From positions 1-53,212 of the forward strand of contig QKCO01000068.1 in the NCBI GenBank assembly GCA_003245635.1: a stretch of DNA of 53,212 nt. The letters are read 5' to 3'. This DNA is from Treponema sp. (lineage in GTDB: Bacteria > Spirochaetota > Spirochaetia > Treponematales > Breznakiellaceae). Under the pieces are notes generated by a model that worked only from the letters and a program-made list of their open reading frames with translations, had not been told where the DNA came from and did not search any database. Positions 1 through 53,212 of this stretch are shown piece after piece; within the stretch, counting starts at the first letter, position 1, and every line of letters starts with the position of its first letter. The translations under genes and the position numbers were made by a program.

Positions 1-2205
1 TTCGCCTGCTGCAGGAAGAACGGCGGCAAGGAAGAGGACTCGTACGAGATCGGGAGCGTGGCCCGGATCGTCCAGCAGCTGAAACTGCCCGACGGGACCA
101 TCCGCGTGCTGCTCGAGGGCGAATACCGGGCCAAGCAGATCGAAGTGTCCCGGAAAGACGATTGCCGGTTCGCGAAAATCCTGCCGATAGGCAATGAATC
201 CGCCGCCGATGATCCGGAAGCGGCCGCGCTCGTCCGCGCCATCCAGAAATCGTTCGCCCAATACGCTGAGCTGTCCAAGAAAGTCAGCACCGAGGCGCTC
301 GCCGCCGTCGAGCACGCCGAAAGCGCGGAGCGGCTGGCGAACCTGGTCTCCAATTCTATCGCGACGAAGGTCGAGCGCAAGCTCGAGTTGCTCGAGACGG
401 CCGACTCAAAGGAGCGGCTGACGCTAGTGCTCGAAGTCCTCGAGATGGAGAACGAGATCATCGGCATCCAGCGGAAGATCTCCGGCAAGGTGAAGACCCG
501 CATGGACAAGACGCAGCGGGAATACATCCTCAACGAGCAGCTAAAGGAAATCAACAAGGAACTCGGCAAGGAAGGCGGCGAAGACGAGTTCAAGGAAATC
601 GAGCGCGCCGTCGAATCCAAGAATCCGCCCGAAGAAACGCTCCTGAAAGCGCGGAAGGAACTGTCGAAGCTGAAGAAGCTGCAGCCTCTTTCGCCGGAGG
701 CCGGCGTGCTCCGCGCCTACCTCGAATGGATCGCGGACCTCCCCTGGAGCGAGCGCTCCGAAGACCGGAAGGATCTGGAGGAAGCCGAGCGCATCCTCGA
801 CGAGGATCATTTCGATATGCGCAAGGCCAAGGAGCGGATCATCGAATTCATCGCGGTCAGGCAGCTGACTGAATCGCTCAAAGGGCCGATCCTCTGCTTC
901 GTCGGCGCGCCGGGCACCGGCAAGACGAGCCTGGGCAGATCGGTGGCCCGCGCGCTCGGGCGGCGTTTCGTGCGCATCAGCCTCGGCGGCGTCCGCGACG
1001 AAGCGGAGATCCGCGGACACCGGAAGACCTACGTGGGGGCCCTTCCCGGGAAGATCATACAGTCGATGAAAAAGGCGGGCACCATGAACCCGGTTTTCCT
1101 CCTCGACGAAATCGACAAGCTTTCCAGCGATTTCCGGGGAGACCCCGCGTCGGCGCTCCTCGAGGTGCTCGATCCCGAGCAGAATTCATCCTTCACCGAC
1201 CATTATCTCGAAGTGCCGTTCGATCTATCCCAGGTGCTTTTCATCGCGACCGCGAATTCGCTCCATTCCATCCCCTACCCGCTGCTTGACCGCATGGAAG
1301 TCATAGAGATCCCCGGCTACGGCGAACGGGAAAAGCTCGCGATCGCGAAAAGCTTCATCGTCCCGAAGCAGCTGGACGAGAACGGGCTCAAGGATTCGAA
1401 GACCACGTTCAAGGATCAGGCGATTCTCGATATCGTACGGCACTACACGATGGAATCCGGAGTCCGCGGGCTCGAGCGGGAAATCGCGCGCTGCGCCCGG
1501 AGAATCGCACGGGAAGCGGTGCGCAAGAATGGCGCTGCGATAGGAGAGTTCCGCAAGACCGTCAGCCCGAAGGAAATAGAAAAGCTGCTCGGCAGGAAGA
1601 AATTCAAGAGAGACGTCGTCTACGACGAGGTTCGGAAGGGTGTCTGCTACGGCTTGGCGTGGACCGAAACCGGGGGAACCATTCTACCGGTCGAAACCGT
1701 GCGCTTCGACGGGAGCGGAGAGCTCATCCTGACGGGAAATCTCGGCGACGTAATGAAGGAAAGCGCGCGGACCGCCCTCTCCTACCTGCGTAGCGAAAGC
1801 GGGAAATACGCATTCGCCGTCGAAGACGTCTCCAAGGCGGACTTCCACATCCACGTGCCGGAGGGGGCCATACCCAAAGACGGCCCCTCAGCGGGCATCA
1901 CGCTCGCGTCGTCCCTCCTTTCGGCTCTCTGCGACTGCCCCCCCCGTCCGAGGATCGCCATGACCGGCGAGCTCACGCTCACCGGCAGGGTGCTCGCTAT
2001 CGGCGGATTGAAGGAAAAGCTGCTGGCGGCGGTGCGCAACGGCATGCGGACGGTCATCGTCCCCAAAGCGAACGAGGACGATCTGGAAGAAATCCGCGCC
2101 GACTTCAACGGCCTTATCGAAGTGCGGCCGGTGGATACCGCCGCCGAAGCCTTCGCCCTTCTTTTCGAAGAGGACCGGATACTCAGGCAGCCGGAAAAAG
2201 GCTAG
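1..2205 (+). CDS. lon: Lon ATP-dependent protease, 5' end outside window
   Basis: Cytoplasmic AAA+ serine protease that degrades misfolded and regulatory proteins. The reading frame is open from base 1, and its first residues already match the Lon N-terminal domain (EIGSVARI then LPDGTIRVLLEGEYRA). The gene therefore begins before the window, and the GTG at 58 is only an internal Val codon. Visible in order are the end of the substrate-binding domain, a helical region, Walker A (GAPGTGKTS, bases about 907-933), Walker B (FLLDEIDK), the sensor region, and the protease domain with the catalytic Ser in DGPSAG (about 1879-1896) and Lys in GGLKEK (about 2002-2019). About 734 residues are present; roughly 70-90 N-terminal residues are missing. 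The stop overlaps the 3' end of the convergent glycosyltransferase gene by 4 bp. Confidence 0.97.
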   Translation, partial: FACCRKNGGKEEDSYEIGSVARIVQQLKLPDGTIRVLLEGEYRAKQIEVSRKDDCRFAKILPIGNESAADDPEAAALVRAIQKSFAQYAELSKKVSTEALAAVEHAESAERLANLVSNSIATKVERKLELLETADSKERLTLVLEVLEMENEIIGIQRKISGKVKTRMDKTQREYILNEQLKEINKELGKEGGEDEFKEIERAVESKNPPEETLLKARKELSKLKKLQPLSPEAGVLRAYLEWIADLPWSERSEDRKDLEEAERILDEDHFDMRKAKERIIEFIAVRQLTESLKGPILCFVGAPGTGKTSLGRSVARALGRRFVRISLGGVRDEAEIRGHRKTYVGALPGKIIQSMKKAGTMNPVFLLDEIDKLSSDFRGDPASALLEVLDPEQNSSFTDHYLEVPFDLSQVLFIATANSLHSIPYPLLDRMEVIEIPGYGEREKLAIAKSFIVPKQLDENGLKDSKTTFKDQAILDIVRHYTMESGVRGLEREIARCARRIAREAVRKNGAAIGEFRKTVSPKEIEKLLGRKKFKRDVVYDEVRKGVCYGLAWTETGGTILPVETVRFDGSGELILTGNLGDVMKESARTALSYLRSESGKYAFAVEDVSKADFHIHVPEGAIPKDGPSAGITLASSLLSALCDCPPRPRIAMTGELTLTGRVLAIGGLKEKLLAAVRNGMRTVIVPKANEDDLEEIRADFNGLIEVRPVDTAAEAFALLFEEDRILRQPEKG

Positions 2206-3335
2206 CGGCCGACCGTGTCCCTCAGCACGGCGAAGGTGCGCTCCGCCGTCTTGTCCCAGGAAAAGAGCTGAGCCCGCTCGAGCCCCCGCTTCCGGTATTC
2301 GCGGTAGCACTCCCGGTCGGTCGTGAACGTCACGATCCGATCCGCCATATCTTCAGGATCGTCCGGGTCGAAATACAAGGCCGCGTGCTCGGCGGTCTCC
2401 GGCAGCGAGGCCGCGCGGGCGACCGCGACCGGCACGCCGGAAGCCATCGCCTCCAAGGCTCCCATGCCGAAGCCCTCGTAGCGGGAGGGAATGACCACGA
2501 CGTCGGCGCCGGCGTACAATTCGGGCAGATTCTTCAAAGGGAAATAGCCGGTGAAGAAAATGTCGTTGCGGTACGGCGAACGGGCGGCGGCCCGCTTGAT
2601 GGCCTCCGCGCCTTTCCGTTCCGCGCCGGCGAGCACCAGCCGATGAGGATGCTTCGTCCGCGCCTTGAAGATCTCGAACGCCTTGATCAGGCCGACATGG
2701 TTCTTCACCGGATGCTCGAGGCGGGCCGCGTAGAGGATGTACGGCCGCCGGAACGAGAACGGCTGGATGAGGACCACGCTCTCCTCGTTGCGCTGCCGCG
2801 GGTGGAAAGCCGCAAGATCGACGCCGTCATGTATGACCTCGATACGGCTCTCCGGCACGCGGGCCACTTCGACCAGCTCGTTCTTGACCCAATCGCTGAC
2901 GGCGATCACCCGGTCCAGGCTGCGCAGGGAGTTGGGCATCACCATCCTGAGCAACGCTCCCAGGTGCTCCCGGTTGCGGCGAGGCCCCCGATATGCGGCC
3001 AAATCGTGTACGGTGCCGACGGTCGGACAGCCGGAACTTGATGGAAGACTCCGGTTCGCGGCGGGAAAAAAGCAGAGATCGTAGCCTCTAGTCCGGGAAA
3101 AATCGGGATATCGGAACAGATGCCAGAGGGTATCGGCGAAGATGCCGTTACCGGAACCGAAAGGAACGAAGTCGGCGTCGGGCGCGGCGTCGGCGAAGGT
3201 GTATTGATCGAATTCCCATCCGAACAGCTCGTAGCGTTCTTCGAATCGAGGGAGACGCTTCAAGAGATGCAGCAGGTACGCGCCTATGCCCGACTTGCCG
3301 CCGTCGCATGCGAAGGTGTCGATGCCGATCTTCAA
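2202..3335 (-). CDS. Glycosyltransferase family 4 (GT-B fold)
   Basis: Predicted cytoplasmic glycosyltransferase that moves a sugar from a nucleotide-sugar donor, probably in envelope polysaccharide or glycolipid synthesis; donor and acceptor cannot be told. The N-terminal Rossmann half opens with KIGIDTFACDGGKSGIGAYL. The C-terminal half has the family pattern PSRYEGFGMGALEAMASG, with the two glutamates of the E-x7-E donor site, and a conserved LPE turn after it. I start it at the TTG whose first base is 3335, because a GGAGG at 3341-3345 lies 5 bases upstream and the 21 extra upstream codons do not look like protein. That gives 377 aa, normal for the family. It is transcribed away from nrdR across a 211-bp divergent gap. 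Confidence 0.88.
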   Translation of the reverse strand: MKIGIDTFACDGGKSGIGAYLLHLLKRLPRFEERYELFGWEFDQYTFADAAPDADFVPFGSGNGIFADTLWHLFRYPDFSRTRGYDLCFFPAANRSLPSSSGCPTVGTVHDLAAYRGPRRNREHLGALLRMVMPNSLRSLDRVIAVSDWVKNELVEVARVPESRIEVIHDGVDLAAFHPRQRNEESVVLIQPFSFRRPYILYAARLEHPVKNHVGLIKAFEIFKARTKHPHRLVLAGAERKGAEAIKRAAARSPYRNDIFFTGYFPLKNLPELYAGADVVVIPSRYEGFGMGALEAMASGVPVAVARAASLPETAEHAALYFDPDDPEDMADRIVTFTTDRECYREYRKRGLERAQLFSWDKTAERTFAVLRDTVGR

Positions 3336-3416
3336 TAGAACCTCCGATCCCGTACAGAATACCAGCGACGGGGGAAAAAGGAAAGCACGATCGGGCATAT
3401 AAATTTATTTCGCCCC

Positions 3417-3445
3417 TTGCGACCCAATGGATAGCGTGATATATT
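3417..3445 (+). promoter_or_regulatory. Predicted promoter of the nrdR-nrdD-nrdG operon
   Basis: TTGCGA at 3417-3422 and TATATT at 3440-3445 are separated by 17 bases, a good sigma-70 match. Transcription would start near 3452 and leave a leader of about 95 bases before nrdR. No other gene lies between. Confidence 0.6.
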
Positions 3446-3464
3446 CTTTGCGGCACCAAGTTCA

Positions 3465-3480
3465 ACACCATATGTAGCGC
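3465..3480. promoter_or_regulatory. Candidate NrdR box
   Basis: The 16-base site acaccatatgtagcgc matches the published NrdR-box consensus (acaCwATATwTwGtgt) at about 12 of 16 positions, including the ATAT core and both flanking C/G anchors. It lies just downstream of the predicted start site of nrdR itself, which would fit autoregulation. NrdR boxes usually come in pairs at whole helical turns. I see no equally good second copy at the expected distance; weak TATC-containing candidates occur near 3483 and 3509. Confidence 0.45.
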
Positions 3481-3546
3481 GCTATCTGTGGATAAGTGGA
3501 TAAACGCGTATCTATCGAATAACTAATGAAATAGGCGAGGGAAAAA

Positions 3547-4008
3547 GTGCGCTGTCCGCATTGCGGCAACTTCGACGACAAGGTGATCGAATCGCGTACC
3601 CTGGCGAATGGGGAGTCGATACGCCGGCGCAGGGAATGCAACGGGTGCGGGTACCGCTTCACCAGCTACGAACGGATCGAGGACAAGCAGTTCATGGTCA
3701 TCAAGCGGGACGGCCGCAGGGAGCCGTTCGACCGCGCTAAAATCGAACGGGGCGTTCAGCGGGCTCTCGAGAAACGGCCGGTTTCCCAAATGACCATAGA
3801 GAACATAGTCAACGAGATCGAAGACGCCTCCGTCATGAAAGGAAAGGCGAACCACGAGATCGCTTCCATAGAAATCGGAGAGCTTGTTCTCAGCAAGCTG
3901 AACGAAGTGGACAAAGTCGCTTATATCCGTTTCGCATCGGTCTATCGTCATTTCGAGGATATGGACCAGTTCGTGAAAGAAATACAAAAGCTGGGAGGGA
4001 AGGCATGA
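3547..4008 (+). CDS. nrdR: Transcriptional repressor NrdR
   Basis: Zinc-ribbon and ATP-cone repressor of ribonucleotide reductase genes, sensing dNTP/ATP levels. The 153-residue length is normal. The zinc ribbon uses C3, C6, C31 and C34, followed by the Arg-rich stretch SIRRRRE and the family sequence YRFTSYERIE. The ATP-cone begins near residue 49 (FMVIKRDGRREPFDRAKIERGV). The start is a GTG, with a purine-rich gcgaggg about 6 bases upstream. It is the first gene of the operon: its stop overlaps the nrdD ATG (ATGA, 4005-4008), so translation of the two is probably coupled. Confidence 0.95.
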   Translation: MRCPHCGNFDDKVIESRTLANGESIRRRRECNGCGYRFTSYERIEDKQFMVIKRDGRREPFDRAKIERGVQRALEKRPVSQMTIENIVNEIEDASVMKGKANHEIASIEIGELVLSKLNEVDKVAYIRFASVYRHFEDMDQFVKEIQKLGGKA

Positions 4009-6131
4009 GCGAAGCTTTCTTCCCCGAATGGAAGAACTTCCTCGGGGACGATGCGCGCACAGAGGCGCACTGCGCGATCCGGAACGTGGTGAAGCGGTCC
4101 GGAGAGCTCGAAACCTACGATCGGGCGAAGATCGAGGCGGCGATCGCAAAGGCGATGACCGCCATCGGCGTCCCCGACGCAAGCGCGGACGGCCGGGGCA
4201 AGGCAGCCAACCTCACCGACAAGGTGGAAGCGAAGATAGCGCACCTCATGTCCGGCCGGCACCGGAATTCGATTCCCGCCATCGAAGAGATCCAGGACCT
4301 GGTGGAGACGGTCCTTATCGAAGCGAACGAAGTCGCCGCAGCCAAGGCGTATATCCTCTACCGGGCCAAGCACGAAGCCATCCGCGACGCGAAGAAGCTG
4401 ATGCTCGACATAGACGCGACGATGGACGGATACCTGCGCCAATCGGACTGGCGGGTCAACGAGAACGCGAACGTCAACTTCTCGCTCGGCGGGCTCATCC
4501 TCCACAATTCGGGCTCTATCACCGCCAATTACTGGCTCAAGAACATCTACCCCGAGGAAGTCGCCGACGCGCACCGCAACGCGGACTTCCACCTGCACGA
4601 TCTTTCCATGTTCTCCGGCTACTGCGCCGGATGGTCGCTCAGGCAGCTGATCAAGGAAGGTCTCGGCGGCGTGCCGGACAAGATCACCTCCAAACCGGCC
4701 AAGCACCTCAACACGCTCATGCAGCAGGCCGTGAACTTCCTGGGCTGCCTGCAGAACGAATGGGCCGGAGCCCAGGCGTTCAGCTCGTTCGACACCTACA
4801 TCGCGCCCTTCGTGAAGGCGGACGCGATGAGCGACGCCGAGCTCAAGCAGTGCCTGCAGAGCTTCGTATTCGGCGTGAATACGCCCAGCCGATGGGGCAG
4901 CCAGGCGCCCTTCACCAACGTCACCTTCGACTGGGCCGTCCCTGAGGACCTCAAGAACCAGAAGGCGGTAGTCGGGGGCAAGGAGACGGACTTCACCTAC
5001 GGCGACTGCAAGAGCGAGATGGACCGCGTCAATCGCGCGTTCATAGAGCTCATGCTCGAAGGCGACGCCGAAGGCCGCGGCTTCCAGTACCCCATTCCGA
5101 CGTACAACATCACGCGGGACTTCGATTGGGACACGGACAACGCGCGGCTCCTGTTCGAGATGACCGCGAAGTACGGCACGCCCTATTTCCAGAATTTCGT
5201 CAACTCCGACCTCGACCCGGGAGACGTCCGCTCCATGTGCTGCCGGCTGCAGCTCGACAAGCGGGAACTGCGCAAACGCGGCGGAGGCCTCTTCGGTTCG
5301 GACGAATTGACCGGATCGGTCGGGGTGGTCACGATCAATCTGCCGCGCATCGGCTACCTCGCCAAAGACGAGAAGGACTTCTACAAGCGTCTGGCGCGCC
5401 TTATGGACCTGGCGAAGACGAGCCTTCAGATCAAGCGCAAGGTAGTCACCCGGCTGCTCAACAATGGACTGTTCCCTTACACCAGACGATACCTCAAAGG
5501 CTTGGACAACCACTTCAACACGATAGGTCTGGTCGGCATGAATGAATGCCTGCTCAATTTCCTGGGCCCGGACATCACGATCGTGACCGACAAGGGACGA
5601 GCCTTCGCGCTCGAGGTTCTCAACTTCATGCGCAAGCGCATGGCTGACTACCAGGAGGAAACGGGCGAGCTTTTCAACCTGGAGGCGACGCCCGCCGAAT
5701 CGACCTCGTACCGGCTGGCGAAGCACGACAAGAAGCGCTGGCCCGACATCATCGCGGCGGGGACCGACGAACCTTACTACACGAATTCGACGCAGCTTCC
5801 GGTCATGCACACCGCGGATATTTTCGATGCGCTCGACCTGCAGGAGGAACTGCAGGCCGCCTATACCGGGGGGACCGTCTTCCACGGCTTCCTGGGCGAG
5901 GCGATCGACGATTGGCGCGCGTGCCGCGATCTGGTCAAAGCCATCGCGCACAATTACCGGCTTCCCTACTTCACCATCTCGCCGACCTTCTCGGTCTGTC
6001 CGGTGCACGGCTACCTGAAGGGCGAACACTTCTCCTGCCCGGTCTGCAGGCAGGAGCGCGAGGCGGAGCTGAGAAAACGCATCGTCAAACTCGAATCGGA
6101 AAAGGAAGCCGCGCTGGCCGCGGCCGTATAA
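4005..6131 (+). CDS. nrdD: Anaerobic (class III) ribonucleotide reductase large chain, lacking the glycyl-radical segment
   Basis: Catalytic barrel of the oxygen-sensitive reductase that makes deoxyribonucleotides anaerobically. An ATP-cone lies at about residues 23-115 (VVKRSGELETYDRAKIEAAI), then the glycyl-radical-enzyme barrel with SMCCRLQLD (about 409-417), which carries the presumed thiyl cysteine, and GSVGVVTINLPRIGYL. The C-terminal zinc site is C665-x2-H668 and C678-x2-C681. The protein then ends in a charged helix-like tail instead of the usual glycyl-radical motif. That motif is in the next gene, in another frame, behind its own ribosome binding site. At 708 aa it is long for the family even without that segment. 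It overlaps nrdR by 4 bp. Confidence 0.95.
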   Translation: MSEAFFPEWKNFLGDDARTEAHCAIRNVVKRSGELETYDRAKIEAAIAKAMTAIGVPDASADGRGKAANLTDKVEAKIAHLMSGRHRNSIPAIEEIQDLVETVLIEANEVAAAKAYILYRAKHEAIRDAKKLMLDIDATMDGYLRQSDWRVNENANVNFSLGGLILHNSGSITANYWLKNIYPEEVADAHRNADFHLHDLSMFSGYCAGWSLRQLIKEGLGGVPDKITSKPAKHLNTLMQQAVNFLGCLQNEWAGAQAFSSFDTYIAPFVKADAMSDAELKQCLQSFVFGVNTPSRWGSQAPFTNVTFDWAVPEDLKNQKAVVGGKETDFTYGDCKSEMDRVNRAFIELMLEGDAEGRGFQYPIPTYNITRDFDWDTDNARLLFEMTAKYGTPYFQNFVNSDLDPGDVRSMCCRLQLDKRELRKRGGGLFGSDELTGSVGVVTINLPRIGYLAKDEKDFYKRLARLMDLAKTSLQIKRKVVTRLLNNGLFPYTRRYLKGLDNHFNTIGLVGMNECLLNFLGPDITIVTDKGRAFALEVLNFMRKRMADYQEETGELFNLEATPAESTSYRLAKHDKKRWPDIIAAGTDEPYYTNSTQLPVMHTADIFDALDLQEELQAAYTGGTVFHGFLGEAIDDWRACRDLVKAIAHNYRLPYFTISPTFSVCPVHGYLKGEHFSCPVCRQEREAELRKRIVKLESEKEAALAAAV

Positions 6132-6151
6132 CGAAAAATCCGGAGGACGGC

Positions 6152-6676
6152 ATGAGAACCCTTGAGGAAATCGAAAAGGAACTGGCGGCGGCCAAACGGG
6201 AGCTCGAGACGGCGGAGGGGACGCCGACCGAGGTCTACAGCCGCATCGTCGGCTACTACCGTTCCGTGAGGAACTGGAACCGCGGCAAGCGCGAGGAGTA
6301 CGGAGAGCGCGTGCTCTACGACGTGCGCAAAGGCGTACCCAACCGCGAAAGCGCCGCCGGAGAGCGCGAGGCCTTCGCGCCGACGAACGCGGGGGAGTCC
6401 GCGGCCGCCGGCGCGAAGGTGCTCCTCTTCGTCCGCGCCGCCTGTCCCGCCTGCCCGCCCGCGAAGGACGCTGCGGCGAAGCTCTCGGTTGAAGTCGAGC
6501 TGGTCGACGCCGACACCGAAGATGGGCTCGCCCAGGCAGAAAAGCTCCAGGTTTTTTCCACGCCGACGGCCATCCTGCTCGATAACGCAGGGAAGGAGAT
6601 CGGCCGAGCCCGTGACCCCCGGGGCATCGCGTCCTTCCGGGCGGGAACGGAGTTACCGAACGCCGCGTCCCTCTGA
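6152..6676 (+). CDS. Separate glycyl-radical subunit of class III reductase fused to a glutaredoxin-like domain
   Basis: This 174-aa protein carries what nrdD lacks. Residues 1-22 are a charged helix with heptad spacing. Residues 27-53 hold the NrdD C-terminal motif EVYSRIVGYYR...NWNRGKREEY, with G34 the candidate radical glycine. After a linker, residues 88-165 form a thioredoxin-fold domain with a CPAC redox pair (98-101) and the cis-proline STPT (P138), as in NrdH/glutaredoxins. By inference it stores the radical made by the activase and also supplies dithiol electrons to the barrel in nrdD. The ATG at 6152 has GGAGG at 6142-6146, five bases away; the longer upstream reading frame is only a shadow of nrdD. 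It lies 20 bases after nrdD and 3 bases before nrdG. Confidence 0.88.
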   Translation: MRTLEEIEKELAAAKRELETAEGTPTEVYSRIVGYYRSVRNWNRGKREEYGERVLYDVRKGVPNRESAAGEREAFAPTNAGESAAAGAKVLLFVRAACPACPPAKDAAAKLSVEVELVDADTEDGLAQAEKLQVFSTPTAILLDNAGKEIGRARDPRGIASFRAGTELPNAASL

Positions 6677-6679
6677 TCG

Positions 6680-7387
6680 GTGGAGAGACTGATCGGATTC
6701 CGGAAAACGAGCCTGGTCGACTACCCCGGCAGGGTTGCGGCTGCGCTTTTTTTCCCGGGATGCAATCTGCGCTGTCCGTGGTGCCACAATAGGGAACTGG
6801 TCTCAGGAGGAGCGAAGACGTCGGGAGACGGTTTCGTACGCCTCGATGAGGCGTTCGAGGTCATCTCGAAACGTCGAACGGTGCTTGGGGGAGTGGTGTT
6901 TTCGGGCGGGGAAGCGCTTTTGAGCGACGACCTTGAAGACAGCGTTTCGCGAGTCAAGCGCGAAGGGCTTCCCGTCAAGCTCGACACGAACGGAACCCTT
7001 CCCGAACGGCTGGAACAGCTCCTCCGGCGCGAAGAAACGAAACCAGATTACATCGCCTTGGATTTGAAGATCGCCCCGAGCCGAAGCGCTGAACTCGGAA
7101 CGAAGATCGATTACGGCCGCGCCTTGGCGCTGAGCGCCGAGCTGATTTCGTCGTACGGCGTCCCGCACGAATACCGCAGCCTGGCCTTGCCGGAAGGCGC
7201 CTTCGGCAAAGACGACGTCGAGGCCCTCGCTCCTTTCGTCGACGAGAGCCCCTGGTTCTTTTCCGCGTTCAAACCGGGCAACTGCCTGGATGCGCGTTGG
7301 GACGACTACCCCCCCAGCGCCGCCGCTGATGTCCGGGAACTCGCGCGAGCGGCGGCTGCTTTGGGCAAGAACGCGAAAGAACGATGA
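6680..7387 (+). CDS. nrdG: Anaerobic ribonucleotide reductase activating protein, radical SAM
   Basis: Activase that uses a 4Fe-4S cluster and S-adenosylmethionine to generate the glycyl radical. The cluster ligands are C28, C32 and C35 in GCNLRCPWCH, preceded by the typical N-terminus KTSLVDYPG. The glycine-rich VVFSGGEALL and the strand KLDTNGTLP match the NrdG2-type radical SAM fold. The 235-aa length is usual for that subtype. The GTG start lies only 3 bases after the preceding stop and has no clear Shine-Dalgarno sequence, so it is probably translated by coupling. Its target here should be the small glycyl protein just upstream. Confidence 0.92.
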   Translation: MERLIGFRKTSLVDYPGRVAAALFFPGCNLRCPWCHNRELVSGGAKTSGDGFVRLDEAFEVISKRRTVLGGVVFSGGEALLSDDLEDSVSRVKREGLPVKLDTNGTLPERLEQLLRREETKPDYIALDLKIAPSRSAELGTKIDYGRALALSAELISSYGVPHEYRSLALPEGAFGKDDVEALAPFVDESPWFFSAFKPGNCLDARWDDYPPSAAADVRELARAAAALGKNAKER

Positions 7388-7390
7388 GGA

Positions 7391-7555
7391 TCAGGTTTTC
7401 TTAGCCTTCAAAAGTTCCTTCTCCGCCTTCAGCCAGTCGGCTTCTGCGGAGCCGTCTTCATTCTTACGCAGCCGCTCTTCATAAATCGCTCGGGCCCTTT
7501 TTTCGATCGCTTCGTGGGAAGGAGCCGATTCCGCGTTTTTCTTTTTTACCGGCAT
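7391..7555 (-). CDS. Small DUF2934-like protein
   Basis: A 54-residue, highly charged protein with a Lys-rich start (MPVKKK). Its core HEAIEKRARAIYEE followed by DWLKAEKEL fits the small DUF2934 family of unknown function. I chose the ATG at 7555 because a GGAGG (7561-7565 on the reverse strand) sits 5 bases before it; longer in-frame extensions run through the tRNA region and are not credible. It lies between the end of nrdG, 3 bases away, and a terminator for the tRNA upstream, so it must have its own promoter, which I could not place with confidence. Confidence 0.7.
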   Translation of the reverse strand: MPVKKKNAESAPSHEAIEKRARAIYEERLRKNEDGSAEADWLKAEKELLKAKKT

Positions 7556-7619
7556 GTGTGCCTCCATGCCATAAAGCATACACAGCCCCGCATCGTTTTC
7601 AAACGATTTTCCCGAAGCT

Positions 7620-7658
7620 AAAAAAAACAAGGCTCCTGACCGGATGATCAGGAGCCTT
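7620..7658 (-). terminator. Rho-independent terminator of the tRNA gene
   Basis: On the minus strand, AAGGCTCCTGA (7658-7648) and its perfect complement (7639-7629) form an 11-bp stem with an 8-base loop, followed by a run of T residues (7628-7620). It starts 5 bases after the tRNA end. Confidence 0.9.
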
Positions 7659-7662
7659 TCAT

Positions 7663-7735
7663 TAGCGGCAATAGGACTTGAACCTATGACCGAACGGATA
7701 TGAGCCGTTTGCTCTACCAACTGAGCTATGCCGCC
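7663..7735 (-). tRNA. tRNA with CAU anticodon (Met, or Ile-lysidine)
   Basis: A 73-base cloverleaf: acceptor GGCGGCA pairing with TGCCGCT (first pair G-U), D stem GCTC/GAGC with loop AGTTGGTA, anticodon stem AACGG/CCGTT with loop CTCATAT, variable loop CGGTC, T stem ATAGG/CCTAT with loop TTCAAGT, and discriminator A. CCA is not encoded. The anticodon CAU means elongator Met or the lysidine-modified minor Ile tRNA. The G1-U72 acceptor resembles elongator Met tRNAs of some Firmicutes, but I cannot decide. It is not an initiator, because the first acceptor pair is formed and the anticodon stem lacks the three consecutive G-C pairs. Confidence 0.95.
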
Positions 7736-7754
7736 GTTCGCTTTACGCTCACAG

Positions 7755-7783
7755 AACTTAGCAGGAACCGGCAGTCGTGTCAA
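7755..7783 (-). promoter_or_regulatory. Promoter of the CAU tRNA
   Basis: On the minus strand a consensus TTGACA (7783-7778), a 17-base spacer and TAAGTT (7760-7755) lie 19 bases upstream of the tRNA 5' end. The fit to sigma-70 is very good. Confidence 0.8.
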
Positions 7784-7791
7784 TAGGCAGC

Positions 7792-10650
7792 TCAGATCAA
7801 GTTGATCGATTTCGCGTCGGCGTACAGAGCCGCGTTCCATCGATTTCTGGTCGTGTAATCCCGCTTCATCGCTGCGTCGTCGATGCGGCTGGAGCGACGC
7901 TGCAGCCGCTTGAACGCGAGGCTGAGCGCCGTCTGCCAATCGACCGATGGCACGCCGGAAGCCCGCAGGGAAGAAGCGAACGCCCAGAAATAGAACGCGT
8001 CGTAGGGATCGAGTTCGGACACGGGCTCCTCCCTCGCGATCCGGTGCAATTCGGATACGGCTTCGGACGCGCGGCCGAGTTCGGCGAGCGCGAAGGACCG
8101 ATAGACCCGGACGAGCCTGAGGGTTACGCGGTCCCTGCCGTCTCGGCCGATCGCCCGATCCTCCACGAACGCGAATCCGCTCGAAAGGTCGAGCCGTTCG
8201 GGATTCCGGAACACGGCAGGCGGCGGGGCCGCGATGTAGGCGTCGGCGATTTTTTCGACGGCTTCGTATTCGCGGCGCAGGAAGGCCGCCTCGATCCGGA
8301 AGAGGGACGCATCTGCCGATTCATCGGCGAAAGGTGGAGCGGCCGATTCACCGGCGAATGCGAGGGATCGATCGCGCCAATTGAGGAAGAGGCTTCGGGG
8401 AGAACCGCCGCGGGAGCCGAGCGAGTCGAAGATTTCGACCGCCCGACCGTAGCGCCCGGAAGAGAACGCTATCCGGCCTTGCATGAAAAGCGCCCATGAA
8501 CGCCAGTCCCCGTGGAAAAGCGCGTCTGCGCGCCGTTCGGCGTCGGCGGCGTCCCTTTCGGCTCGCGAGATATTGCCGAGCAGGAATTGGGTCGCGGCGC
8601 CGTTCACCGAAGAGAGCATCGCCTCGTGCCGGTCGTCCGCGCTTTCCGCGCTTTCCGCGGCGAAACCGAAATAATCGATCGCTTCGTTGATCCGTTCGCG
8701 GGCGAGCTCGGCTTCTCCGAGCAGCCGGTACGCGCGGGAAAGACCTTTCTTGGCCCGATCGCCCTGGAGCAGGATGAGCGCCTTCTTCGCTTCGCCGGAA
8801 GCCGCGGCTATCGATGCGGCGCCGAGGGGGTATTCGGAAAGGGCGTACGCCGAACGGTCGAGCAGATCGAAAGACGCGTAGCGGGGACGGCCATCAGTTC
8901 CCGGGAAGGCGGCGGCGAAGGCGGCGGAGACGGCTGGTTCGTCTTCGTAGAGCAGCGCCTTGCGCGTCGAGAAAAGAGCCCGCAGCTCCGGTTCCCGGCT
9001 TTTCCCAACTACGGAAGAAAGGCTCCCGGTCTTTACGGCGGATTCGAAAGCGCCGTACTCGCCGCGGAGCAAGCCCTCGATCACGGCATCGAGGATTCCG
9101 TCGTCGTCTATTTCCCCGCCGAGGCCTACGAGCCGCACCGTCGTCTCGTAGGAATTGAGCATAGCCTTGCGGGCGACCAGGGCCTCCAAGCGCCCGCGCA
9201 CGAGAACCCGCACCGCATCCGCGCGCGGGCCGAGGAGCGATTCGGCGAAGCGGACGAATCCGGGAACGACGATGCGCGGGTCCGTCTCGTCGTCGATGAT
9301 TCCCAGAGCCCTGAGCCGGGCCAGGCCGAGGGGCAACGCCGCGCGCGGGTTTCCTGCGGCGGTCAAAGCCGCCGAAAGCTCCCCCGGAGGAAGCAGCTCG
9401 TTGGAAAGAGACAGGGCATAGGCGATCTCGAGCAGGTCGCCCGCCATGCGGGGATGGAGCGAGGCGAGAGATCCGTCGGCGTTCTGTTGCCAGCCGACGG
9501 CAGTCCGCAAGGCCGCCGCGACGCCGCCGGAAGCCGCCGCGCGCAAGCACTCGTCGTACAGCGCTGATTGGCCGAGCGCGTCCGCCAATTCGTTCCGCGA
9601 AGGGATATCCGCCCGCAGACGGATGGGAGCGGAAGACGACAATCCAGCCGACGCGCCTCCGGCCGAATCCGTGAAGACTGCGTGCGAGCGGCCGGCCGCG
9701 GCCAGAGGCCCGATAACCGAAGCGAGCAGGCCGCGCGCGGAATCCTCGGCGAAATGGACGTTCTCGACGACGACGACGGGCATCTTCGACGCAGGCAGCG
9801 AGCCGAGCCAGGCATCGACGAACGCGGCGAAATACGCGGAAAACGCCTTCTCCCGCTCGGCGGCTAATTCGGCGGACAACCGCGCGGCGCCGATCGCTTC
9901 GACGACGGAGCGGGATTCGCGCAGACTTGAAGCGGCGTCCGCGTTTCGTTCGGCTATTCGGGACCACAGGCTTTCCGACAGCGCATCGGCGATCGGGGAC
10001 AGACCCCGCCCCGCTTCGTCGAAAGAAATCCGCAGCGTCTCGACCGACGACGATATGCGGGAAAGGGCGAGCCGGAGCGTCTGCCTCTTGCCGCAGAGCG
10101 GCGGCCCTTCGAGGACGACCAGGCGCTTGTCCCGAGCCGGATCCGAAAGGCCGAGCGAGTAGATTCGATCGGCTAGGCCGCGGCGGAACCAGAAATCGTC
10201 GGCGTCGATCGCCGGCTTATCGCGCAGCTTGAAAGCGTCGAGCGCGTACCACCCGCCCGATTCGCGAAATACGGCGTATTCCGACAAGGAGGAAGCCGCC
10301 TGCCGGTCGCACCAGATTCCAGAAGGATTTTCATGCGCCGACAAAAACCTGATGAGGGCGGAGCCCTCGTGCCCCTCCCCCTCGGCCCGAAGCACGCAGG
10401 CCCTGCCGAGCAGCTCCTTGTCGACCAAAGAGAGCGCTTGCGAAAGGCTTTCGAGCGCGAGAGCTATATCGAGCCACAGGGCTATCGCCGCCTGCGGGAA
10501 TTCGGCCGCGATCAGGCTTCCTTCCCGCCGGACGGACGCGCCGCAGTCGCGCAGCGCTCCGGCGACGGTCGATTCGAAGCGGCCCATATCGTTCGGACGG
10601 ATGCGTTTCAGCTGGGACAGGTATCGGATGCCGAGTTCTAATTTGATCAT
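7792..10650 (-). CDS. Large ATPase with TPR-like C-terminal half, function unknown
   Basis: A 952-residue cytoplasmic protein with no signal peptide. The first 150 or so residues faintly resemble a degenerate class III nucleotide cyclase domain; this is weak inference. A P-loop NTPase domain follows, with a Walker A-like GPPLCGKRQT near residue 182 and a Walker B-like MPVVVVENVHF near 290. From about residue 570 the protein is a series of Ala-rich paired helices typical of TPR-type repeats. This order (sensor-like, STAND-type ATPase, TPR) occurs in signalling and transcription regulators, but no DNA-binding domain is visible. The ATG at 10650 has AAGGAAG directly before it. It ends just upstream of the tRNA promoter and stands alone on its strand. 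Confidence 0.75.
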   Translation of the reverse strand: MIKLELGIRYLSQLKRIRPNDMGRFESTVAGALRDCGASVRREGSLIAAEFPQAAIALWLDIALALESLSQALSLVDKELLGRACVLRAEGEGHEGSALIRFLSAHENPSGIWCDRQAASSLSEYAVFRESGGWYALDAFKLRDKPAIDADDFWFRRGLADRIYSLGLSDPARDKRLVVLEGPPLCGKRQTLRLALSRISSSVETLRISFDEAGRGLSPIADALSESLWSRIAERNADAASSLRESRSVVEAIGAARLSAELAAEREKAFSAYFAAFVDAWLGSLPASKMPVVVVENVHFAEDSARGLLASVIGPLAAAGRSHAVFTDSAGGASAGLSSSAPIRLRADIPSRNELADALGQSALYDECLRAAASGGVAAALRTAVGWQQNADGSLASLHPRMAGDLLEIAYALSLSNELLPPGELSAALTAAGNPRAALPLGLARLRALGIIDDETDPRIVVPGFVRFAESLLGPRADAVRVLVRGRLEALVARKAMLNSYETTVRLVGLGGEIDDDGILDAVIEGLLRGEYGAFESAVKTGSLSSVVGKSREPELRALFSTRKALLYEDEPAVSAAFAAAFPGTDGRPRYASFDLLDRSAYALSEYPLGAASIAAASGEAKKALILLQGDRAKKGLSRAYRLLGEAELARERINEAIDYFGFAAESAESADDRHEAMLSSVNGAATQFLLGNISRAERDAADAERRADALFHGDWRSWALFMQGRIAFSSGRYGRAVEIFDSLGSRGGSPRSLFLNWRDRSLAFAGESAAPPFADESADASLFRIEAAFLRREYEAVEKIADAYIAAPPPAVFRNPERLDLSSGFAFVEDRAIGRDGRDRVTLRLVRVYRSFALAELGRASEAVSELHRIAREEPVSELDPYDAFYFWAFASSLRASGVPSVDWQTALSLAFKRLQRRSSRIDDAAMKRDYTTRNRWNAALYADAKSINLI

Positions 10651-10749
10651 CTTCCTTACATCATCGACTAAGCGGCGCGATAATTGAGCGCATACGGGAA
10701 AAGGAGATTTGTATAAAGATGCAGATTATGCGTCTATTCTGTATAGCTA

Positions 10750-10778
10750 TTGAATAGAAAAACGGAATTCGATACTAT
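10750..10778 (+). promoter_or_regulatory. Predicted promoter upstream of the small RNA/leader
   Basis: TTGAAT (10750-10755) and TACTAT (10773-10778) are 17 bases apart. Transcription would begin near 10785. Together with the terminator ending at 10856 it defines a unit of about 70 bases. The remaining gap on either side (10651-10749 and 10857-10926) holds no gene that I can support. A GC-rich hairpin at 10895-10914 (arms CGCCGCG/CGCGGCG) precedes the ribosome binding site of the next gene. Confidence 0.6.
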
Positions 10779-10785
10779 CGTCTTC

Positions 10786-10856
10786 ATAGTGGCGGCACGA
10801 ACTGCGATTCGGACCGCGGCCCCGGGGTTTCACCTCCTTTTCCTCGGGGCCTTTTT
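10786..10856 (+). ncRNA. Candidate small RNA or attenuated leader with anti-Shine-Dalgarno loop
   Basis: A predicted transcript of about 71 bases between a good promoter and an intrinsic terminator, with no open reading frame. The loop of the terminator hairpin (10828-10841) contains CACCTCCTTT, the same sequence as the 3' tail of 16S rRNA that binds Shine-Dalgarno sites. It could pair in trans with GGAGG-type ribosome binding sites, or in cis with the GGAGG of the downstream carbamoyltransferase gene when termination fails. No known riboswitch class was recognised. Existence of the RNA is inferred. Confidence 0.4.
10818..10856 (+). terminator. Intrinsic terminator/attenuator before the carbamoyltransferase gene
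   Basis: GGCCCCGGGG (10818-10827) pairs with CCTCGGGGCC (10842-10851) over 10 bp, with one G-U pair, around a 14-base pyrimidine-rich loop. TTTTT follows at 10852-10856. It sits 70 bases before the next start codon, so it can act as an attenuator or end a small RNA. Confidence 0.75.
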
Positions 10857-10926
10857 GCGTCCCTTCGTCCCAAACGCCCACCGAAAAGGATACACGCCGC
10901 GCGGAGCCGCGGCGCACGGAGGATAG

Positions 10927-11868
10927 ATGAATCCCGAAACGCTCAAAGGCCGATCCCTCCTGTCATGGAAGGACTATTCAAGCGAGGAAATCCGTTATTT
11001 CCTCGATCTCTCGATGAAGGTCAAGGCAGAGAAAGTGTGCGGAGAACGTCCGCAGCGCTTCGTCGGCCGCACCGTGGCCTTGCTCTTCGAGAAGCGCTCC
11101 ACCCGCACCCGCTGCGCGTTCGAGACCGCCTTCGGAGAAGAAGGAGGTCATCCGGTATTCCTGTCGACCCAAGATATCCAGCTCGGCGCGAAGGAGTCCG
11201 TCGAAGACACTGCCCGAGTGCTCGGCAGAATGTTCGACGGCATCGAATTCCGCGGCTTCAAGCAATCGACCGTCGAAACGCTCGCCGCCTATTCGGGCGT
11301 CCCCGTCTACAACGGCCTTACCGACGAATTCCATCCGACCCAGGCGCTCGCGGACCTCATGACTCTCGAGGAGGCCTTCGGAGACTCCAAGGGCCGCAAG
11401 CTTTGCTTCGTCGGAGACGGCCGCAACAACGTCGCCCGATCGCTCATGGTGATCTGCTCGAAGATGGGAGTGAATTTTTCCGTCGTCACGCCGAAATCCC
11501 TCTTTCCGGACGCCAAGCTCCGTGAAATGTGCGCTCCTTTCGCGGCGGCCTCCGGAGCGAAGATCGAAATCACCGATGACCTGGACGCGGTCAAGGGCGC
11601 CGATGCACTGTACACCGACGTGTGGGTTTCGATGGGCGAGGAGGCGCTCCGCGCCGAACGGGTCAAAATGCTCGAGCCCTACCGCGTCGACCAGAAGCTC
11701 ATGGACCGCACCGGACGCGCCGATTCGATCTTCCTCCACTGCCTCCCCGCCGTGAAGGGAGAAGAGGTTTCGGCGGACGTGATCGACGGCCCCCGCAGCC
11801 GCGCATGGGACCAGGCGGAGAACCGCAAGCATACGATCAAAGCCATCATGCTGGCCACGATGCGCTGA
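10927..11868 (+). CDS. argF: Ornithine carbamoyltransferase
   Basis: Joins ornithine and carbamoyl phosphate to give citrulline in arginine synthesis, or runs in reverse in the arginine deiminase pathway (arcB). The carbamoyl-phosphate motif STRTR is at residues 58-62, HPTQ near 138-141, DVWVSMGEE in the ornithine-side loop, and HCLPA near 270. The 313-aa length fits ArgF better than the slightly longer ArcB, although DVWVSMGE occurs in both. No other arginine gene is in the window, so the direction of the pathway cannot be set from context. The ATG has GGAGG at 10918-10922. The preceding terminator and anti-Shine-Dalgarno loop suggest regulation at the leader. Confidence 0.93.
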   Translation: MNPETLKGRSLLSWKDYSSEEIRYFLDLSMKVKAEKVCGERPQRFVGRTVALLFEKRSTRTRCAFETAFGEEGGHPVFLSTQDIQLGAKESVEDTARVLGRMFDGIEFRGFKQSTVETLAAYSGVPVYNGLTDEFHPTQALADLMTLEEAFGDSKGRKLCFVGDGRNNVARSLMVICSKMGVNFSVVTPKSLFPDAKLREMCAPFAAASGAKIEITDDLDAVKGADALYTDVWVSMGEEALRAERVKMLEPYRVDQKLMDRTGRADSIFLHCLPAVKGEEVSADVIDGPRSRAWDQAENRKHTIKAIMLATMR

Positions 11869-11880
11869 CCGGGAAAAATC

Positions 11881-11909
11881 TTGCTATTACCGGCCGGCGC
11901 GATTATACT
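11881..11909 (+). promoter_or_regulatory. Predicted promoter of the 11941-14527 operon
   Basis: TTGCTA (11881-11886), a 17-base spacer and TATACT (11904-11909) lie just after the carbamoyltransferase stop and about 30 bases before the next start. Confidence 0.55.
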
Positions 11910-11940
11910 TCATGGCGAAGTCCAGAAACGGAGGATTGCG

Positions 11941-12384
11941 TTGAAGACGATACGTTTCTTGTCGGCCGCGATGATTGCAGCGTTCAGCGTGTTGTCGGTT
12001 TTCGCCCAGGAGCCGGCGAAAGCCGAAGCCGTGGATATAAAGCCGGAGAACAGCTCGGCTTACTACTACGTGAACGTACCGATCGAAAAGATTTACCCGC
12101 ACCGCCTCGGTTTCGTCATCAGTTACCGAAAAGGCGGCTCTTCCCTCGGGCAGTCGTATCTTCCCATCAAGTGGTTCGAGAAATCGGCCGGAAAGGGGGA
12201 GCTTATCCGGCTCGCCGGCGGCACCCAGTGGCCGTACCTGAGCGTGTTCTACAAGGACGGCAAGGTCGACCACATCCGGCTCTTCGTGAGAGAGGAATTG
12301 TCGCACCCGTCATGGGGCAGCCTGCCTTCCACGGCGAAGATCGACGACCGCTTCGACGTAGAGGAACTCCATCTGGAGTATTGA
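11941..12384 (+). CDS. Small exported protein, unknown function
   Basis: 147 residues with a clear Sec signal peptide: KTIR, then a hydrophobic FLSAAMIAAFSVLSVFA core, with signal peptidase I cleavage likely after VFA and before QEP. The mature part is about 125 residues, rich in Tyr and basic residues (YYYVNVPIEKIYPHRLGFVISYRK). It probably forms a beta-rich periplasmic domain; I recognise no family. I use the TTG at 11941, since GGAGG lies 6 bases before it and the longer upstream extension is not protein-like. Its stop overlaps the next start (TGATG), so it is cotranslated with the M24 peptidase gene. Confidence 0.75.
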   Translation: MKTIRFLSAAMIAAFSVLSVFAQEPAKAEAVDIKPENSSAYYYVNVPIEKIYPHRLGFVISYRKGGSSLGQSYLPIKWFEKSAGKGELIRLAGGTQWPYLSVFYKDGKVDHIRLFVREELSHPSWGSLPSTAKIDDRFDVEELHLEY

Positions 12385-13568
12385 TGGACAACGCCCTTCT
12401 AGCCCGCCTTCGGGAAGCCATCCGCGGCGAAAGCCTCGACGGATGGCTTTTTTATAATTTCCGCCATCGAGACCGCCTCTCCGACGAAATACTCGGCATC
12501 GAGCAGGACAGGTCCAACACGAGACCCTGGATATACGCCGTCCCCGCTTCAGGCGACGCGCTCAAGATCGTCAACTCGATAGAGCGGGCCGCGCTCGACG
12601 GACTGCCCGGCGCTGCGGTCGAGTACGGCGAGCGGAGCGCTCTTTTCGCGGCGCTCGCAAAATTTTCAGGACAGCGCTGGGCGGCGCATATCTCCGAAGA
12701 GCTTCCCGTCATTTCGTTCCTGGACGAAGGCACCGCTGGACTCGTGAGGAGAGAAGGACTAGAGCTCGTACCGGCCGCGGCGCTCGTCCAACGCTTCAAA
12801 GGACTACTCGACGAAGGAGGAGCCGCTTCGCACGAACGCGCGGCGGGAGCGCTCCGGAGCATCGTCGAGGAATGCTGGAACTTCGTCGACCACTCGTACC
12901 GGACCGGAACGGCGGTCACCGAGGGCGAAGTACGGAACCTGATGCTCGCCGGAATGGAGAAGCGTGGACTCGTCACCGATCACCCGCCCATAGTAGGCGC
13001 AGGCGCGCATACGGCCGACCCGCATTACGATTTTTCCGGCGCCGGCGCGCCGTTCGCGCGGGGCGACGTGATCCAATTCGACCTCTGGGCCAAGGAGCGG
13101 GCCCCCGCGGCGATCTACGCGGATATCTCCTGGGTCGGCGTATTCGGCGAAAGCGCCGACGAAGGGACGGAAAGCGCATGGCGCGCTCTGCGGAGCGCGC
13201 GGGACGCGGCCGTCGGCTTCATCGGGGCCGAGCTTGCGGCGGGCAGGAGGCCGACCGGAGCATCCGTCGACCGCCGCGTCCGGGAAAGGCTGATCGCGGA
13301 CGGATACGGAGAAGCCCTGCGCCACCGCACCGGGCACGGCATCGACACCGAATGCCACGGCTCCGGCGCCAATCTCGACTCGGTGGAATTTCCCGACCAC
13401 AGACTCCTGCTCGACGGTTCCTGCTTCTCGGTCGAGCCGGGACTCTATTTCGACTTCTTCGGCCTCAGGACCGAAATCGACGTCTATATTTCAGGCGGCA
13501 AGCCGGTAGTTTCCGGCGGAAAAGCGCCGCAGATCGAACTGCTCTATTGCGGAAGGAGCTCCCATTGA
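12384..13568 (+). CDS. M24 family metallopeptidase (Xaa-Pro aminopeptidase-like)
   Basis: A cytoplasmic dinuclear-metal aminopeptidase that probably removes residues next to proline. The C-terminal pita-bread domain has all five metal ligands: two Asp in FDLWAKE...IYADISW (about residues 232 and 243), His in HRTGHGID (about 317), and two Glu in SVEPGLY (about 351) and RTEID (about 364). The first 170 residues form the creatinase-type N-terminal domain. The true start is the ATG at 12384, overlapping the preceding stop; sequence upstream in this frame is a shadow. The 394-aa length is usual. It overlaps the DHH gene by 4 bp, so the three genes form one translational unit. Confidence 0.9.
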   Translation: MDNALLARLREAIRGESLDGWLFYNFRHRDRLSDEILGIEQDRSNTRPWIYAVPASGDALKIVNSIERAALDGLPGAAVEYGERSALFAALAKFSGQRWAAHISEELPVISFLDEGTAGLVRREGLELVPAAALVQRFKGLLDEGGAASHERAAGALRSIVEECWNFVDHSYRTGTAVTEGEVRNLMLAGMEKRGLVTDHPPIVGAGAHTADPHYDFSGAGAPFARGDVIQFDLWAKERAPAAIYADISWVGVFGESADEGTESAWRALRSARDAAVGFIGAELAAGRRPTGASVDRRVRERLIADGYGEALRHRTGHGIDTECHGSGANLDSVEFPDHRLLLDGSCFSVEPGLYFDFFGLRTEIDVYISGGKPVVSGGKAPQIELLYCGRSSH

Positions 13569-14527
13569 TTCCCGTACCCCAAGAACTCATCGATTTCATA
13601 CGCGGCGGCGAACGATTCCTCGTCGCCGGACACAAAGAGCCCGACGGGGATTGCGTAGGCAGCCAGCTGGCGTTGGCGTCGGCGCTCAGGAGGCTCGGCA
13701 AGAGCGCCGTCCCCTGCTCCGCCGGTCCCTTCAAGCGGCCCGAAATCAAGGCGTACGAGCCGATCTTCACCGCTTCCCCGAGCGAGGAAGATCGGCGCAA
13801 CGCGCGCGCGATCATCATGGACTGCTCGAACGCGGCCCGGACAGGGGACCTCGAACCCTTTCTCGCGGGCGCGCCGGTTGCGGTCATCGACCACCACGCG
13901 TCCTCGGAACGTTTCGGAGATGTTTCCTTCGTCGACGACAAGGCGCCCTCGGTGACGTTCATGACGCTCGCGCTCATCGAGGCGCTCGGAATCGAACCCA
14001 CTAAGGAAGAGGCGGAGCTCCTGCTTTTCGGCCTCTGCACCGATACCGGCTTCTTCAGGCACGTCGATTCTCCTTCCTGGGAAACATTCGAGTACGCGGC
14101 GCGCATGATGCGCGCGGGAGCGAGTCCGAAGCGGACCTTCTTCGCGATGAACGGAGGCAAAAGCTTCGAGTCGCGCATCCTCATGGGCCTTATTCTTTCA
14201 CGCATCGAGTCCCATTTCGGCGGCAAGCTCGTGCTCTCCTACGAAAACCTGGAAGACACCGAACGCTTCGGGCTCCAAGGCAGGGATTCCGACGCCCTGT
14301 ACCAGCTGCTCCAATCGATCGGGGGCGTCGAGGCGGTCGTGCTGATCAGGCAGGAGACGCCGGACAACTGCACCGTCGGCTTCCGCTCGCGCGAAAGCGT
14401 GGACGTGTCCGCGATCGCTTCCCGCTTCGGCGGCGGCGGCCACAAGCAAGCCGCCGGCTTGAGCGCGAAGGGAACGATAGCCGGGTTGCGCGAAGGGATT
14501 CTCGCGGCGTTCGCCGAAGTTTTGTAA
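13565..14527 (+). CDS. nrnA: DHH/DHHA1 phosphoesterase (NrnA-like)
   Basis: Manganese phosphoesterase of the NrnA type, expected to degrade nanoRNA or linear dinucleotides and perhaps 3'-phosphoadenosine 5'-phosphate. All DHH motifs are visible: GHKEPDGDCVGS (about residue 22), IIMDCSN, VIDHHAS, and FGLCTDTG. The C-terminal DHHA1 domain ends with GGGGHKQAAG. The start is a TTG at 13565, overlapping the previous stop (TTGA), with GGAAGGAG six bases before it; the longer frame upstream is a shadow of the peptidase. It is 320 aa, normal for NrnA. It is the last gene of the operon, followed by a terminator at 14549. The substrate is inferred from the family only. Confidence 0.9.
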   Translation: MIPVPQELIDFIRGGERFLVAGHKEPDGDCVGSQLALASALRRLGKSAVPCSAGPFKRPEIKAYEPIFTASPSEEDRRNARAIIMDCSNAARTGDLEPFLAGAPVAVIDHHASSERFGDVSFVDDKAPSVTFMTLALIEALGIEPTKEEAELLLFGLCTDTGFFRHVDSPSWETFEYAARMMRAGASPKRTFFAMNGGKSFESRILMGLILSRIESHFGGKLVLSYENLEDTERFGLQGRDSDALYQLLQSIGGVEAVVLIRQETPDNCTVGFRSRESVDVSAIASRFGGGGHKQAAGLSAKGTIAGLREGILAAFAEVL

Positions 14528-14548
14528 CCGTTTGTAACATTCGCGCTC

Positions 14549-14580
14549 AAAGGGGAACTGCGATGCGGCACCCCTTTTCT
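14549..14580 (+). terminator. Intrinsic terminator after the DHH gene
   Basis: AAAGGGG (14549-14555) pairs with CCCCTTT (14571-14577), with a short inner CTGC/GCGG stem in the loop, followed by TTCTTT. It lies 22 bases after the stop codon. Confidence 0.7.
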
Positions 14581-14670
14581 TTGCGCGCATTTATCCTTTC
14601 GTTTCATAGATTTGCCCCAGCGGCCCGACCTCCGTCCCTGTAGTCCGGCAACAGCGGCACGCTTCTTGCT

Positions 14671-14699
14671 GATACCTCCGCATCGAAAAAGGAGGCATC
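14671..14699 (+). promoter_or_regulatory. Hairpin sequestering the ribosome binding site of the 14702 gene
   Basis: GATACCTCC (14671-14679) pairs with GGAGGCATC (14691-14699) through 8 of 9 positions around an 11-base, A-rich loop. The right arm contains the whole GGAGG that lies 6 bases before the ATG. The folded form should block initiation, so a temperature, ligand or protein switch is possible. The regulatory role is inferred. Confidence 0.5.
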
Positions 14700-14701
14700 T
14701 C

Positions 14702-15559
14702 ATGAACGACGACAAACCGCTTCATTATCTCTACGAACGCTTCCGCGCAGGGAAGCTCGGGAGGCATGACTTCGAAGCCGCGATCTTCCGTTTCGTGCGC
14801 GACAATCCGCGGCGGTTCAAGATTTCCGGATGGAGGGAGGACGACCGGGAAGAATTCATCGCCGAACTCTATCCGACCATCAGGAAGGCCATAGACGCGT
14901 ACCGAGACGTCGGCTCCTGTTTCGACGCCTACGCGTACACGGCGATCCGCTGGGAAGCCCGCGGATACCGGAGCCGCAAAGCGGAGAAAGCGACGATAGA
15001 GCGTGCCTACTGGATGACGGCGGCGGAGACGGCGAGCGACGAGGAGTCGTTCTACTCCTGCGGGAACGATGCATACGATCAAGACCCGCAATGCCCGCCG
15101 TCGAGGAAGAAGCGGCAGATCCTCGCCTTGACGCTCAAATGCTGCCTGAAAGTGTCCGACGATTTATGCCGAAGGATCGCGCCTTCGGTCGGGCTGCGGC
15201 CCGATGAGCTCGAATCGAAGCTGAACGGCTTGCGGACGCTGGTCGCCGAGCGGGCCGTTCGCCGGCAAGAGCTCGAGGAACTTGCCGCGGCCCACTACTG
15301 CAGAGGCATGATCATGGCGGCGAAGGCGATCGAAGCTCCCTCCTATTCGGACAAGAAGCGCCGTTTCGAGAAATCGGCGGCCGTCGCGAAGCAGCGCCAC
15401 GCGAATTGCCGGGACCGGGCTTCGAAGATATCGGTCGAGGCGACGAACAGGGAAGTAGCCGAAGCGCTCGGCGTGCCGAAGGGAACGATAGACGCGAGCA
15501 TATATTTCCTGAAGCAAAAGAGCGCCCCCCTGTACGATCCGCGCGGCCCGCGGGTATAG
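14702..15559 (+). CDS. Sigma-70-like protein of unknown role
   Basis: A 285-residue cytoplasmic protein. Residues about 45-110 resemble sigma factor region 2: EEFIAELYPTIRKAIDAYRD then CFDAYAYTAIRWEARGYRSRK, comparable to the core-binding helix and the FSTYA..WIR segment of sigma factors. Near the C-terminus TNREVAEALGVPKGTIDASIYFLKQK looks like a helix-turn-helix of the region 4 kind. The middle is Cys- and Arg-rich and matches nothing I know. It could be a divergent sigma factor, an anti-terminator or a sigma mimic. The ATG has GGAGG 6 bases upstream, but inside a hairpin. The gene stands between a terminator and the rdgB promoter, so it is probably monocistronic. Confidence 0.6.
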   Translation: MNDDKPLHYLYERFRAGKLGRHDFEAAIFRFVRDNPRRFKISGWREDDREEFIAELYPTIRKAIDAYRDVGSCFDAYAYTAIRWEARGYRSRKAEKATIERAYWMTAAETASDEESFYSCGNDAYDQDPQCPPSRKKRQILALTLKCCLKVSDDLCRRIAPSVGLRPDELESKLNGLRTLVAERAVRRQELEELAAAHYCRGMIMAAKAIEAPSYSDKKRRFEKSAAVAKQRHANCRDRASKISVEATNREVAEALGVPKGTIDASIYFLKQKSAPLYDPRGPRV

Positions 15560-15560
15560 T
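15555..15560 (+). promoter_or_regulatory. -10 box for a leaderless rdgB mRNA
   Basis: TATAGT ends 6 bases before the rdgB ATG and overlaps the stop codon of the upstream gene. No Shine-Dalgarno sequence is present between them. The -35 region is poor. Confidence 0.4.
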
Positions 15561-15566
15561 GGGCCC

Positions 15567-16151
15567 ATGACTATTTGGTTCGCTACGGGCAATGCCCACA
15601 AAAGGGCCGAACTGGCCGCCATCCTAGCGCCGCACGAAGTGAAGATGCCTTCCGACGCAGGCTTGGCCTTCGATCCGGAAGAGACCGGGGATACGTTCCT
15701 CGAGAATTCGCTGATCAAGGCGCGCGCGCTGTACGATCTGGTGAAGGCGCCGGTCGTCGCCGACGATTCCGGGCTCTGCGTCGACGCGCTCGGCGGCCGC
15801 CCGGGAGTGCTTTCCGCGCGGTACGGCTCGGAGAACGGAGCGAAGCTCAAGGACGGCGACCGGAACGCGCTGCTCCTGCGGGAACTCGGGTCCGCTCGGG
15901 ACCGGAGCGCGCGCTTCGTCTGCGCGATGGTGCTGCTCTTGTCGCACGACCGTTTCTTCGTCGCCCACGAGACTCTCGAAGGCGAGATCATACACGGGGA
16001 GCGCGGTTCGGGAGGTTTCGGCTACGATCCGATACTGTACCTCCCCGATCAGGGGAAGACGGTCGCGGAACTGACGGCGGACGAAAAGAACGCCTTGAGC
16101 CATCGGGGGAAGGCGGGAGCGCGGATAGCGTCGATACTCGCGTCCCTATGA
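15567..16151 (+). CDS. rdgB: XTP/dITP pyrophosphatase (HAM1 family)
   Basis: House-cleaning enzyme that hydrolyses non-canonical purine triphosphates (dITP, XTP) to monophosphates, keeping them out of DNA and RNA. The N-terminal FATGNAHKRAEL, the ETGDTFLENSLIKAR segment, the catalytic region VVADDSGLCVDALGGRPG, the GSGGFGYDPILYLP motif and the C-terminal ALSHRGKA are all intact. At 194 aa it has the standard length. There is no Shine-Dalgarno sequence before the ATG, but there is a -10 box 6 bases upstream. Its stop overlaps the start of the transporter gene by 4 bp (ATGA). Confidence 0.96.
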   Translation: MTIWFATGNAHKRAELAAILAPHEVKMPSDAGLAFDPEETGDTFLENSLIKARALYDLVKAPVVADDSGLCVDALGGRPGVLSARYGSENGAKLKDGDRNALLLRELGSARDRSARFVCAMVLLLSHDRFFVAHETLEGEIIHGERGSGGFGYDPILYLPDQGKTVAELTADEKNALSHRGKAGARIASILASL

Positions 16152-17392
16152 GCGGATTCCTCCGAATGATCGCTATAGGTGCGGTCATCGGCTTCTCTCT
16201 GTTCGGCATCGCGGTCGGGCGCATACCGAGGCTGCGCATGAACCGCGCGAGCATCGCGTTCGCGGGGGCAGCCTTTCTCATCGCGCTCGGCGCCCTGCCG
16301 GCTCGGGAAGCGTTCGCGGCGATAGACCTCCCGACGCTCGTCCTCATCCTCGCGATGATGATCATCACCGCGAACCTCAAGCTAGCCGGTTTCTTCGAGC
16401 TCGCCGGCGCGTTCGCGCTGCGCGCGGCCCGGACGCCGAGGGCGCTCCTGGCGATCGTGATGGCTTCCTCGGCGGTCCTGTCGGCGCTTTTTCTAAACGA
16501 TACGATCTGCATCGTGATGACGCCTCTGGTAGCCTCCCTCTGCGTGAAGGCGCGCCGGAATCCGTTGCCCTACCTGATCGGACTCGCGGTGGCTGCGAAC
16601 ATCGGCTCGGCGGCTACGCTCATAGGCAATCCGCAGAACATGCTCATCGGAGAAGCCAGCGGCATTTCTTTCACCCGCTTCCTTCTTAGGATTGGGCCGC
16701 CGTCGGCGCTGGGGCTCGCGGTCGCGTACGCGGTCGCAGTGATCGCGTTCCGCGGCGAATTCCGGGCGGACGCGCGTATCGGCGGCGCCGGGGAGACTGA
16801 AGCGAAGGCGGGCCGAACGCCGTACAAGCCGCTCCTCTACAAGAGTCTCCTGTCCGTCGCGCTCATGCTGGGAGCCTTCCTCGCGGGAGCTCCGACCGCG
16901 GCCGCGGCGATGGGAGCCGCGGCGGTGCTCCTGACGACGCGGCGGATCAAGCCGGAACGGGTATTCGCCGAACTCGATTGGACGATCATCGCCTTTTTCG
17001 GCGGACTCTTCGTCGTCGCCGAGGCCGTTTCCCGCACCGGAGCGTTCCGGTTTCTCGTCGATGCGGGTCTTCCCGCCGTCGGCCAGGACGTCGCCCGCTT
17101 CTCGATCTTCACCGTCCTTCTTTCGAACCTCGTGTCGAACGTGCCGGCCGTCATGCTCATGAGGCCGCTGGTCGATTTCTTCGCGGACAAGGAGAAGGCC
17201 TGGCTCGTGATGGCGGCGGCGAGCACCTACGCGGGAAATCTGACGCTGCTCGGATCGGTCGCGAATCTCATCGTCGCCGAATCCGCAAAGAAATACGGCG
17301 TCCGCATCGGGTTCCTCGACTACCTCAAAGTCGGCCTGCCGACGACCGTCCTTACGATAGGGATCGCAGCCGCCTGGTTTTCCTTGAGCTGA
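16148..17392 (+). CDS. ArsB/NhaD/citrate-type ion transporter
   Basis: A 414-aa inner-membrane protein of the ion transporter superfamily. About eleven hydrophobic segments are visible, with two inverted halves. The family signatures are FLNDTICIVMTPL (about residues 116-128), where a membrane-inserted loop binds substrate, and NIGSAATLIGNPQN (about 152-165). The second-half counterpart is NLVSNVPAVMLM and GSVANLIVAE. These are typical for arsenite, sodium/proton and dicarboxylate carriers; the substrate cannot be told from sequence. The ATG overlaps the rdgB stop, and the longer frame upstream is a shadow of rdgB. Confidence 0.85.
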   Translation: MSGFLRMIAIGAVIGFSLFGIAVGRIPRLRMNRASIAFAGAAFLIALGALPAREAFAAIDLPTLVLILAMMIITANLKLAGFFELAGAFALRAARTPRALLAIVMASSAVLSALFLNDTICIVMTPLVASLCVKARRNPLPYLIGLAVAANIGSAATLIGNPQNMLIGEASGISFTRFLLRIGPPSALGLAVAYAVAVIAFRGEFRADARIGGAGETEAKAGRTPYKPLLYKSLLSVALMLGAFLAGAPTAAAAMGAAAVLLTTRRIKPERVFAELDWTIIAFFGGLFVVAEAVSRTGAFRFLVDAGLPAVGQDVARFSIFTVLLSNLVSNVPAVMLMRPLVDFFADKEKAWLVMAAASTYAGNLTLLGSVANLIVAESAKKYGVRIGFLDYLKVGLPTTVLTIGIAAAWFSLS

Positions 17393-17421
17393 GCGGCTTC
17401 CCTCTCGGGACCGCTGTGCGG

Positions 17422-17427
17422 TATAGT
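17422..17427 (+). promoter_or_regulatory. -10 box for a possibly leaderless mRNA
   Basis: TATAGT lies 8 bases before the ATG at 17436 with no Shine-Dalgarno sequence in between. No clear -35 box is seen. Confidence 0.4.
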
Positions 17428-17435
17428 TCGCTCCT

Positions 17436-17915
17436 ATGGACGCAGCGACGCTTTTCTGGACCGGCTTCCTTTCTTTCCTGCCGATATCCGAACTGAGGGG
17501 AGCGATTCCCTTCGCGGTCTCCAAAGGAATCGATTGGCGCTTCGCTTATTTGTACGCGGCCGGACTCAACGCGCTGGTGGCCCCGGTCTGCTGGCTGTTC
17601 CTGTCGACCTTCCACAAGCTCTTCCTCCGCATGGACTGGTACCGGTCCCTCTTCGGCCGATTCGTCGAGAAGGCGCGGCTCAAGGTGCACGCGGAAGTGG
17701 AGAAATGGGGATGGCTCGGCATCGCGGCCTTCGTGGCCATTCCCCTGCCGGTCACCGGCGCATGGACGGGCACGATAGGCGCCTGGGTGCTGGGACTTGG
17801 CAAGCGGAAGACGCTGGCGGCCGTCGTCGTCGGCGTAGCGGTCGCTGGCGCGATCGTCACCGCGGTAACGGTGCTCGGCGTGAAAGCGTTCGATATTTTC
17901 GTGAAACGGGTGTGA
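17436..17915 (+). CDS. Small multidrug-export-type membrane protein (COG2426)
   Basis: 159 residues with about four membrane segments. The N-terminal FLPISELRGAIPFAVSKG and the second-half FVAIPLPVTGAWTGTIGAWVLGL are the two family signatures of the COG2426 (putative small multidrug export) proteins, related to the DedA fold. The substrate is unknown and the drug-export label is only a family name. The start has no ribosome binding site but a TATAGT 8 bases upstream. It is the last gene before an inverted-repeat element whose right arm may act as its terminator. Confidence 0.82.
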   Translation: MDAATLFWTGFLSFLPISELRGAIPFAVSKGIDWRFAYLYAAGLNALVAPVCWLFLSTFHKLFLRMDWYRSLFGRFVEKARLKVHAEVEKWGWLGIAAFVAIPLPVTGAWTGTIGAWVLGLGKRKTLAAVVVGVAVAGAIVTAVTVLGVKAFDIFVKRV

Positions 17916-17936
17916 TAACCCAAGAAAAAGAATTTC

Positions 17937-18038
17937 GGCCGCGGATGAACGCAGATAAACGCGGATGAGGATTTGGGAAGAGCAATCCCGATACTTCCGA
18001 TCTAATTTATCGGCGTTCATCCGCGTTTATCTGCGGCC
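17937..18038. repeat. Intergenic inverted-repeat element (REP/MITE-like)
   Basis: CGCAGATAAACGCGGATGA at 17950-17968 recurs exactly inverted at 18017-18035, with about 48 bases between the copies. The left arm itself is made of near-identical 10-base units (cgcggatgaa, cgcagataaa, cgcggatgag). Outer GGCC/GGCC ends frame the element. The same kind of sequence is, to my recollection, spread through intergenic regions of many unrelated bacteria. A run of seven T residues after the right arm could make it a terminator for the gene to the left. Confidence 0.75.
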
Positions 18039-18055
18039 CATTTTTTTAGGATTGA

Positions 18056-20059
18056 ATGTCTAGACTAAATTTCGAGAACGAACTCAACGACAAGCAGATT
18101 CAGGCGGTCAAAACGATCGAGGGGCCGGTGCTCATCATCGCCGGGGCCGGATCGGGCAAGACCCGCGTGATCACCTTCCGCATCGCCTACATGCTCGAGC
18201 AGGGCATTCCCCAGTCCGCCATCCTAGCGCTCACCTTCACGAACAAGGCGGCGCGGGAGATGGAGGAGCGCGTCAAGGAACTGACGCGCAAGAAGCTGCA
18301 GAATCTCACCGTGAGCACCTTCCACGCCTTCGGCGTGAAGATCCTGCGCGAGGACATCGACAAACTCGGATACCGGAACAACTTCTCCATCTACGACGAG
18401 ACCGACCGCAATCAGCTGATCAAGGACTGCGTGCGCGAATGCGGGCTTTCGACCGAGAACCTCGACCTGTACAAGATCGGGCAGCTCTTCTCCAATGTGA
18501 AGATCGGCCGGTATTCCTGGGGGGACGGCGCGAACGACGAATACGAGCGCGTGTACGCGGAATACCAGTCCTGCCTCAAGATCTACAACGCGGTCGACTT
18601 CGACGACCTGCTGACCCTGCCGATCCAGCTTTTCGAGGAGCACCCCGAAGTCCTCGAGCGCTACCGCGAACGCTACCGCTACCTCATGGTAGACGAGTTC
18701 CAGGACACCAGCTTCACCCAGTACCGGATCATGCGCCTCCTGGCCGAGCGCAACGTCTGCGTCGTCGGCGACGACGACCAGTCGATCTATTCCTGGCGCG
18801 GCGCGAACTACGAGAACATACTCACCTACGAGAAGGATTTTCCCGGCATGGTGGAGATCAAGCTCGAGCAGAACTACCGCTCGACCTCCACGATCCTGGA
18901 AGCGGCCAACGGCGTCATCGCGAACAACACCAACCGCAAGGAAAAGAATCTCTGGTCGGGGAACAAGGGCGGCAAGCCCATCGAAGTCTTCTACCCGGAG
19001 AACGAGTCCAGCGAGGCTGACTTCATCTCGGCGCAGATCAAGACGACGATGATGAAGGAGGACCTGAAGTACGACGACTTCGGGGTGCTCATCCGCGCGA
19101 ACTCCATGACCCGGCAGCTCGAGGAATCCTTCCTGGCGGAGAACATCCCCTACCGGATGTCGGGCGGCACGAGCTTCTTCCAGCGCAAGGAAATCAAGGA
19201 TATCATCAGCTATCTGCGCGTGATCGCGAATACCGACGACGACGTCAACCTCCTCAGAATCATCAATACCCCGCGGCGCGGCATCGGCAAGACGAGCGTC
19301 GAGCATATCACCGACGTCGCCAAGCGCAAGGGGTGCTCGGTGTGGGAGGCGATGAGCTCTATCCGCTACGCTCAGGACACGCTGTTCGAGGAGAAGGGGC
19401 GGATCGACGTCGACACCTTCATGACGCTCATCGAGTACTTCCGCTCGGAAATGCTCGGCAAAAAGGGACTGTCGAAAAAGGTCCGCATGCTCGTGGACAA
19501 CATCGACTACCTGAGCTACCTCGTGACCGAGTACCAGAAGAGCGAAAAGGCCGCCCGCTGGAAATTCCTCAACATCGAAAGCCTCATCCAGGGCATCGAG
19601 ACCTGGGAGAACGATCCGGACAACTTCGATCCGACCCTTTTCCCCTACCTCAACCGCATAAGCCTCATCACCCGGGACGACGGGGACGACGACGCTCAGA
19701 AGGGAAAGGTCAACCTCATGACGATCCACGCCTCGAAGGGCCTCGAGTTCCCGGTGGTCTTCATCGCGGGGGCCGAAGACGGCTTGATCCCGCACGCGCG
19801 CAGCCTCGAGGAGGGCGACGGCAACGTCGAGGAGGAGCGGCGGCTCTTCTACGTCGCCATCACCCGCGCACGCGACAAACTCTATATCACCAGCTGCAGG
19901 CAACGGCGCAAGATGCAGAGCGTCGTCGAATGCACGCCCTCCCCCTTCCTCGACGAAATCCCCGCGCACCTGGTCGAGTACCACGAGGAAGACGCGGTCG
20001 TGGAAACCGCCAGCGAGGCCGCCGACTATTTCGCCAAGATCAAGGGAAAATTCGCCTAA
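18056..20059 (+). CDS. UvrD/Rep/PcrA-family DNA helicase (SF1A)
   Basis: A 3'-5' ATP-dependent DNA helicase for repair and replication restart. Motif I is GAGSGKT (residues 30-36), motif Ia ALTFTNKAAREM, motif II MVDEFQDTS (near 215), motif III GDDDQSIYSWRGA, motif IV LEQNYRST, motif V NLMTIHASKGLEFPVVF and motif VI EERRLFYVAITRA. At 667 aa it is Rep-like in length and lacks the long C-terminal tail of PcrA, which binds RNA polymerase. I therefore leave the symbol open. The ATG at 18056 has only a weak AGGA before it, and the gene follows directly on the inverted-repeat element. Confidence 0.95.
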   Translation: MSRLNFENELNDKQIQAVKTIEGPVLIIAGAGSGKTRVITFRIAYMLEQGIPQSAILALTFTNKAAREMEERVKELTRKKLQNLTVSTFHAFGVKILREDIDKLGYRNNFSIYDETDRNQLIKDCVRECGLSTENLDLYKIGQLFSNVKIGRYSWGDGANDEYERVYAEYQSCLKIYNAVDFDDLLTLPIQLFEEHPEVLERYRERYRYLMVDEFQDTSFTQYRIMRLLAERNVCVVGDDDQSIYSWRGANYENILTYEKDFPGMVEIKLEQNYRSTSTILEAANGVIANNTNRKEKNLWSGNKGGKPIEVFYPENESSEADFISAQIKTTMMKEDLKYDDFGVLIRANSMTRQLEESFLAENIPYRMSGGTSFFQRKEIKDIISYLRVIANTDDDVNLLRIINTPRRGIGKTSVEHITDVAKRKGCSVWEAMSSIRYAQDTLFEEKGRIDVDTFMTLIEYFRSEMLGKKGLSKKVRMLVDNIDYLSYLVTEYQKSEKAARWKFLNIESLIQGIETWENDPDNFDPTLFPYLNRISLITRDDGDDDAQKGKVNLMTIHASKGLEFPVVFIAGAEDGLIPHARSLEEGDGNVEEERRLFYVAITRARDKLYITSCRQRRKMQSVVECTPSPFLDEIPAHLVEYHEEDAVVETASEAADYFAKIKGKFA

Positions 20060-20098
20060 GACTAATCGCGGCCGGCGCTCGTCAAAAGCGACCGGCTC

Positions 20099-20127
20099 TT
20101 GACGGTTCAACTTTTTGCGGATACTTT
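20099..20127 (+). promoter_or_regulatory. Promoter of the ROK-MFS-sialidase operon
   Basis: TTGACG (20099-20104), 17 bases, TACTTT (20122-20127). The start site would be near 20134, about 27 bases before the regulator gene. Confidence 0.7.
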
Positions 20128-20135
20128 TAAAAGTA
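20122..20135. promoter_or_regulatory. Candidate operator of the ROK regulator
   Basis: TACTTTTAAAAGTA is a perfect 14-bp palindrome covering the -10 box and reaching the expected start site. This is the position for a repressor that shuts off its own operon. The ROK protein encoded next is the natural candidate; this is inference. Confidence 0.5.
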
Positions 20136-20160
20136 ATCGTAGGAACTTGGAGGCAGCAGC

Positions 20161-21204
20161 ATGAGCGCCGTCAGGCCGGAATTCATGAAGCGGGCGAACG
20201 AGGCCCTCGTCCGCAGCGCGCTCGAGAATCTCGGGAGAGCTTCGAAGGGGGCGCTCGCCGCGGATACGGGATTGAGCCTCACGACGGTGGGACAGGTACT
20301 CGCCCAAATGAGCGAAAACGGGGAAATCCGCCTTTCCGGCTACGCCGACTCGAGCGGTGGCCGGAAGGCGGGCGTGTACGAACTTGACCCCGAAGCCTGC
20401 GCGGTCTACGCGGTCGCGGTCGAACGGGACAGGCTCGATTGGGCGGTGGCGAACGCGCTGGGGACCGTAACCGCCGACGGGACCAGACTGGTGCGCGAGG
20501 ACCCAATGGCCGAAGCGGCCGCTCTAATCGAGGGACTGCGCAGGGATGCGCTGATCGAACGGCCGCCGCGAGCGGCCGTCGCGGTGGGAGTTCCCGGCGC
20601 GGTGCTCGATGGAAGGATCATCACCGGATTCCTGCGCGACGAATGGGAGGATCGAGACGCGGCTTCGTACTTCATCTCCCGTTTGGGACTTCCGGTCGTC
20701 GTCGAAAACGATATGAACGCGACGGCGCTCGGTTTTTCGCGGCGGACCGCGAAGGAAGGACGAGAGCTAGAAAGCTTGGCCTATATCGTGACCAACGGCC
20801 GCTGCACGGGATCGGGCTACGTGTGCGGAGGTCAGGTCGTCCGCGGCGCCGCCCGCTTCGCCGGAGAGCTCGGATTCCTCCCCCAGGCTTCGGGGAGAAC
20901 CTTCGATGAGGAACTCGCGGAAACGGAAAACGCCGCCGGTTACGCCCGCCTGTACGCCGCGGCGCTCGAGACGGTCAACTGCGTCGTCAATCCCGCGTTG
21001 ATCGTCGCCGGAGGAACCGCCTTCCGCTTCGAACTATCCGATGCCGTCGGCGCGGAATTCGCCGCGCGGATCGATCCTTCGATTCGCCCCGCCCTCGTGT
21101 TCGAAAAGGACACGCGGCCCGATTACTTGTATGGACTTTGCGGATTAGCAATAGACGAGGTGTTCCCCGCGTACCGGATCATCGAAAAAAGGAGTTCCCT
21201 ATGA
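20161..21204 (+). CDS. ROK-family transcriptional regulator
   Basis: 347 residues. A winged helix-turn-helix occupies residues about 10-65 (ALVRSALENLGRASKGALAA then GLSLTTVGQVLAQM), with the wing SGGRKAG. A ROK sugar-kinase-like domain follows, with VGVPGAV, the VENDMNATALGF strand and the RFAGELGFLP segment. The usual zinc motif (CxCGxxGC) and a complete phosphoryl-transfer site are absent, so it is likely a sugar-sensing repressor rather than a kinase. The ATG has TTGGAGG about 6 bases upstream. It overlaps the MFS gene by 4 bp. The palindrome over its promoter suggests autorepression relieved by a sugar or glycoside carried by the transporter. Confidence 0.85.
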   Translation: MSAVRPEFMKRANEALVRSALENLGRASKGALAADTGLSLTTVGQVLAQMSENGEIRLSGYADSSGGRKAGVYELDPEACAVYAVAVERDRLDWAVANALGTVTADGTRLVREDPMAEAAALIEGLRRDALIERPPRAAVAVGVPGAVLDGRIITGFLRDEWEDRDAASYFISRLGLPVVVENDMNATALGFSRRTAKEGRELESLAYIVTNGRCTGSGYVCGGQVVRGAARFAGELGFLPQASGRTFDEELAETENAAGYARLYAAALETVNCVVNPALIVAGGTAFRFELSDAVGAEFAARIDPSIRPALVFEKDTRPDYLYGLCGLAIDEVFPAYRIIEKRSSL

Positions 21205-22388
21205 ACGCGGCGCCGCTATTGCTCGTCTTCATCTACATCGCTTTTATAAGCCTCGGACTACCCGATTCGATCATGGGCGTCGCCTGGCCGACCATGCGCG
21301 CCGAGCTCGGAGTTCCGCTGGCGGGAGCGGGCATGGTCGCCGTCGCGCTGACCGCGTGCTCGGCCATTTCGAGCGTTTCGAGCGCCTTTATCAACCGGAA
21401 ATTCGGTACGGGGCCGGTGGTGGCGCTCAGCTGTTTCCTGACCGCTCTCGGTTTGGCCGGCTACTCGTTCGCGCCTTCCTTCGCGTGGGTACTCCTGGCG
21501 GCCGTCCCGCTCGGTTTCGGGCAGGGCGCGGTCGACAGCTCGCTCAACTCATACGTGGCTTCCAACTACGCGTCCCGGCACATGAACTGGCTGCACGCAT
21601 CCTGGGGCATCGGCGCGACCGTCGGGCCGCTGGCCATGACCGCCGTGCTGGTTTCGGGATTCGCGTGGCGGGACGGATACCGGCTCATCGCCGCCGCGCA
21701 GGGATCGCTCGGCATCCTCTTTCTCCTGTCGATGCGGCTCTGGCGTCGGGTCGACCGGGGAAGAGGACGCTCCGAAGGCGAAACGAAGGAGACCGCGCCG
21801 AAAGCGGAGAAGCCGGCGGACAAACGGCTGTCGGGCCTGCGGAGGCCGGAACCCTGGATGCAGGTTTCCCTTTACGCGCTCTATTGCGCGGCGGAGATTT
21901 CGGTCGGCATCTGGACGGTATCGCTCCTGGTCGAAGCGCGCGGCTACGGCCGGGGCATCGCGGGGACGATTGCGGCGGCCTACTACGGAGGCATCACCGG
22001 AGGCCGCGTGCTGACGGGTTTCTTCGCAGACCGGGTCGGGAACCGAAACATGGTGCGGCTCGGCCTCTGCGCCGCGCTTGCGGGCATCGGCCTCTACGCC
22101 CTCAGGCTGCCCGCGGCGGCGACGCTGCCGGCGCTCGTGCTGATAGGGATCGGCTTCGCGCCGATCTTCCCCTGCCTCATGCACGAAACGCCGCGACGAT
22201 TCGCGGAGGATACCTACCGGAAGGTCATCGGCTTCCAGTTCGCCGCGGCTTACCTAGGTGGCTCGATCCTGCCCGGCGCGGTGGGCCTGATCGCCGGACG
22301 CGTCGGACTCGAGGCGCTCGTGCCTCTGGTCGCCTTATTCGTAGCGACGCTGTTCGTCTTGAGCGAACGGCTCAACAAGGCGACCTGA
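21201..22388 (+). CDS. Major facilitator superfamily transporter
   Basis: 395-aa inner-membrane carrier with about twelve hydrophobic segments in two halves, split by a charged cytoplasmic loop (about residues 185-215, RGRGRSEGETKETAPK). The loop after helix 8 has the MFS-type GFFADRVGNRNMVRLG. The opening SLGLPDSIMGVAWPTMRAELG and the helix 4-5 segment NWLHASWGIGATVGP resemble fucose/glucose-type sugar permeases. Together with the ROK regulator and the sialidase-fold protein this suggests uptake of a saccharide or glycoside. GGAG lies before the ATG, which overlaps the regulator stop. The substrate is unknown. Confidence 0.85.
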   Translation: MNAAPLLLVFIYIAFISLGLPDSIMGVAWPTMRAELGVPLAGAGMVAVALTACSAISSVSSAFINRKFGTGPVVALSCFLTALGLAGYSFAPSFAWVLLAAVPLGFGQGAVDSSLNSYVASNYASRHMNWLHASWGIGATVGPLAMTAVLVSGFAWRDGYRLIAAAQGSLGILFLLSMRLWRRVDRGRGRSEGETKETAPKAEKPADKRLSGLRRPEPWMQVSLYALYCAAEISVGIWTVSLLVEARGYGRGIAGTIAAAYYGGITGGRVLTGFFADRVGNRNMVRLGLCAALAGIGLYALRLPAAATLPALVLIGIGFAPIFPCLMHETPRRFAEDTYRKVIGFQFAAAYLGGSILPGAVGLIAGRVGLEALVPLVALFVATLFVLSERLNKAT

Positions 22389-22389
22389 G

Positions 22390-23352
22390 ATGCACGGAAA
22401 CCCCCGAGGCTCCGAAACGCCCAACCTCGTTTCGGTACGGAAGATTTGGGACGCCGCGCCGCACAGCGCGTTCACGGACCTCATCAGGCACCGCGGCAGC
22501 TGGTTCTGCGCGTTCCGGGAAGGAGAGCGGCACGCTCTTTGCGTCGGAACGATACGAATCCTCGAATCGGCAGACCTCGTCGTATGGACGAGCGCGGCCG
22601 CGATCGCCGAGGACGGCGTCGACCTGAGGGACCCGCACTTCTGCGCTCGTCCCGACGGAAAGCTCGAACTGGTCATGGGCGGGACCTATTTTTCAGACGG
22701 CGCCTATACCGGGAGGCGTCCCCGGATTTCCCTCTCCTCCGACGGCCGCTCGTGGACGGCGCCGAGGCCGATCCTCGCCGAGGGAGACTGGCTCTGGCGC
22801 GTATCGCGCCGGGAAACGGACGGCAGGGCCTACGGGATAAGCTACCGGCTCCCGCGCCGGAATTTCTGGACCGTCCACCTGATGGAGAGCGCCGACGGAG
22901 CCGACTGGGAGGAGACTGCGAAGCTGGACGTGCTCGGGAAACCGAACGAGGCCACGATCCGGTTCCGCCCCGACGGAAGCGCGGTCGCCCTGGTCCGCAG
23001 GGAATCGGGCGCGGCGAAGGCATGGATCGGGACAGCCGCCCCGCCCTACCGGGAATGGCGCTGGACCGCGGCGGCTCATTACGTCGGCGGACCCAACTTC
23101 CTCGTCGCGCCGGACGGCGCGCTCTGGGCGGCGGGACGCTTCGTGCGCCGCGGGAAGGCGTCGACCGCGCTCGCCCGAATGACCGAAACGGAGATAGAGC
23201 CGGTTCTCTTCCTCCCCTCGGGCGGAGACTGCTCGTACCCGGGCATGGCGCTCGAAGGGGAGCGGCTCGCGCTCAGCTACTATTCGTCCCACGAGGGGAA
23301 GAGCATGGTGTACCTGGCGGAGATCAGCTTGGCAGAGGGAAGCGGACGCTGA
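22390..23352 (+). CDS. Sialidase-fold beta-propeller protein, putative glycosidase
   Basis: 320 residues with no signal peptide, so cytoplasmic. Several blades with the Asp-box-like pattern S-x-D-G-x-x-W are visible (SLSSDGRSW, ESADGADWEE, and SADLVVW as a degenerate one), giving a six-bladed propeller of the sialidase/BNR type. The Arg and Glu positions of a true exo-sialidase are not certain. It may act on an imported glycoside brought in by the MFS carrier. The ATG follows the MFS stop by one base and has no good ribosome binding site, so it is coupled. Its 3' end overlaps the convergent histidine kinase gene by 29 bp. Confidence 0.7.
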   Translation: MHGNPRGSETPNLVSVRKIWDAAPHSAFTDLIRHRGSWFCAFREGERHALCVGTIRILESADLVVWTSAAAIAEDGVDLRDPHFCARPDGKLELVMGGTYFSDGAYTGRRPRISLSSDGRSWTAPRPILAEGDWLWRVSRRETDGRAYGISYRLPRRNFWTVHLMESADGADWEETAKLDVLGKPNEATIRFRPDGSAVALVRRESGAAKAWIGTAAPPYREWRWTAAAHYVGGPNFLVAPDGALWAAGRFVRRGKASTALARMTETEIEPVLFLPSGGDCSYPGMALEGERLALSYYSSHEGKSMVYLAEISLAEGSGR

Positions 23353-25177
23353 CCGTCGTTCCCTCATCGCCGGCGACGGCGAACGTCCCGCCGAGCTGCT
23401 CGGCCAGGCTCTCCATGAGAGTGAGGCCGAATCCGCCGGAATGAAAGCCGTCTGGAGGGAGGGAGATCCCCCTGCCGTCGTCGCCGACGACGAAGACGGC
23501 TTCTCCGCCTTCGGTCAGGAACCGGACCGAGATCTTTCCCCGTCGTCCTTCGGCGAAGGCGTATTTATACGCGTTGGTCAGGGCCTCGTTCAAAATGAGG
23601 CCCAGCGGCATGAGCGTTTCGGCAGGCAGAAGCGCGGCGGCGCAATCCGTCTCGACCGATACCCGCTCGAAAGGATCGTAGATCCGCGACAGGTCCCGGA
23701 CGATTTCCTCGAAAAAGGCGGCGGCGGAGGCTTCGGTAAAGCGGTCGGAGCGGTACAGCTTATCGTAGAGGATCATCATCGAACCGACGCGGCTCTCCGC
23801 CGTCAGCAGAGCCGCGGTCGCCCGCCCATCGTCCATAGACCGGGCTTCGATCGCCAGCAGGCTCGCGATCGAACTCATATTGTTTTTTATACGGTGGTGG
23901 ACCTCCCGCAGAATGAGCGTCTTCTCCGCCAGCAGGGCTTCCACCCGTTCGTTGGCGATCCGCTTAGCCTCGTTCTCCGCGGTGAGCGCCTCGATCGATT
24001 CCCGCAGCCGGTCCGCCATCGCGGCCAGGCTCGTGCGGAGCTCTTCCGGCTCGATCAGGCGCGTCGGCCGCGGCGGGGCCGGCCATTCGCCCGACGACAG
24101 GGAGCGGGCATAGCCGGAGAGGAGCTCGAGCGGCCGGGCGAAACGCGAAGCGATGACGAACGAGAGCAACGCGGAAACAAGCGCGCCGAGCAGCACAGCG
24201 AGGACCATCAAACCCCGATCGTAGCGTATCCCCGCCATGAACGCCGTGTCCGGATACAGGAGCACCAAGTGCCAATCGAGTCCGAGTTTCCCCGAAAGGC
24301 GCTGGGATTCCCCGAAATAGCGGACTTTGCCGGCTGAGAACGTGAAAGCGGCATCTCCCCCGCCCGAGCTCCGCAGCGCTTCGCCCTCCAGGAAGTCGAA
24401 ACCGTCGGCTTTATCGGAACGGGCCAGCACGGCGCCGGAGGAGTCGGAGATGAAGCAATGGCCGCCGAGACGGGAAAGGCTCCCCTTCAGGAAGCGCTCC
24501 AGCTGAGAAAGGAAAATATCGACGGAGAAAACGCCGATGAGGGTGCCGTCGGCGCCGTTCAGCGGCAGCACGGCTGAAACGGCGCTATCCTGCCCGGTGA
24601 ACAGCGGATAGGGAGGCGTCCAGGCAGCGGCGCCCGCGGCGACGGCAGCGCGATACCAGGGGCGGGTCCGGGCGTCGAATTGGGGGAGAACCGATACCGC
24701 AGCCGATTTCGCGCCGCGATCGTCGATGGCCGTCTTGACGAAGGAACCGGCCGCGAAGCCATCCGTTCTGATGACGTACAGGGAACCGTCCGGCCCCTCC
24801 CTGCCCGCGTCGACGAGTCCTCCGCGGGCGTTGCCGAAATAAACGCTCGTCACCGACGGCGTGTAGCCGATCCGGGAGAGGAACAGCGATTCGAGCGTAT
24901 CGGCGTCGCCGGGATCGACGCGGCCGGACTTGACCGCTTCCGCGTTCATCCGGTTCACGAGGAGGGGGACTTCGAGAAAGTTCTCCACCTCGGAGCGCAC
25001 ATGGGCCACGGTCTCGTCCTCGAGCACGGCAATGGCGTCCGAGAGGGAACGCTCCGCGCTCGACCCGACTCCGAAGGCGATCGGCAGACCGATCGCCAAC
25101 AGCGGAAAAACGATGCTCAGGCCGAGTACTGTCTTGAAGCGTATGCCGGATCTTCCTAGTAACAAACGTTTAGTCAT
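23324..25177 (-). CDS. Membrane sensor histidine kinase (dCache-HAMP-HisKA_2)
   Basis: 617 residues. A first membrane helix (about 14-36) and a second (about 316-340) bracket a periplasmic dCache-type sensor with the region RTRPWYRAAVAAG. A HAMP-like linker and a short coiled coil follow. The phosphoacceptor is in REVHHRIKNNMSSI (about residue 425), of the HisKA_2/HWE-related class. The ATPase domain has NEALTNAYKYAF (N box), GDDGRGI (G1) and GGFGLTLM (G2). These kinases often signal to a separate response regulator; none is adjacent. No Shine-Dalgarno sequence precedes the ATG, but a TTGACA/TACCAT promoter ends 7 bases before it. It is divergent from a dehydrogenase gene. Confidence 0.9.
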   Translation of the reverse strand: MTKRLLLGRSGIRFKTVLGLSIVFPLLAIGLPIAFGVGSSAERSLSDAIAVLEDETVAHVRSEVENFLEVPLLVNRMNAEAVKSGRVDPGDADTLESLFLSRIGYTPSVTSVYFGNARGGLVDAGREGPDGSLYVIRTDGFAAGSFVKTAIDDRGAKSAAVSVLPQFDARTRPWYRAAVAAGAAAWTPPYPLFTGQDSAVSAVLPLNGADGTLIGVFSVDIFLSQLERFLKGSLSRLGGHCFISDSSGAVLARSDKADGFDFLEGEALRSSGGGDAAFTFSAGKVRYFGESQRLSGKLGLDWHLVLLYPDTAFMAGIRYDRGLMVLAVLLGALVSALLSFVIASRFARPLELLSGYARSLSSGEWPAPPRPTRLIEPEELRTSLAAMADRLRESIEALTAENEAKRIANERVEALLAEKTLILREVHHRIKNNMSSIASLLAIEARSMDDGRATAALLTAESRVGSMMILYDKLYRSDRFTEASAAAFFEEIVRDLSRIYDPFERVSVETDCAAALLPAETLMPLGLILNEALTNAYKYAFAEGRRGKISVRFLTEGGEAVFVVGDDGRGISLPPDGFHSGGFGLTLMESLAEQLGGTFAVAGDEGTTVSVRFPLPS

Positions 25178-25184
25178 TTGAGTA

Positions 25185-25214
25185 ATGGTATGGCCTTTAT
25201 TTCCATTTTGTCAA
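25185..25214 (-). promoter_or_regulatory. Promoter of the histidine kinase gene, probably leaderless
   Basis: On the minus strand TTGACA (25214-25209), an 18-base spacer and TACCAT (25190-25185). The ATG at 25177 begins 7 bases after the -10 box, which is where transcription should start. Confidence 0.65.
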
Positions 25215-25226
25215 TCTTCGACAAAA
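25206..25226. promoter_or_regulatory. Inverted repeat across both divergent -35 boxes
   Basis: TTTTGTC (25206-25212) and GACAAAA (25220-25226) are perfect 7-bp inverted arms around 7 bases. The left arm overlaps the -35 boxes of both the histidine kinase and the dehydrogenase promoters. One regulator bound here could control both genes. Confidence 0.45.
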
Positions 25227-25236
25227 CATCTAATAT
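25208..25236 (+). promoter_or_regulatory. Promoter candidate for the 2-hydroxyacid dehydrogenase gene
   Basis: TTGTCA (25208-25213), 17 bases, TAATAT (25231-25236) would give a leader of about 45 bases. A second -10-like TACACT (25277-25282) lies 6 bases before the ATG and could give a leaderless mRNA instead; its -35 (TTCCCT) is weak. No Shine-Dalgarno sequence is present. Confidence 0.5.
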
Positions 25237-25288
25237 AGTAAATATATAGCCGATTCCCTACACTCCGGGGCTATGCTACACTGCCGTC

Positions 25289-26260
25289 ATGAAATCCCTC
25301 ATCCATTTGGCGCTGCAGCCCAAGCGCCTCCCCGAGAACTCCGTCGAGCGGCTTCGCGCGATCGACGGCAGCCGCGAAATCTTCGCGAGCGAGGATCGCG
25401 CCGAGATCGAGGCGCGCCTCGACGACATCGAGATCGCCGCGGGCGATTTTCCGCCGGATCTGGCCGTCCGAGCTTCCAACCTGAAATGGATGCAGCTCTG
25501 GTCGGCGGGAGCCGACTGGCTGCAGACTTTACCCGAAGCGCGGAGCAAGGACTTCCTGCTGACGACCACCTCCGGCATGCACGTCGGCCAGATGGCGGAG
25601 CACCTGTTCGCCCTCATCCTCGCCTGGGGAAGGAAGCTCCCCGACGCGTTCGACGCCCAGCGCCGCGGCGAGTGGCATCGGCCCCATCGCCCCGCGCTCC
25701 TTTCCCTGGCCGGAAAGACCATGCTGATAGTCGGCTTCGGAGCCATCGGCGAAGGAGTAGCCCGCGCGGCGGCGGCCTTCGGCATGCGGGTCGTCGGCGT
25801 CGTCAGGACGCCCCGCAGCGGCCCGGAGCGGACCGATGGAGTTCGGCTCGCGCTGATGGCCGAGCTTCCCGCGCTGATGGGAGAAGCGGACATCGTCGTG
25901 AACATCCTTCCCTACACCCAGGAGACCCGGGGACTCTTCGGCAAGGAGCTGTTCGGCCGCATGAAGAAGACCGCCCTGTTCGCGAATATCGGTCGCGGGC
26001 CGACGGTGAACGAAGCGGAGCTGATCGCGGCGCTCGAATCGAAGACCATCGCCGGAGCGCTGCTCGACGTCATGGAAACCGAGCCGCTTCCCTCCGATTC
26101 TCCCCTCTGGAAACGAAACGACGTTATCCTCACCGCGCACTACGCGGGTTTCCACCCCGAATACGATCGCATCGCCTTCGATATTTTCCTGGATAATTTC
26201 GAGCGCTTCGCGAAGGGGAAAGCGCTGCTTAACCTCGTGGACAAGAACCGGGGCTACTGA
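25289..26260 (+). CDS. D-isomer-specific 2-hydroxyacid dehydrogenase
   Basis: A 323-aa cytoplasmic NAD(P)-dependent oxidoreductase interconverting a 2-oxo acid and a D-2-hydroxy acid. The nucleotide-binding motif is VGFGAIGEGVA (about residues 148-158). The catalytic Arg is in NIGRGPTVNEAELI, the Glu in VMETEPLPSDSPLW, and the His in LTAHYAG. All three are in their usual places. The subgroup resembles the phosphoglycerate/hydroxypyruvate reductase-like proteins; the true substrate is unknown. It is divergent from a sensor kinase and shares a 111-bp regulatory gap with it. Its end overlaps the convergent exonuclease gene by 7 bp. Confidence 0.9.
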   Translation: MKSLIHLALQPKRLPENSVERLRAIDGSREIFASEDRAEIEARLDDIEIAAGDFPPDLAVRASNLKWMQLWSAGADWLQTLPEARSKDFLLTTTSGMHVGQMAEHLFALILAWGRKLPDAFDAQRRGEWHRPHRPALLSLAGKTMLIVGFGAIGEGVARAAAAFGMRVVGVVRTPRSGPERTDGVRLALMAELPALMGEADIVVNILPYTQETRGLFGKELFGRMKKTALFANIGRGPTVNEAELIAALESKTIAGALLDVMETEPLPSDSPLWKRNDVILTAHYAGFHPEYDRIAFDIFLDNFERFAKGKALLNLVDKNRGY

Positions 26261-27564
26261 AGCGGGAGATCCCCCGGGGCCGACGCGGCGCGCAGCCGCT
26301 CCAGATCGCGGCGCGCGCCGTCGGGGAGGCCGGGGACGGCAAGCCCTTCGGCGAGCCAGCCGGCCGCCGCTTCGGGGTCCGCGAGCCGCCGCTTCGCGTC
26401 AGCCGCGTTGAGGCGGCAGGCGGCGGCCCGCAGGCCGGGCGCGGCAGGCGGGTACGATGAGGAGCCTTCGCTCCGCGCGGCGAAGGCGCGCAGGCCGGCG
26501 GCCCCTCCATGATCGCCGGATGCCGCGCGCCATCCGGCGAGCGCGAAGGCGGCGCGCGCCGATCCCACCCGGACTGCAGCTTCTAGCAGCTCCAACGCCA
26601 GAATTTCCGAACGCTCGTCCCGCCGACCCGCGGCCTGCTCGGCCTTCGCCGCCGCGAGATAGCGGAGCCCCAGCGCTTCGGCGTCGACGCCCGCCGGCCC
26701 GGCAAGGCAGCCCAGGGGATCGCGGGCGACGGCGTCGATCTTCACCAGAAGCGCTGCGAGCCCTTCGAGGTCGCTGAAATTGTGCGCGCAGATGCGTTCG
26801 AGCCGCGCCGCGCCGCCGGTCCGCAAAAAAGAGAACCAGGCGTCGGGCGCTTCCGATCCGGGGAGGTCGTCCGTCCGCTCGATACCCAGCACGGAGCGTT
26901 CGATATTGCCGAGCGTGCAGTTCTCGAGGCCACGGCGCCAGAGGCGGCGCGCGGGATATACCAGATCCAGATGCGGAGGATCGAGCGGCGGCATCGCGTT
27001 CATGAGGAAGCGGGTCCGCAGGATCTGGGAATCGAAGGTCCGCCCGTTGTAGCTCACCAGGACCGGACCGCCGCCGGCTTCCCGCTCGAGCTCCGCCTTG
27101 ACCAGTTCGAGGAATTCCCCCTCCCCCGGATAATCGAGAAGAAGGTACTGCACGATCTCCAGACGCGTCTCCGCGCCGTCCTCGAGGAAACGCCCGAACG
27201 CGGCCAGGAACGCGACCGTTCCCGCGCCGCCGGAAAGACCGGTCGTCTCGAGGTCGAACAGCAGGAGGCCGCGCGCCGGAACCGGACCGGCGGCGAAAAC
27301 GCGCGCGGCTCCCGAGCAGATGACCGCGAGCGACGTATCTGCGCGGGCGAAGCGGCCGAAGGTCCTATCCGACCAAGCCGTCCGCTTCTTCACGAACGGT
27401 CCGATATTCTCCCAGCCGGCGAAAGCGCCGTCCGGATCGGGGCGCGCATCGCTCGGAGCGGCGCGGTCCGAAGAAACGCGGGCCGAAGAGGCGGCAGAAA
27501 CGGGCGGCCGGCTCCCCGCAGCGGCTCTGATGCGCGCGAGGCGGCTGGACAGCCGGGTATCCAT
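26254..27564 (-). CDS. mrfB: YprB/MrfB-like RNase H-fold exonuclease
   Basis: 436-aa protein with an RNase H-like exonuclease domain (YprB type). The metal-binding residues sit in LLFDLETTGLSGG (D104, E106), VSYNGRTFDSQ and HNFSDLEGL, with the LDLVYPARRLW and CTLGNIERSVLGIER segments typical of the family. The Ala-rich C-terminal 150 residues look like helical repeats. In Bacillus subtilis the paired YprA helicase and YprB exonuclease (MrfA, MrfB) repair mitomycin C adducts. Here the helicase partner is two genes upstream on the same strand. AAAGGAGG lies before the ATG. Size and position of the first active-site residues match MrfB (413 aa) closely. Confidence 0.82.
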   Translation of the reverse strand: MDTRLSSRLARIRAAAGSRPPVSAASSARVSSDRAAPSDARPDPDGAFAGWENIGPFVKKRTAWSDRTFGRFARADTSLAVICSGAARVFAAGPVPARGLLLFDLETTGLSGGAGTVAFLAAFGRFLEDGAETRLEIVQYLLLDYPGEGEFLELVKAELEREAGGGPVLVSYNGRTFDSQILRTRFLMNAMPPLDPPHLDLVYPARRLWRRGLENCTLGNIERSVLGIERTDDLPGSEAPDAWFSFLRTGGAARLERICAHNFSDLEGLAALLVKIDAVARDPLGCLAGPAGVDAEALGLRYLAAAKAEQAAGRRDERSEILALELLEAAVRVGSARAAFALAGWRAASGDHGGAAGLRAFAARSEGSSSYPPAAPGLRAAACRLNAADAKRRLADPEAAAGWLAEGLAVPGLPDGARRDLERLRAASAPGDLPLQ

Positions 27565-27580
27565 CGCTCACCGGCCTCCT

Positions 27581-28288
27581 TTAGAAAAGTCCGAGCCAGA
27601 AGGAAGTGAGGGGCATCACCAACAGCAGCGCGGGAAGCATGTTGGCGATGGGGAAATTCTTTATGCCCGCGATGCGGAGACCCGTCGCCAGCATGACCAG
27701 TCCGCCGCAGGCGGAGAAATTGCCCGAAAGCTGCACAGTCATGAGCGGCGCGAGCGTACCCGCGCCGAGCAGCAAGGCCAGCTGGATCGCGGTCTGCGGC
27801 ACGAAAATCAGGGCGATCGACGGGCCGAGCCCCGCCGCGAAGATCATCGCCGTGAAGAAATCGAGTATGGCCTTGGTGACGAGCATCGTCGGCCCGTTGC
27901 CGAGCCCCTCGTCGATGGAGCCGAAGATCCCCAAACCGCTCGCGCAGAACAGCACGATCAGGGCGACGTATTTTTCCGCGAACTCCTCCGAGCGGGCATC
28001 GTGGCCGGGCCCCTTCGCGGCGGCCTTGCGCGCGAGCACCGCCAAGGAGCCGAGGCGATCCTCGAAGCGGAGCAGCTCCCCGACGGCGGCGCCGAGCAGG
28101 AGCGCGAGCACGACCGGCGGCATGACCGCGAGCTTCATGATGAGGCTCACGCCCAGACCGAGAGCGCAGACACCGAAAGACAGGGGAAGCGCCGTTCGAA
28201 GGCGCTCGGGGAAGCGCGGACCGACCGCCGCGCCGATGAGAGCGCCGCCGGCGATGGCGGCGCCGTTGACGAATGGACCGATTATCAT
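27581..28288 (-). CDS. DUF554 membrane protein
   Basis: 235 residues, about six or seven hydrophobic segments, beginning MIIGPFVNGAAIAGGALIGA, the hallmark of the DUF554 (YdfK/YqgA) family. Internal signatures are LLGAAVGELLRFED and GPTMLVTKAILDFFTAMIFA. It is predicted to be an inner-membrane transporter-like protein of unknown substrate. GGAGAG precedes the ATG. The gene is placed between the mrfA- and mrfB-like genes, with gaps of 32 and 16 bases, so it is very likely cotranscribed with them although no functional link to DNA repair is known to me. Confidence 0.85.
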   Translation of the reverse strand: MIIGPFVNGAAIAGGALIGAAVGPRFPERLRTALPLSFGVCALGLGVSLIMKLAVMPPVVLALLLGAAVGELLRFEDRLGSLAVLARKAAAKGPGHDARSEEFAEKYVALIVLFCASGLGIFGSIDEGLGNGPTMLVTKAILDFFTAMIFAAGLGPSIALIFVPQTAIQLALLLGAGTLAPLMTVQLSGNFSACGGLVMLATGLRIAGIKNFPIANMLPALLLVMPLTSFWLGLF

Positions 28289-28320
28289 GGACAGACTCTC
28301 CTACGCGCCCGGCCGCCGCG

Positions 28321-30621
28321 TCAATCGCTTTTTCCGGCGAGCGCCGCCAAAAGCGCCGAGGACGCGCGCTTGGCGTCGGCGCCTGCCGAAGAGCCTTCGA
28401 ATTCATCCGCGGCGCCGACGCAGGACGGACAGCCGGACGCGCAGGAGCAGGAGCGGACGGCCGAAGCGGCCGCCGCGAACAGGGAGGCGGCGCGCCGCGC
28501 GAGCGCCTCCGCCAGGCCCGTCCCGCCCGGATAGCGGTCGTAGACGTAGACCGCCGGAACGCCGAAATGGGGATCCCTCACGCGCTCGGCCACGCCGAGG
28601 TCGCGCGCGTCGCAGAGCAGGTACATGGGAGCTATCCGGCGCGCGAGGGACGCGAAGCCCCCGAGCGCCGCGCCGACCGAAGCCGCATCCATCGCGGCGA
28701 GCGCGTCGCCCGCCGCGGTCCCCGCGGGAAAGAGGAAGGCGAGCGCGCGGGTCTGCGTCTCCTCCTCGCTCAGATCGATGTCGCCGTAGCCGATGTTCTC
28801 GTGCGTATGGAAGCGTATCTTCTTGAATTTGGCCGCTTGGGAACGCACGAGCACGTCCCCGAGCACGGCCTCCGCCGTCCCGTACCCGAAGCGCTCGTCC
28901 TCGGTGAGCGGCTTGATGTCCGTCTTCACCAGCGCGTCGGTGAAGTAGTTCACGTCGGCTTCCTCCACCAGGCACCGGCGATTCTCGATATCGAGGGACT
29001 TCACCAGGAATTGGCGGCCGCGATGGATGTACACGGCGTTCTCGTAGATGAGCTCCTTCGCGCTCGGCCGGTCCATCTCGCCGATGACCGCGTTCCGTCC
29101 CTTGGTGGCGTCGACGATCACCACGTTGTCCGCGGTCGCCGAGCGGAGGCTCACCCCCTCGGCCGGGTACGAGCGGTCGGCCCAATGCCACTTGCCCGCG
29201 GCCTTGCGCACGACACCGTCCTCCTCGAGATAGGACAGCACTCCTTCGATGTCCGGGCCGAAGCGCTCCCCCTGCCGGAACGGCAGCTCGAAAGCCGCGC
29301 ACTTGACGTGGTCGGTCAGGACGTAGGGATTGTCCGCGTCCAGGCGAGCCTCCTCCGAGGGGCGCTCGAAGAACCAGTCGGGATTGCGGCAGACGAACTG
29401 GTCCAGCGGCGAGGACGAGGCGACGAAGACGGCGATTGAAGAGCCGCCGCGGCGGCCCGCCCTGCCCGCCTGCTGCCAGAACGAGTTGAACGAGCCGGGG
29501 AACCCGGCGACGACCGCCGCGTCCAGGCCGCCGATGTCGATGCCGAGCTCGAGGGCGTTGGTCGACACGACGCCGCGCACCGAACCGTCGCGGAGCCCCT
29601 TCTCGATCTCGCGCCGCTCGTTGGGCAGGAGGCCGCCCCGGTACGCTTCGACGCGTATGCGCGCGTTGTCGGTGAACACGTTCTGGAGCGCTTCGTTGAC
29701 GTAGGAGGCGACGACCTCCGTGCGGACGCGGGAATGGGCGAACAGGATGGTCTTGACGCCCGCACGCAGGAAGGCGAGCGCCCAGCGCTGGCTTTCGGTC
29801 ATGGTCGACCTTCTGATGCCCTGCACCGCGTCCACCAGGGGCGGATTGTACACGACCACCCGCTTCTCCCCTCGCGGCGCGCCATTCTCCGACACCAGGG
29901 AAACCTCGTCCTCGATCAGGAACTCGGCCAGCTCGCGCGGGTTGCCGATGGTGGCCGAGCAGAGGATGAACGTCGGCTTCGAGCCGTAGAACGCGGCGAT
30001 GCGCTTGAGCCGGCGCACGACGTTCGCGACGTGGCTGCCGAACACGCCCCGATAGGCGTGCGCCTCGTCTATGACGACGTAGCGCAGGCGGGAAAAGAAC
30101 TTGATCCATTTCGGATGGTTCGGCAGCACGCCCGCGTGCAGCATATCCGGGTTGGAGATCACGATGCGCCCGGAATCGCGGGCCGAGGCCCTGAGGCTTT
30201 CCGGCGTGTCCCCGTCGTAGGTCGCGACCTTGACCGGAATGCCGCCGAGCGCGAGCTCGTTGAGCTCGGCCTGCTGGTCCTGGGAGAGGGCCTTGGTCGG
30301 GAAGAGATACAGCGCCCGGGCGGTCTCGTCCTCGAGCAGCGCCTGCAGGGTCGGCAGGTTGTAGCAGAGCGTCTTTCCCGAAGCCGTCGGCGTGACGACC
30401 GCGACGTGCCTTCCGGCGCGGGCCGCCTCCCAGACCGCGGCCTGGTGCGAATACAGCCGATCGACGCCCTTCGCCCGCAGCGATTCGGCGATGCGCGGAT
30501 CCAGATCGGCGGGGAAATCGACGAAATTTCCCGGCAGGGCTTCCATCGTCCGGCGGCAGACGACGAAGGGCGCGAAGGCGGGATCGTCCAGTATCGAATC
30601 TATGACGTCTTTTGCTTCCAT
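28321..30621 (-). CDS. mrfA: YprA/MrfA-like DEAD-box helicase with C-terminal zinc domain
   Basis: 766-aa superfamily 2 DNA helicase. Q-like region YSHQAAVWEA (58-67), motif I TPTASGKT (77-84), motif II VIDEAHAYRG (about 185), motif III CSATIGNP, motif V TNALELGIDIGG and motif VI QQAGRAGRRGG. The C-terminal DUF1998-type domain ends with the four cysteines CSCASGCPSC (about 722-732) that bind zinc in MrfA. B. subtilis MrfA (749 aa) works with MrfB in a UvrABC-independent repair route for mitomycin lesions. The pairing here with an MrfB-like gene supports the same role. No Shine-Dalgarno sequence is obvious before the ATG. The gene is divergent from glgC. Confidence 0.88.
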   Translation of the reverse strand: MEAKDVIDSILDDPAFAPFVVCRRTMEALPGNFVDFPADLDPRIAESLRAKGVDRLYSHQAAVWEAARAGRHVAVVTPTASGKTLCYNLPTLQALLEDETARALYLFPTKALSQDQQAELNELALGGIPVKVATYDGDTPESLRASARDSGRIVISNPDMLHAGVLPNHPKWIKFFSRLRYVVIDEAHAYRGVFGSHVANVVRRLKRIAAFYGSKPTFILCSATIGNPRELAEFLIEDEVSLVSENGAPRGEKRVVVYNPPLVDAVQGIRRSTMTESQRWALAFLRAGVKTILFAHSRVRTEVVASYVNEALQNVFTDNARIRVEAYRGGLLPNERREIEKGLRDGSVRGVVSTNALELGIDIGGLDAAVVAGFPGSFNSFWQQAGRAGRRGGSSIAVFVASSSPLDQFVCRNPDWFFERPSEEARLDADNPYVLTDHVKCAAFELPFRQGERFGPDIEGVLSYLEEDGVVRKAAGKWHWADRSYPAEGVSLRSATADNVVIVDATKGRNAVIGEMDRPSAKELIYENAVYIHRGRQFLVKSLDIENRRCLVEEADVNYFTDALVKTDIKPLTEDERFGYGTAEAVLGDVLVRSQAAKFKKIRFHTHENIGYGDIDLSEEETQTRALAFLFPAGTAAGDALAAMDAASVGAALGGFASLARRIAPMYLLCDARDLGVAERVRDPHFGVPAVYVYDRYPGGTGLAEALARRAASLFAAAASAVRSCSCASGCPSCVGAADEFEGSSAGADAKRASSALLAALAGKSD

Positions 30622-30634
30622 AAGAGATGCGCCG

Positions 30635-30663
30635 ATTGTAGCCCGTCGGATAGTTCGGCGTAA
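30635..30663 (-). promoter_or_regulatory. Predicted promoter of the mrfA-DUF554-mrfB operon
   Basis: On the minus strand TTACGC (30663-30658), a 17-base spacer, TACAAT (30640-30635). The start codon lies 13 bases after the -10 box, leaving a very short leader. Confidence 0.5.
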
Positions 30664-30689
30664 AGAGCGCGCGCGGATCGAGTTCCGTG

Positions 30690-30718
30690 TCGACAGACGG
30701 TACCGGCGGGCTTATACT
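30690..30718 (+). promoter_or_regulatory. Predicted promoter of glgC
   Basis: TCGACA (30690-30695), 17 bases, TATACT (30713-30718). It implies a leader of about 70 bases before the glgC start. A second TATAGA at 30722 is a weaker alternative. Confidence 0.6.
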
Positions 30719-30795
30719 CGGTATAGAACGCTCGAAAGGATGAGCGAATGATGGTTGCGCGGCGGCCCGCGTACAACGCGGCGAGGAGGAACAAC

Positions 30796-32070
30796 ATGAA
30801 CAAAGTGCTTTCGATCGTACTCGGCGGCGGCAAAGGTACGCGGCTCTATCCCCTGACCAAGGACCGCGCTAAGCCGGCGGTGCCCTTCGGGGGCAAGTAC
30901 CGGATCGTCGATATCCCGATATCGAACTGCATCAACTCGGGATTCCGGCAGATCTACATCCTGACGCAATTCAATTCGGCCTCGCTGCACATGCATCTGG
31001 CCCACACGTATATGTTCGATTCGTTCTCCAAGGGCTTCGTCGAAATCCTCGCCGCCGAGCAGACCTTCGAGCACTCGGGCTGGTACGAAGGCACGGCCGA
31101 CGCGGTCCGAAAGAATTTCGTCCATTTCAGGACGCAGAACCCGTCGCATTATCTGATCCTTTCCGGAGACCAGCTCTACCGCATGGATCTCGCGGACTTC
31201 TACCGCAAGCACGTCGAATCGGGGGCGGACGTCACGATCGCCTGCACCCCGGTCACCCGCGGCGACGCCAGCTCGCTCGGCATCCTGAAGGCGAACAAGA
31301 AGAACGAGATCACCGAATTCATGGAGAAGCCGGGTCCGTCGAAAAACATCGACGACTACAAGATTCCCCTCGAACTCAAGGAGGACCGCCGGAGCGAGGG
31401 AAAGGACTACCTGGCGTCGATGGGCATCTACGTGTTCAGCGCGGCGGCGATGGACAAGTGCCTGGAGAACGACTTCACCGATTTCGGCAAGGAAATCATC
31501 CCGTCGGCCATCGGAAGCCTCAAGGTGAACGCCTACACGTTCAGGGGCTATTGGGAGGACATCGGAACGATCAAGAGCTTCTACGAGGCGAACCTCGACT
31601 TGACCCGCGTCGAGCCGCGCTTCGATTTCTACGACGAGCGGGCGCCCATCTATACCCATATGCGCAACCTGCCGCCCTCGAAGATGAACTTCAGCAACAT
31701 GAACCAATCCATCGCCGCCGAAGGCTGCATCATCACGAACGCGTCGATATCCAATTCGGTGGTCGGCATCCGCACGGTGATCGAGTCGGGCGCGAGCCTC
31801 CACGGCGTGGTCTGCATGGGCGCCGACCACTACGAGTGGGACGAGGAGAAGAAGCGCAACCTCGAAAAGAAGCTTCCCGATGTCGGCATCGGACGCGGCA
31901 GCGTCATAAAGAACGCGATCATCGACAAGAACGCGCGGATCGCGGAAGGCTGCCGCATCGGGGTAGACGATCTGCCGCGAAAAGACGGCGACTTCGGCAA
32001 CTACCACATCGTAGACGGAATCATCGTCATACCGAAGAACTCGGTGCTCCAGCCGGGCACGGTCATCTGA
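30796..32070 (+). CDS. glgC: Glucose-1-phosphate adenylyltransferase
   Basis: Makes ADP-glucose from ATP and glucose 1-phosphate, the committed step of glycogen synthesis. The catalytic N-terminal domain has LGGGKGTRLYPLTKDRAKPAVPFGG, the product site GWYEGTADAVR, LSGDQLYRMD and the sugar-phosphate site EFMEKPGP. The C-terminal left-handed beta-helix carries repeats such as AAEGCIITNASISNSVVGIRT. I place the start at the ATG 30796, with GAGGAGG six bases upstream, giving 424 aa; 16 further codons upstream are open but not conserved-looking. No other glycogen gene is adjacent. The diguanylate cyclase gene follows 25 bases later and may be cotranscribed. Confidence 0.95.
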   Translation: MNKVLSIVLGGGKGTRLYPLTKDRAKPAVPFGGKYRIVDIPISNCINSGFRQIYILTQFNSASLHMHLAHTYMFDSFSKGFVEILAAEQTFEHSGWYEGTADAVRKNFVHFRTQNPSHYLILSGDQLYRMDLADFYRKHVESGADVTIACTPVTRGDASSLGILKANKKNEITEFMEKPGPSKNIDDYKIPLELKEDRRSEGKDYLASMGIYVFSAAAMDKCLENDFTDFGKEIIPSAIGSLKVNAYTFRGYWEDIGTIKSFYEANLDLTRVEPRFDFYDERAPIYTHMRNLPPSKMNFSNMNQSIAAEGCIITNASISNSVVGIRTVIESGASLHGVVCMGADHYEWDEEKKRNLEKKLPDVGIGRGSVIKNAIIDKNARIAEGCRIGVDDLPRKDGDFGNYHIVDGIIVIPKNSVLQPGTVI

Positions 32071-32095
32071 AGCAGCCGCAAGGAGGTGCCCCCGC

Positions 32096-33556
32096 GTGCG
32101 CATTTCGCTGAAACATCGACTGATCATCGCGCTTGCGGGGATTCTGACTACGGCTTTCGTGCTCATCAGCGGCCTCAACTATACGGCCGCGACGAAAGCC
32201 CTCACCCTCGAGATTTCCGGTTCGTCTTTGCCGCTGCTCAGAGAGAACATCTACTCGGAGCTGCAGCGGGACTTCCTGCCCGCGATGCACATAGCATCGA
32301 TGATGGCTGCCGACTCGTTCCTGAAGAACTGGGCGCTCGACGGCGAACGGGACCGGCGGGAAATCGTCCAATACCTCAAGGAAATCAGGGATAAATACGG
32401 CTACGAATCCACTTTTTTCGTCTCCGCGGCAACGGGTCGCTACTACCATTTCGACGGCGTGCTGAAGGAGCTTTCGCCCCAGGACGAGCACGACCGATGG
32501 TTCTACAGCTTCCGCGATTCGGGGCGGCTCTACCGACTCGACGTGGACACCGACCAGGCGGCCGAGGATCGGCTGACGATTTTCGTCAATTACCGTCTCG
32601 AGGACTACGAGGGACGTTTCCTCGGCGTGGTCGGTGTCGGCATCGTCATGCAGAATTTCTCGGCCCTCCTGCGCGCCAAGGAATCGGACTACAGGCGACG
32701 CATCTACCTGGTCGACCGCACGGGCCTCGTCCAGGCCGCCACCGACGCCGCCCGGATCCACCGCGATTCGCTCGCGGACATTCCCGAGACCGCGAAACTG
32801 TTCGCCCGCAACGCTGATCCGACGGAAAAGCCCTTCGATTCGACCTATGAAGGTCCGAACGGCACCGTGATGGTCACCGCCCGCTACATGCCGGAGATAG
32901 ACTGGTTCCTAGCGGTGGAAACCGATCGCCGGGACGTGCTGCGGTCCTCTCGGAACAGCCTGGCGACCACGATACTCATCGGGCTCTCGGCCTCTATCCT
33001 GGTCATACTGCTCAGCCTGGCGACCTTCAGCCGTTTCCATACGAGGCTCGAGGAATTGGCGAGCACCGACGACCTGACCGGCTGCGCTAACCGGAGGGAA
33101 TTCGAGGCGCGCATGAAGAGGATGTTCTACCGGAGGGAACGCTACGGCCGGCCGCTGAGCTTGGCCATGATCGACGTCGATTTCTTCAAGAGGGTCAACG
33201 ACGCGCTGGGGCATCATGCCGGCGATCGACTGCTCAAGGGCCTCGCGGACACGATGCTCGCGACAAAGCGGCCCGACGACGTATCGGCGCGACTGGGCGG
33301 CGACGAATTCGCCGTCGCCCTGGAGGCGGACGCCGCGGAGGCCGCGGCCGTAGCCGAACGTATAGCCGCTTCGTTCCGCACCTTCCTGAAGGCGACCGCG
33401 CCGAACGTTCCAGGGCTCGGCCTGAGCATCGGGATCGCCCAGGCCGCCGACGGGGACGACATCGAGAAGCTGCTCGCGAAAGCCGATTCGGCCCTCTACG
33501 CGGCCAAGCGCGAAGGACGCGGCCGCATCGTCCGCTTCTCCGGAACCGCTACCTAG
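32096..33556 (+). CDS. Diguanylate cyclase with periplasmic Cache sensor
   Basis: 486-aa membrane protein making cyclic di-GMP. Helix 1 spans about residues 8-30; a periplasmic Cache-type domain (YGYESTFFVSAATGRYYHFDG, then VVGVGIVMQNF) reaches to helix 2 at about 283-305. The GGDEF domain begins at STDDLTGCANRREFE. The active site is LGGDEFAVAL (about residue 400), intact. An inhibitory I-site RPDD lies exactly five residues before GGDEF, so product feedback is expected. The GTG start has AAGGAGG about 9 bases upstream. The signal sensed is unknown, and it probably shares the glgC transcript. Confidence 0.93.
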   Translation: MRISLKHRLIIALAGILTTAFVLISGLNYTAATKALTLEISGSSLPLLRENIYSELQRDFLPAMHIASMMAADSFLKNWALDGERDRREIVQYLKEIRDKYGYESTFFVSAATGRYYHFDGVLKELSPQDEHDRWFYSFRDSGRLYRLDVDTDQAAEDRLTIFVNYRLEDYEGRFLGVVGVGIVMQNFSALLRAKESDYRRRIYLVDRTGLVQAATDAARIHRDSLADIPETAKLFARNADPTEKPFDSTYEGPNGTVMVTARYMPEIDWFLAVETDRRDVLRSSRNSLATTILIGLSASILVILLSLATFSRFHTRLEELASTDDLTGCANRREFEARMKRMFYRRERYGRPLSLAMIDVDFFKRVNDALGHHAGDRLLKGLADTMLATKRPDDVSARLGGDEFAVALEADAAEAAAVAERIAASFRTFLKATAPNVPGLGLSIGIAQAADGDDIEKLLAKADSALYAAKREGRGRIVRFSGTAT

Positions 33557-33568
33557 CAGCTTGGCCTC

Positions 33569-35080
33569 CTAGACCAGCCCTTCCCGGCCGAACAGCGCGC
33601 CCGGATCGACCGGCGGGAACGAGCGTCCGTCGAGGCGGCGGAACTCGCCCGAGGTACGGTCGAATCGGTATTCCTCACCCCATTCCGCGCCTTTCCGGGC
33701 GATATCGGCGATGGCGGAAAGCGTATATTCGAGCTCCGCGTCAGTCATCGTCGGATGCAGCGATAAGCGCACCCAGCCGGGCTTGTCGGACAGGTCGCCC
33801 GAATCGATCCGGCAGGTGATCTCTCGGGAGTGGGAGCGGTCGACGTGCAGGAGATAGTGGCCGTAAGTGCCGGCGCAGGAGCAGCCGCCGCGGACCTGGA
33901 TGCCGTAGCGGTCCGAGAGGAGCGAGACGACCAGGTTGTAGTGCAGTCCCTCCACGTAGAACGAAACGACGCCGAGACGGTCCTTCTCGTTCTCCGCCAG
34001 GATGCGCACGCCGGGCGTTGCGGACATGCCCGCGAACGCGCGATCGACCAGCTCGCGCTCGCGTTCCCGCATCGTCGCAGGGTCCATCAGCTCCTTGAGC
34101 TCAAGCGAGAGCGCGGCGCGCATGGCGCCGAGGAAGGCCGGCGTACCGCCGTCCTCGCGGGTCTCGATGTCGGAGACGAAGCGGTGCTCGCCCCAGCGGT
34201 TCGTCCAGGCGACCGTGCCGCCGCCCGGATCGTCGGGGACGCTGTTGTCGTAGAGCGCGGAATCGAACACGAGCACGCCCGGGCTGCCGGGGCCGCCCAG
34301 GAATTTGTGGGGACTGAAGAAAATGGCGTCGAGCCGCCCCGCCTCGTCCCCCTCCGGGCGCATGACGACCGGATCGTAGGGAGCGGAGGCGGCGAAATCC
34401 GCGAAGGCGTAGCCGCCCGCCTCGTGCATGACCCGGGCGAGCTCCCGGTACGGGGGCCGTATGCCGGTGACGTTGGAGCCGGCCGAAAACGAGCCGATCT
34501 TGAGCGGCCGGCCTTCGTATTCGCGCAGGCGTCGGCGCAGCTCTTCCGGATCGACCCGCAGGTCGGCGTCAGGCTCGAGCACGACAACGTCCGCCAGAGA
34601 TTCGAGCCAGCTGGTGTGGTTCGAATGGTGCTCCATATGGGTGAGGAAAACCACCGGCCGCTTGGCCGGCGGCAGCTCGCAGGCGCCCGCGCCGCAGACG
34701 CCCTTGGCGCGCTCGGGAATGCGGAGCCCGAGTATGCGCTGCAGCTTGTTGACCACGCCGGTCATGCCCGAACCGGTCGTGACCACGACGTCGGTCGGCC
34801 GCGCGCCCGTCCGCTCCTTGATGAGAGCGTGGGCGCGATGATAGGCGGCGGTCATGCCCGCGCCGACCGCGCTCGATTCCGAGTGCGTGTTGGCGACGAA
34901 GGGGTACGCCGCCTCGCGCAGCCGCCGCTCGATCGGTTCGTAGAGCCTGCCCGACGCTATCCAGTCGGCGTACACCAGGGGCACGCGGCCGCAGGGGCCG
35001 TCCAGCATCGCGCCTATGCCGATGATGCCGCTCCTGAAAGGAGCGAAATGAGATTCCAGTGTATCGTTCCGAACGCTCAA
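33569..35080 (-). CDS. Class V aminotransferase, cysteine-desulfurase-like
   Basis: 503-aa PLP enzyme. The cofactor lysine is in FFSPHKFLGGPGSPG; the PLP-phosphate segment GSGMTGVVNKL and the stacking His in THMEHHSNHTSW are in place, and the aspartate is in YAFADFAASAPYDP. A Cys-rich loop VRGGCSCAGTYGHYLL near residue 400 could hold a desulfurase-type catalytic Cys. The protein is longer than SufS/IscS (about 400 aa). I use the TTG at 35080, which overlaps the avtA stop (TTGA) and has GGAG upstream; the ORF extension before it runs through avtA. It is the last gene of the long minus-strand operon. Desulfurase, lyase or transaminase cannot be separated. Confidence 0.78.
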   Translation of the reverse strand: MSVRNDTLESHFAPFRSGIIGIGAMLDGPCGRVPLVYADWIASGRLYEPIERRLREAAYPFVANTHSESSAVGAGMTAAYHRAHALIKERTGARPTDVVVTTGSGMTGVVNKLQRILGLRIPERAKGVCGAGACELPPAKRPVVFLTHMEHHSNHTSWLESLADVVVLEPDADLRVDPEELRRRLREYEGRPLKIGSFSAGSNVTGIRPPYRELARVMHEAGGYAFADFAASAPYDPVVMRPEGDEAGRLDAIFFSPHKFLGGPGSPGVLVFDSALYDNSVPDDPGGGTVAWTNRWGEHRFVSDIETREDGGTPAFLGAMRAALSLELKELMDPATMRERERELVDRAFAGMSATPGVRILAENEKDRLGVVSFYVEGLHYNLVVSLLSDRYGIQVRGGCSCAGTYGHYLLHVDRSHSREITCRIDSGDLSDKPGWVRLSLHPTMTDAELEYTLSAIADIARKGAEWGEEYRFDRTSGEFRRLDGRSFPPVDPGALFGREGLV

Positions 35081-36381
35081 CGGGGCTTTTCTCCGTACGC
35101 CTTGCGCGCTTCCTCCGCGATGATCGAAAGGCCTCGCTCGACCTGATCGTCCGGGGATGAATAATTGATGCGGATGCAGCGGCGCGGGTGGTCCCACGCC
35201 GAGCAGGAAGTGCCGTCGGCGAAGGAGCCGAAGGAGAAGTAGTCGCCGGAAAGGACCATGACCGAACGGGCCTTGAGCCGGCGGTACAGTTCACGCGAAT
35301 CGATGGGGAGACCGTCGAACCACAGCCACATGAAGATCGCCCCTTCGCTCTGGTGCACGCGGATGGGCATGCCGGCGAACAGGCTCCTCATGAGCGAAAG
35401 CGCCTTGTCCCGCTTGGCCAGGTAGTAGGGCTTAACCGCGTTTCGGGAAAGGTCGAGGATTTCCCCCGAAGCGATCAGCGGCTCGGCGATAGCCTGGCCG
35501 ATGGTGCCGGTCGCGAGGCTCGCGATCGCGTTGGTCGCCGAAAGGGCGGCGATGATTTCCTTCCGGGCTACGATGATGCCGGTGCGGGTCGAGGGGAGCC
35601 CTATCTTGGAAAGGCTCATCGACAGCACGATGGACGGGTCCCAGTAGGGGGCGGCCTCGGTGAAGACGATGCCGGGGAACGGCAGGCCGTAGGCGTTGTC
35701 CGTGATGAGCGGCACGTCGTAGCGGGCGGCGAGAGCGGCCAGGCGGGCGACTTCAGCGTCGGTGAGCACATTGCCCGACGGGTTGGTCGGACGCGAGACG
35801 AGGATGCCGCCGATCGGCTCCGAACGGAGCACCGCCTCGGCGCCCTCGAGATCGGCGTAGTACTTGAAATGGAAATCGCCCGAAAGCTCGATGCGCGGCT
35901 TGCAGGAGACGAAGACGTCCTCGTGGACGGCCTGGTCGGCGTAGCCTACGTATTCGGGCATGAGCGGGAAAAGGATGCGCCGGCGGCGGCCCTTCGCGTC
36001 GGGACCGGAAAGGAGGTTCAGGAGGTACCAGACCGCGATCTGGCTTCCGTTGGTTACGCAGACGTTCTCGGGCCCCACCTCCCAGCCGTATTCCTTCTTG
36101 AACAGGGAAGCGAGGGAGGACCGGAACGCCGACATGCCGTCGGCCGAATCGTAGGCGCCGACCAGGCGGCCGAACCCCGCCTCGTCGGCCAGGAGCGCGC
36201 CCATCCGCGAACGCCAGACGCGTTCGACTTCCGGGATGCGGGCGGGATTTCCGCCGCCGAGCATGCACAGCGGTCCGCCTGACGCGTCCGCCGGGAAAGC
36301 GGCCGCCTCGGCCAGGTCCTCCATCAGTTCGAGGATGCCGGTCTTTCGGGTGAATTTATCCCCGAAGGAGGAAAGCGTCAT
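35077..36381 (-). CDS. avtA: Valine-pyruvate aminotransferase-like enzyme
   Basis: 434-aa fold type I PLP aminotransferase. It opens with SSFGDKFTRKTGILELMEDL and then LGGGNPARIPEVE, as AvtA proteins do. The PLP lysine is in SMSLSKIGLPSTRTGI, preceded by TDNAYGLPFPG with the cofactor Asp and Tyr, and RPTNPSGN binds the substrate. In E. coli AvtA exchanges amino groups between valine and pyruvate/alanine. Its start overlaps the FAH gene stop (ATGA), and its end overlaps the class V enzyme start. The assignment rests on family resemblance; other amino-acid substrates are possible. Confidence 0.87.
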   Translation of the reverse strand: MTLSSFGDKFTRKTGILELMEDLAEAAAFPADASGGPLCMLGGGNPARIPEVERVWRSRMGALLADEAGFGRLVGAYDSADGMSAFRSSLASLFKKEYGWEVGPENVCVTNGSQIAVWYLLNLLSGPDAKGRRRRILFPLMPEYVGYADQAVHEDVFVSCKPRIELSGDFHFKYYADLEGAEAVLRSEPIGGILVSRPTNPSGNVLTDAEVARLAALAARYDVPLITDNAYGLPFPGIVFTEAAPYWDPSIVLSMSLSKIGLPSTRTGIIVARKEIIAALSATNAIASLATGTIGQAIAEPLIASGEILDLSRNAVKPYYLAKRDKALSLMRSLFAGMPIRVHQSEGAIFMWLWFDGLPIDSRELYRRLKARSVMVLSGDYFSFGSFADGTSCSAWDHPRRCIRINYSSPDDQVERGLSIIAEEARKAYGEKPR

Positions 36382-37088
36382 CGCTTGGCCTCTTCGACGA
36401 CGGGATTCTTCAGAACGCCTATGCCTGAGATTTCCACTTCGACCACATCGCCGTGGGAGATGGGGCTCACGCCGCTGGGGGTTCCGGTGGCGATGATGTC
36501 CCCTTCCTCGAGGGTGAAATGCTTCGAGATGAACTCGATGAGGGTCGCGACGGAGAAGAGCATGTCGGCGGTGTCGCCCTGCTGCTTGACCACTCCGTTG
36601 AGCCGGCAGGTCACCTTGAGCTTCTGGGGGTCGGGAATGGCGGAAGCCGGCACGACGACCGGACCGATAGGACCGAAGGTGTCCAGGGATTTGCCGCGGA
36701 ACCAGCCCGAGGTATCGGACTTTTGGATATTTCGCTGGCTGACGTCGTTGAAGCAGGTATAGCCGTACACGTAGGAGAGCGCGTCGGCGGCGCGCACGTT
36801 TTTGCAGCGCTTGCCGATGATGACCGCGAGCTCGCTCTCGTGGTCGATGCGCGGCTCGGGGAATTTATAGTCGGCTAGGAACGCGGGGATCACGATGGGT
36901 TCGCCGGGGCCGACCAGAACGTTCGGCGTCTTCGCGAATAGCACCGGCTCGGGCGGCACGTCCAGCTTGCGGTGGTCGAAGCTCTGGCTCTCCTTGACGT
37001 GCTCGCGGTAGTTGAGCCCCACCGCGACGATCTTCGACGGCGCGATTTCGTAGAAACGATCGGAACCTGCTATGGGAAGGCGTACCAT
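36378..37088 (-). CDS. Fumarylacetoacetate hydrolase-family protein
   Basis: 236-aa cytoplasmic enzyme of the FAH superfamily (hydrolases, decarboxylases and hydratases acting on 2-oxo acids). IVAVGLNYREHVKE at residues 21-34 is typical. The metal ligands are the glutamates in DHESELAVIIGK and the Asp in YTCFNDVSQRNIQ. The C-terminal GDIIATGTPSGV closes the active site. The substrate is unknown; oxaloacetate decarboxylase or acylpyruvase activity is common in this subgroup. The ATG has GGAGG five bases before it, but this GGAGG is one arm of an 11-bp hairpin. First gene of the metabolic trio with the two aminotransferases. Confidence 0.9.
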   Translation of the reverse strand: MVRLPIAGSDRFYEIAPSKIVAVGLNYREHVKESQSFDHRKLDVPPEPVLFAKTPNVLVGPGEPIVIPAFLADYKFPEPRIDHESELAVIIGKRCKNVRAADALSYVYGYTCFNDVSQRNIQKSDTSGWFRGKSLDTFGPIGPVVVPASAIPDPQKLKVTCRLNGVVKQQGDTADMLFSVATLIEFISKHFTLEEGDIIATGTPSGVSPISHGDVVEVEISGIGVLKNPVVEEAKR

Positions 37089-37138
37089 TTGATCCTCCGG
37101 GTCGATGAATGTGCCTTCATCTTACCACGGAGGATCAA
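37089..37138 (-). promoter_or_regulatory. Hairpin holding the ribosome binding site of the FAH gene
   Basis: Read on the minus strand, TTGATCCTCCG (37138-37128) pairs perfectly with CGGAGGATCAA (37099-37089), which ends directly at the ATG. A nested ATGAA/TTCAT stem lies in the loop. The Shine-Dalgarno GGAGG is fully paired, and no T-run follows, so this is a translational control element or processing site rather than a terminator. It fills almost the whole gap after clpC. Confidence 0.6.
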
Positions 37139-37144
37139 CCCTCG

Positions 37145-39787
37145 TCAGCGTTTGGAGTGTAGGACGAGCTCCTCTTTTTCGGCTTCGGGAACGGGGTCGA
37201 CTCCGGGCTCCCCGGCTCCGCCGGCCGCCGCCGTCTTCCGCTTCCCGGCCGCCGCGGCGCTCTTGCCGCGGGGCTTCTTCGCCTTGAGGACGAGCTTCCC
37301 GTCCTTGGCGTCGAGCGCGAACGCGCTGCCGGCCGGATAGTCGCGCTCGAGCACGAGCAGCGCGAGCGGATCCTCGATTTCGCGCTGGATGGCGCGGCGC
37401 ATGGGGCGGGCGCCGAATTTCGGGTCGTAGCCTTCCTCTACCAGCCGGTCCCTGGCGGCGGGCGAAACCTCGACCGAGTAATTCCGTTCCCCCAGCCGCT
37501 CGCCGAGCTCGGCCAGCTGGATATCGAGCACCGCTTCCACCTGGGCGCGGCTCAGGGCCTCGAACACGACGATGTCGTCGACGCGGTTGATGAATTCGGG
37601 GTTGAACAGCCGCTTGAGCTCTCCCATCGCCGAGGAACGGATCTCCTCTAGGCTCATGATGCCGGTCGACGGATTGAAGCCGAGCCGGGCGTCGCGGGAA
37701 ATTTCCCGGGCGCCGGCGTTGCTGGTCATGATGATGACGGTGTTCCGGAAGCTGACCGTATGGCCCAGATTGTCCTTGAGCTCGCCCTCCTCGAGCACCT
37801 GCAGCAGGAGGTTGAACACGTCGTGATGGGCCTTCTCGATCTCGTCGAAAAGCACCACGCGGTAGGGATTGCGCCTGATGCGTTCGGTCAGGACGCCGCC
37901 CTCCTCGTAGCCGACGTAGCCGGGGGGCGCGCCGACCAGCCGGGAAGCGTTGTGCTTCTCCATATAGTCGGACATGTCGATGCGGACCAGCGCTTCCTCG
38001 CTGCCGAACAGGTATTCGGCCAGCCGCTTGGCAAGAAGCGTCTTGCCGACGCCGGTCGGACCGAGGAAGATGAAGGAGCCCAGAGGGCGCTTGAGCGAGG
38101 AGACTCCGGCGCGCGAACGGCGGATTGCGGAACTCACGACGCCGATGGCGGCGTCCTGCCCGATCACCGCGCGGTGCAGTTCCGCCTCCATATTGAGGAG
38201 CCGCCGAGACTCGCTTTCCTCGAGCCGGGCGAGCGGGATGCCGGTAGTCTCGGAGACGACCTGGCGCATATCGGACTCGTCGACGACGGGACGCTCTTCC
38301 CGCGCCGCCCGCTCCCAGGCGGCGCGAACCGCGTCGAGCCGCGAACGCAGCGCGCGGACCTCGTCGCGCACCTCCGCGGCCCGCTCGTAATCCTGCGACG
38401 ATACGAGGGCTACTTTCTTCTCGGTCAAGGCGCGGATCTCGGCTTCGATTTCGCCGATCTCGGCCGGCCGCGCGTCGGATTCGAGCTTCCGCTTCGCGCC
38501 CGCCTCGTCCAGCAGGTCGATGGCCTTGTCCGGCATGAAGCGTCCGGAAAGGTAGCGCTGCGCGAGCTTGGCGGCCGCCTCGACGGCGCGGTCGGAATAC
38601 GCCACCCGGTGGTGGTCCTCGTAGCGGCCGCGGATGCCCTTGAGAACTTCGATCGTCTGGTCGAGCGTCGGCTCCTCGATGAGCACGGCCTGGAAGCGCC
38701 GCTCGAGCGCGGCGTCCTTCTCGAAGTGCTTGCGGTATTCGGCCAGGGTCGTCGCGCCGATGCACTGGATCTCGCCGCGCGAAAGGGCGGGCTTGAGCAT
38801 ATTCGACGCGTCGATCGTGCCCTCGGCGCCGCCGGCGCCGATTATCGTGTGCAGCTCGTCGATGAAGAGGATCACGTTGCCCGCGAGGCTTATCTCCTTC
38901 ATGATCTTCTTGAGCCGCTCCTCGAACTCGCCGCGGTACTTGGTTCCCGCCACGACCGAAGCGAGGTCGAGCGCGAGCACGCGTTTGCCGGCGAGCACTT
39001 CGGGGACGCTGTCCGAGACGATGAAGCGAGCAAGCCCTTCGACGACGGCCGTCTTTCCGACGCCCGGCTCGCCGATGAGCACCGGATTGTTCTTCGTGCG
39101 CCGCGCGAGGATGCGGATCACGCGGGAGATCTCCCGCTCCCGGCCTATCACCGGGTCCACTTTGTCCTCGCGCGCGAAGGCCGTCAGGTCGCGGGCGAAT
39201 TCGTCCAGCAGCGGGGTCTTCACCGCGGCGCCCTGCGAGGTAGCCGTGCCCGGGCGGCCGGAGCCGTGATCCTCGTCGCCTTCGAGGGGAACCGCCGACC
39301 CCAGAGGAGCGGAAGGCGCGCGGCGGCCGTCGGGATCGGGGACCGACTCGGACCGGGAGGTGGAGAAGGCGGCCAAGCGGAGAGCCTCGGCGTCGATCGA
39401 GAAGCGGGAAAGGTAGCGGTTCACCGCCCCCTCCTCCTCGCGCGCGGCAGCGACGATCAGGTGCTCGGTCCCCACGTAGTCGTGGCCCATCGCGCGCGCC
39501 TCGTCGGCGGCGGATTCGAGCATGGTGCGCGCGCGCCGGGACGGCGGCACGTCGCCGAACACGAAGCCCGATTTCTTTTTCGGCGTCTCCCGCTCGAGCT
39601 CTAGACGGAAATCGAGGAGATCGACCTTCAGCGAACCGAGCGCCTTGCAGGCGACGCCCTCGCCGTCCTTGAGGATGGCGACGACGATATGCTCGGGAAG
39701 CAGCTGGTCCGCGTGCGCGCGGCGGGCTTCTTCCTGCGAAAGAACGGTGAGTATGCGTTGAGCTCGTTGCGTCAGGCCTTTGAACAC
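37145..39787 (-). CDS. clpC: ClpC-type AAA+ unfoldase
   Basis: 880-aa Hsp100 unfoldase that feeds substrates to the ClpP protease. An N-terminal double Clp repeat covers about residues 1-145. AAA domain 1 has [13 protein letters not shown] and [19 protein letters not shown] middle domain with a UVR-like helix ([17 protein letters not shown]) follows, then AAA domain 2 with [12 protein letters not shown] and [13 protein letters not shown]. The loop RLGFNPS is the ClpP-contact tripeptide position. A Lys/Ala-rich tail ends the protein. I take the GTG at 39787 ([11 protein letters not shown]); the in-frame upstream codons are a shadow of mcsB. It follows mcsA and mcsB as in Firmicutes. No clpP is in the window. 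Confidence 0.93.
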
Positions 39788-39803
39788 GCTGTCGGTCCCC
39801 CTG

Positions 39804-40913
39804 CTATATAAGGTAACGCGGAAGCGTTCCGCGAACAAGCTCGGCCCGGCACTCTTCGGCCGCGCCGGCACCTTTTTCTCCCGTCCGCAGACGCGTGTGG
39901 GCGGGCATCGCCAAGAGGAGCAGCGCGTCGACGGCGGCGATCTGGTCCCGGCCATCCTCCGCCCGGGGGGCTGTCCCCGTGACCAAGGAGCAGCGCAGCG
40001 CTGCCAGATGCCGCGCCGTCTCCTCCGCGGATAGGAGCCGGGCCGCCCTCAGCAGCGCCGCCGCCCGGTAGCCCGCGTCCTCGATACGCGAGCGTTCGCG
40101 CTCGAGGACTCGCTCCCGAGTCCTGAGTTCTCCTTCGGCGAGGCTCCTGAGCGATGCTTCGAAACGTTCGGCGAAAACGGCCTCGTCCGAGCCGAGCGGC
40201 ACCCGGGCCGAAAGCTCGACGAAGGGATCTTCCGGAGGGCAGGCGGACTCTTCTCCTTCGGAGGGCGGCTCGCCGGTGATCGGCTCCTCGCGGCCGTAGT
40301 AGCGCGGTTCGATGCCCGACGCGAGCAGGTCGCGCGCGACCCGGTCGAAAACTCCCGCCTTCATGATCCCGGGCAGGAAAGCCCAGGCGGTCAGGCGCAG
40401 CGCGGCGCCGGCATCCTCCGGCCGGGACACGAGATAGCCGTAGTCGAAGGAGGCGGCGAAACGGAGAAGCCCGTCCAGAGCCTTTTCGCGTTCCCGGATG
40501 AGGGCTAAGGATTCCGCGCAGGCAAGGCCCGGCAGCGACGCGCGCAGGCGCAGATGCTCCGCGCCGTTGACGAAGCAGGATTCGGCGCCGTCGGGCCATA
40601 CGGCCACCGCCCGCGAGAAAGCGGCGCCCGCATCGTCGACCTCCGAAGCCTCCACCCAGCCGCGCTCCACCATGGCGGCGATCTCCGCGCCCGGCGCGTC
40701 TTCCATGACGAGCGTTTCGGGGGCCGCGCCGCCCGAGGCCGGCAAAGCCTCGAGGATGCGCGAACGAACGGCGGCGGCCTCGTCGCGTGAGGATTTTCGG
40801 GGAAAGGGCTCGCCTTCGAGGTTGCGCAGGTACCGGGCGCTCGAGGTGATGAAGACGTCCCGACCGGCAGGTTCGGCGCCGGATAAGGGAGGGTTCAGAA
40901 GCAGATCACGCAT
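39804..40913 (-). CDS. mcsB: McsB-like guanidino kinase homologue with eroded active site
   Basis: 369 residues. The position between mcsA and clpC, the length and several segments ([10 protein letters not shown] near residue 30, GYLVSRPED, the C-terminal [23 protein letters not shown]) identify it as McsB, the protein-arginine kinase that marks proteins for ClpCP. The catalytic parts are changed. NEEDH is NGAEH, SSRIRLARN is [22 protein letters not shown] is [13 protein letters not shown], and the GEGSEA and QISNQ loops are not recognisable. It may be a pseudokinase that still binds ClpC or McsA, or a strongly divergent kinase. It overlaps mcsA by 8 bp. Confidence 0.8.
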
Positions 40914-41406
40914 GGGCGCCGTTTTCTCCTTCCAGCTCGAGGATGCGGTCGCGGCAGCGGGCGGCGGTCTCGTAGTCCTCGGCCGCCACGGCTCGGGAAA
41001 GCCGGAGCTTGACCGCCTTCAGCTCGTCCTCGCGCGCGCGGAGCGCCTCCATCCGGGCCGGCAGCCTTCCGCGGTGCTTCCGCTTGCCCGAGTCCTTGTA
41101 CTGCTTGCGCAGGAGTTCGGCGCCGAACGATTCCCAGCAGGAGGGGCAGCCGGCGACTGCGTTTTTCTTGATGTCTTCGAAAGAAGTTCCGCAGGCCGGG
41201 CACGAAGCGGGAGCGGCCGCAGCCTGCGTCTTCGGCGCGGGAAGAGAGGCGATGAGCTTCGCCAACGATTGGGCAAGATCGCCGTCCTTGTCCAAGCCGC
41301 GCTCCTTGGCGCACTCGGAGCAGAGCCGGATTTCCGAACGGACGCCGCCGTTCATCTGCTGCACGAACACCACCGCCGTCCTGCGGCCGCATACTTCACA
41401 TTTCAT
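40906..41406 (-). CDS. mcsA: McsA-like zinc-finger protein
   Basis: 166 residues. Two zinc-binding pairs, CEVC (residues 3-6) with CSEC, and CPAC with CPSC, then a C-terminal UVR motif (LSRAVAAEDYETAARCRDRILELE). This is the McsA architecture: adaptor and activator of McsB and ClpC in heat-shock proteolysis. I prefer the ATG at 41406 (MKCEVCG), where zinc-finger sequence begins at once and GAGG lies upstream, over the TTG at 41421 that overlaps the preceding permease stop. It overlaps mcsB by 8 bp. Confidence 0.9.
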   Translation of the reverse strand: MKCEVCGRRTAVVFVQQMNGGVRSEIRLCSECAKERGLDKDGDLAQSLAKLIASLPAPKTQAAAAPASCPACGTSFEDIKKNAVAGCPSCWESFGAELLRKQYKDSGKRKHRGRLPARMEALRAREDELKAVKLRLSRAVAAEDYETAARCRDRILELEGENGAHA

Positions 41407-41417
41407 ACCGAAAACCC

Positions 41418-42704
41418 TCAAAACTTGCGCAAGATGTCCAGGGGACGCGCCCGGCCGGCCCGCCGGGCGGGCGCCCAGGCCGCGAGCACCGAACAGAGCG
41501 TCGTGCCGACGCCGATGGCCGCGATCGCTTTCCAGTCAACCGCAACCGGAATGGTCTCCAGGTAATAGGCCGGATCGAGCAGCTTCGGAGGCGCGCCGGC
41601 GACCGTTCCGCCGAGGAACGCCGCGGCGCGGGCGGCCAGGCCGAGCGCCTGCTCGATTCCGCCGATCAGCGCGTTCACGTTGACGGCGATCAGCAGCCCC
41701 GCGGAAAGACCGATTATCGATCCGATCGCGCCGGTGAGTAAAGATCCGAACAGAAAAACGCGCGTCGTGTCGGCGGGCGCCGCGCCGAAGCCCTTGAGGA
41801 TGGCGGTGTCCCTCCGCCGCTCCACGGCGAGCATCGAGGTCGCGGAAGAGACGTTCACCGCCGCTACGGCGACTACGAGCGCCATGATGAACAGGAGCAG
41901 CTGCCGCGTCGACTCGTATGAGCGGTACTGCGATTCCTGGAGCTCGTACCAGGTATAGACCGCGTAGCCGCGCGGCAAGACCGCGGTCAGCGCCGCGGCC
42001 GCCTCGTCGACGCCGCGGTACGGGTCGGCGAGCTTGACGCCGATGAACGCGCGCGAGGAATCGGCGCTCAGGGCGCGCTTGCCGGCGGCGTACGGCACGA
42101 AGAACCAAAGCGCGTCGAGCTCCCGGTAGCCGGAAGAGACGATGCCGCGCACCGTGAACGAGGCCATCCGCGGGATGGTCCGCCCCTCGCTCGTCGTGCG
42201 GACCGTCATGAGGCGCACGGTGCCGCCGACCTCCGCGCCGATCTTGCGGGCGAGCTCCTCGCCGAGCAGAGCGTCGCTCTCGCCCGAGAAATGCGCGTCC
42301 CCCTCGACGGCGCGCAGGTAGCGCTCGGTCCCCGCGTCGCGGAGGAAGCCGTCGGAGACCGCTCGGACGGTCGCCCCCGACTTGCCGCCCGCTCCGACGA
42401 CGATGCCGAGCCCCTGTCGTTCGCACCAGGCGCCGGCGACGCCGGGCGCCGAGGCGGCGGCCTCCAGCTCCGTAGCCGGTTCGCCTCCTGCGCGCCGATC
42501 GGCGGCCTGCAGGTGGTAGGTGCCGAGCTCGAGGAAGCGCTCGGTGATTCCGCGGATCATGCCGTCGGAGACGACCAGGGTCACGACGATGGGGACCAGG
42601 CTCAGCGCGATGCCGAAGGCGGCGCCGCGCAGATAGCGGCCGCCCTCCTTCCCCCTGCCGAGCAGATAGCGGAAGGCTACGAAGGAAACGACGCGGGACT
42701 TCAT
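41418..42704 (-). CDS. lolE: LolC/LolE-type ABC transporter permease (second copy)
   Basis: 428-aa membrane component of a lipoprotein-release type ABC transporter. One N-terminal helix (about 27-47), a large periplasmic domain, then three C-terminal helices (about 270-295, 318-345 and 390-412). The cytoplasmic loop SMLAVERRRDTAILKGFGA is the coupling segment that meets the ATPase, as in LolC/E and FtsX. The end APARRAGRARPLDILRKF is typical of the superfamily. It overlaps the ATPase gene by 4 bp and precedes mcsA by 11 bases. Which of the two permeases corresponds to LolC or LolE is not fixed. Confidence 0.85.
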   Translation of the reverse strand: MKSRVVSFVAFRYLLGRGKEGGRYLRGAAFGIALSLVPIVVTLVVSDGMIRGITERFLELGTYHLQAADRRAGGEPATELEAAASAPGVAGAWCERQGLGIVVGAGGKSGATVRAVSDGFLRDAGTERYLRAVEGDAHFSGESDALLGEELARKIGAEVGGTVRLMTVRTTSEGRTIPRMASFTVRGIVSSGYRELDALWFFVPYAAGKRALSADSSRAFIGVKLADPYRGVDEAAAALTAVLPRGYAVYTWYELQESQYRSYESTRQLLLFIMALVVAVAAVNVSSATSMLAVERRRDTAILKGFGAAPADTTRVFLFGSLLTGAIGSIIGLSAGLLIAVNVNALIGGIEQALGLAARAAAFLGGTVAGAPPKLLDPAYYLETIPVAVDWKAIAAIGVGTTLCSVLAAWAPARRAGRARPLDILRKF

Positions 42705-43384
42705 CGCCTGACCATCGATCCCGCTTGGAGTTCGAAGCGGACGTCGGCCCGCTCGGCGACGCGGGCATCATGGGTGACCACCAGCAGCGTCTTTCCCCGC
42801 TTGTCGGCGACGTCGAACAAGAGCTCGGCGACACCCGCGCTGTTGGCCGGATCGAGATTGCCCGTCGGCTCGTCGGCGAGCACTAGCTCGGGCTCGTTCA
42901 CCAGGGCGCGGGCCACCGCGACGCGCTGGCGCTCGCCGCCTGAAAGCTGGGAGGGATAATGCGCGGAGCGCGCCTCAAGGCGCACGTCCGCGAGCAGCGC
43001 GCGCGCCCGGTCGAACGCTTCCTTTTTCGGCGCGCCCGCGATGTAGGCAGGCAGCATCACGTTCTCGAGGGCGGTGAAGTCCTTGAGCAGATAGTGGAAC
43101 TGGAAGACGAAGCCGACGAAGCGGCTCCGGTACGCGGTCAGGCCGCGCTCATCGAGGCCGTCCAGCCGGTAGGGGCCGACGACGACGGAGCCAGAGGTAG
43201 CGCCGTCGAGGCCTCCGACGATATTGAGCAGCGTGCTCTTGCCGCTGCCGCTCTCGCCGGTGATGGCGACCTTCGCGCCTTTAGGCAGATCGAGATCGAT
43301 GTCCGAAAGGATCGACAAGGTCTCGGTCCCGGAGCGGAAGGTCTTGGAGAGGGCACGGAGCTCGATCAGGGAAGACTCATTCAT
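42701..43384 (-). CDS. lolD: LolD-type ABC transporter ATPase
   Basis: 227-aa ATPase that powers extraction of lipoproteins from the inner membrane. Walker A GESGSGKST (43-51), Q-loop region VFQFHYLLKDFTALENV with the LolD-specific spacing, signature LSGGERQRVAVARAL, Walker B LVLADEPTGNLD, and the switch His in VVTHDARVAE. The family sequence RSRFVGFVFQFHYLL is close to that of LolD and MacB. It lies between two permease genes, overlapping each by 4-8 bp, so the three form one complex. Spirochaetes carry many lipoproteins, which fits. Confidence 0.92.
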   Translation of the reverse strand: MNESSLIELRALSKTFRSGTETLSILSDIDLDLPKGAKVAITGESGSGKSTLLNIVGGLDGATSGSVVVGPYRLDGLDERGLTAYRSRFVGFVFQFHYLLKDFTALENVMLPAYIAGAPKKEAFDRARALLADVRLEARSAHYPSQLSGGERQRVAVARALVNEPELVLADEPTGNLDPANSAGVAELLFDVADKRGKTLLVVTHDARVAERADVRFELQAGSMVRR

Positions 43385-44690
43385 AGCGCAGAACCTCCGC
43401 GGGCCGTTCGCGGGAGGCCCTCCCCGAAGCGAACCAGGCGGCGATGGTGGCCGACGACAGCCCGAACAGGAAGACCGCCGCGGCTTCGCTCGGGATCGTG
43501 CGGCTCGGTATTTCCTTCAAGTAGAAGACGGCGGGAGAGAAGACGCTGAACTCGCCGATGCCCGCCCCTCCGCCGGACAAGAACGAATACGCGGCGTTGA
43601 CCGCGCCGATGGCCCCGTTCACCACGAATTCGAGGGCCGTGAAGAAGGCGGCGATGTTGCCGGCGATCAGGAGTCCGAGCGCGAGCCCCGCGCCGGCGCC
43701 CGCGAGCCCCACGAGGAACCCGTCGAAGGCGAACACCAGGCGGACCGCGGCGTTCGAGGCGCCGACCGCCCTGAGGAGCCCGATCTCCTCGCGCTTCTCG
43801 AGGGCGGCCCGGCGCTGCGCCTGAAAGACGCTGACGCCGACCACGATGAAAATAAGCCCGATCAGGAGGAACATCATGATCTTCTCCGTGCGGAGCGCGC
43901 CGAAAAAGGCGCGGTTGAAGGTCCGCCACGAAACGATCTTCGCGCCGGCGGCCGGCCCCATGCGGGAAATCGCGGCGAGCGCTTCCCGGTCTTTCCATCG
44001 GTCGGTCAATTTGACTCCGTAGGCGAAGGGAACCGCGCCGCCGTGGAGCTTGGCGGCCGAGGCGAGCGGAATGAAGGCCCATCCGAGATCGTACTCGTAG
44101 AACCCGCTCCTGAAGATCCCGGCCACGCGGAAGGTCGCGTCCTCGGGCGTCAGCGTATCGAGCGCGCTGCCCGAAAGCGACAAAAGGGACAGCTCGTCGC
44201 CGACGCCGGCGCCGAGCGAGCGGGCCAGTTCGGCGCCGAGCAGGATGGAGCGGGGATCGGACAGGTCGAACGAACCTTCCTCGAAATCGAGGCGCGAAAC
44301 GAGGCCGGGGTCGAAGTCCGCCGTATCCGCGGGTATGCCGCGCACGAGGCAGCCCTGCTGCGCGCGCCGGCCGCCGCGGACGATGGTCTGGAGCTCCACG
44401 AACGGCAACGCGGAGGAGACGCCGCGCGCGCCCCGCAGCTCGGACAGCAGCGCGTCGTCGGTTTCCTGCGCGGGCGGCGGCTCCACGCGCAGATGAAAGG
44501 AGGATATTTCGAGTATGCTGTCGATGAAACCCAGCTGGAAGCCGTTCATGACCGAAAGCACGACGATCAGCGCCATGACGCCTACGCCGATGCCGGCGAC
44601 CGCCAGGATGGACGACGGCGAGCTCTTGTCGCGTCGGCGGGCGGAAAGATAGCGCGACGCGGCGAAGGGGACCCAGGAAAAGCCTTTCAT
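43377..44690 (-). CDS. lolC: LolC/LolE-type ABC transporter permease (first copy)
   Basis: 437-aa permease with the N-terminal FAASRYLSARRRDKSSPSSI entry and helix GVGVMALIVVLSVMNGFQLGF, very like LolC/LolE. The periplasmic domain covers about residues 50-265, followed by three helices (about 272-295, 320-350 and 400-425). The coupling loop AALEKREEIGLLRAVGASN faces the ATPase. It is the first gene of the Lol-like trio and overlaps both neighbours (4 bp upstream, 8 bp downstream). It shares the SxMNGFQ region found in true LolC/E rather than in MacB. Confidence 0.88.
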   Translation of the reverse strand: MKGFSWVPFAASRYLSARRRDKSSPSSILAVAGIGVGVMALIVVLSVMNGFQLGFIDSILEISSFHLRVEPPPAQETDDALLSELRGARGVSSALPFVELQTIVRGGRRAQQGCLVRGIPADTADFDPGLVSRLDFEEGSFDLSDPRSILLGAELARSLGAGVGDELSLLSLSGSALDTLTPEDATFRVAGIFRSGFYEYDLGWAFIPLASAAKLHGGAVPFAYGVKLTDRWKDREALAAISRMGPAAGAKIVSWRTFNRAFFGALRTEKIMMFLLIGLIFIVVGVSVFQAQRRAALEKREEIGLLRAVGASNAAVRLVFAFDGFLVGLAGAGAGLALGLLIAGNIAAFFTALEFVVNGAIGAVNAAYSFLSGGGAGIGEFSVFSPAVFYLKEIPSRTIPSEAAAVFLFGLSSATIAAWFASGRASRERPAEVLRYE

Positions 44691-45793
44691 CGCAGGCGCT
44701 CCTCCGAGACGAGGGACCCATCCCGGTACGTAGCCCGCAGCACGGCCTTTCCGTCCTTATACAGCAATTCGTTTTCCATATCGCCTTCCCTCGACACCGT
44801 GCGCTCGAGAACGCCGTTGCGGTAATCGCGCTCGGCGATGCGGACGCCCGCTTCGTCGTAGCCGTATTCCTCGACCAGGACGACGCCGTTCCGCTCGGTC
44901 GTCCGCGAGGCTATCCGTTCGCCCTTCCACTCGAAGCGCGTTTCGGAGATCTTCTTCTCGTCCGTGCCGTAGACCGTCTCTGAAACGGTCCTGCCTCGCG
45001 CGTCGAAGGCGGTTTCGGTGCGCGTCCCGTCGGCGTTCGCCTTCCTGCGCGTCGATCCCGGAACCGCGGAATCGGACGCCGCGGCGTAGCTGACCTTTTC
45101 GACGGTGGTCCGCGTTTTCCCGTCCGCGGACGCGCGCACCGTTTCGGCTTCCCGCCCTGACCCGTCGAAGAAGGTCGTTTCGGTCTCTCCGTCCGCGCCT
45201 CGGAATTCGATCGAACGCGGCAAACCACCGCGGCTCTCTTGCGCAAAAGCCGTACCGTCGGGCGTCCTCGAGACCGAGAGAAGCGCGCCCGCTCGCGAAT
45301 AGCGATAGGTATCCGTCCAGAGGGGCTCCCCTTTTTCGGCGCCGATCGAACGGGCTTCGGACGACAGGATCCGGTCCCCGTCCCAGCGGTAGGCGACGAC
45401 CGTCCCCTCTCCGCCGGCGTCGACGCTGCGCTCTTCGATCAGATGCCGCCCGGCATCGTAGCGTTCGGAACGCCGGTAGCCGTCCGGATAGCTGGTCTCG
45501 ACCGACTCGGGGAATCCGCTCGGGAACAGGAGGGATACGGATGCGCTGTTGAGCTCTGAGTGATGGTAGAGCGTCTTGGTCTCCGTTCGCCGTCCCTCGG
45601 CTGCCGAAGATGAGGCGATCGAAAGGGCCCATTCGCCGCGGAGCGCGGCGGCTTCGGCCAGCCGTTCGTACGCGATGCCCGCGGCATCCGAACGGTACCA
45701 GAGGAGCTGCCCCGCGGCGGCCGGGTCCGCGAAGGCGGGATACGAGACGAGCGCCGCCGACAGGAAGGCCCGGAGAGCCAGGAACCTACGCAA
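44687..45793 (-). CDS. Exported repeat protein (MORN/YD-like), unknown function
   Basis: 368 residues, signal peptide at the N-terminus (RRFLALRAFLSAALVSYPAFA). The rest is a string of degenerate repeats of 16-25 residues with a Y/F-x-x-x-G-x motif, for example YPDGYRRSERYDAGR, YRWDGDRILSSEAR, YGYDEAGVRIAERDYRNG and YKDGKAVLRATYRDG, similar to MORN_2 or YD repeats. These should build a long beta-sheet surface in the periplasm or at the outer membrane. The TTG at 45793 overlaps the ftsY end by 8 bp, and the stop overlaps the lolC-like start. Tight coupling with the Lol genes suggests a role in lipoprotein transport or its cargo, by inference. Confidence 0.68.
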   Translation of the reverse strand: MRRFLALRAFLSAALVSYPAFADPAAAGQLLWYRSDAAGIAYERLAEAAALRGEWALSIASSSAAEGRRTETKTLYHHSELNSASVSLLFPSGFPESVETSYPDGYRRSERYDAGRHLIEERSVDAGGEGTVVAYRWDGDRILSSEARSIGAEKGEPLWTDTYRYSRAGALLSVSRTPDGTAFAQESRGGLPRSIEFRGADGETETTFFDGSGREAETVRASADGKTRTTVEKVSYAAASDSAVPGSTRRKANADGTRTETAFDARGRTVSETVYGTDEKKISETRFEWKGERIASRTTERNGVVLVEEYGYDEAGVRIAERDYRNGVLERTVSREGDMENELLYKDGKAVLRATYRDGSLVSEERLR

Positions 45794-46661
45794 GGCCGAC
45801 GAATTCGCGCGCGTAGGCGTCCGCGTCGAAGGGCGCGATGTCGCCGTAGCTCTCGCCGGTGCAGACGAAGGCGATCGGCAGGCCGAGCTTGCCGCAGACG
45901 GAAAAGGCGGCCCCGCCGCGCGCGCTCGAATCGTATTTGGTGAGGACGACACCGTCCAGCTTGACGGCGTCGTGGAAGGTTTCCGCCTGCGCGAACGCGT
46001 TCCGCCCCGTCGTGGAATCGAGCACGAGCAGCTTCCGGTAGCGCGCCCCCGACGCCTTGGAATCGACGACGCGGTCGATCTTCTTCAGCTCGTCCATGAG
46101 CCCCGCCTTCGTGTGCATGCGGCCGGCCGTATCGGCGATGATGAAGTCGCAGGAGCGGGCGCGCGCGGCGTCGATGGCGTCGAACACGACGGCGGCAGGA
46201 TCGCCGCCGTGCTTGTGGGCGACCACCTGCACGCCGAGCCGCTCGCCGTGTATCTTCAGCTGGTCGATCGCGGCGGCCCGGAACGTATCCGCGGCGGCCA
46301 GGAGCGGCTTCTTCCCGTAGCGGTCGCGGTAGAGGGAGGCCAGCTTCGCGGCGGTCGTCGTCTTGCCGACGCCGTTGACCCCGAGCAGGAGCAGAATGTC
46401 GAAGGCGGAGCCGTCGGGCGCGGCGTCGAGCGACCGCAGGTCCTCGCGCAGCAGGAGCGCGAGTTTTTCCTTCACCGCGGCTTCGCCGGAGATGCGCTCG
46501 GCGCGGCAGGCGGCGCGCAGCCGGTCCACGAGGGCGAAAGCCTCGGCCGCGCCGAGATCACCTTCCACCAGACCGTCGGCGACGTCGTCGTAGAAATCGT
46601 CGCCTTCGCCGCCGCGCCCGAACAGAGCCTTGAGCCTGTCGGCGAATCCCATCTTACCCAT
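45786..46661 (-). CDS. ftsY: Signal recognition particle receptor FtsY
   Basis: GTPase that docks the SRP-ribosome complex at the membrane. The 291-aa protein has a short N-terminal part, a helical N domain and the G domain: GVNGVGKTTT (94-103), the insertion DTFRAAAIDQL, DTAGRMHTK, LVLDSTTGRNA, TKYDSSARGG and the closing GESYGDIAPFD. The TKYDSSARGG motif varies from the usual TKLDGTAKGG. There is no long acidic A domain. GAGGTGA is found before the ATG. It sits 4 bases after the PEGA gene and overlaps the repeat-protein gene. Confidence 0.96.
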   Translation of the reverse strand: MGKMGFADRLKALFGRGGEGDDFYDDVADGLVEGDLGAAEAFALVDRLRAACRAERISGEAAVKEKLALLLREDLRSLDAAPDGSAFDILLLLGVNGVGKTTTAAKLASLYRDRYGKKPLLAAADTFRAAAIDQLKIHGERLGVQVVAHKHGGDPAAVVFDAIDAARARSCDFIIADTAGRMHTKAGLMDELKKIDRVVDSKASGARYRKLLVLDSTTGRNAFAQAETFHDAVKLDGVVLTKYDSSARGGAAFSVCGKLGLPIAFVCTGESYGDIAPFDADAYAREFVGLA

Positions 46662-46665
46662 CTGA

Positions 46666-48141
46666 TCACCTCACTCCAGCGCGCTTGACCGAGCGCGAAT
46701 CGGAACTGCGCAAATAGCGGACCAAGCGGTACGCCGATTCGGCCAGGAAGGCCCCGGCGACCGTCCACAGAACGGCGCCCGCGGTCTGGAAAGCGGCGGA
46801 CCGGCCGGACAGGACGGTCGAATCCTCGTAAACCGCGGTCGTCGCGTAGGAAGTAGCCATGCCCGAAACGATGAACGCCAGGGGCATGGCCAGGGAAAAC
46901 CGGCCGAAAGCCCCGTAGAAGGCGCGGCGGGAATCCTCGACGGGCGTCGCATCCTTCGGGAGGGCCGGCGCCAGGACAAGGGAAACCGCGTCCCCCGAAC
47001 CTTCGGCCAAAACCGCCGCCCCCGAACGGCGCTTATCGGCATCTCCCTGAACGAAGCTCGAACGGTCTACCGGAATCTCGAGCTCCAAGGGGGAGATCCC
47101 CGCGTAGAGTCCATCGAGCCGGATCGAGCCGTCCACCGGCTTCCCCTCGCCGTCAACCAGGCCGACCGAAACGCGCCGGGAAGCCGCGCGCGGGAGCGAG
47201 ATCGAGACCGATGTCCGTTCGCCGGCGGGAATTTCGACGCGGCGCTCGAAGCGCTCGTAGCCTTCGCGATCGGCGGAGACGAGCGCCGAGCCGGGAACCC
47301 GCTCCAAGGGGCCGACGGAGCCCTCCCCCATCAGCACGCCGTCGACATGAACGCCCGCATCCTCCGGCTCGACCGCGACCGAAAGAGTCGCCGGAGGAGA
47401 CCCGGAAGCCGCCGAGACGAGACGGAGCGACAATTCGGAGAGGGCGGCGTCCCGCTCCATCGGAGAGAACGCGACGGAATCCGCGTACAGATCAACGTCG
47501 AGATAGGGACTGTACAGGCGGAGCGCGACGTAGAGACGCCCGTAGAAAGGTTCGACGCGGCCCAGGAGCAGAGCGTCGTAGGATCTTTTCAAGCAGAAGG
47601 AGCGTTCCGATCCGGCCGCGGGAGCCTCGAAAAAGGCTCCGTCCTTATTCTCCTTCGCGGCCGCCAGCGGCCTCTCGGCGGCGACGCGCGGCATCTCCCG
47701 CACGGACGCGTCGAACGCCTCCCGCGCGGCTGAAACATCCTCGTCGGCTTTCTCCAGCAGGGTCCGGTACTTCCATTCGGGATTTCCCGCGAAGAGCAGC
47801 GCATCCCGGACGCCCCGCTTCGCGGCGAGCGTCTTGGAAGCGCTCTCCATATTCTTTCCCGCCAGAAACCCCGCATAGGCTTGCCGCTCGTCTTCGGGGA
47901 GCGCGCGCCGAGGAGCCGCGAACAGAGCCTTGGCGAGCGTCCTGACGACGAGATCTCCGGCCAAACGATCAGCCGTGCCGAGGCGCGACACATCGAAAGC
48001 CGCGACCCCGACGGTCCAGGAGGGAGGCTCGTCCCCGGCCGGAGCTCCGCTCGAGCGCGGAGATTCCGCGCAGTAGGAGCGCGCCGCAAGACCCGCCAGG
48101 AGAGCCAGAGCGATGCCGAACCTCGGTCGAGAGGAGCCCAC
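46666..48141 (-). CDS. Exported PEGA-domain protein with C-terminal membrane anchor
   Basis: 491 residues. Signal peptide FGIALALLAGLAARSYCA (the Cys before A makes a lipobox possible but not clear). A central part about residues 255-375 has two PEGA-like beta domains (LSVAVEPEDAGVHVDGVLMG and SIRLDGLYAGISPLELEIPV). Near the C-terminus two hydrophobic segments (about 415-435 and 450-470) suggest membrane attachment. The first half resembles no family I know. PEGA domains are common in spirochaete surface proteins. It lies 3 bases after prfB and 4 before ftsY. Confidence 0.75.
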   Translation of the reverse strand: MGSSRPRFGIALALLAGLAARSYCAESPRSSGAPAGDEPPSWTVGVAAFDVSRLGTADRLAGDLVVRTLAKALFAAPRRALPEDERQAYAGFLAGKNMESASKTLAAKRGVRDALLFAGNPEWKYRTLLEKADEDVSAAREAFDASVREMPRVAAERPLAAAKENKDGAFFEAPAAGSERSFCLKRSYDALLLGRVEPFYGRLYVALRLYSPYLDVDLYADSVAFSPMERDAALSELSLRLVSAASGSPPATLSVAVEPEDAGVHVDGVLMGEGSVGPLERVPGSALVSADREGYERFERRVEIPAGERTSVSISLPRAASRRVSVGLVDGEGKPVDGSIRLDGLYAGISPLELEIPVDRSSFVQGDADKRRSGAAVLAEGSGDAVSLVLAPALPKDATPVEDSRRAFYGAFGRFSLAMPLAFIVSGMATSYATTAVYEDSTVLSGRSAAFQTAGAVLWTVAGAFLAESAYRLVRYLRSSDSRSVKRAGVR

Positions 48142-48144
48142 CGA

Positions 48145-49258
48145 TCAGGCCTCCTGCGCGGCCTTCCACGCGAAGCGCAGGTATTCTTCGATGAAAGGCT
48201 CGATGTCCCCGTCCATGACCGCCTGCACGTTGCCGACTTCCATCTTCGTCCTGGTGTCCTTGACCATCGTATACGGTTGGAACACGTAGGAGCGGATTTG
48301 GTTACCCCAGGAAATATCCTTTTTCTCCTGGGCGAAGCGCTCGTTGTCCTTTTCCTTTTCCGCCCGGTAGTGCTCGTAGAGCTTGGCTTTGAGCATGCTC
48401 ATGGCCGTGGCCCGGTTCTTGATCTGGCTCCGCTCGGATTGGCAGGCGACGACGATGCCGGTCGGGATATGGGTGAAGCGGACCGCGGAATCGGTCTTGT
48501 TGACGTGCTGGCCGCCGGCGCCGCCGGACCGGTAGGTATCGACGCGCAGATCCTCGGGCCGGACCTCGACCTCGATCGAGTCGTCCAGGAGCGGGAACGC
48601 GTACACGGACGCGAACGAGGTATGGCGGCGCGCGGCGGCGTCGAAGGGGGAGATGCGCACCAGACGGTGGATGCCCGATTCGCCCTTGAGGTAGCCGAAG
48701 GCGAAGTTGCCGTCTATCTGCACCGTCACCGACTTGATGCCGCCTTCCGCTTCGACGAGGTCGACGACCTCCACCGAGAAGCCGCGCCGCTCGGCCCAGC
48801 GCGTGTACATGCGGTAGAGCATGGACGCCCAGTCGCAGGCTTCGGTGCCGCCGGCGCCCGAATGGACGGTGAGGAAGCAGCCGTTCCGGTCGACTTCTCC
48901 GGACATCAGCTCGAGCACGCTCAGGCGTTCGAACTCGGCCTCGACTTCGTCCAGGCTTTTCTCGATTTCGGGACAGAGGGATTCATCGTTCTCCGCGGCG
49001 GCGAGCTCGTGGAGCGTCTCGAGATCGGCGCCCGATGCGACCAAGTCCTTCCAAGGCTCGAAGCGGCCCTTGAGGCCCTTGAGGCGAGTCATTATCTTTT
49101 CGGCCGTAGCCGTATCGTTCCAGAAATCGGGTTCGGCTACGCGGGCTTCGAGCTCGTCCAGCTGCTTTTCAAAGGCGGCCGGGTCAAAGACGCCTCCAAG
49201 TGTCGTTGATTCGGGCGTTCAGATCCTGGACTCGGGGGCCGAGTTCGGAAAGGGTCAT
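48145..49258 (-). CDS. prfB: Peptide chain release factor 2, programmed +1 frameshift
   Basis: Reads UGA and UAA stop codons and releases the finished peptide. The gene is in two frames. A 24-codon first part starts at ATG 49258 (GAGGAGG upstream) and ends at an in-frame TGA (49186-49184). Reading continues in the +1 frame through CTT-TGA-C into LDPAAFEKQLDE and on to the stop at 48145. The frameshift signal is the classical one: GGAGG, three bases, CTTTGAC. The codon-recognition tripeptide SPF is in VRISPFDAAARR, and the catalytic SGGAGGQHVNKTDSAVR is intact. Total about 370 aa, as expected. By autoregulation, low RF2 favours the shift. Confidence 0.97.
49183..49197 (-). promoter_or_regulatory. 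prfB programmed frameshift signal
   Basis: On the minus strand GGAGG (49197-49193), CGT, CTT, TGA, C. The internal Shine-Dalgarno and its 3-base spacing to the slippery CTT are as in E. coli prfB. Confidence 0.93.
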
Positions 49259-49290
49259 GGGGAACCTCCTCGGGTTAGATGCGGATGGGA

Positions 49291-49584
49291 TTATCGGCGG
49301 ACGCCCGGGCCCGGAAGACGGGCGACCATCCGCCGCCACTTCTTCTCGCGCATGCCCGAGACGACCAGGACGCCGTCGACCGGGTATTGGTAGATCCGCA
49401 CGCGGTCGTACGCGTCGGTGGCGCGGTCGATATCGCGCTTCATCCGGTCGAGGGAAGCGGCGGACACGAGCGCGGATTCCCACAAGCCCCGCTGTATTTT
49501 CTCGAACCCGTAGCGGGAGAGCAATTCGGCGAGTTCACGGGCGCGTTCTTCGGATCCCGGATCGAGAGCCACCGACACGAACAT
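49291..49584 (-). CDS. Stand-alone Cas2-like ferredoxin-fold protein
   Basis: 97 residues. It begins MFVSVALDPGSEERARELAELLSRYGFEKIQRGLWES, which follows the Cas2 pattern of a first beta strand, a helix, the G-x-x-x-x-Q/R turn and the Q-x-S/G-x-F/W-E strand. VRIYQYPVDGVLVVSG is the matching later strand. There is no CRISPR array or other cas gene in the window. Cas2-like folds also occur in VapD toxins and housekeeping proteins; the metal-binding Asp of Cas2 nucleases (YDI/YDV) is replaced by VALD here. It heads the long minus-strand operon, 32 bases before prfB, and has no Shine-Dalgarno sequence but a -10 box 6 bases from its ATG. Confidence 0.68.
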   Translation of the reverse strand: MFVSVALDPGSEERARELAELLSRYGFEKIQRGLWESALVSAASLDRMKRDIDRATDAYDRVRIYQYPVDGVLVVSGMREKKWRRMVARLPGPGVRR

Positions 49585-49590
49585 GGCGAC

Positions 49591-49619
49591 AGCTTACGGG
49601 AAACGGGCGCTTCTGTCAA
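49591..49619 (-). promoter_or_regulatory. Promoter of the 14-gene minus-strand operon, probably leaderless
   Basis: On the minus strand the consensus TTGACA (49619-49614), a 17-base spacer, TAAGCT (49596-49591), then 6 bases to the ATG. Transcription should begin at or beside the start codon. Confidence 0.75.
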
Positions 49620-49650
49620 ACAGCTATGGACGAGAAGGCTCTATGCCGAA

Positions 49651-49656
49651 TAGAAT
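49651..49656 (+). promoter_or_regulatory. -10 box for a possibly leaderless mRNA
   Basis: TAGAAT ends 6 bases before the ATG at 49663. There is no Shine-Dalgarno sequence and no clear -35 box. Confidence 0.4.
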
Positions 49657-49662
49657 TGTATC

Positions 49663-50967
49663 ATGATACGAGCGAGTTTCACGAAAGCGGCAACCGCGGC
49701 CGGACTGGTGTTCCTTTCCGCCTGCGGACTCGCCGCTCAGGCGGCCCCGCAGGCGGCCTCGGATGCGGAACGGGTGTTCGCGCCCTTCGTTTCCCGCATC
49801 GCGGCGGTCGAGAAGGAAGGGACCGTTTCCCTCACCTGGCTCGATTCGCGCGACGCGGCCGGATCGGTGTTCGTATTCAGATCGAAAACGGCGATCGACG
49901 CCGCGGCCCTTTCCGGCTCGAAGCCGCTCGCGGAAGTGCCTTTCGGGGCGCAAAGCTTCATCGACAAGCCGCCGGAAGCCTCTCTTTGGCATTATTTCAT
50001 CGCGGCTTCCGACGATACGGGGCGGCGCTTCGACGTCGTGCTGCCCTACGGCAACAGCATCGACGTCCGCGTCGGCGCTCCCGCCGCCTCCGCGGCCAAG
50101 CAGCCGGCCCCCGCTCCCGCCGGGATCGCGGCTGCCAAACGCATCTCCGGCGTCGCCGCCGAGGTGAAGGGCGATTCGGTGCGCGTCTCCTTCCGGGCCG
50201 ACCCGTCGGTTTCGAACGTCCTGGTCTACCGGAGCGCGTCGGCGCTGACCGGCATGCAGGACCTCCTGGACGCGGTCATCGTGCAGGCCGCCCCGGCCGG
50301 CTCCGAGCCCGTCGTCGACTACCCGGTTCCGGGAATAGGCTACTACTACGCGCTGGTGCCGGAGGAAGACCTCAAGACGGGCAGGATCTCCATAGAGCCG
50401 GGAATCAACGCGACGACCGTTCCCGTAGAAGTGCCCGCCGGCCGCTACCGGGTCGGCCTGCCCGGCCCGCCCAGCGACATCCGCTCCATGCCCCTTCCGC
50501 TCATCTCGCTCGACGCCGCGATGCCCACGGGCAGCGTCGGCCCCCAGCCGCCGGCGAACCCCGTCGAGCTCAGCCCCGCGGCCGCGAAGGCGGTCGCCGA
50601 ACTCATCAAGGGCGCGAAGCCGGCCAAATTTCCCGAGCGGCGCCCGCGGGCCTTTCCCCAGGATCTTGAAACCCCGAGCGGAGGCGAGGAATACGCGCTC
50701 CGATCGATCGTCCAGGGCCCCTTCGCCAAGAAGGACTGGACCGAATCGGCGCGGCAGATCGCGCGCTACCTGTCGCTCTCCCGCAGCCCGGCTTCGGAGG
50801 CGCGGGCCCATTACTACCTGGGCCAGTCGTTCTTCTTCTCGGGCCGCTATTCGGAAGCTCTGTTCGAATTTCTTCTGGCGCAGTCGCAGTACTACGCGGA
50901 AGGCCAGGAATGGATAGACGCGATCCTCCCGCGCCTGCGCGCCGGGACCGCTAGCGCAAGTTCCTGA
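49663..50967 (+). CDS. Putative lipoprotein with FN3-like domains and a C-terminal TPR
   Basis: 434 residues. The signal sequence AATAAGLVFLSACG has a spirochaete-type lipobox (LSAC), with a lipidated Cys near residue 21; cleavage by signal peptidase I after AQA is the alternative. Residues about 35-125 and 145-225 look like two fibronectin-III-type domains, each with the V-x-L/V-x-W/F pattern (GTVSLTWLDSRD, DSVRVSFRADPS) and a later YYYAL or WHYFIA strand. A Pro-rich linker follows, and the last 90 residues contain a TPR-like helix pair (ARAHYYLGQSFFFSGRYSEALFEFLLAQ). Its 3' end overlaps the convergent TPR gene by 17 bp. Confidence 0.72.
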   Translation: MIRASFTKAATAAGLVFLSACGLAAQAAPQAASDAERVFAPFVSRIAAVEKEGTVSLTWLDSRDAAGSVFVFRSKTAIDAAALSGSKPLAEVPFGAQSFIDKPPEASLWHYFIAASDDTGRRFDVVLPYGNSIDVRVGAPAASAAKQPAPAPAGIAAAKRISGVAAEVKGDSVRVSFRADPSVSNVLVYRSASALTGMQDLLDAVIVQAAPAGSEPVVDYPVPGIGYYYALVPEEDLKTGRISIEPGINATTVPVEVPAGRYRVGLPGPPSDIRSMPLPLISLDAAMPTGSVGPQPPANPVELSPAAAKAVAELIKGAKPAKFPERRPRAFPQDLETPSGGEEYALRSIVQGPFAKKDWTESARQIARYLSLSRSPASEARAHYYLGQSFFFSGRYSEALFEFLLAQSQYYAEGQEWIDAILPRLRAGTASASS

Positions 50968-52945
50968 GCAGGAAGCGCAGCTCCGGATCAGCGGACGGGG
51001 CCGCCGGAACCGCGGCCCCGGACTTCGCTTCGTCCTTCTTCAACACGAACGCTTCGTCGCCTTCGGATATGCGGTCGAAGAAGCCGCTGCGCACGAGCGT
51101 GCCCGCCGAGATATCTTCGTCAGCTTCCTCTACGGAGAGCGAGCCGGTCACGTCCGCGTCGGCGTACGCGACCCCGACCCCTTCGGCCTTCGTGAGGACG
51201 CTGCCCTTTTTGACGATCTCAAGAGCCATGCCTTTCTCGACGCCGTTCGCTCTGCCCTTGTCGATCAAGGCGCTGCCCGCTTTTCTGGAGATGAGCCGCG
51301 CGCGCAGCGGCAGGGCGGAGGTCAGGAGTTCGACCGTCTTCCGGGAAGCGTTCCGCAGCCGGTCCGGGCCGGTCCGGAACGCGCTGAATTCGGCGGCCGC
51401 CGAACCGGTGCGCGCAACGAACAGGGAGCCGGCAAGCGATAGGTCCCGCTCGCTTTCGGTGGCGGAAACCACCATAAAATAATCGGCGCCCGCTTCCCGC
51501 GCCGCGCGGAACGCGCTCGAGAAGGAGGGCTGCTCGACGGGAATGGCGAGCGACGCGACGTTCCCGTCGTGCGTGAGCAAGTCCCGTATATACAGGGAGG
51601 CGATGCGGCCGGCATCCGCATGCTTGACCGCGGACTGGCCCGCGATGGAGACGACCGCGATCTTCCAATGCCGGGACTCGAGCGCGGTCGCGTCGACGTT
51701 CCAGCGCCGGGGAAGCGCGTCGGCGAGCAGAGAATCGTAGGTCTCCACCGCATCGTTGACGACGCGGTCGGCCTTCCCGAGCTCCTGAAGGAAACGCAGC
51801 TCCGCCAGCTGGCGGGCGGGAAAGCCGAGCGTCCGCAGGAGATCCGCGAAGGAAGCGCGGGCCGCCTTGGAATACGGGTCTATGCGCAGGGCGCGGCGGT
51901 ACTCGAACAGAGCCTGATCCGACAGGTTGCGCGAACGGTAGTCCGCCGCGCGGTCGAGATGGTAGGCGGCCCAGCGAGCGCGCTCGGGGGTTTCAGCCGC
52001 CGTCGTTTCGATCAGCAGGTCCTCGAGCGCGCAGCGCGAGAACTCGTCGCCGGGGCTGACCGACAGTGCTGAGGCCAGGATCGAGCGAGCCTCCGCCGCG
52101 CGGCCCAGGCGCGCGTAGGCGAGCCCCTTCAGGTACCAGGCCGACGCGTCGCTGCGGTCGGCGGCGATCGACGCGTCGGCGAGCCGAGCGGCTTCCTCCC
52201 ACTCGCCGGACCGGTAGCGGACCTGCGCCAGGAGAGAACGCGCCGGCGCGTAGCCGGGCTTCAGATTCAGGGCGAAGACGAGGGACGCGGCCGCGGCGTC
52301 CAGCCGCCCTGCGGCGGCGTCGAGGTACGCCGCGTAGTAGCGGACGCGGTGGTCGTCCGGATGCGTTTCGATCGCGCGCGCGGCGTAGGACCGTGCGCCT
52401 TCGGCGTCCCCGAGCGAGCCGAGCACGAGGGCGAGCGAAAGCAGCGCCCGGCGGTCGTCGGGGTAGCGCCGGGCAGCCTCGCGGTAGCGCGTCGCCGCCT
52501 CGCCCGCCTTGCCGCGGGCGATGTCGAGCTCCGCGGCGGCGAAGAGCGCTTCCCTGTTGTACGGTTCCCGCGCCAGCGTATCGCGGACGAGGGAGTCGGC
52601 GCCCTTGAGATCGCCCATGGCGATGAGGATGAAGGCCTCGAGGTTGGCCAAGGAAGCGGAAGACCGCGAAAGGGCGCGGGCGCGCTTGACGTAGGAGAGC
52701 GCCTGATCGAATTCGCCCAGGGAATAGAAGCATTCGGCCAGATACGCCACGGGCTCCGCGTACGCGGGATTGACGCGCAGCGATTCGAGGAAGGACTCCA
52801 TCGCCTCGTAGTAGCGCTCCTCGGCGAAGGCGGCCTTGCCGGCCTCGAAGAAGGAGGAAGCGCTCTGGGCGAAGGAGAGGAAAGGTGCGGCGACGAGGCA
52901 GACGAGAACCAGAAAGCGCTTCGGAACTCCCGTCCGCAACCTCAT
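50951..52945 (-). CDS. Exported TPR protein
   Basis: 664 residues. Signal peptide FLVLVCLVAAPFLSFA, cleavage before QSASS. About ten TPR units fill residues 28-370 (for example YYEAMESFLESLRVNPAYAEPVAYLAECFYSLGEFDQAL, with the W/Y-G-A-P spacing of TPRs). The C-terminal part (about 400-640) is mixed alpha/beta with KIAVVSIAGQS and a later SRKAGSALIDKGRANGVEKGM segment, like periplasmic lipoprotein-assembly or stress proteins, but I recognise no family. The ATG overlaps the upstream CorC-type gene by 4 bp (ATGA). It presumably organises protein complexes in the periplasm. Confidence 0.8.
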   Translation of the reverse strand: MRLRTGVPKRFLVLVCLVAAPFLSFAQSASSFFEAGKAAFAEERYYEAMESFLESLRVNPAYAEPVAYLAECFYSLGEFDQALSYVKRARALSRSSASLANLEAFILIAMGDLKGADSLVRDTLAREPYNREALFAAAELDIARGKAGEAATRYREAARRYPDDRRALLSLALVLGSLGDAEGARSYAARAIETHPDDHRVRYYAAYLDAAAGRLDAAAASLVFALNLKPGYAPARSLLAQVRYRSGEWEEAARLADASIAADRSDASAWYLKGLAYARLGRAAEARSILASALSVSPGDEFSRCALEDLLIETTAAETPERARWAAYHLDRAADYRSRNLSDQALFEYRRALRIDPYSKAARASFADLLRTLGFPARQLAELRFLQELGKADRVVNDAVETYDSLLADALPRRWNVDATALESRHWKIAVVSIAGQSAVKHADAGRIASLYIRDLLTHDGNVASLAIPVEQPSFSSAFRAAREAGADYFMVVSATESERDLSLAGSLFVARTGSAAAEFSAFRTGPDRLRNASRKTVELLTSALPLRARLISRKAGSALIDKGRANGVEKGMALEIVKKGSVLTKAEGVGVAYADADVTGSLSVEEADEDISAGTLVRSGFFDRISEGDEAFVLKKDEAKSGAAVPAAPSADPELRFLLRNLR

Positions 52946-53212
52946 GTCCGTTCGCCCCGGTTGAGGATGATCTTCACCGTATTGATCTTGTGGCCGTCCA
53001 TATCCTGGATGATGAAGTCATGGCCGGCGAAGCTCGCCTTCTCGTACTTGACCGGAATCTTGCCGAAAAGATCGAACACGAAGCCGCCGAGGGTATCGAA
53101 GTCCTCGCTGGGAAGCTCGAGCGCGAGCTCCTCGGACAAGTCCTCCAGGTTAACCCGGGCATCGCAGAGGTACACGCCGTCCCCGATCTGGAGGATGTCC
53201 TCGCGCTCGTTG
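52942..53212 (-). CDS. CorC/HlyC-type transporter-associated protein, 5' part outside window
   Basis: Only the last 89 codons are present; the frame is open to the right edge. The sequence DVGVYLCDARVNLEDL-like opening (here DGVYLCDARVNLEDL), then LPSEDFDTLGGFVFDLFGKIP, with the closing DMDGHKINTVKIIL, is the CorC_HlyC domain found at the C-terminus of DUF21/CBS-pair proteins (TlyC, CorC, YtfL). These act in magnesium or cobalt transport or as membrane-bound hemolysin-like proteins. Neither the CBS domains nor membrane segments can be seen here. The GTG at 53175 is internal, not the start. Confidence 0.88.
   Translation of the reverse strand, partial: NEREDILQIGDGVYLCDARVNLEDLSEELALELPSEDFDTLGGFVFDLFGKIPVKYEKASFAGHDFIIQDMDGHKINTVKIILNRGERT

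Follow-up and report, generated by a model that had tools for sequence, protein, structure and literature searches.

The closest described counterparts of the gene studied here are the ECF (group 4) sigma factors, for which a neighbouring anti-sigma gene is usual, though not universal. A second point of comparison is the T4 late sigma factor gp55, which is not known to have a sigma-4 helix-turn-helix (HTH). In Leptospira interrogans, LIC_10225 is described in a 2025 review (PMC12655853) as a 301-aa ECF with a sigma region at 21–194 that is left unclassified; in two further sources, an insertion in lic10225 is listed (PMC5100919) and the gene takes up one table row (PMC6941012). In the RpoN–RpoS cascade of Borrelia, according to PMC3037356, a second sigma gene, rpoS, is expressed from a sigma-54 promoter, and a regulator binds a direct repeat located there. 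A search of literature titles and abstract openings gave no description of the family reported below.

The window analysed here is a stretch of 53,212 nucleotides from a Treponema sp. genome, and it contains a gene whose product had been read from the letters as a divergent sigma-factor-like protein. Like ECF (group 4) sigma factors, this protein has a sigma-2 domain, a linker, and a sigma-4-type HTH in the same order, and the NCBIfam profile of the sigma70-ECF superfamily (TIGR02937) matches it over most of its length. Unlike them, it carries about 100 extra residues (a helical hairpin and a second region 4.2 HTH) and lacks the Gln–Glu pair of region 2.2 with which canonical sigmas bind core polymerase, and which we take to correspond to Q406/E407 of E. 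coli sigma-70 and label as such; it also scores under the curated cut-off and has no anti-sigma neighbour in the window. The length and layout reported for LIC_10225 in PMC12655853 fit the family, and on layout alone it is probably a relative.

Profile matches and predicted architecture

The gene and the parts of its product are as follows.

14702–15559, + strand: gene for a divergent sigma-70-superfamily protein of 285 aa (NCBIfam match and homologues)
14702–15034, + strand: sigma-2 domain, residues 1–111, without the canonical Q406/E407 pair (AlphaFold, VIA-align)
15110–15283, + strand: HTH-1, sigma-4-type, three helices, residues 137–194 (hhalign 84.9, or 98.4 in the Leptospira-side family; AlphaFold)
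15200–15427, + strand: long antiparallel helical hairpin between the HTHs, residues 167–211 and 217–242 (AlphaFold, VIA-align)
15437–15535, + strand: HTH-2, region-4.2 type, residues 246–278 (hhalign 86.7; conservation)

The original prediction had placed the reading frame correctly, from the ATG at 14702 to the stop ending at 15559, and both segments that it quoted, as region 2-like and region 4-like, are found in the 285-aa protein. The mechanical ORF begins at TTG 14612 (315 aa). The start at ATG 14702 is backed by a Shine–Dalgarno sequence, AAGGAGG, at 14689 (beginning 13 nt before the ATG), and it agrees with the N-termini of homologues, the starts of which were chosen by script. Taken as a whole, what had been observed in the sequence was confirmed, and the interpretation was supported in part: the sigma-like nature stood and the novel Cys-rich middle did not.

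Searches of the window protein gave no match in Pfam and nothing besides TIGR02937 in NCBIfam (E = 3.2e-6), with a score of 26.9 bits versus the curated cut-off of 42.9. A close fit to a standard sigma family is absent, as had been claimed. In the window's own genome, which is 82% complete, seven proteins match TIGR02937 over the cut-off and the window protein ranks eighth, under it. The same model was matched at E <= 0.01 by 61 of the 75 order-level family sequences, so the sigma likeness exceeds chance, and Leptospira-side relatives pass the cut-off (102.7 bits in L169, 93.4 in G100, and 71.2 in G149).

Profile–profile comparisons were made with a canonical ECF profile of 15 ECFs from the same phylum (20 were fetched, and five that could not be found by the A5 profile were dropped), with A1, a 75-row order-level alignment, and with A5, the alignment of the Leptospira-side family. 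Against 30 Leptospira-side members, hhalign aligned the canonical ECF profile continuously from sigma-2 through HTH-1 (probability 98.4, E 6e-15) and separately matched region 4.2 to the C-terminal HTH (85.2, 6e-6). The same two matches were obtained against A1, at 84.9 for the one that includes HTH-1 and 86.7 for HTH-2, versus a probability of at most 0.5 in five column-shuffled controls; the segment called region 4-like is hence a sigma-4.2 HTH. The Leptospira-side and A1 profiles match each other co-linearly along a span of 276 columns that begins in sigma-2 and ends in HTH-2 (probability 98.7, E 4e-16), which entails that the order sigma-2, HTH-1, hairpin, HTH-2 is common to both classes. 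Homology of the family to sigma-70 factors is near certain. In HTH-2, the family motif reads N-x3-A-x5-PKGTVDS, and K260 and D264 are kept in 72 of 75 aligned sequences.

The AlphaFold model based on A1 (mean pLDDT 90.6, pTM 0.63) has helices over residues 7–111 (sigma-2), followed by a low-confidence linker and helices at 137–146, 153–162, 167–211, 217–242, 249–256, and 260–278, with the first helix of the hairpin also closing HTH-1. Another model covered residues 1–194 and was built on 71 rows; the pLDDT of the two models was 90.5–90.6. With the first model, VIA-align matched the sigma-2 part (approximately residues 1–100) to sigma factors of many groups, including gp55, SigI6, sigma-E, AlgU, and SigK; many coiled-coil rows appeared besides for the hairpin, and residues 184–246 resemble hairpins of unrelated proteins. 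With the second model, the top row was gp55 (7d7c_F; Z 8.5, rmsd 3.6, 110 aligned), tied with SigB (Z 8.2, rmsd 3.0, 83 aligned), and SigI6 also matched (Z 7.5, rmsd 3.7, 95 aligned). The two HTHs of the window protein set it apart from gp55. Judged from their titles, 37 of the 50 rows shown were sigma factors or chains of RNA polymerase complexes, and the other 13 were homeodomains matching residues 132–194. Foldseek gave no match at E <= 0.001 with either model. VIA-align Z values of 6–8.5 are modest and fall within the range for which the tool advises caution with helical proteins, so the sequence profiles carry the weight. Fold comparison, which had been proposed as a check, thus returned a sigma-2 fold and not one unrelated to sigma region 2, and the region 2-like segment sits in the long helix of this domain.

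The middle of the protein had been described as novel and Cys-rich. It is Cys-rich in the window protein, where residues 112–245 hold seven Cys, but this is not a family trait: seven of the eight Cys positions of the protein are Cys in only 1–5 of 75 aligned sequences, C147 is Cys in 27 of 75, and no CxxC motif was found. We therefore rejected a novel Cys-rich or metal-binding middle, the Cys being unconserved; the region is no novel domain, as it comprises the first sigma-4-type HTH and the helical hairpin. The TIGR02937 match and an alignment with SigW would also permit reading the extra residues as an insertion inside region 4. The continuous ECF alignment through HTH-1 disfavours this, and two HTHs appear the better reading, a choice that is not fully settled.

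Region 2.2 was compared in ungapped register. All 15 canonical ECFs have Q followed by E or D at Q406/E407, whereas the pair is absent from the family (0/75 in A1, 0/36 in A2, and 0/30 on the Leptospira side), being missing in 140 of 140 distinct aligned members with the window protein counted once. Taken singly, and in the same order of alignments, Q406 is kept in 2/75, 0/36, and 0/30 sequences and an acid at 407 in 4/75, 6/36, and 0/30; a Q[ED] pair lies a few residues off-site in 4/75, 2/36, and 0/30. The Glu position is often aromatic. The preceding acid, equivalent to D403, is retained in 72/75, 30/36, and 30/30. Since the pair is missing, core binding may be altered or lost, and it is mainly for this reason that we do not file the family as a proven sigma factor.

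Distribution and gene neighbourhood

Using the single window protein as query, matches at E <= 0.01 were found in 79 of 97 genomes, including 51 of 58 of its own family. The A1 profile matched 248 of 392 genomes sampled across the phylum at E <= 0.001, although, well outside the window's class, some of the weak hits could be ordinary sigma factors. Among the 20 listed of the 144 misses were 16 genomes of family f7 (0.9–1.8 Mb), which we take from their size to be Borrelia-like, together with G067 (1.1 Mb), G029, G288, and G432; no f7 genome is among the 248 matches. The A5 profile matched 47 of the 48 genomes of the Leptospira-side class at E <= 1e-5, the match in G228 being partial (6e-8) and possibly another sigma. 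In a scan of named contigs, A5 gave 33 loci, mainly in Leptospiraceae or other spirochaete bins; the same scan with the window protein alone as query gave no relative. Near-full-length matches to the A5 family also occurred in contigs labelled HR30 (25% identity) and Binatia (23%). The suggestion that the protein is peculiar to spirochaetes therefore holds in that the relatives found are mostly spirochaetal, but not as exclusivity. Short fragments aside, the aligned sequences and those from the search of relatives share 14–41% identity with the window protein. In L077 (G055:C120, 3665–5186), the gene has a partial second copy next to it, and genome G055 gave four matches in total; at 5908–8541 of L063 (G061), a frame stays open for 878 aa over and upstream of the gene, which may be a neighbour fusion or a chance open frame.

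In the window, the gene is flanked by two conserved neighbours.

13556–14527 (start approximate), + strand: NrnA-type DHH/DHHA1 phosphoesterase, kept upstream neighbour (Pfam, synteny)
15567–16151, + strand: RdgB/Ham1 non-canonical purine NTP pyrophosphatase, kept downstream neighbour (Pfam; TIGR00042 over cut-off)

The upstream gene matches the NCBIfam NrnA model with E = 2.3e-19, though under its cut-off, and rdgB begins 7 nt after the end of the sigma-like gene. The other neighbours tested were an M24 peptidase and a CitMHS-family transporter, so the claim that no anti-sigma gene is adjacent holds true for the window. Among 77 order-level loci, NrnA is nearby in 54 and RdgB in 29; all 28 loci outside family f1, to which the window's genome belongs, have RdgB, and of the f1 stretches examined that of the window's genome is the sole one to show it. 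Of another 40 loci in the class, 31 carry a same-strand RdgB gene no more than 1.2 kb downstream. Neither gene was present in the stretches, many of them short, of 18 loci outside the class. A 167-aa ORF at 11881–12384 of the window, with no Pfam match, lies near the gene in 35 of the 77 order-level loci. At locus L264 of G067, a stretch with no match to A1, the uncharacterized upstream gene and NrnA adjoin RdgB in the opposite direction.

The motif HxxxCxxC is the signature of zinc anti-sigma factors. In Leptospira-side and outer loci, where a same-strand ORF is often next, it occurs near the start of 15 of 45 such downstream ORFs (12 of 37 after removing duplicates), and only 13 of all 574 distinct ORFs of these loci contain it; four such downstream ORFs tested with Pfam and three tested with NCBIfam were not recognized. 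In the window's class, RdgB is the usual next gene, and no anti-sigma-like one was seen downstream. At some Leptospira-side loci (L170, 6646–8457, and relatives), two genes come next: one for a conserved protein of unknown nature, then one for a CHAT-domain protein (Pfam E = 4.2e-26 in L170).

The upstream region

Three elements precede the gene.

14523–14538, + strand: direct repeat TGTAAC-N4-TGTAAC, putative enhancer or operator, overlapping the nrnA stop codon
14549–14577, + strand: terminator-like hairpin (AAAGGGG...CCCCTTTT), from RNA folding, after nrnA and between repeat and promoter
14655–14670, + strand: −24/−12 sigma-54-type promoter-like site CGGCACGCTTCTTGCT, beginning 47 nt before the ATG

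The sigma-54 consensus is TGGCAC-N5-TTGC, with GG and GC ten bases apart. The site at 14655–14670 fits it at 11 of 12 positions and is the sole site reaching at least 11/12 in the 53-kb window; no sigma-70-type promoter was found before the gene within 14400–15700. Sites of at least 10/12 occur in 48 of 134 upstream regions versus approximately 0.5 expected from shuffles, distributed as 5/50 in f1, 0/1 in f2, 9/14 in f3, 10/13 in f4, 9/12 in f5, 4/6 in f13, and 11/21 in the other families of the class, with 0/17 outside it. For the class loci (48/117), this is about 80 times the expectation of 0.0051 per upstream window, a background derived from 59 sites elsewhere in the same loci (2.15 million nt, both strands). 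A looser control, in which overlaps with the same site were left in, gave 52 of 1064 upstream regions of other mechanical ORFs. Loss of rpoN was considered as the cause of the missing sites in f1 and was not supported: the gene is kept in 94 of 97 relative genomes searched, and that of the window's genome matches PF04552 with E = 3.6e-54. Judged by the upstream sequence, sigma-54 likely controls the gene both in the window and across much of the class.

In a 583-kb sample of the window's genome (window included), seven sites reach 11/12, and six of these precede an ORF starting 41–87 nt downstream of the site start, among them the sigma-like gene and an RpoS-like sigma; the exact 15-base pattern has six copies in the whole genome versus three for a reversed control. 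The RpoS-like gene (280 aa, named by eye; C141, site 4307, L324 and L337) has a 12/12 site 44 nt upstream, which recalls the Borrelia RpoN–RpoS cascade. Other sigma-54-like sites of this genome precede ORFs named by eye as AmtB-like (L329 14535, 10/12) and Hsp20-like (L339 3598, 12/12).

The direct repeat was found from k-mer counts upstream of sigma-54-type sites. Exact copies of it occur 15 times in about 2.0 Mb of sequence searched, where spacings of 0–11 gave one other pair, and all 15 copies lie upstream of the sigma-like gene, 14 in gene orientation and one inverted (L065); the repeats of L326 and L118 were placed by identity with those of the window and L133 because the script gave no distance. 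Exact repeats are present in 13 of 117 class loci (five in f1, five in f5, and three in other families), and in f1 they accompany all five sigma-54-positive loci and none of the other 45. Family f4 has no exact repeat, and in three of its loci both copies are altered alike, to TGTAAG, as they are to TGTAAA in L136, L140, L142, and L004. Matches of 10/12 occur in 0.55% of 300-nt background windows, and none of at least 10/12 was seen in f3 (14 loci), f13 (6), or outside the class (17). The 583-kb sample contains one exact repeat, at the sigma-like gene, and nothing else reaching 10/12.

TGTAAC resembles the −35 hexamer of ECF promoters. We rejected the repeat as a plain −35 element, since inspection by eye showed no consistent −10 and since a terminator-like hairpin stands between repeat and gene in the window and, as judged by eye, at a few other loci; in the window, the automatic terminator scan, with its short loop limit, did not detect this hairpin. 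The position of the repeat upstream of the −24/−12 site suits a putative enhancer. A sigma-54-type site plus a direct repeat before a sigma-like gene, known here from sequence, parallels the Borrelia RpoN–RpoS cascade as described in PMC3037356. The two differ in that RpoS belongs to a different sigma group and no f7 genome is among the family matches.

Possible modes of action

The reading that we favour, at somewhat better than an even chance, is that the family consists of ECF-derived, second-tier sigma factors under RpoN. Profiles and model show a sigma-70-superfamily regulator in which a sigma-2 domain is followed by two region-4.2-type HTHs, with a helical hairpin between them. Its gene would be transcribed from the sigma-54 promoter, to which promoter and repeat statistics point, so that the protein level would be set by RpoN and an activator, the latter presumably acting through the upstream TGTAAC repeat. 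The protein would then guide RNA polymerase to a group of promoters, where the additional HTH would touch the DNA a second time, near −35 or upstream of it. The anti-sigma partner apparently present in deeper relatives would have been lost, leaving control by synthesis and not by sequestration. That a sigma-54-type promoter often precedes the relatives' genes suggests that one sigma factor activates another. A bolder reading, to which the ECF −35 likeness of the repeat and the doubled HTH lend themselves, is autoregulation: the two region-4.2 HTHs, spaced by roughly one turn of DNA, would read a doubled −35-like element, and the gene's own repeat, with its 10-bp period, would be an autoregulatory site feeding the sigma-54 promoter. 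We consider this doubtful.

The family-wide loss of the Q406/E407 pair, the many best-conserved positions in HTH-2, and RdgB where a downstream anti-sigma-like gene might stand in the window's class would all suit a sigma-derived transcription factor that is no longer a sigma, its grip on the beta-prime clamp lost and its two HTHs binding DNA as a one-chain regulator. This is possible but rather unlikely, as both the sigma-2 fold and the acid equivalent to D403 persist, and as relatives on the Leptospira side, which lack the pair too, still reach the score of sigma factors, some of them adjoining a gene with the anti-sigma motif. Another alternative is an ordinary ECF sigma factor that has merely gained a C-terminal extension; the canonical profile does align across sigma-2 and HTH-1, and LIC_10225, of similar size and layout, is listed as an unclassified ECF in PMC12655853. 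Yet the extension forms a hairpin and then a second HTH of the sigma-4.2 type, which two classes share, the core-binding pair is replaced, and much of the window's class has a sigma-54 site and no adjacent anti-sigma gene, which makes so plain a reading improbable. That the gene is a decaying remnant retained through its position between nrnA and rdgB would accord with its fast divergence and with the misses listed for G067 and f7 genomes, but it is very hard to reconcile with open frames and a conserved motif throughout the phylum, with 48 class loci having a promoter-like site of their own, and with retention of the gene in most of f1, where RdgB is absent from the stretches examined; we give it almost no credence. 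Action as a true sigma factor thus appears the most likely of the readings weighed.

The family raises the question of whether a sigma-2 domain without the Gln–Glu pair can hold the polymerase, and of what the second region 4.2 HTH reads. If the second-tier sigma reading is true, many spirochaetes would carry a sigma-like regulator wired under RpoN, one that in the window's branch scores under the cut-off used for sigma annotation, and the RpoN–RpoS cascade of Borrelia would exemplify a pattern more widespread among spirochaetes.
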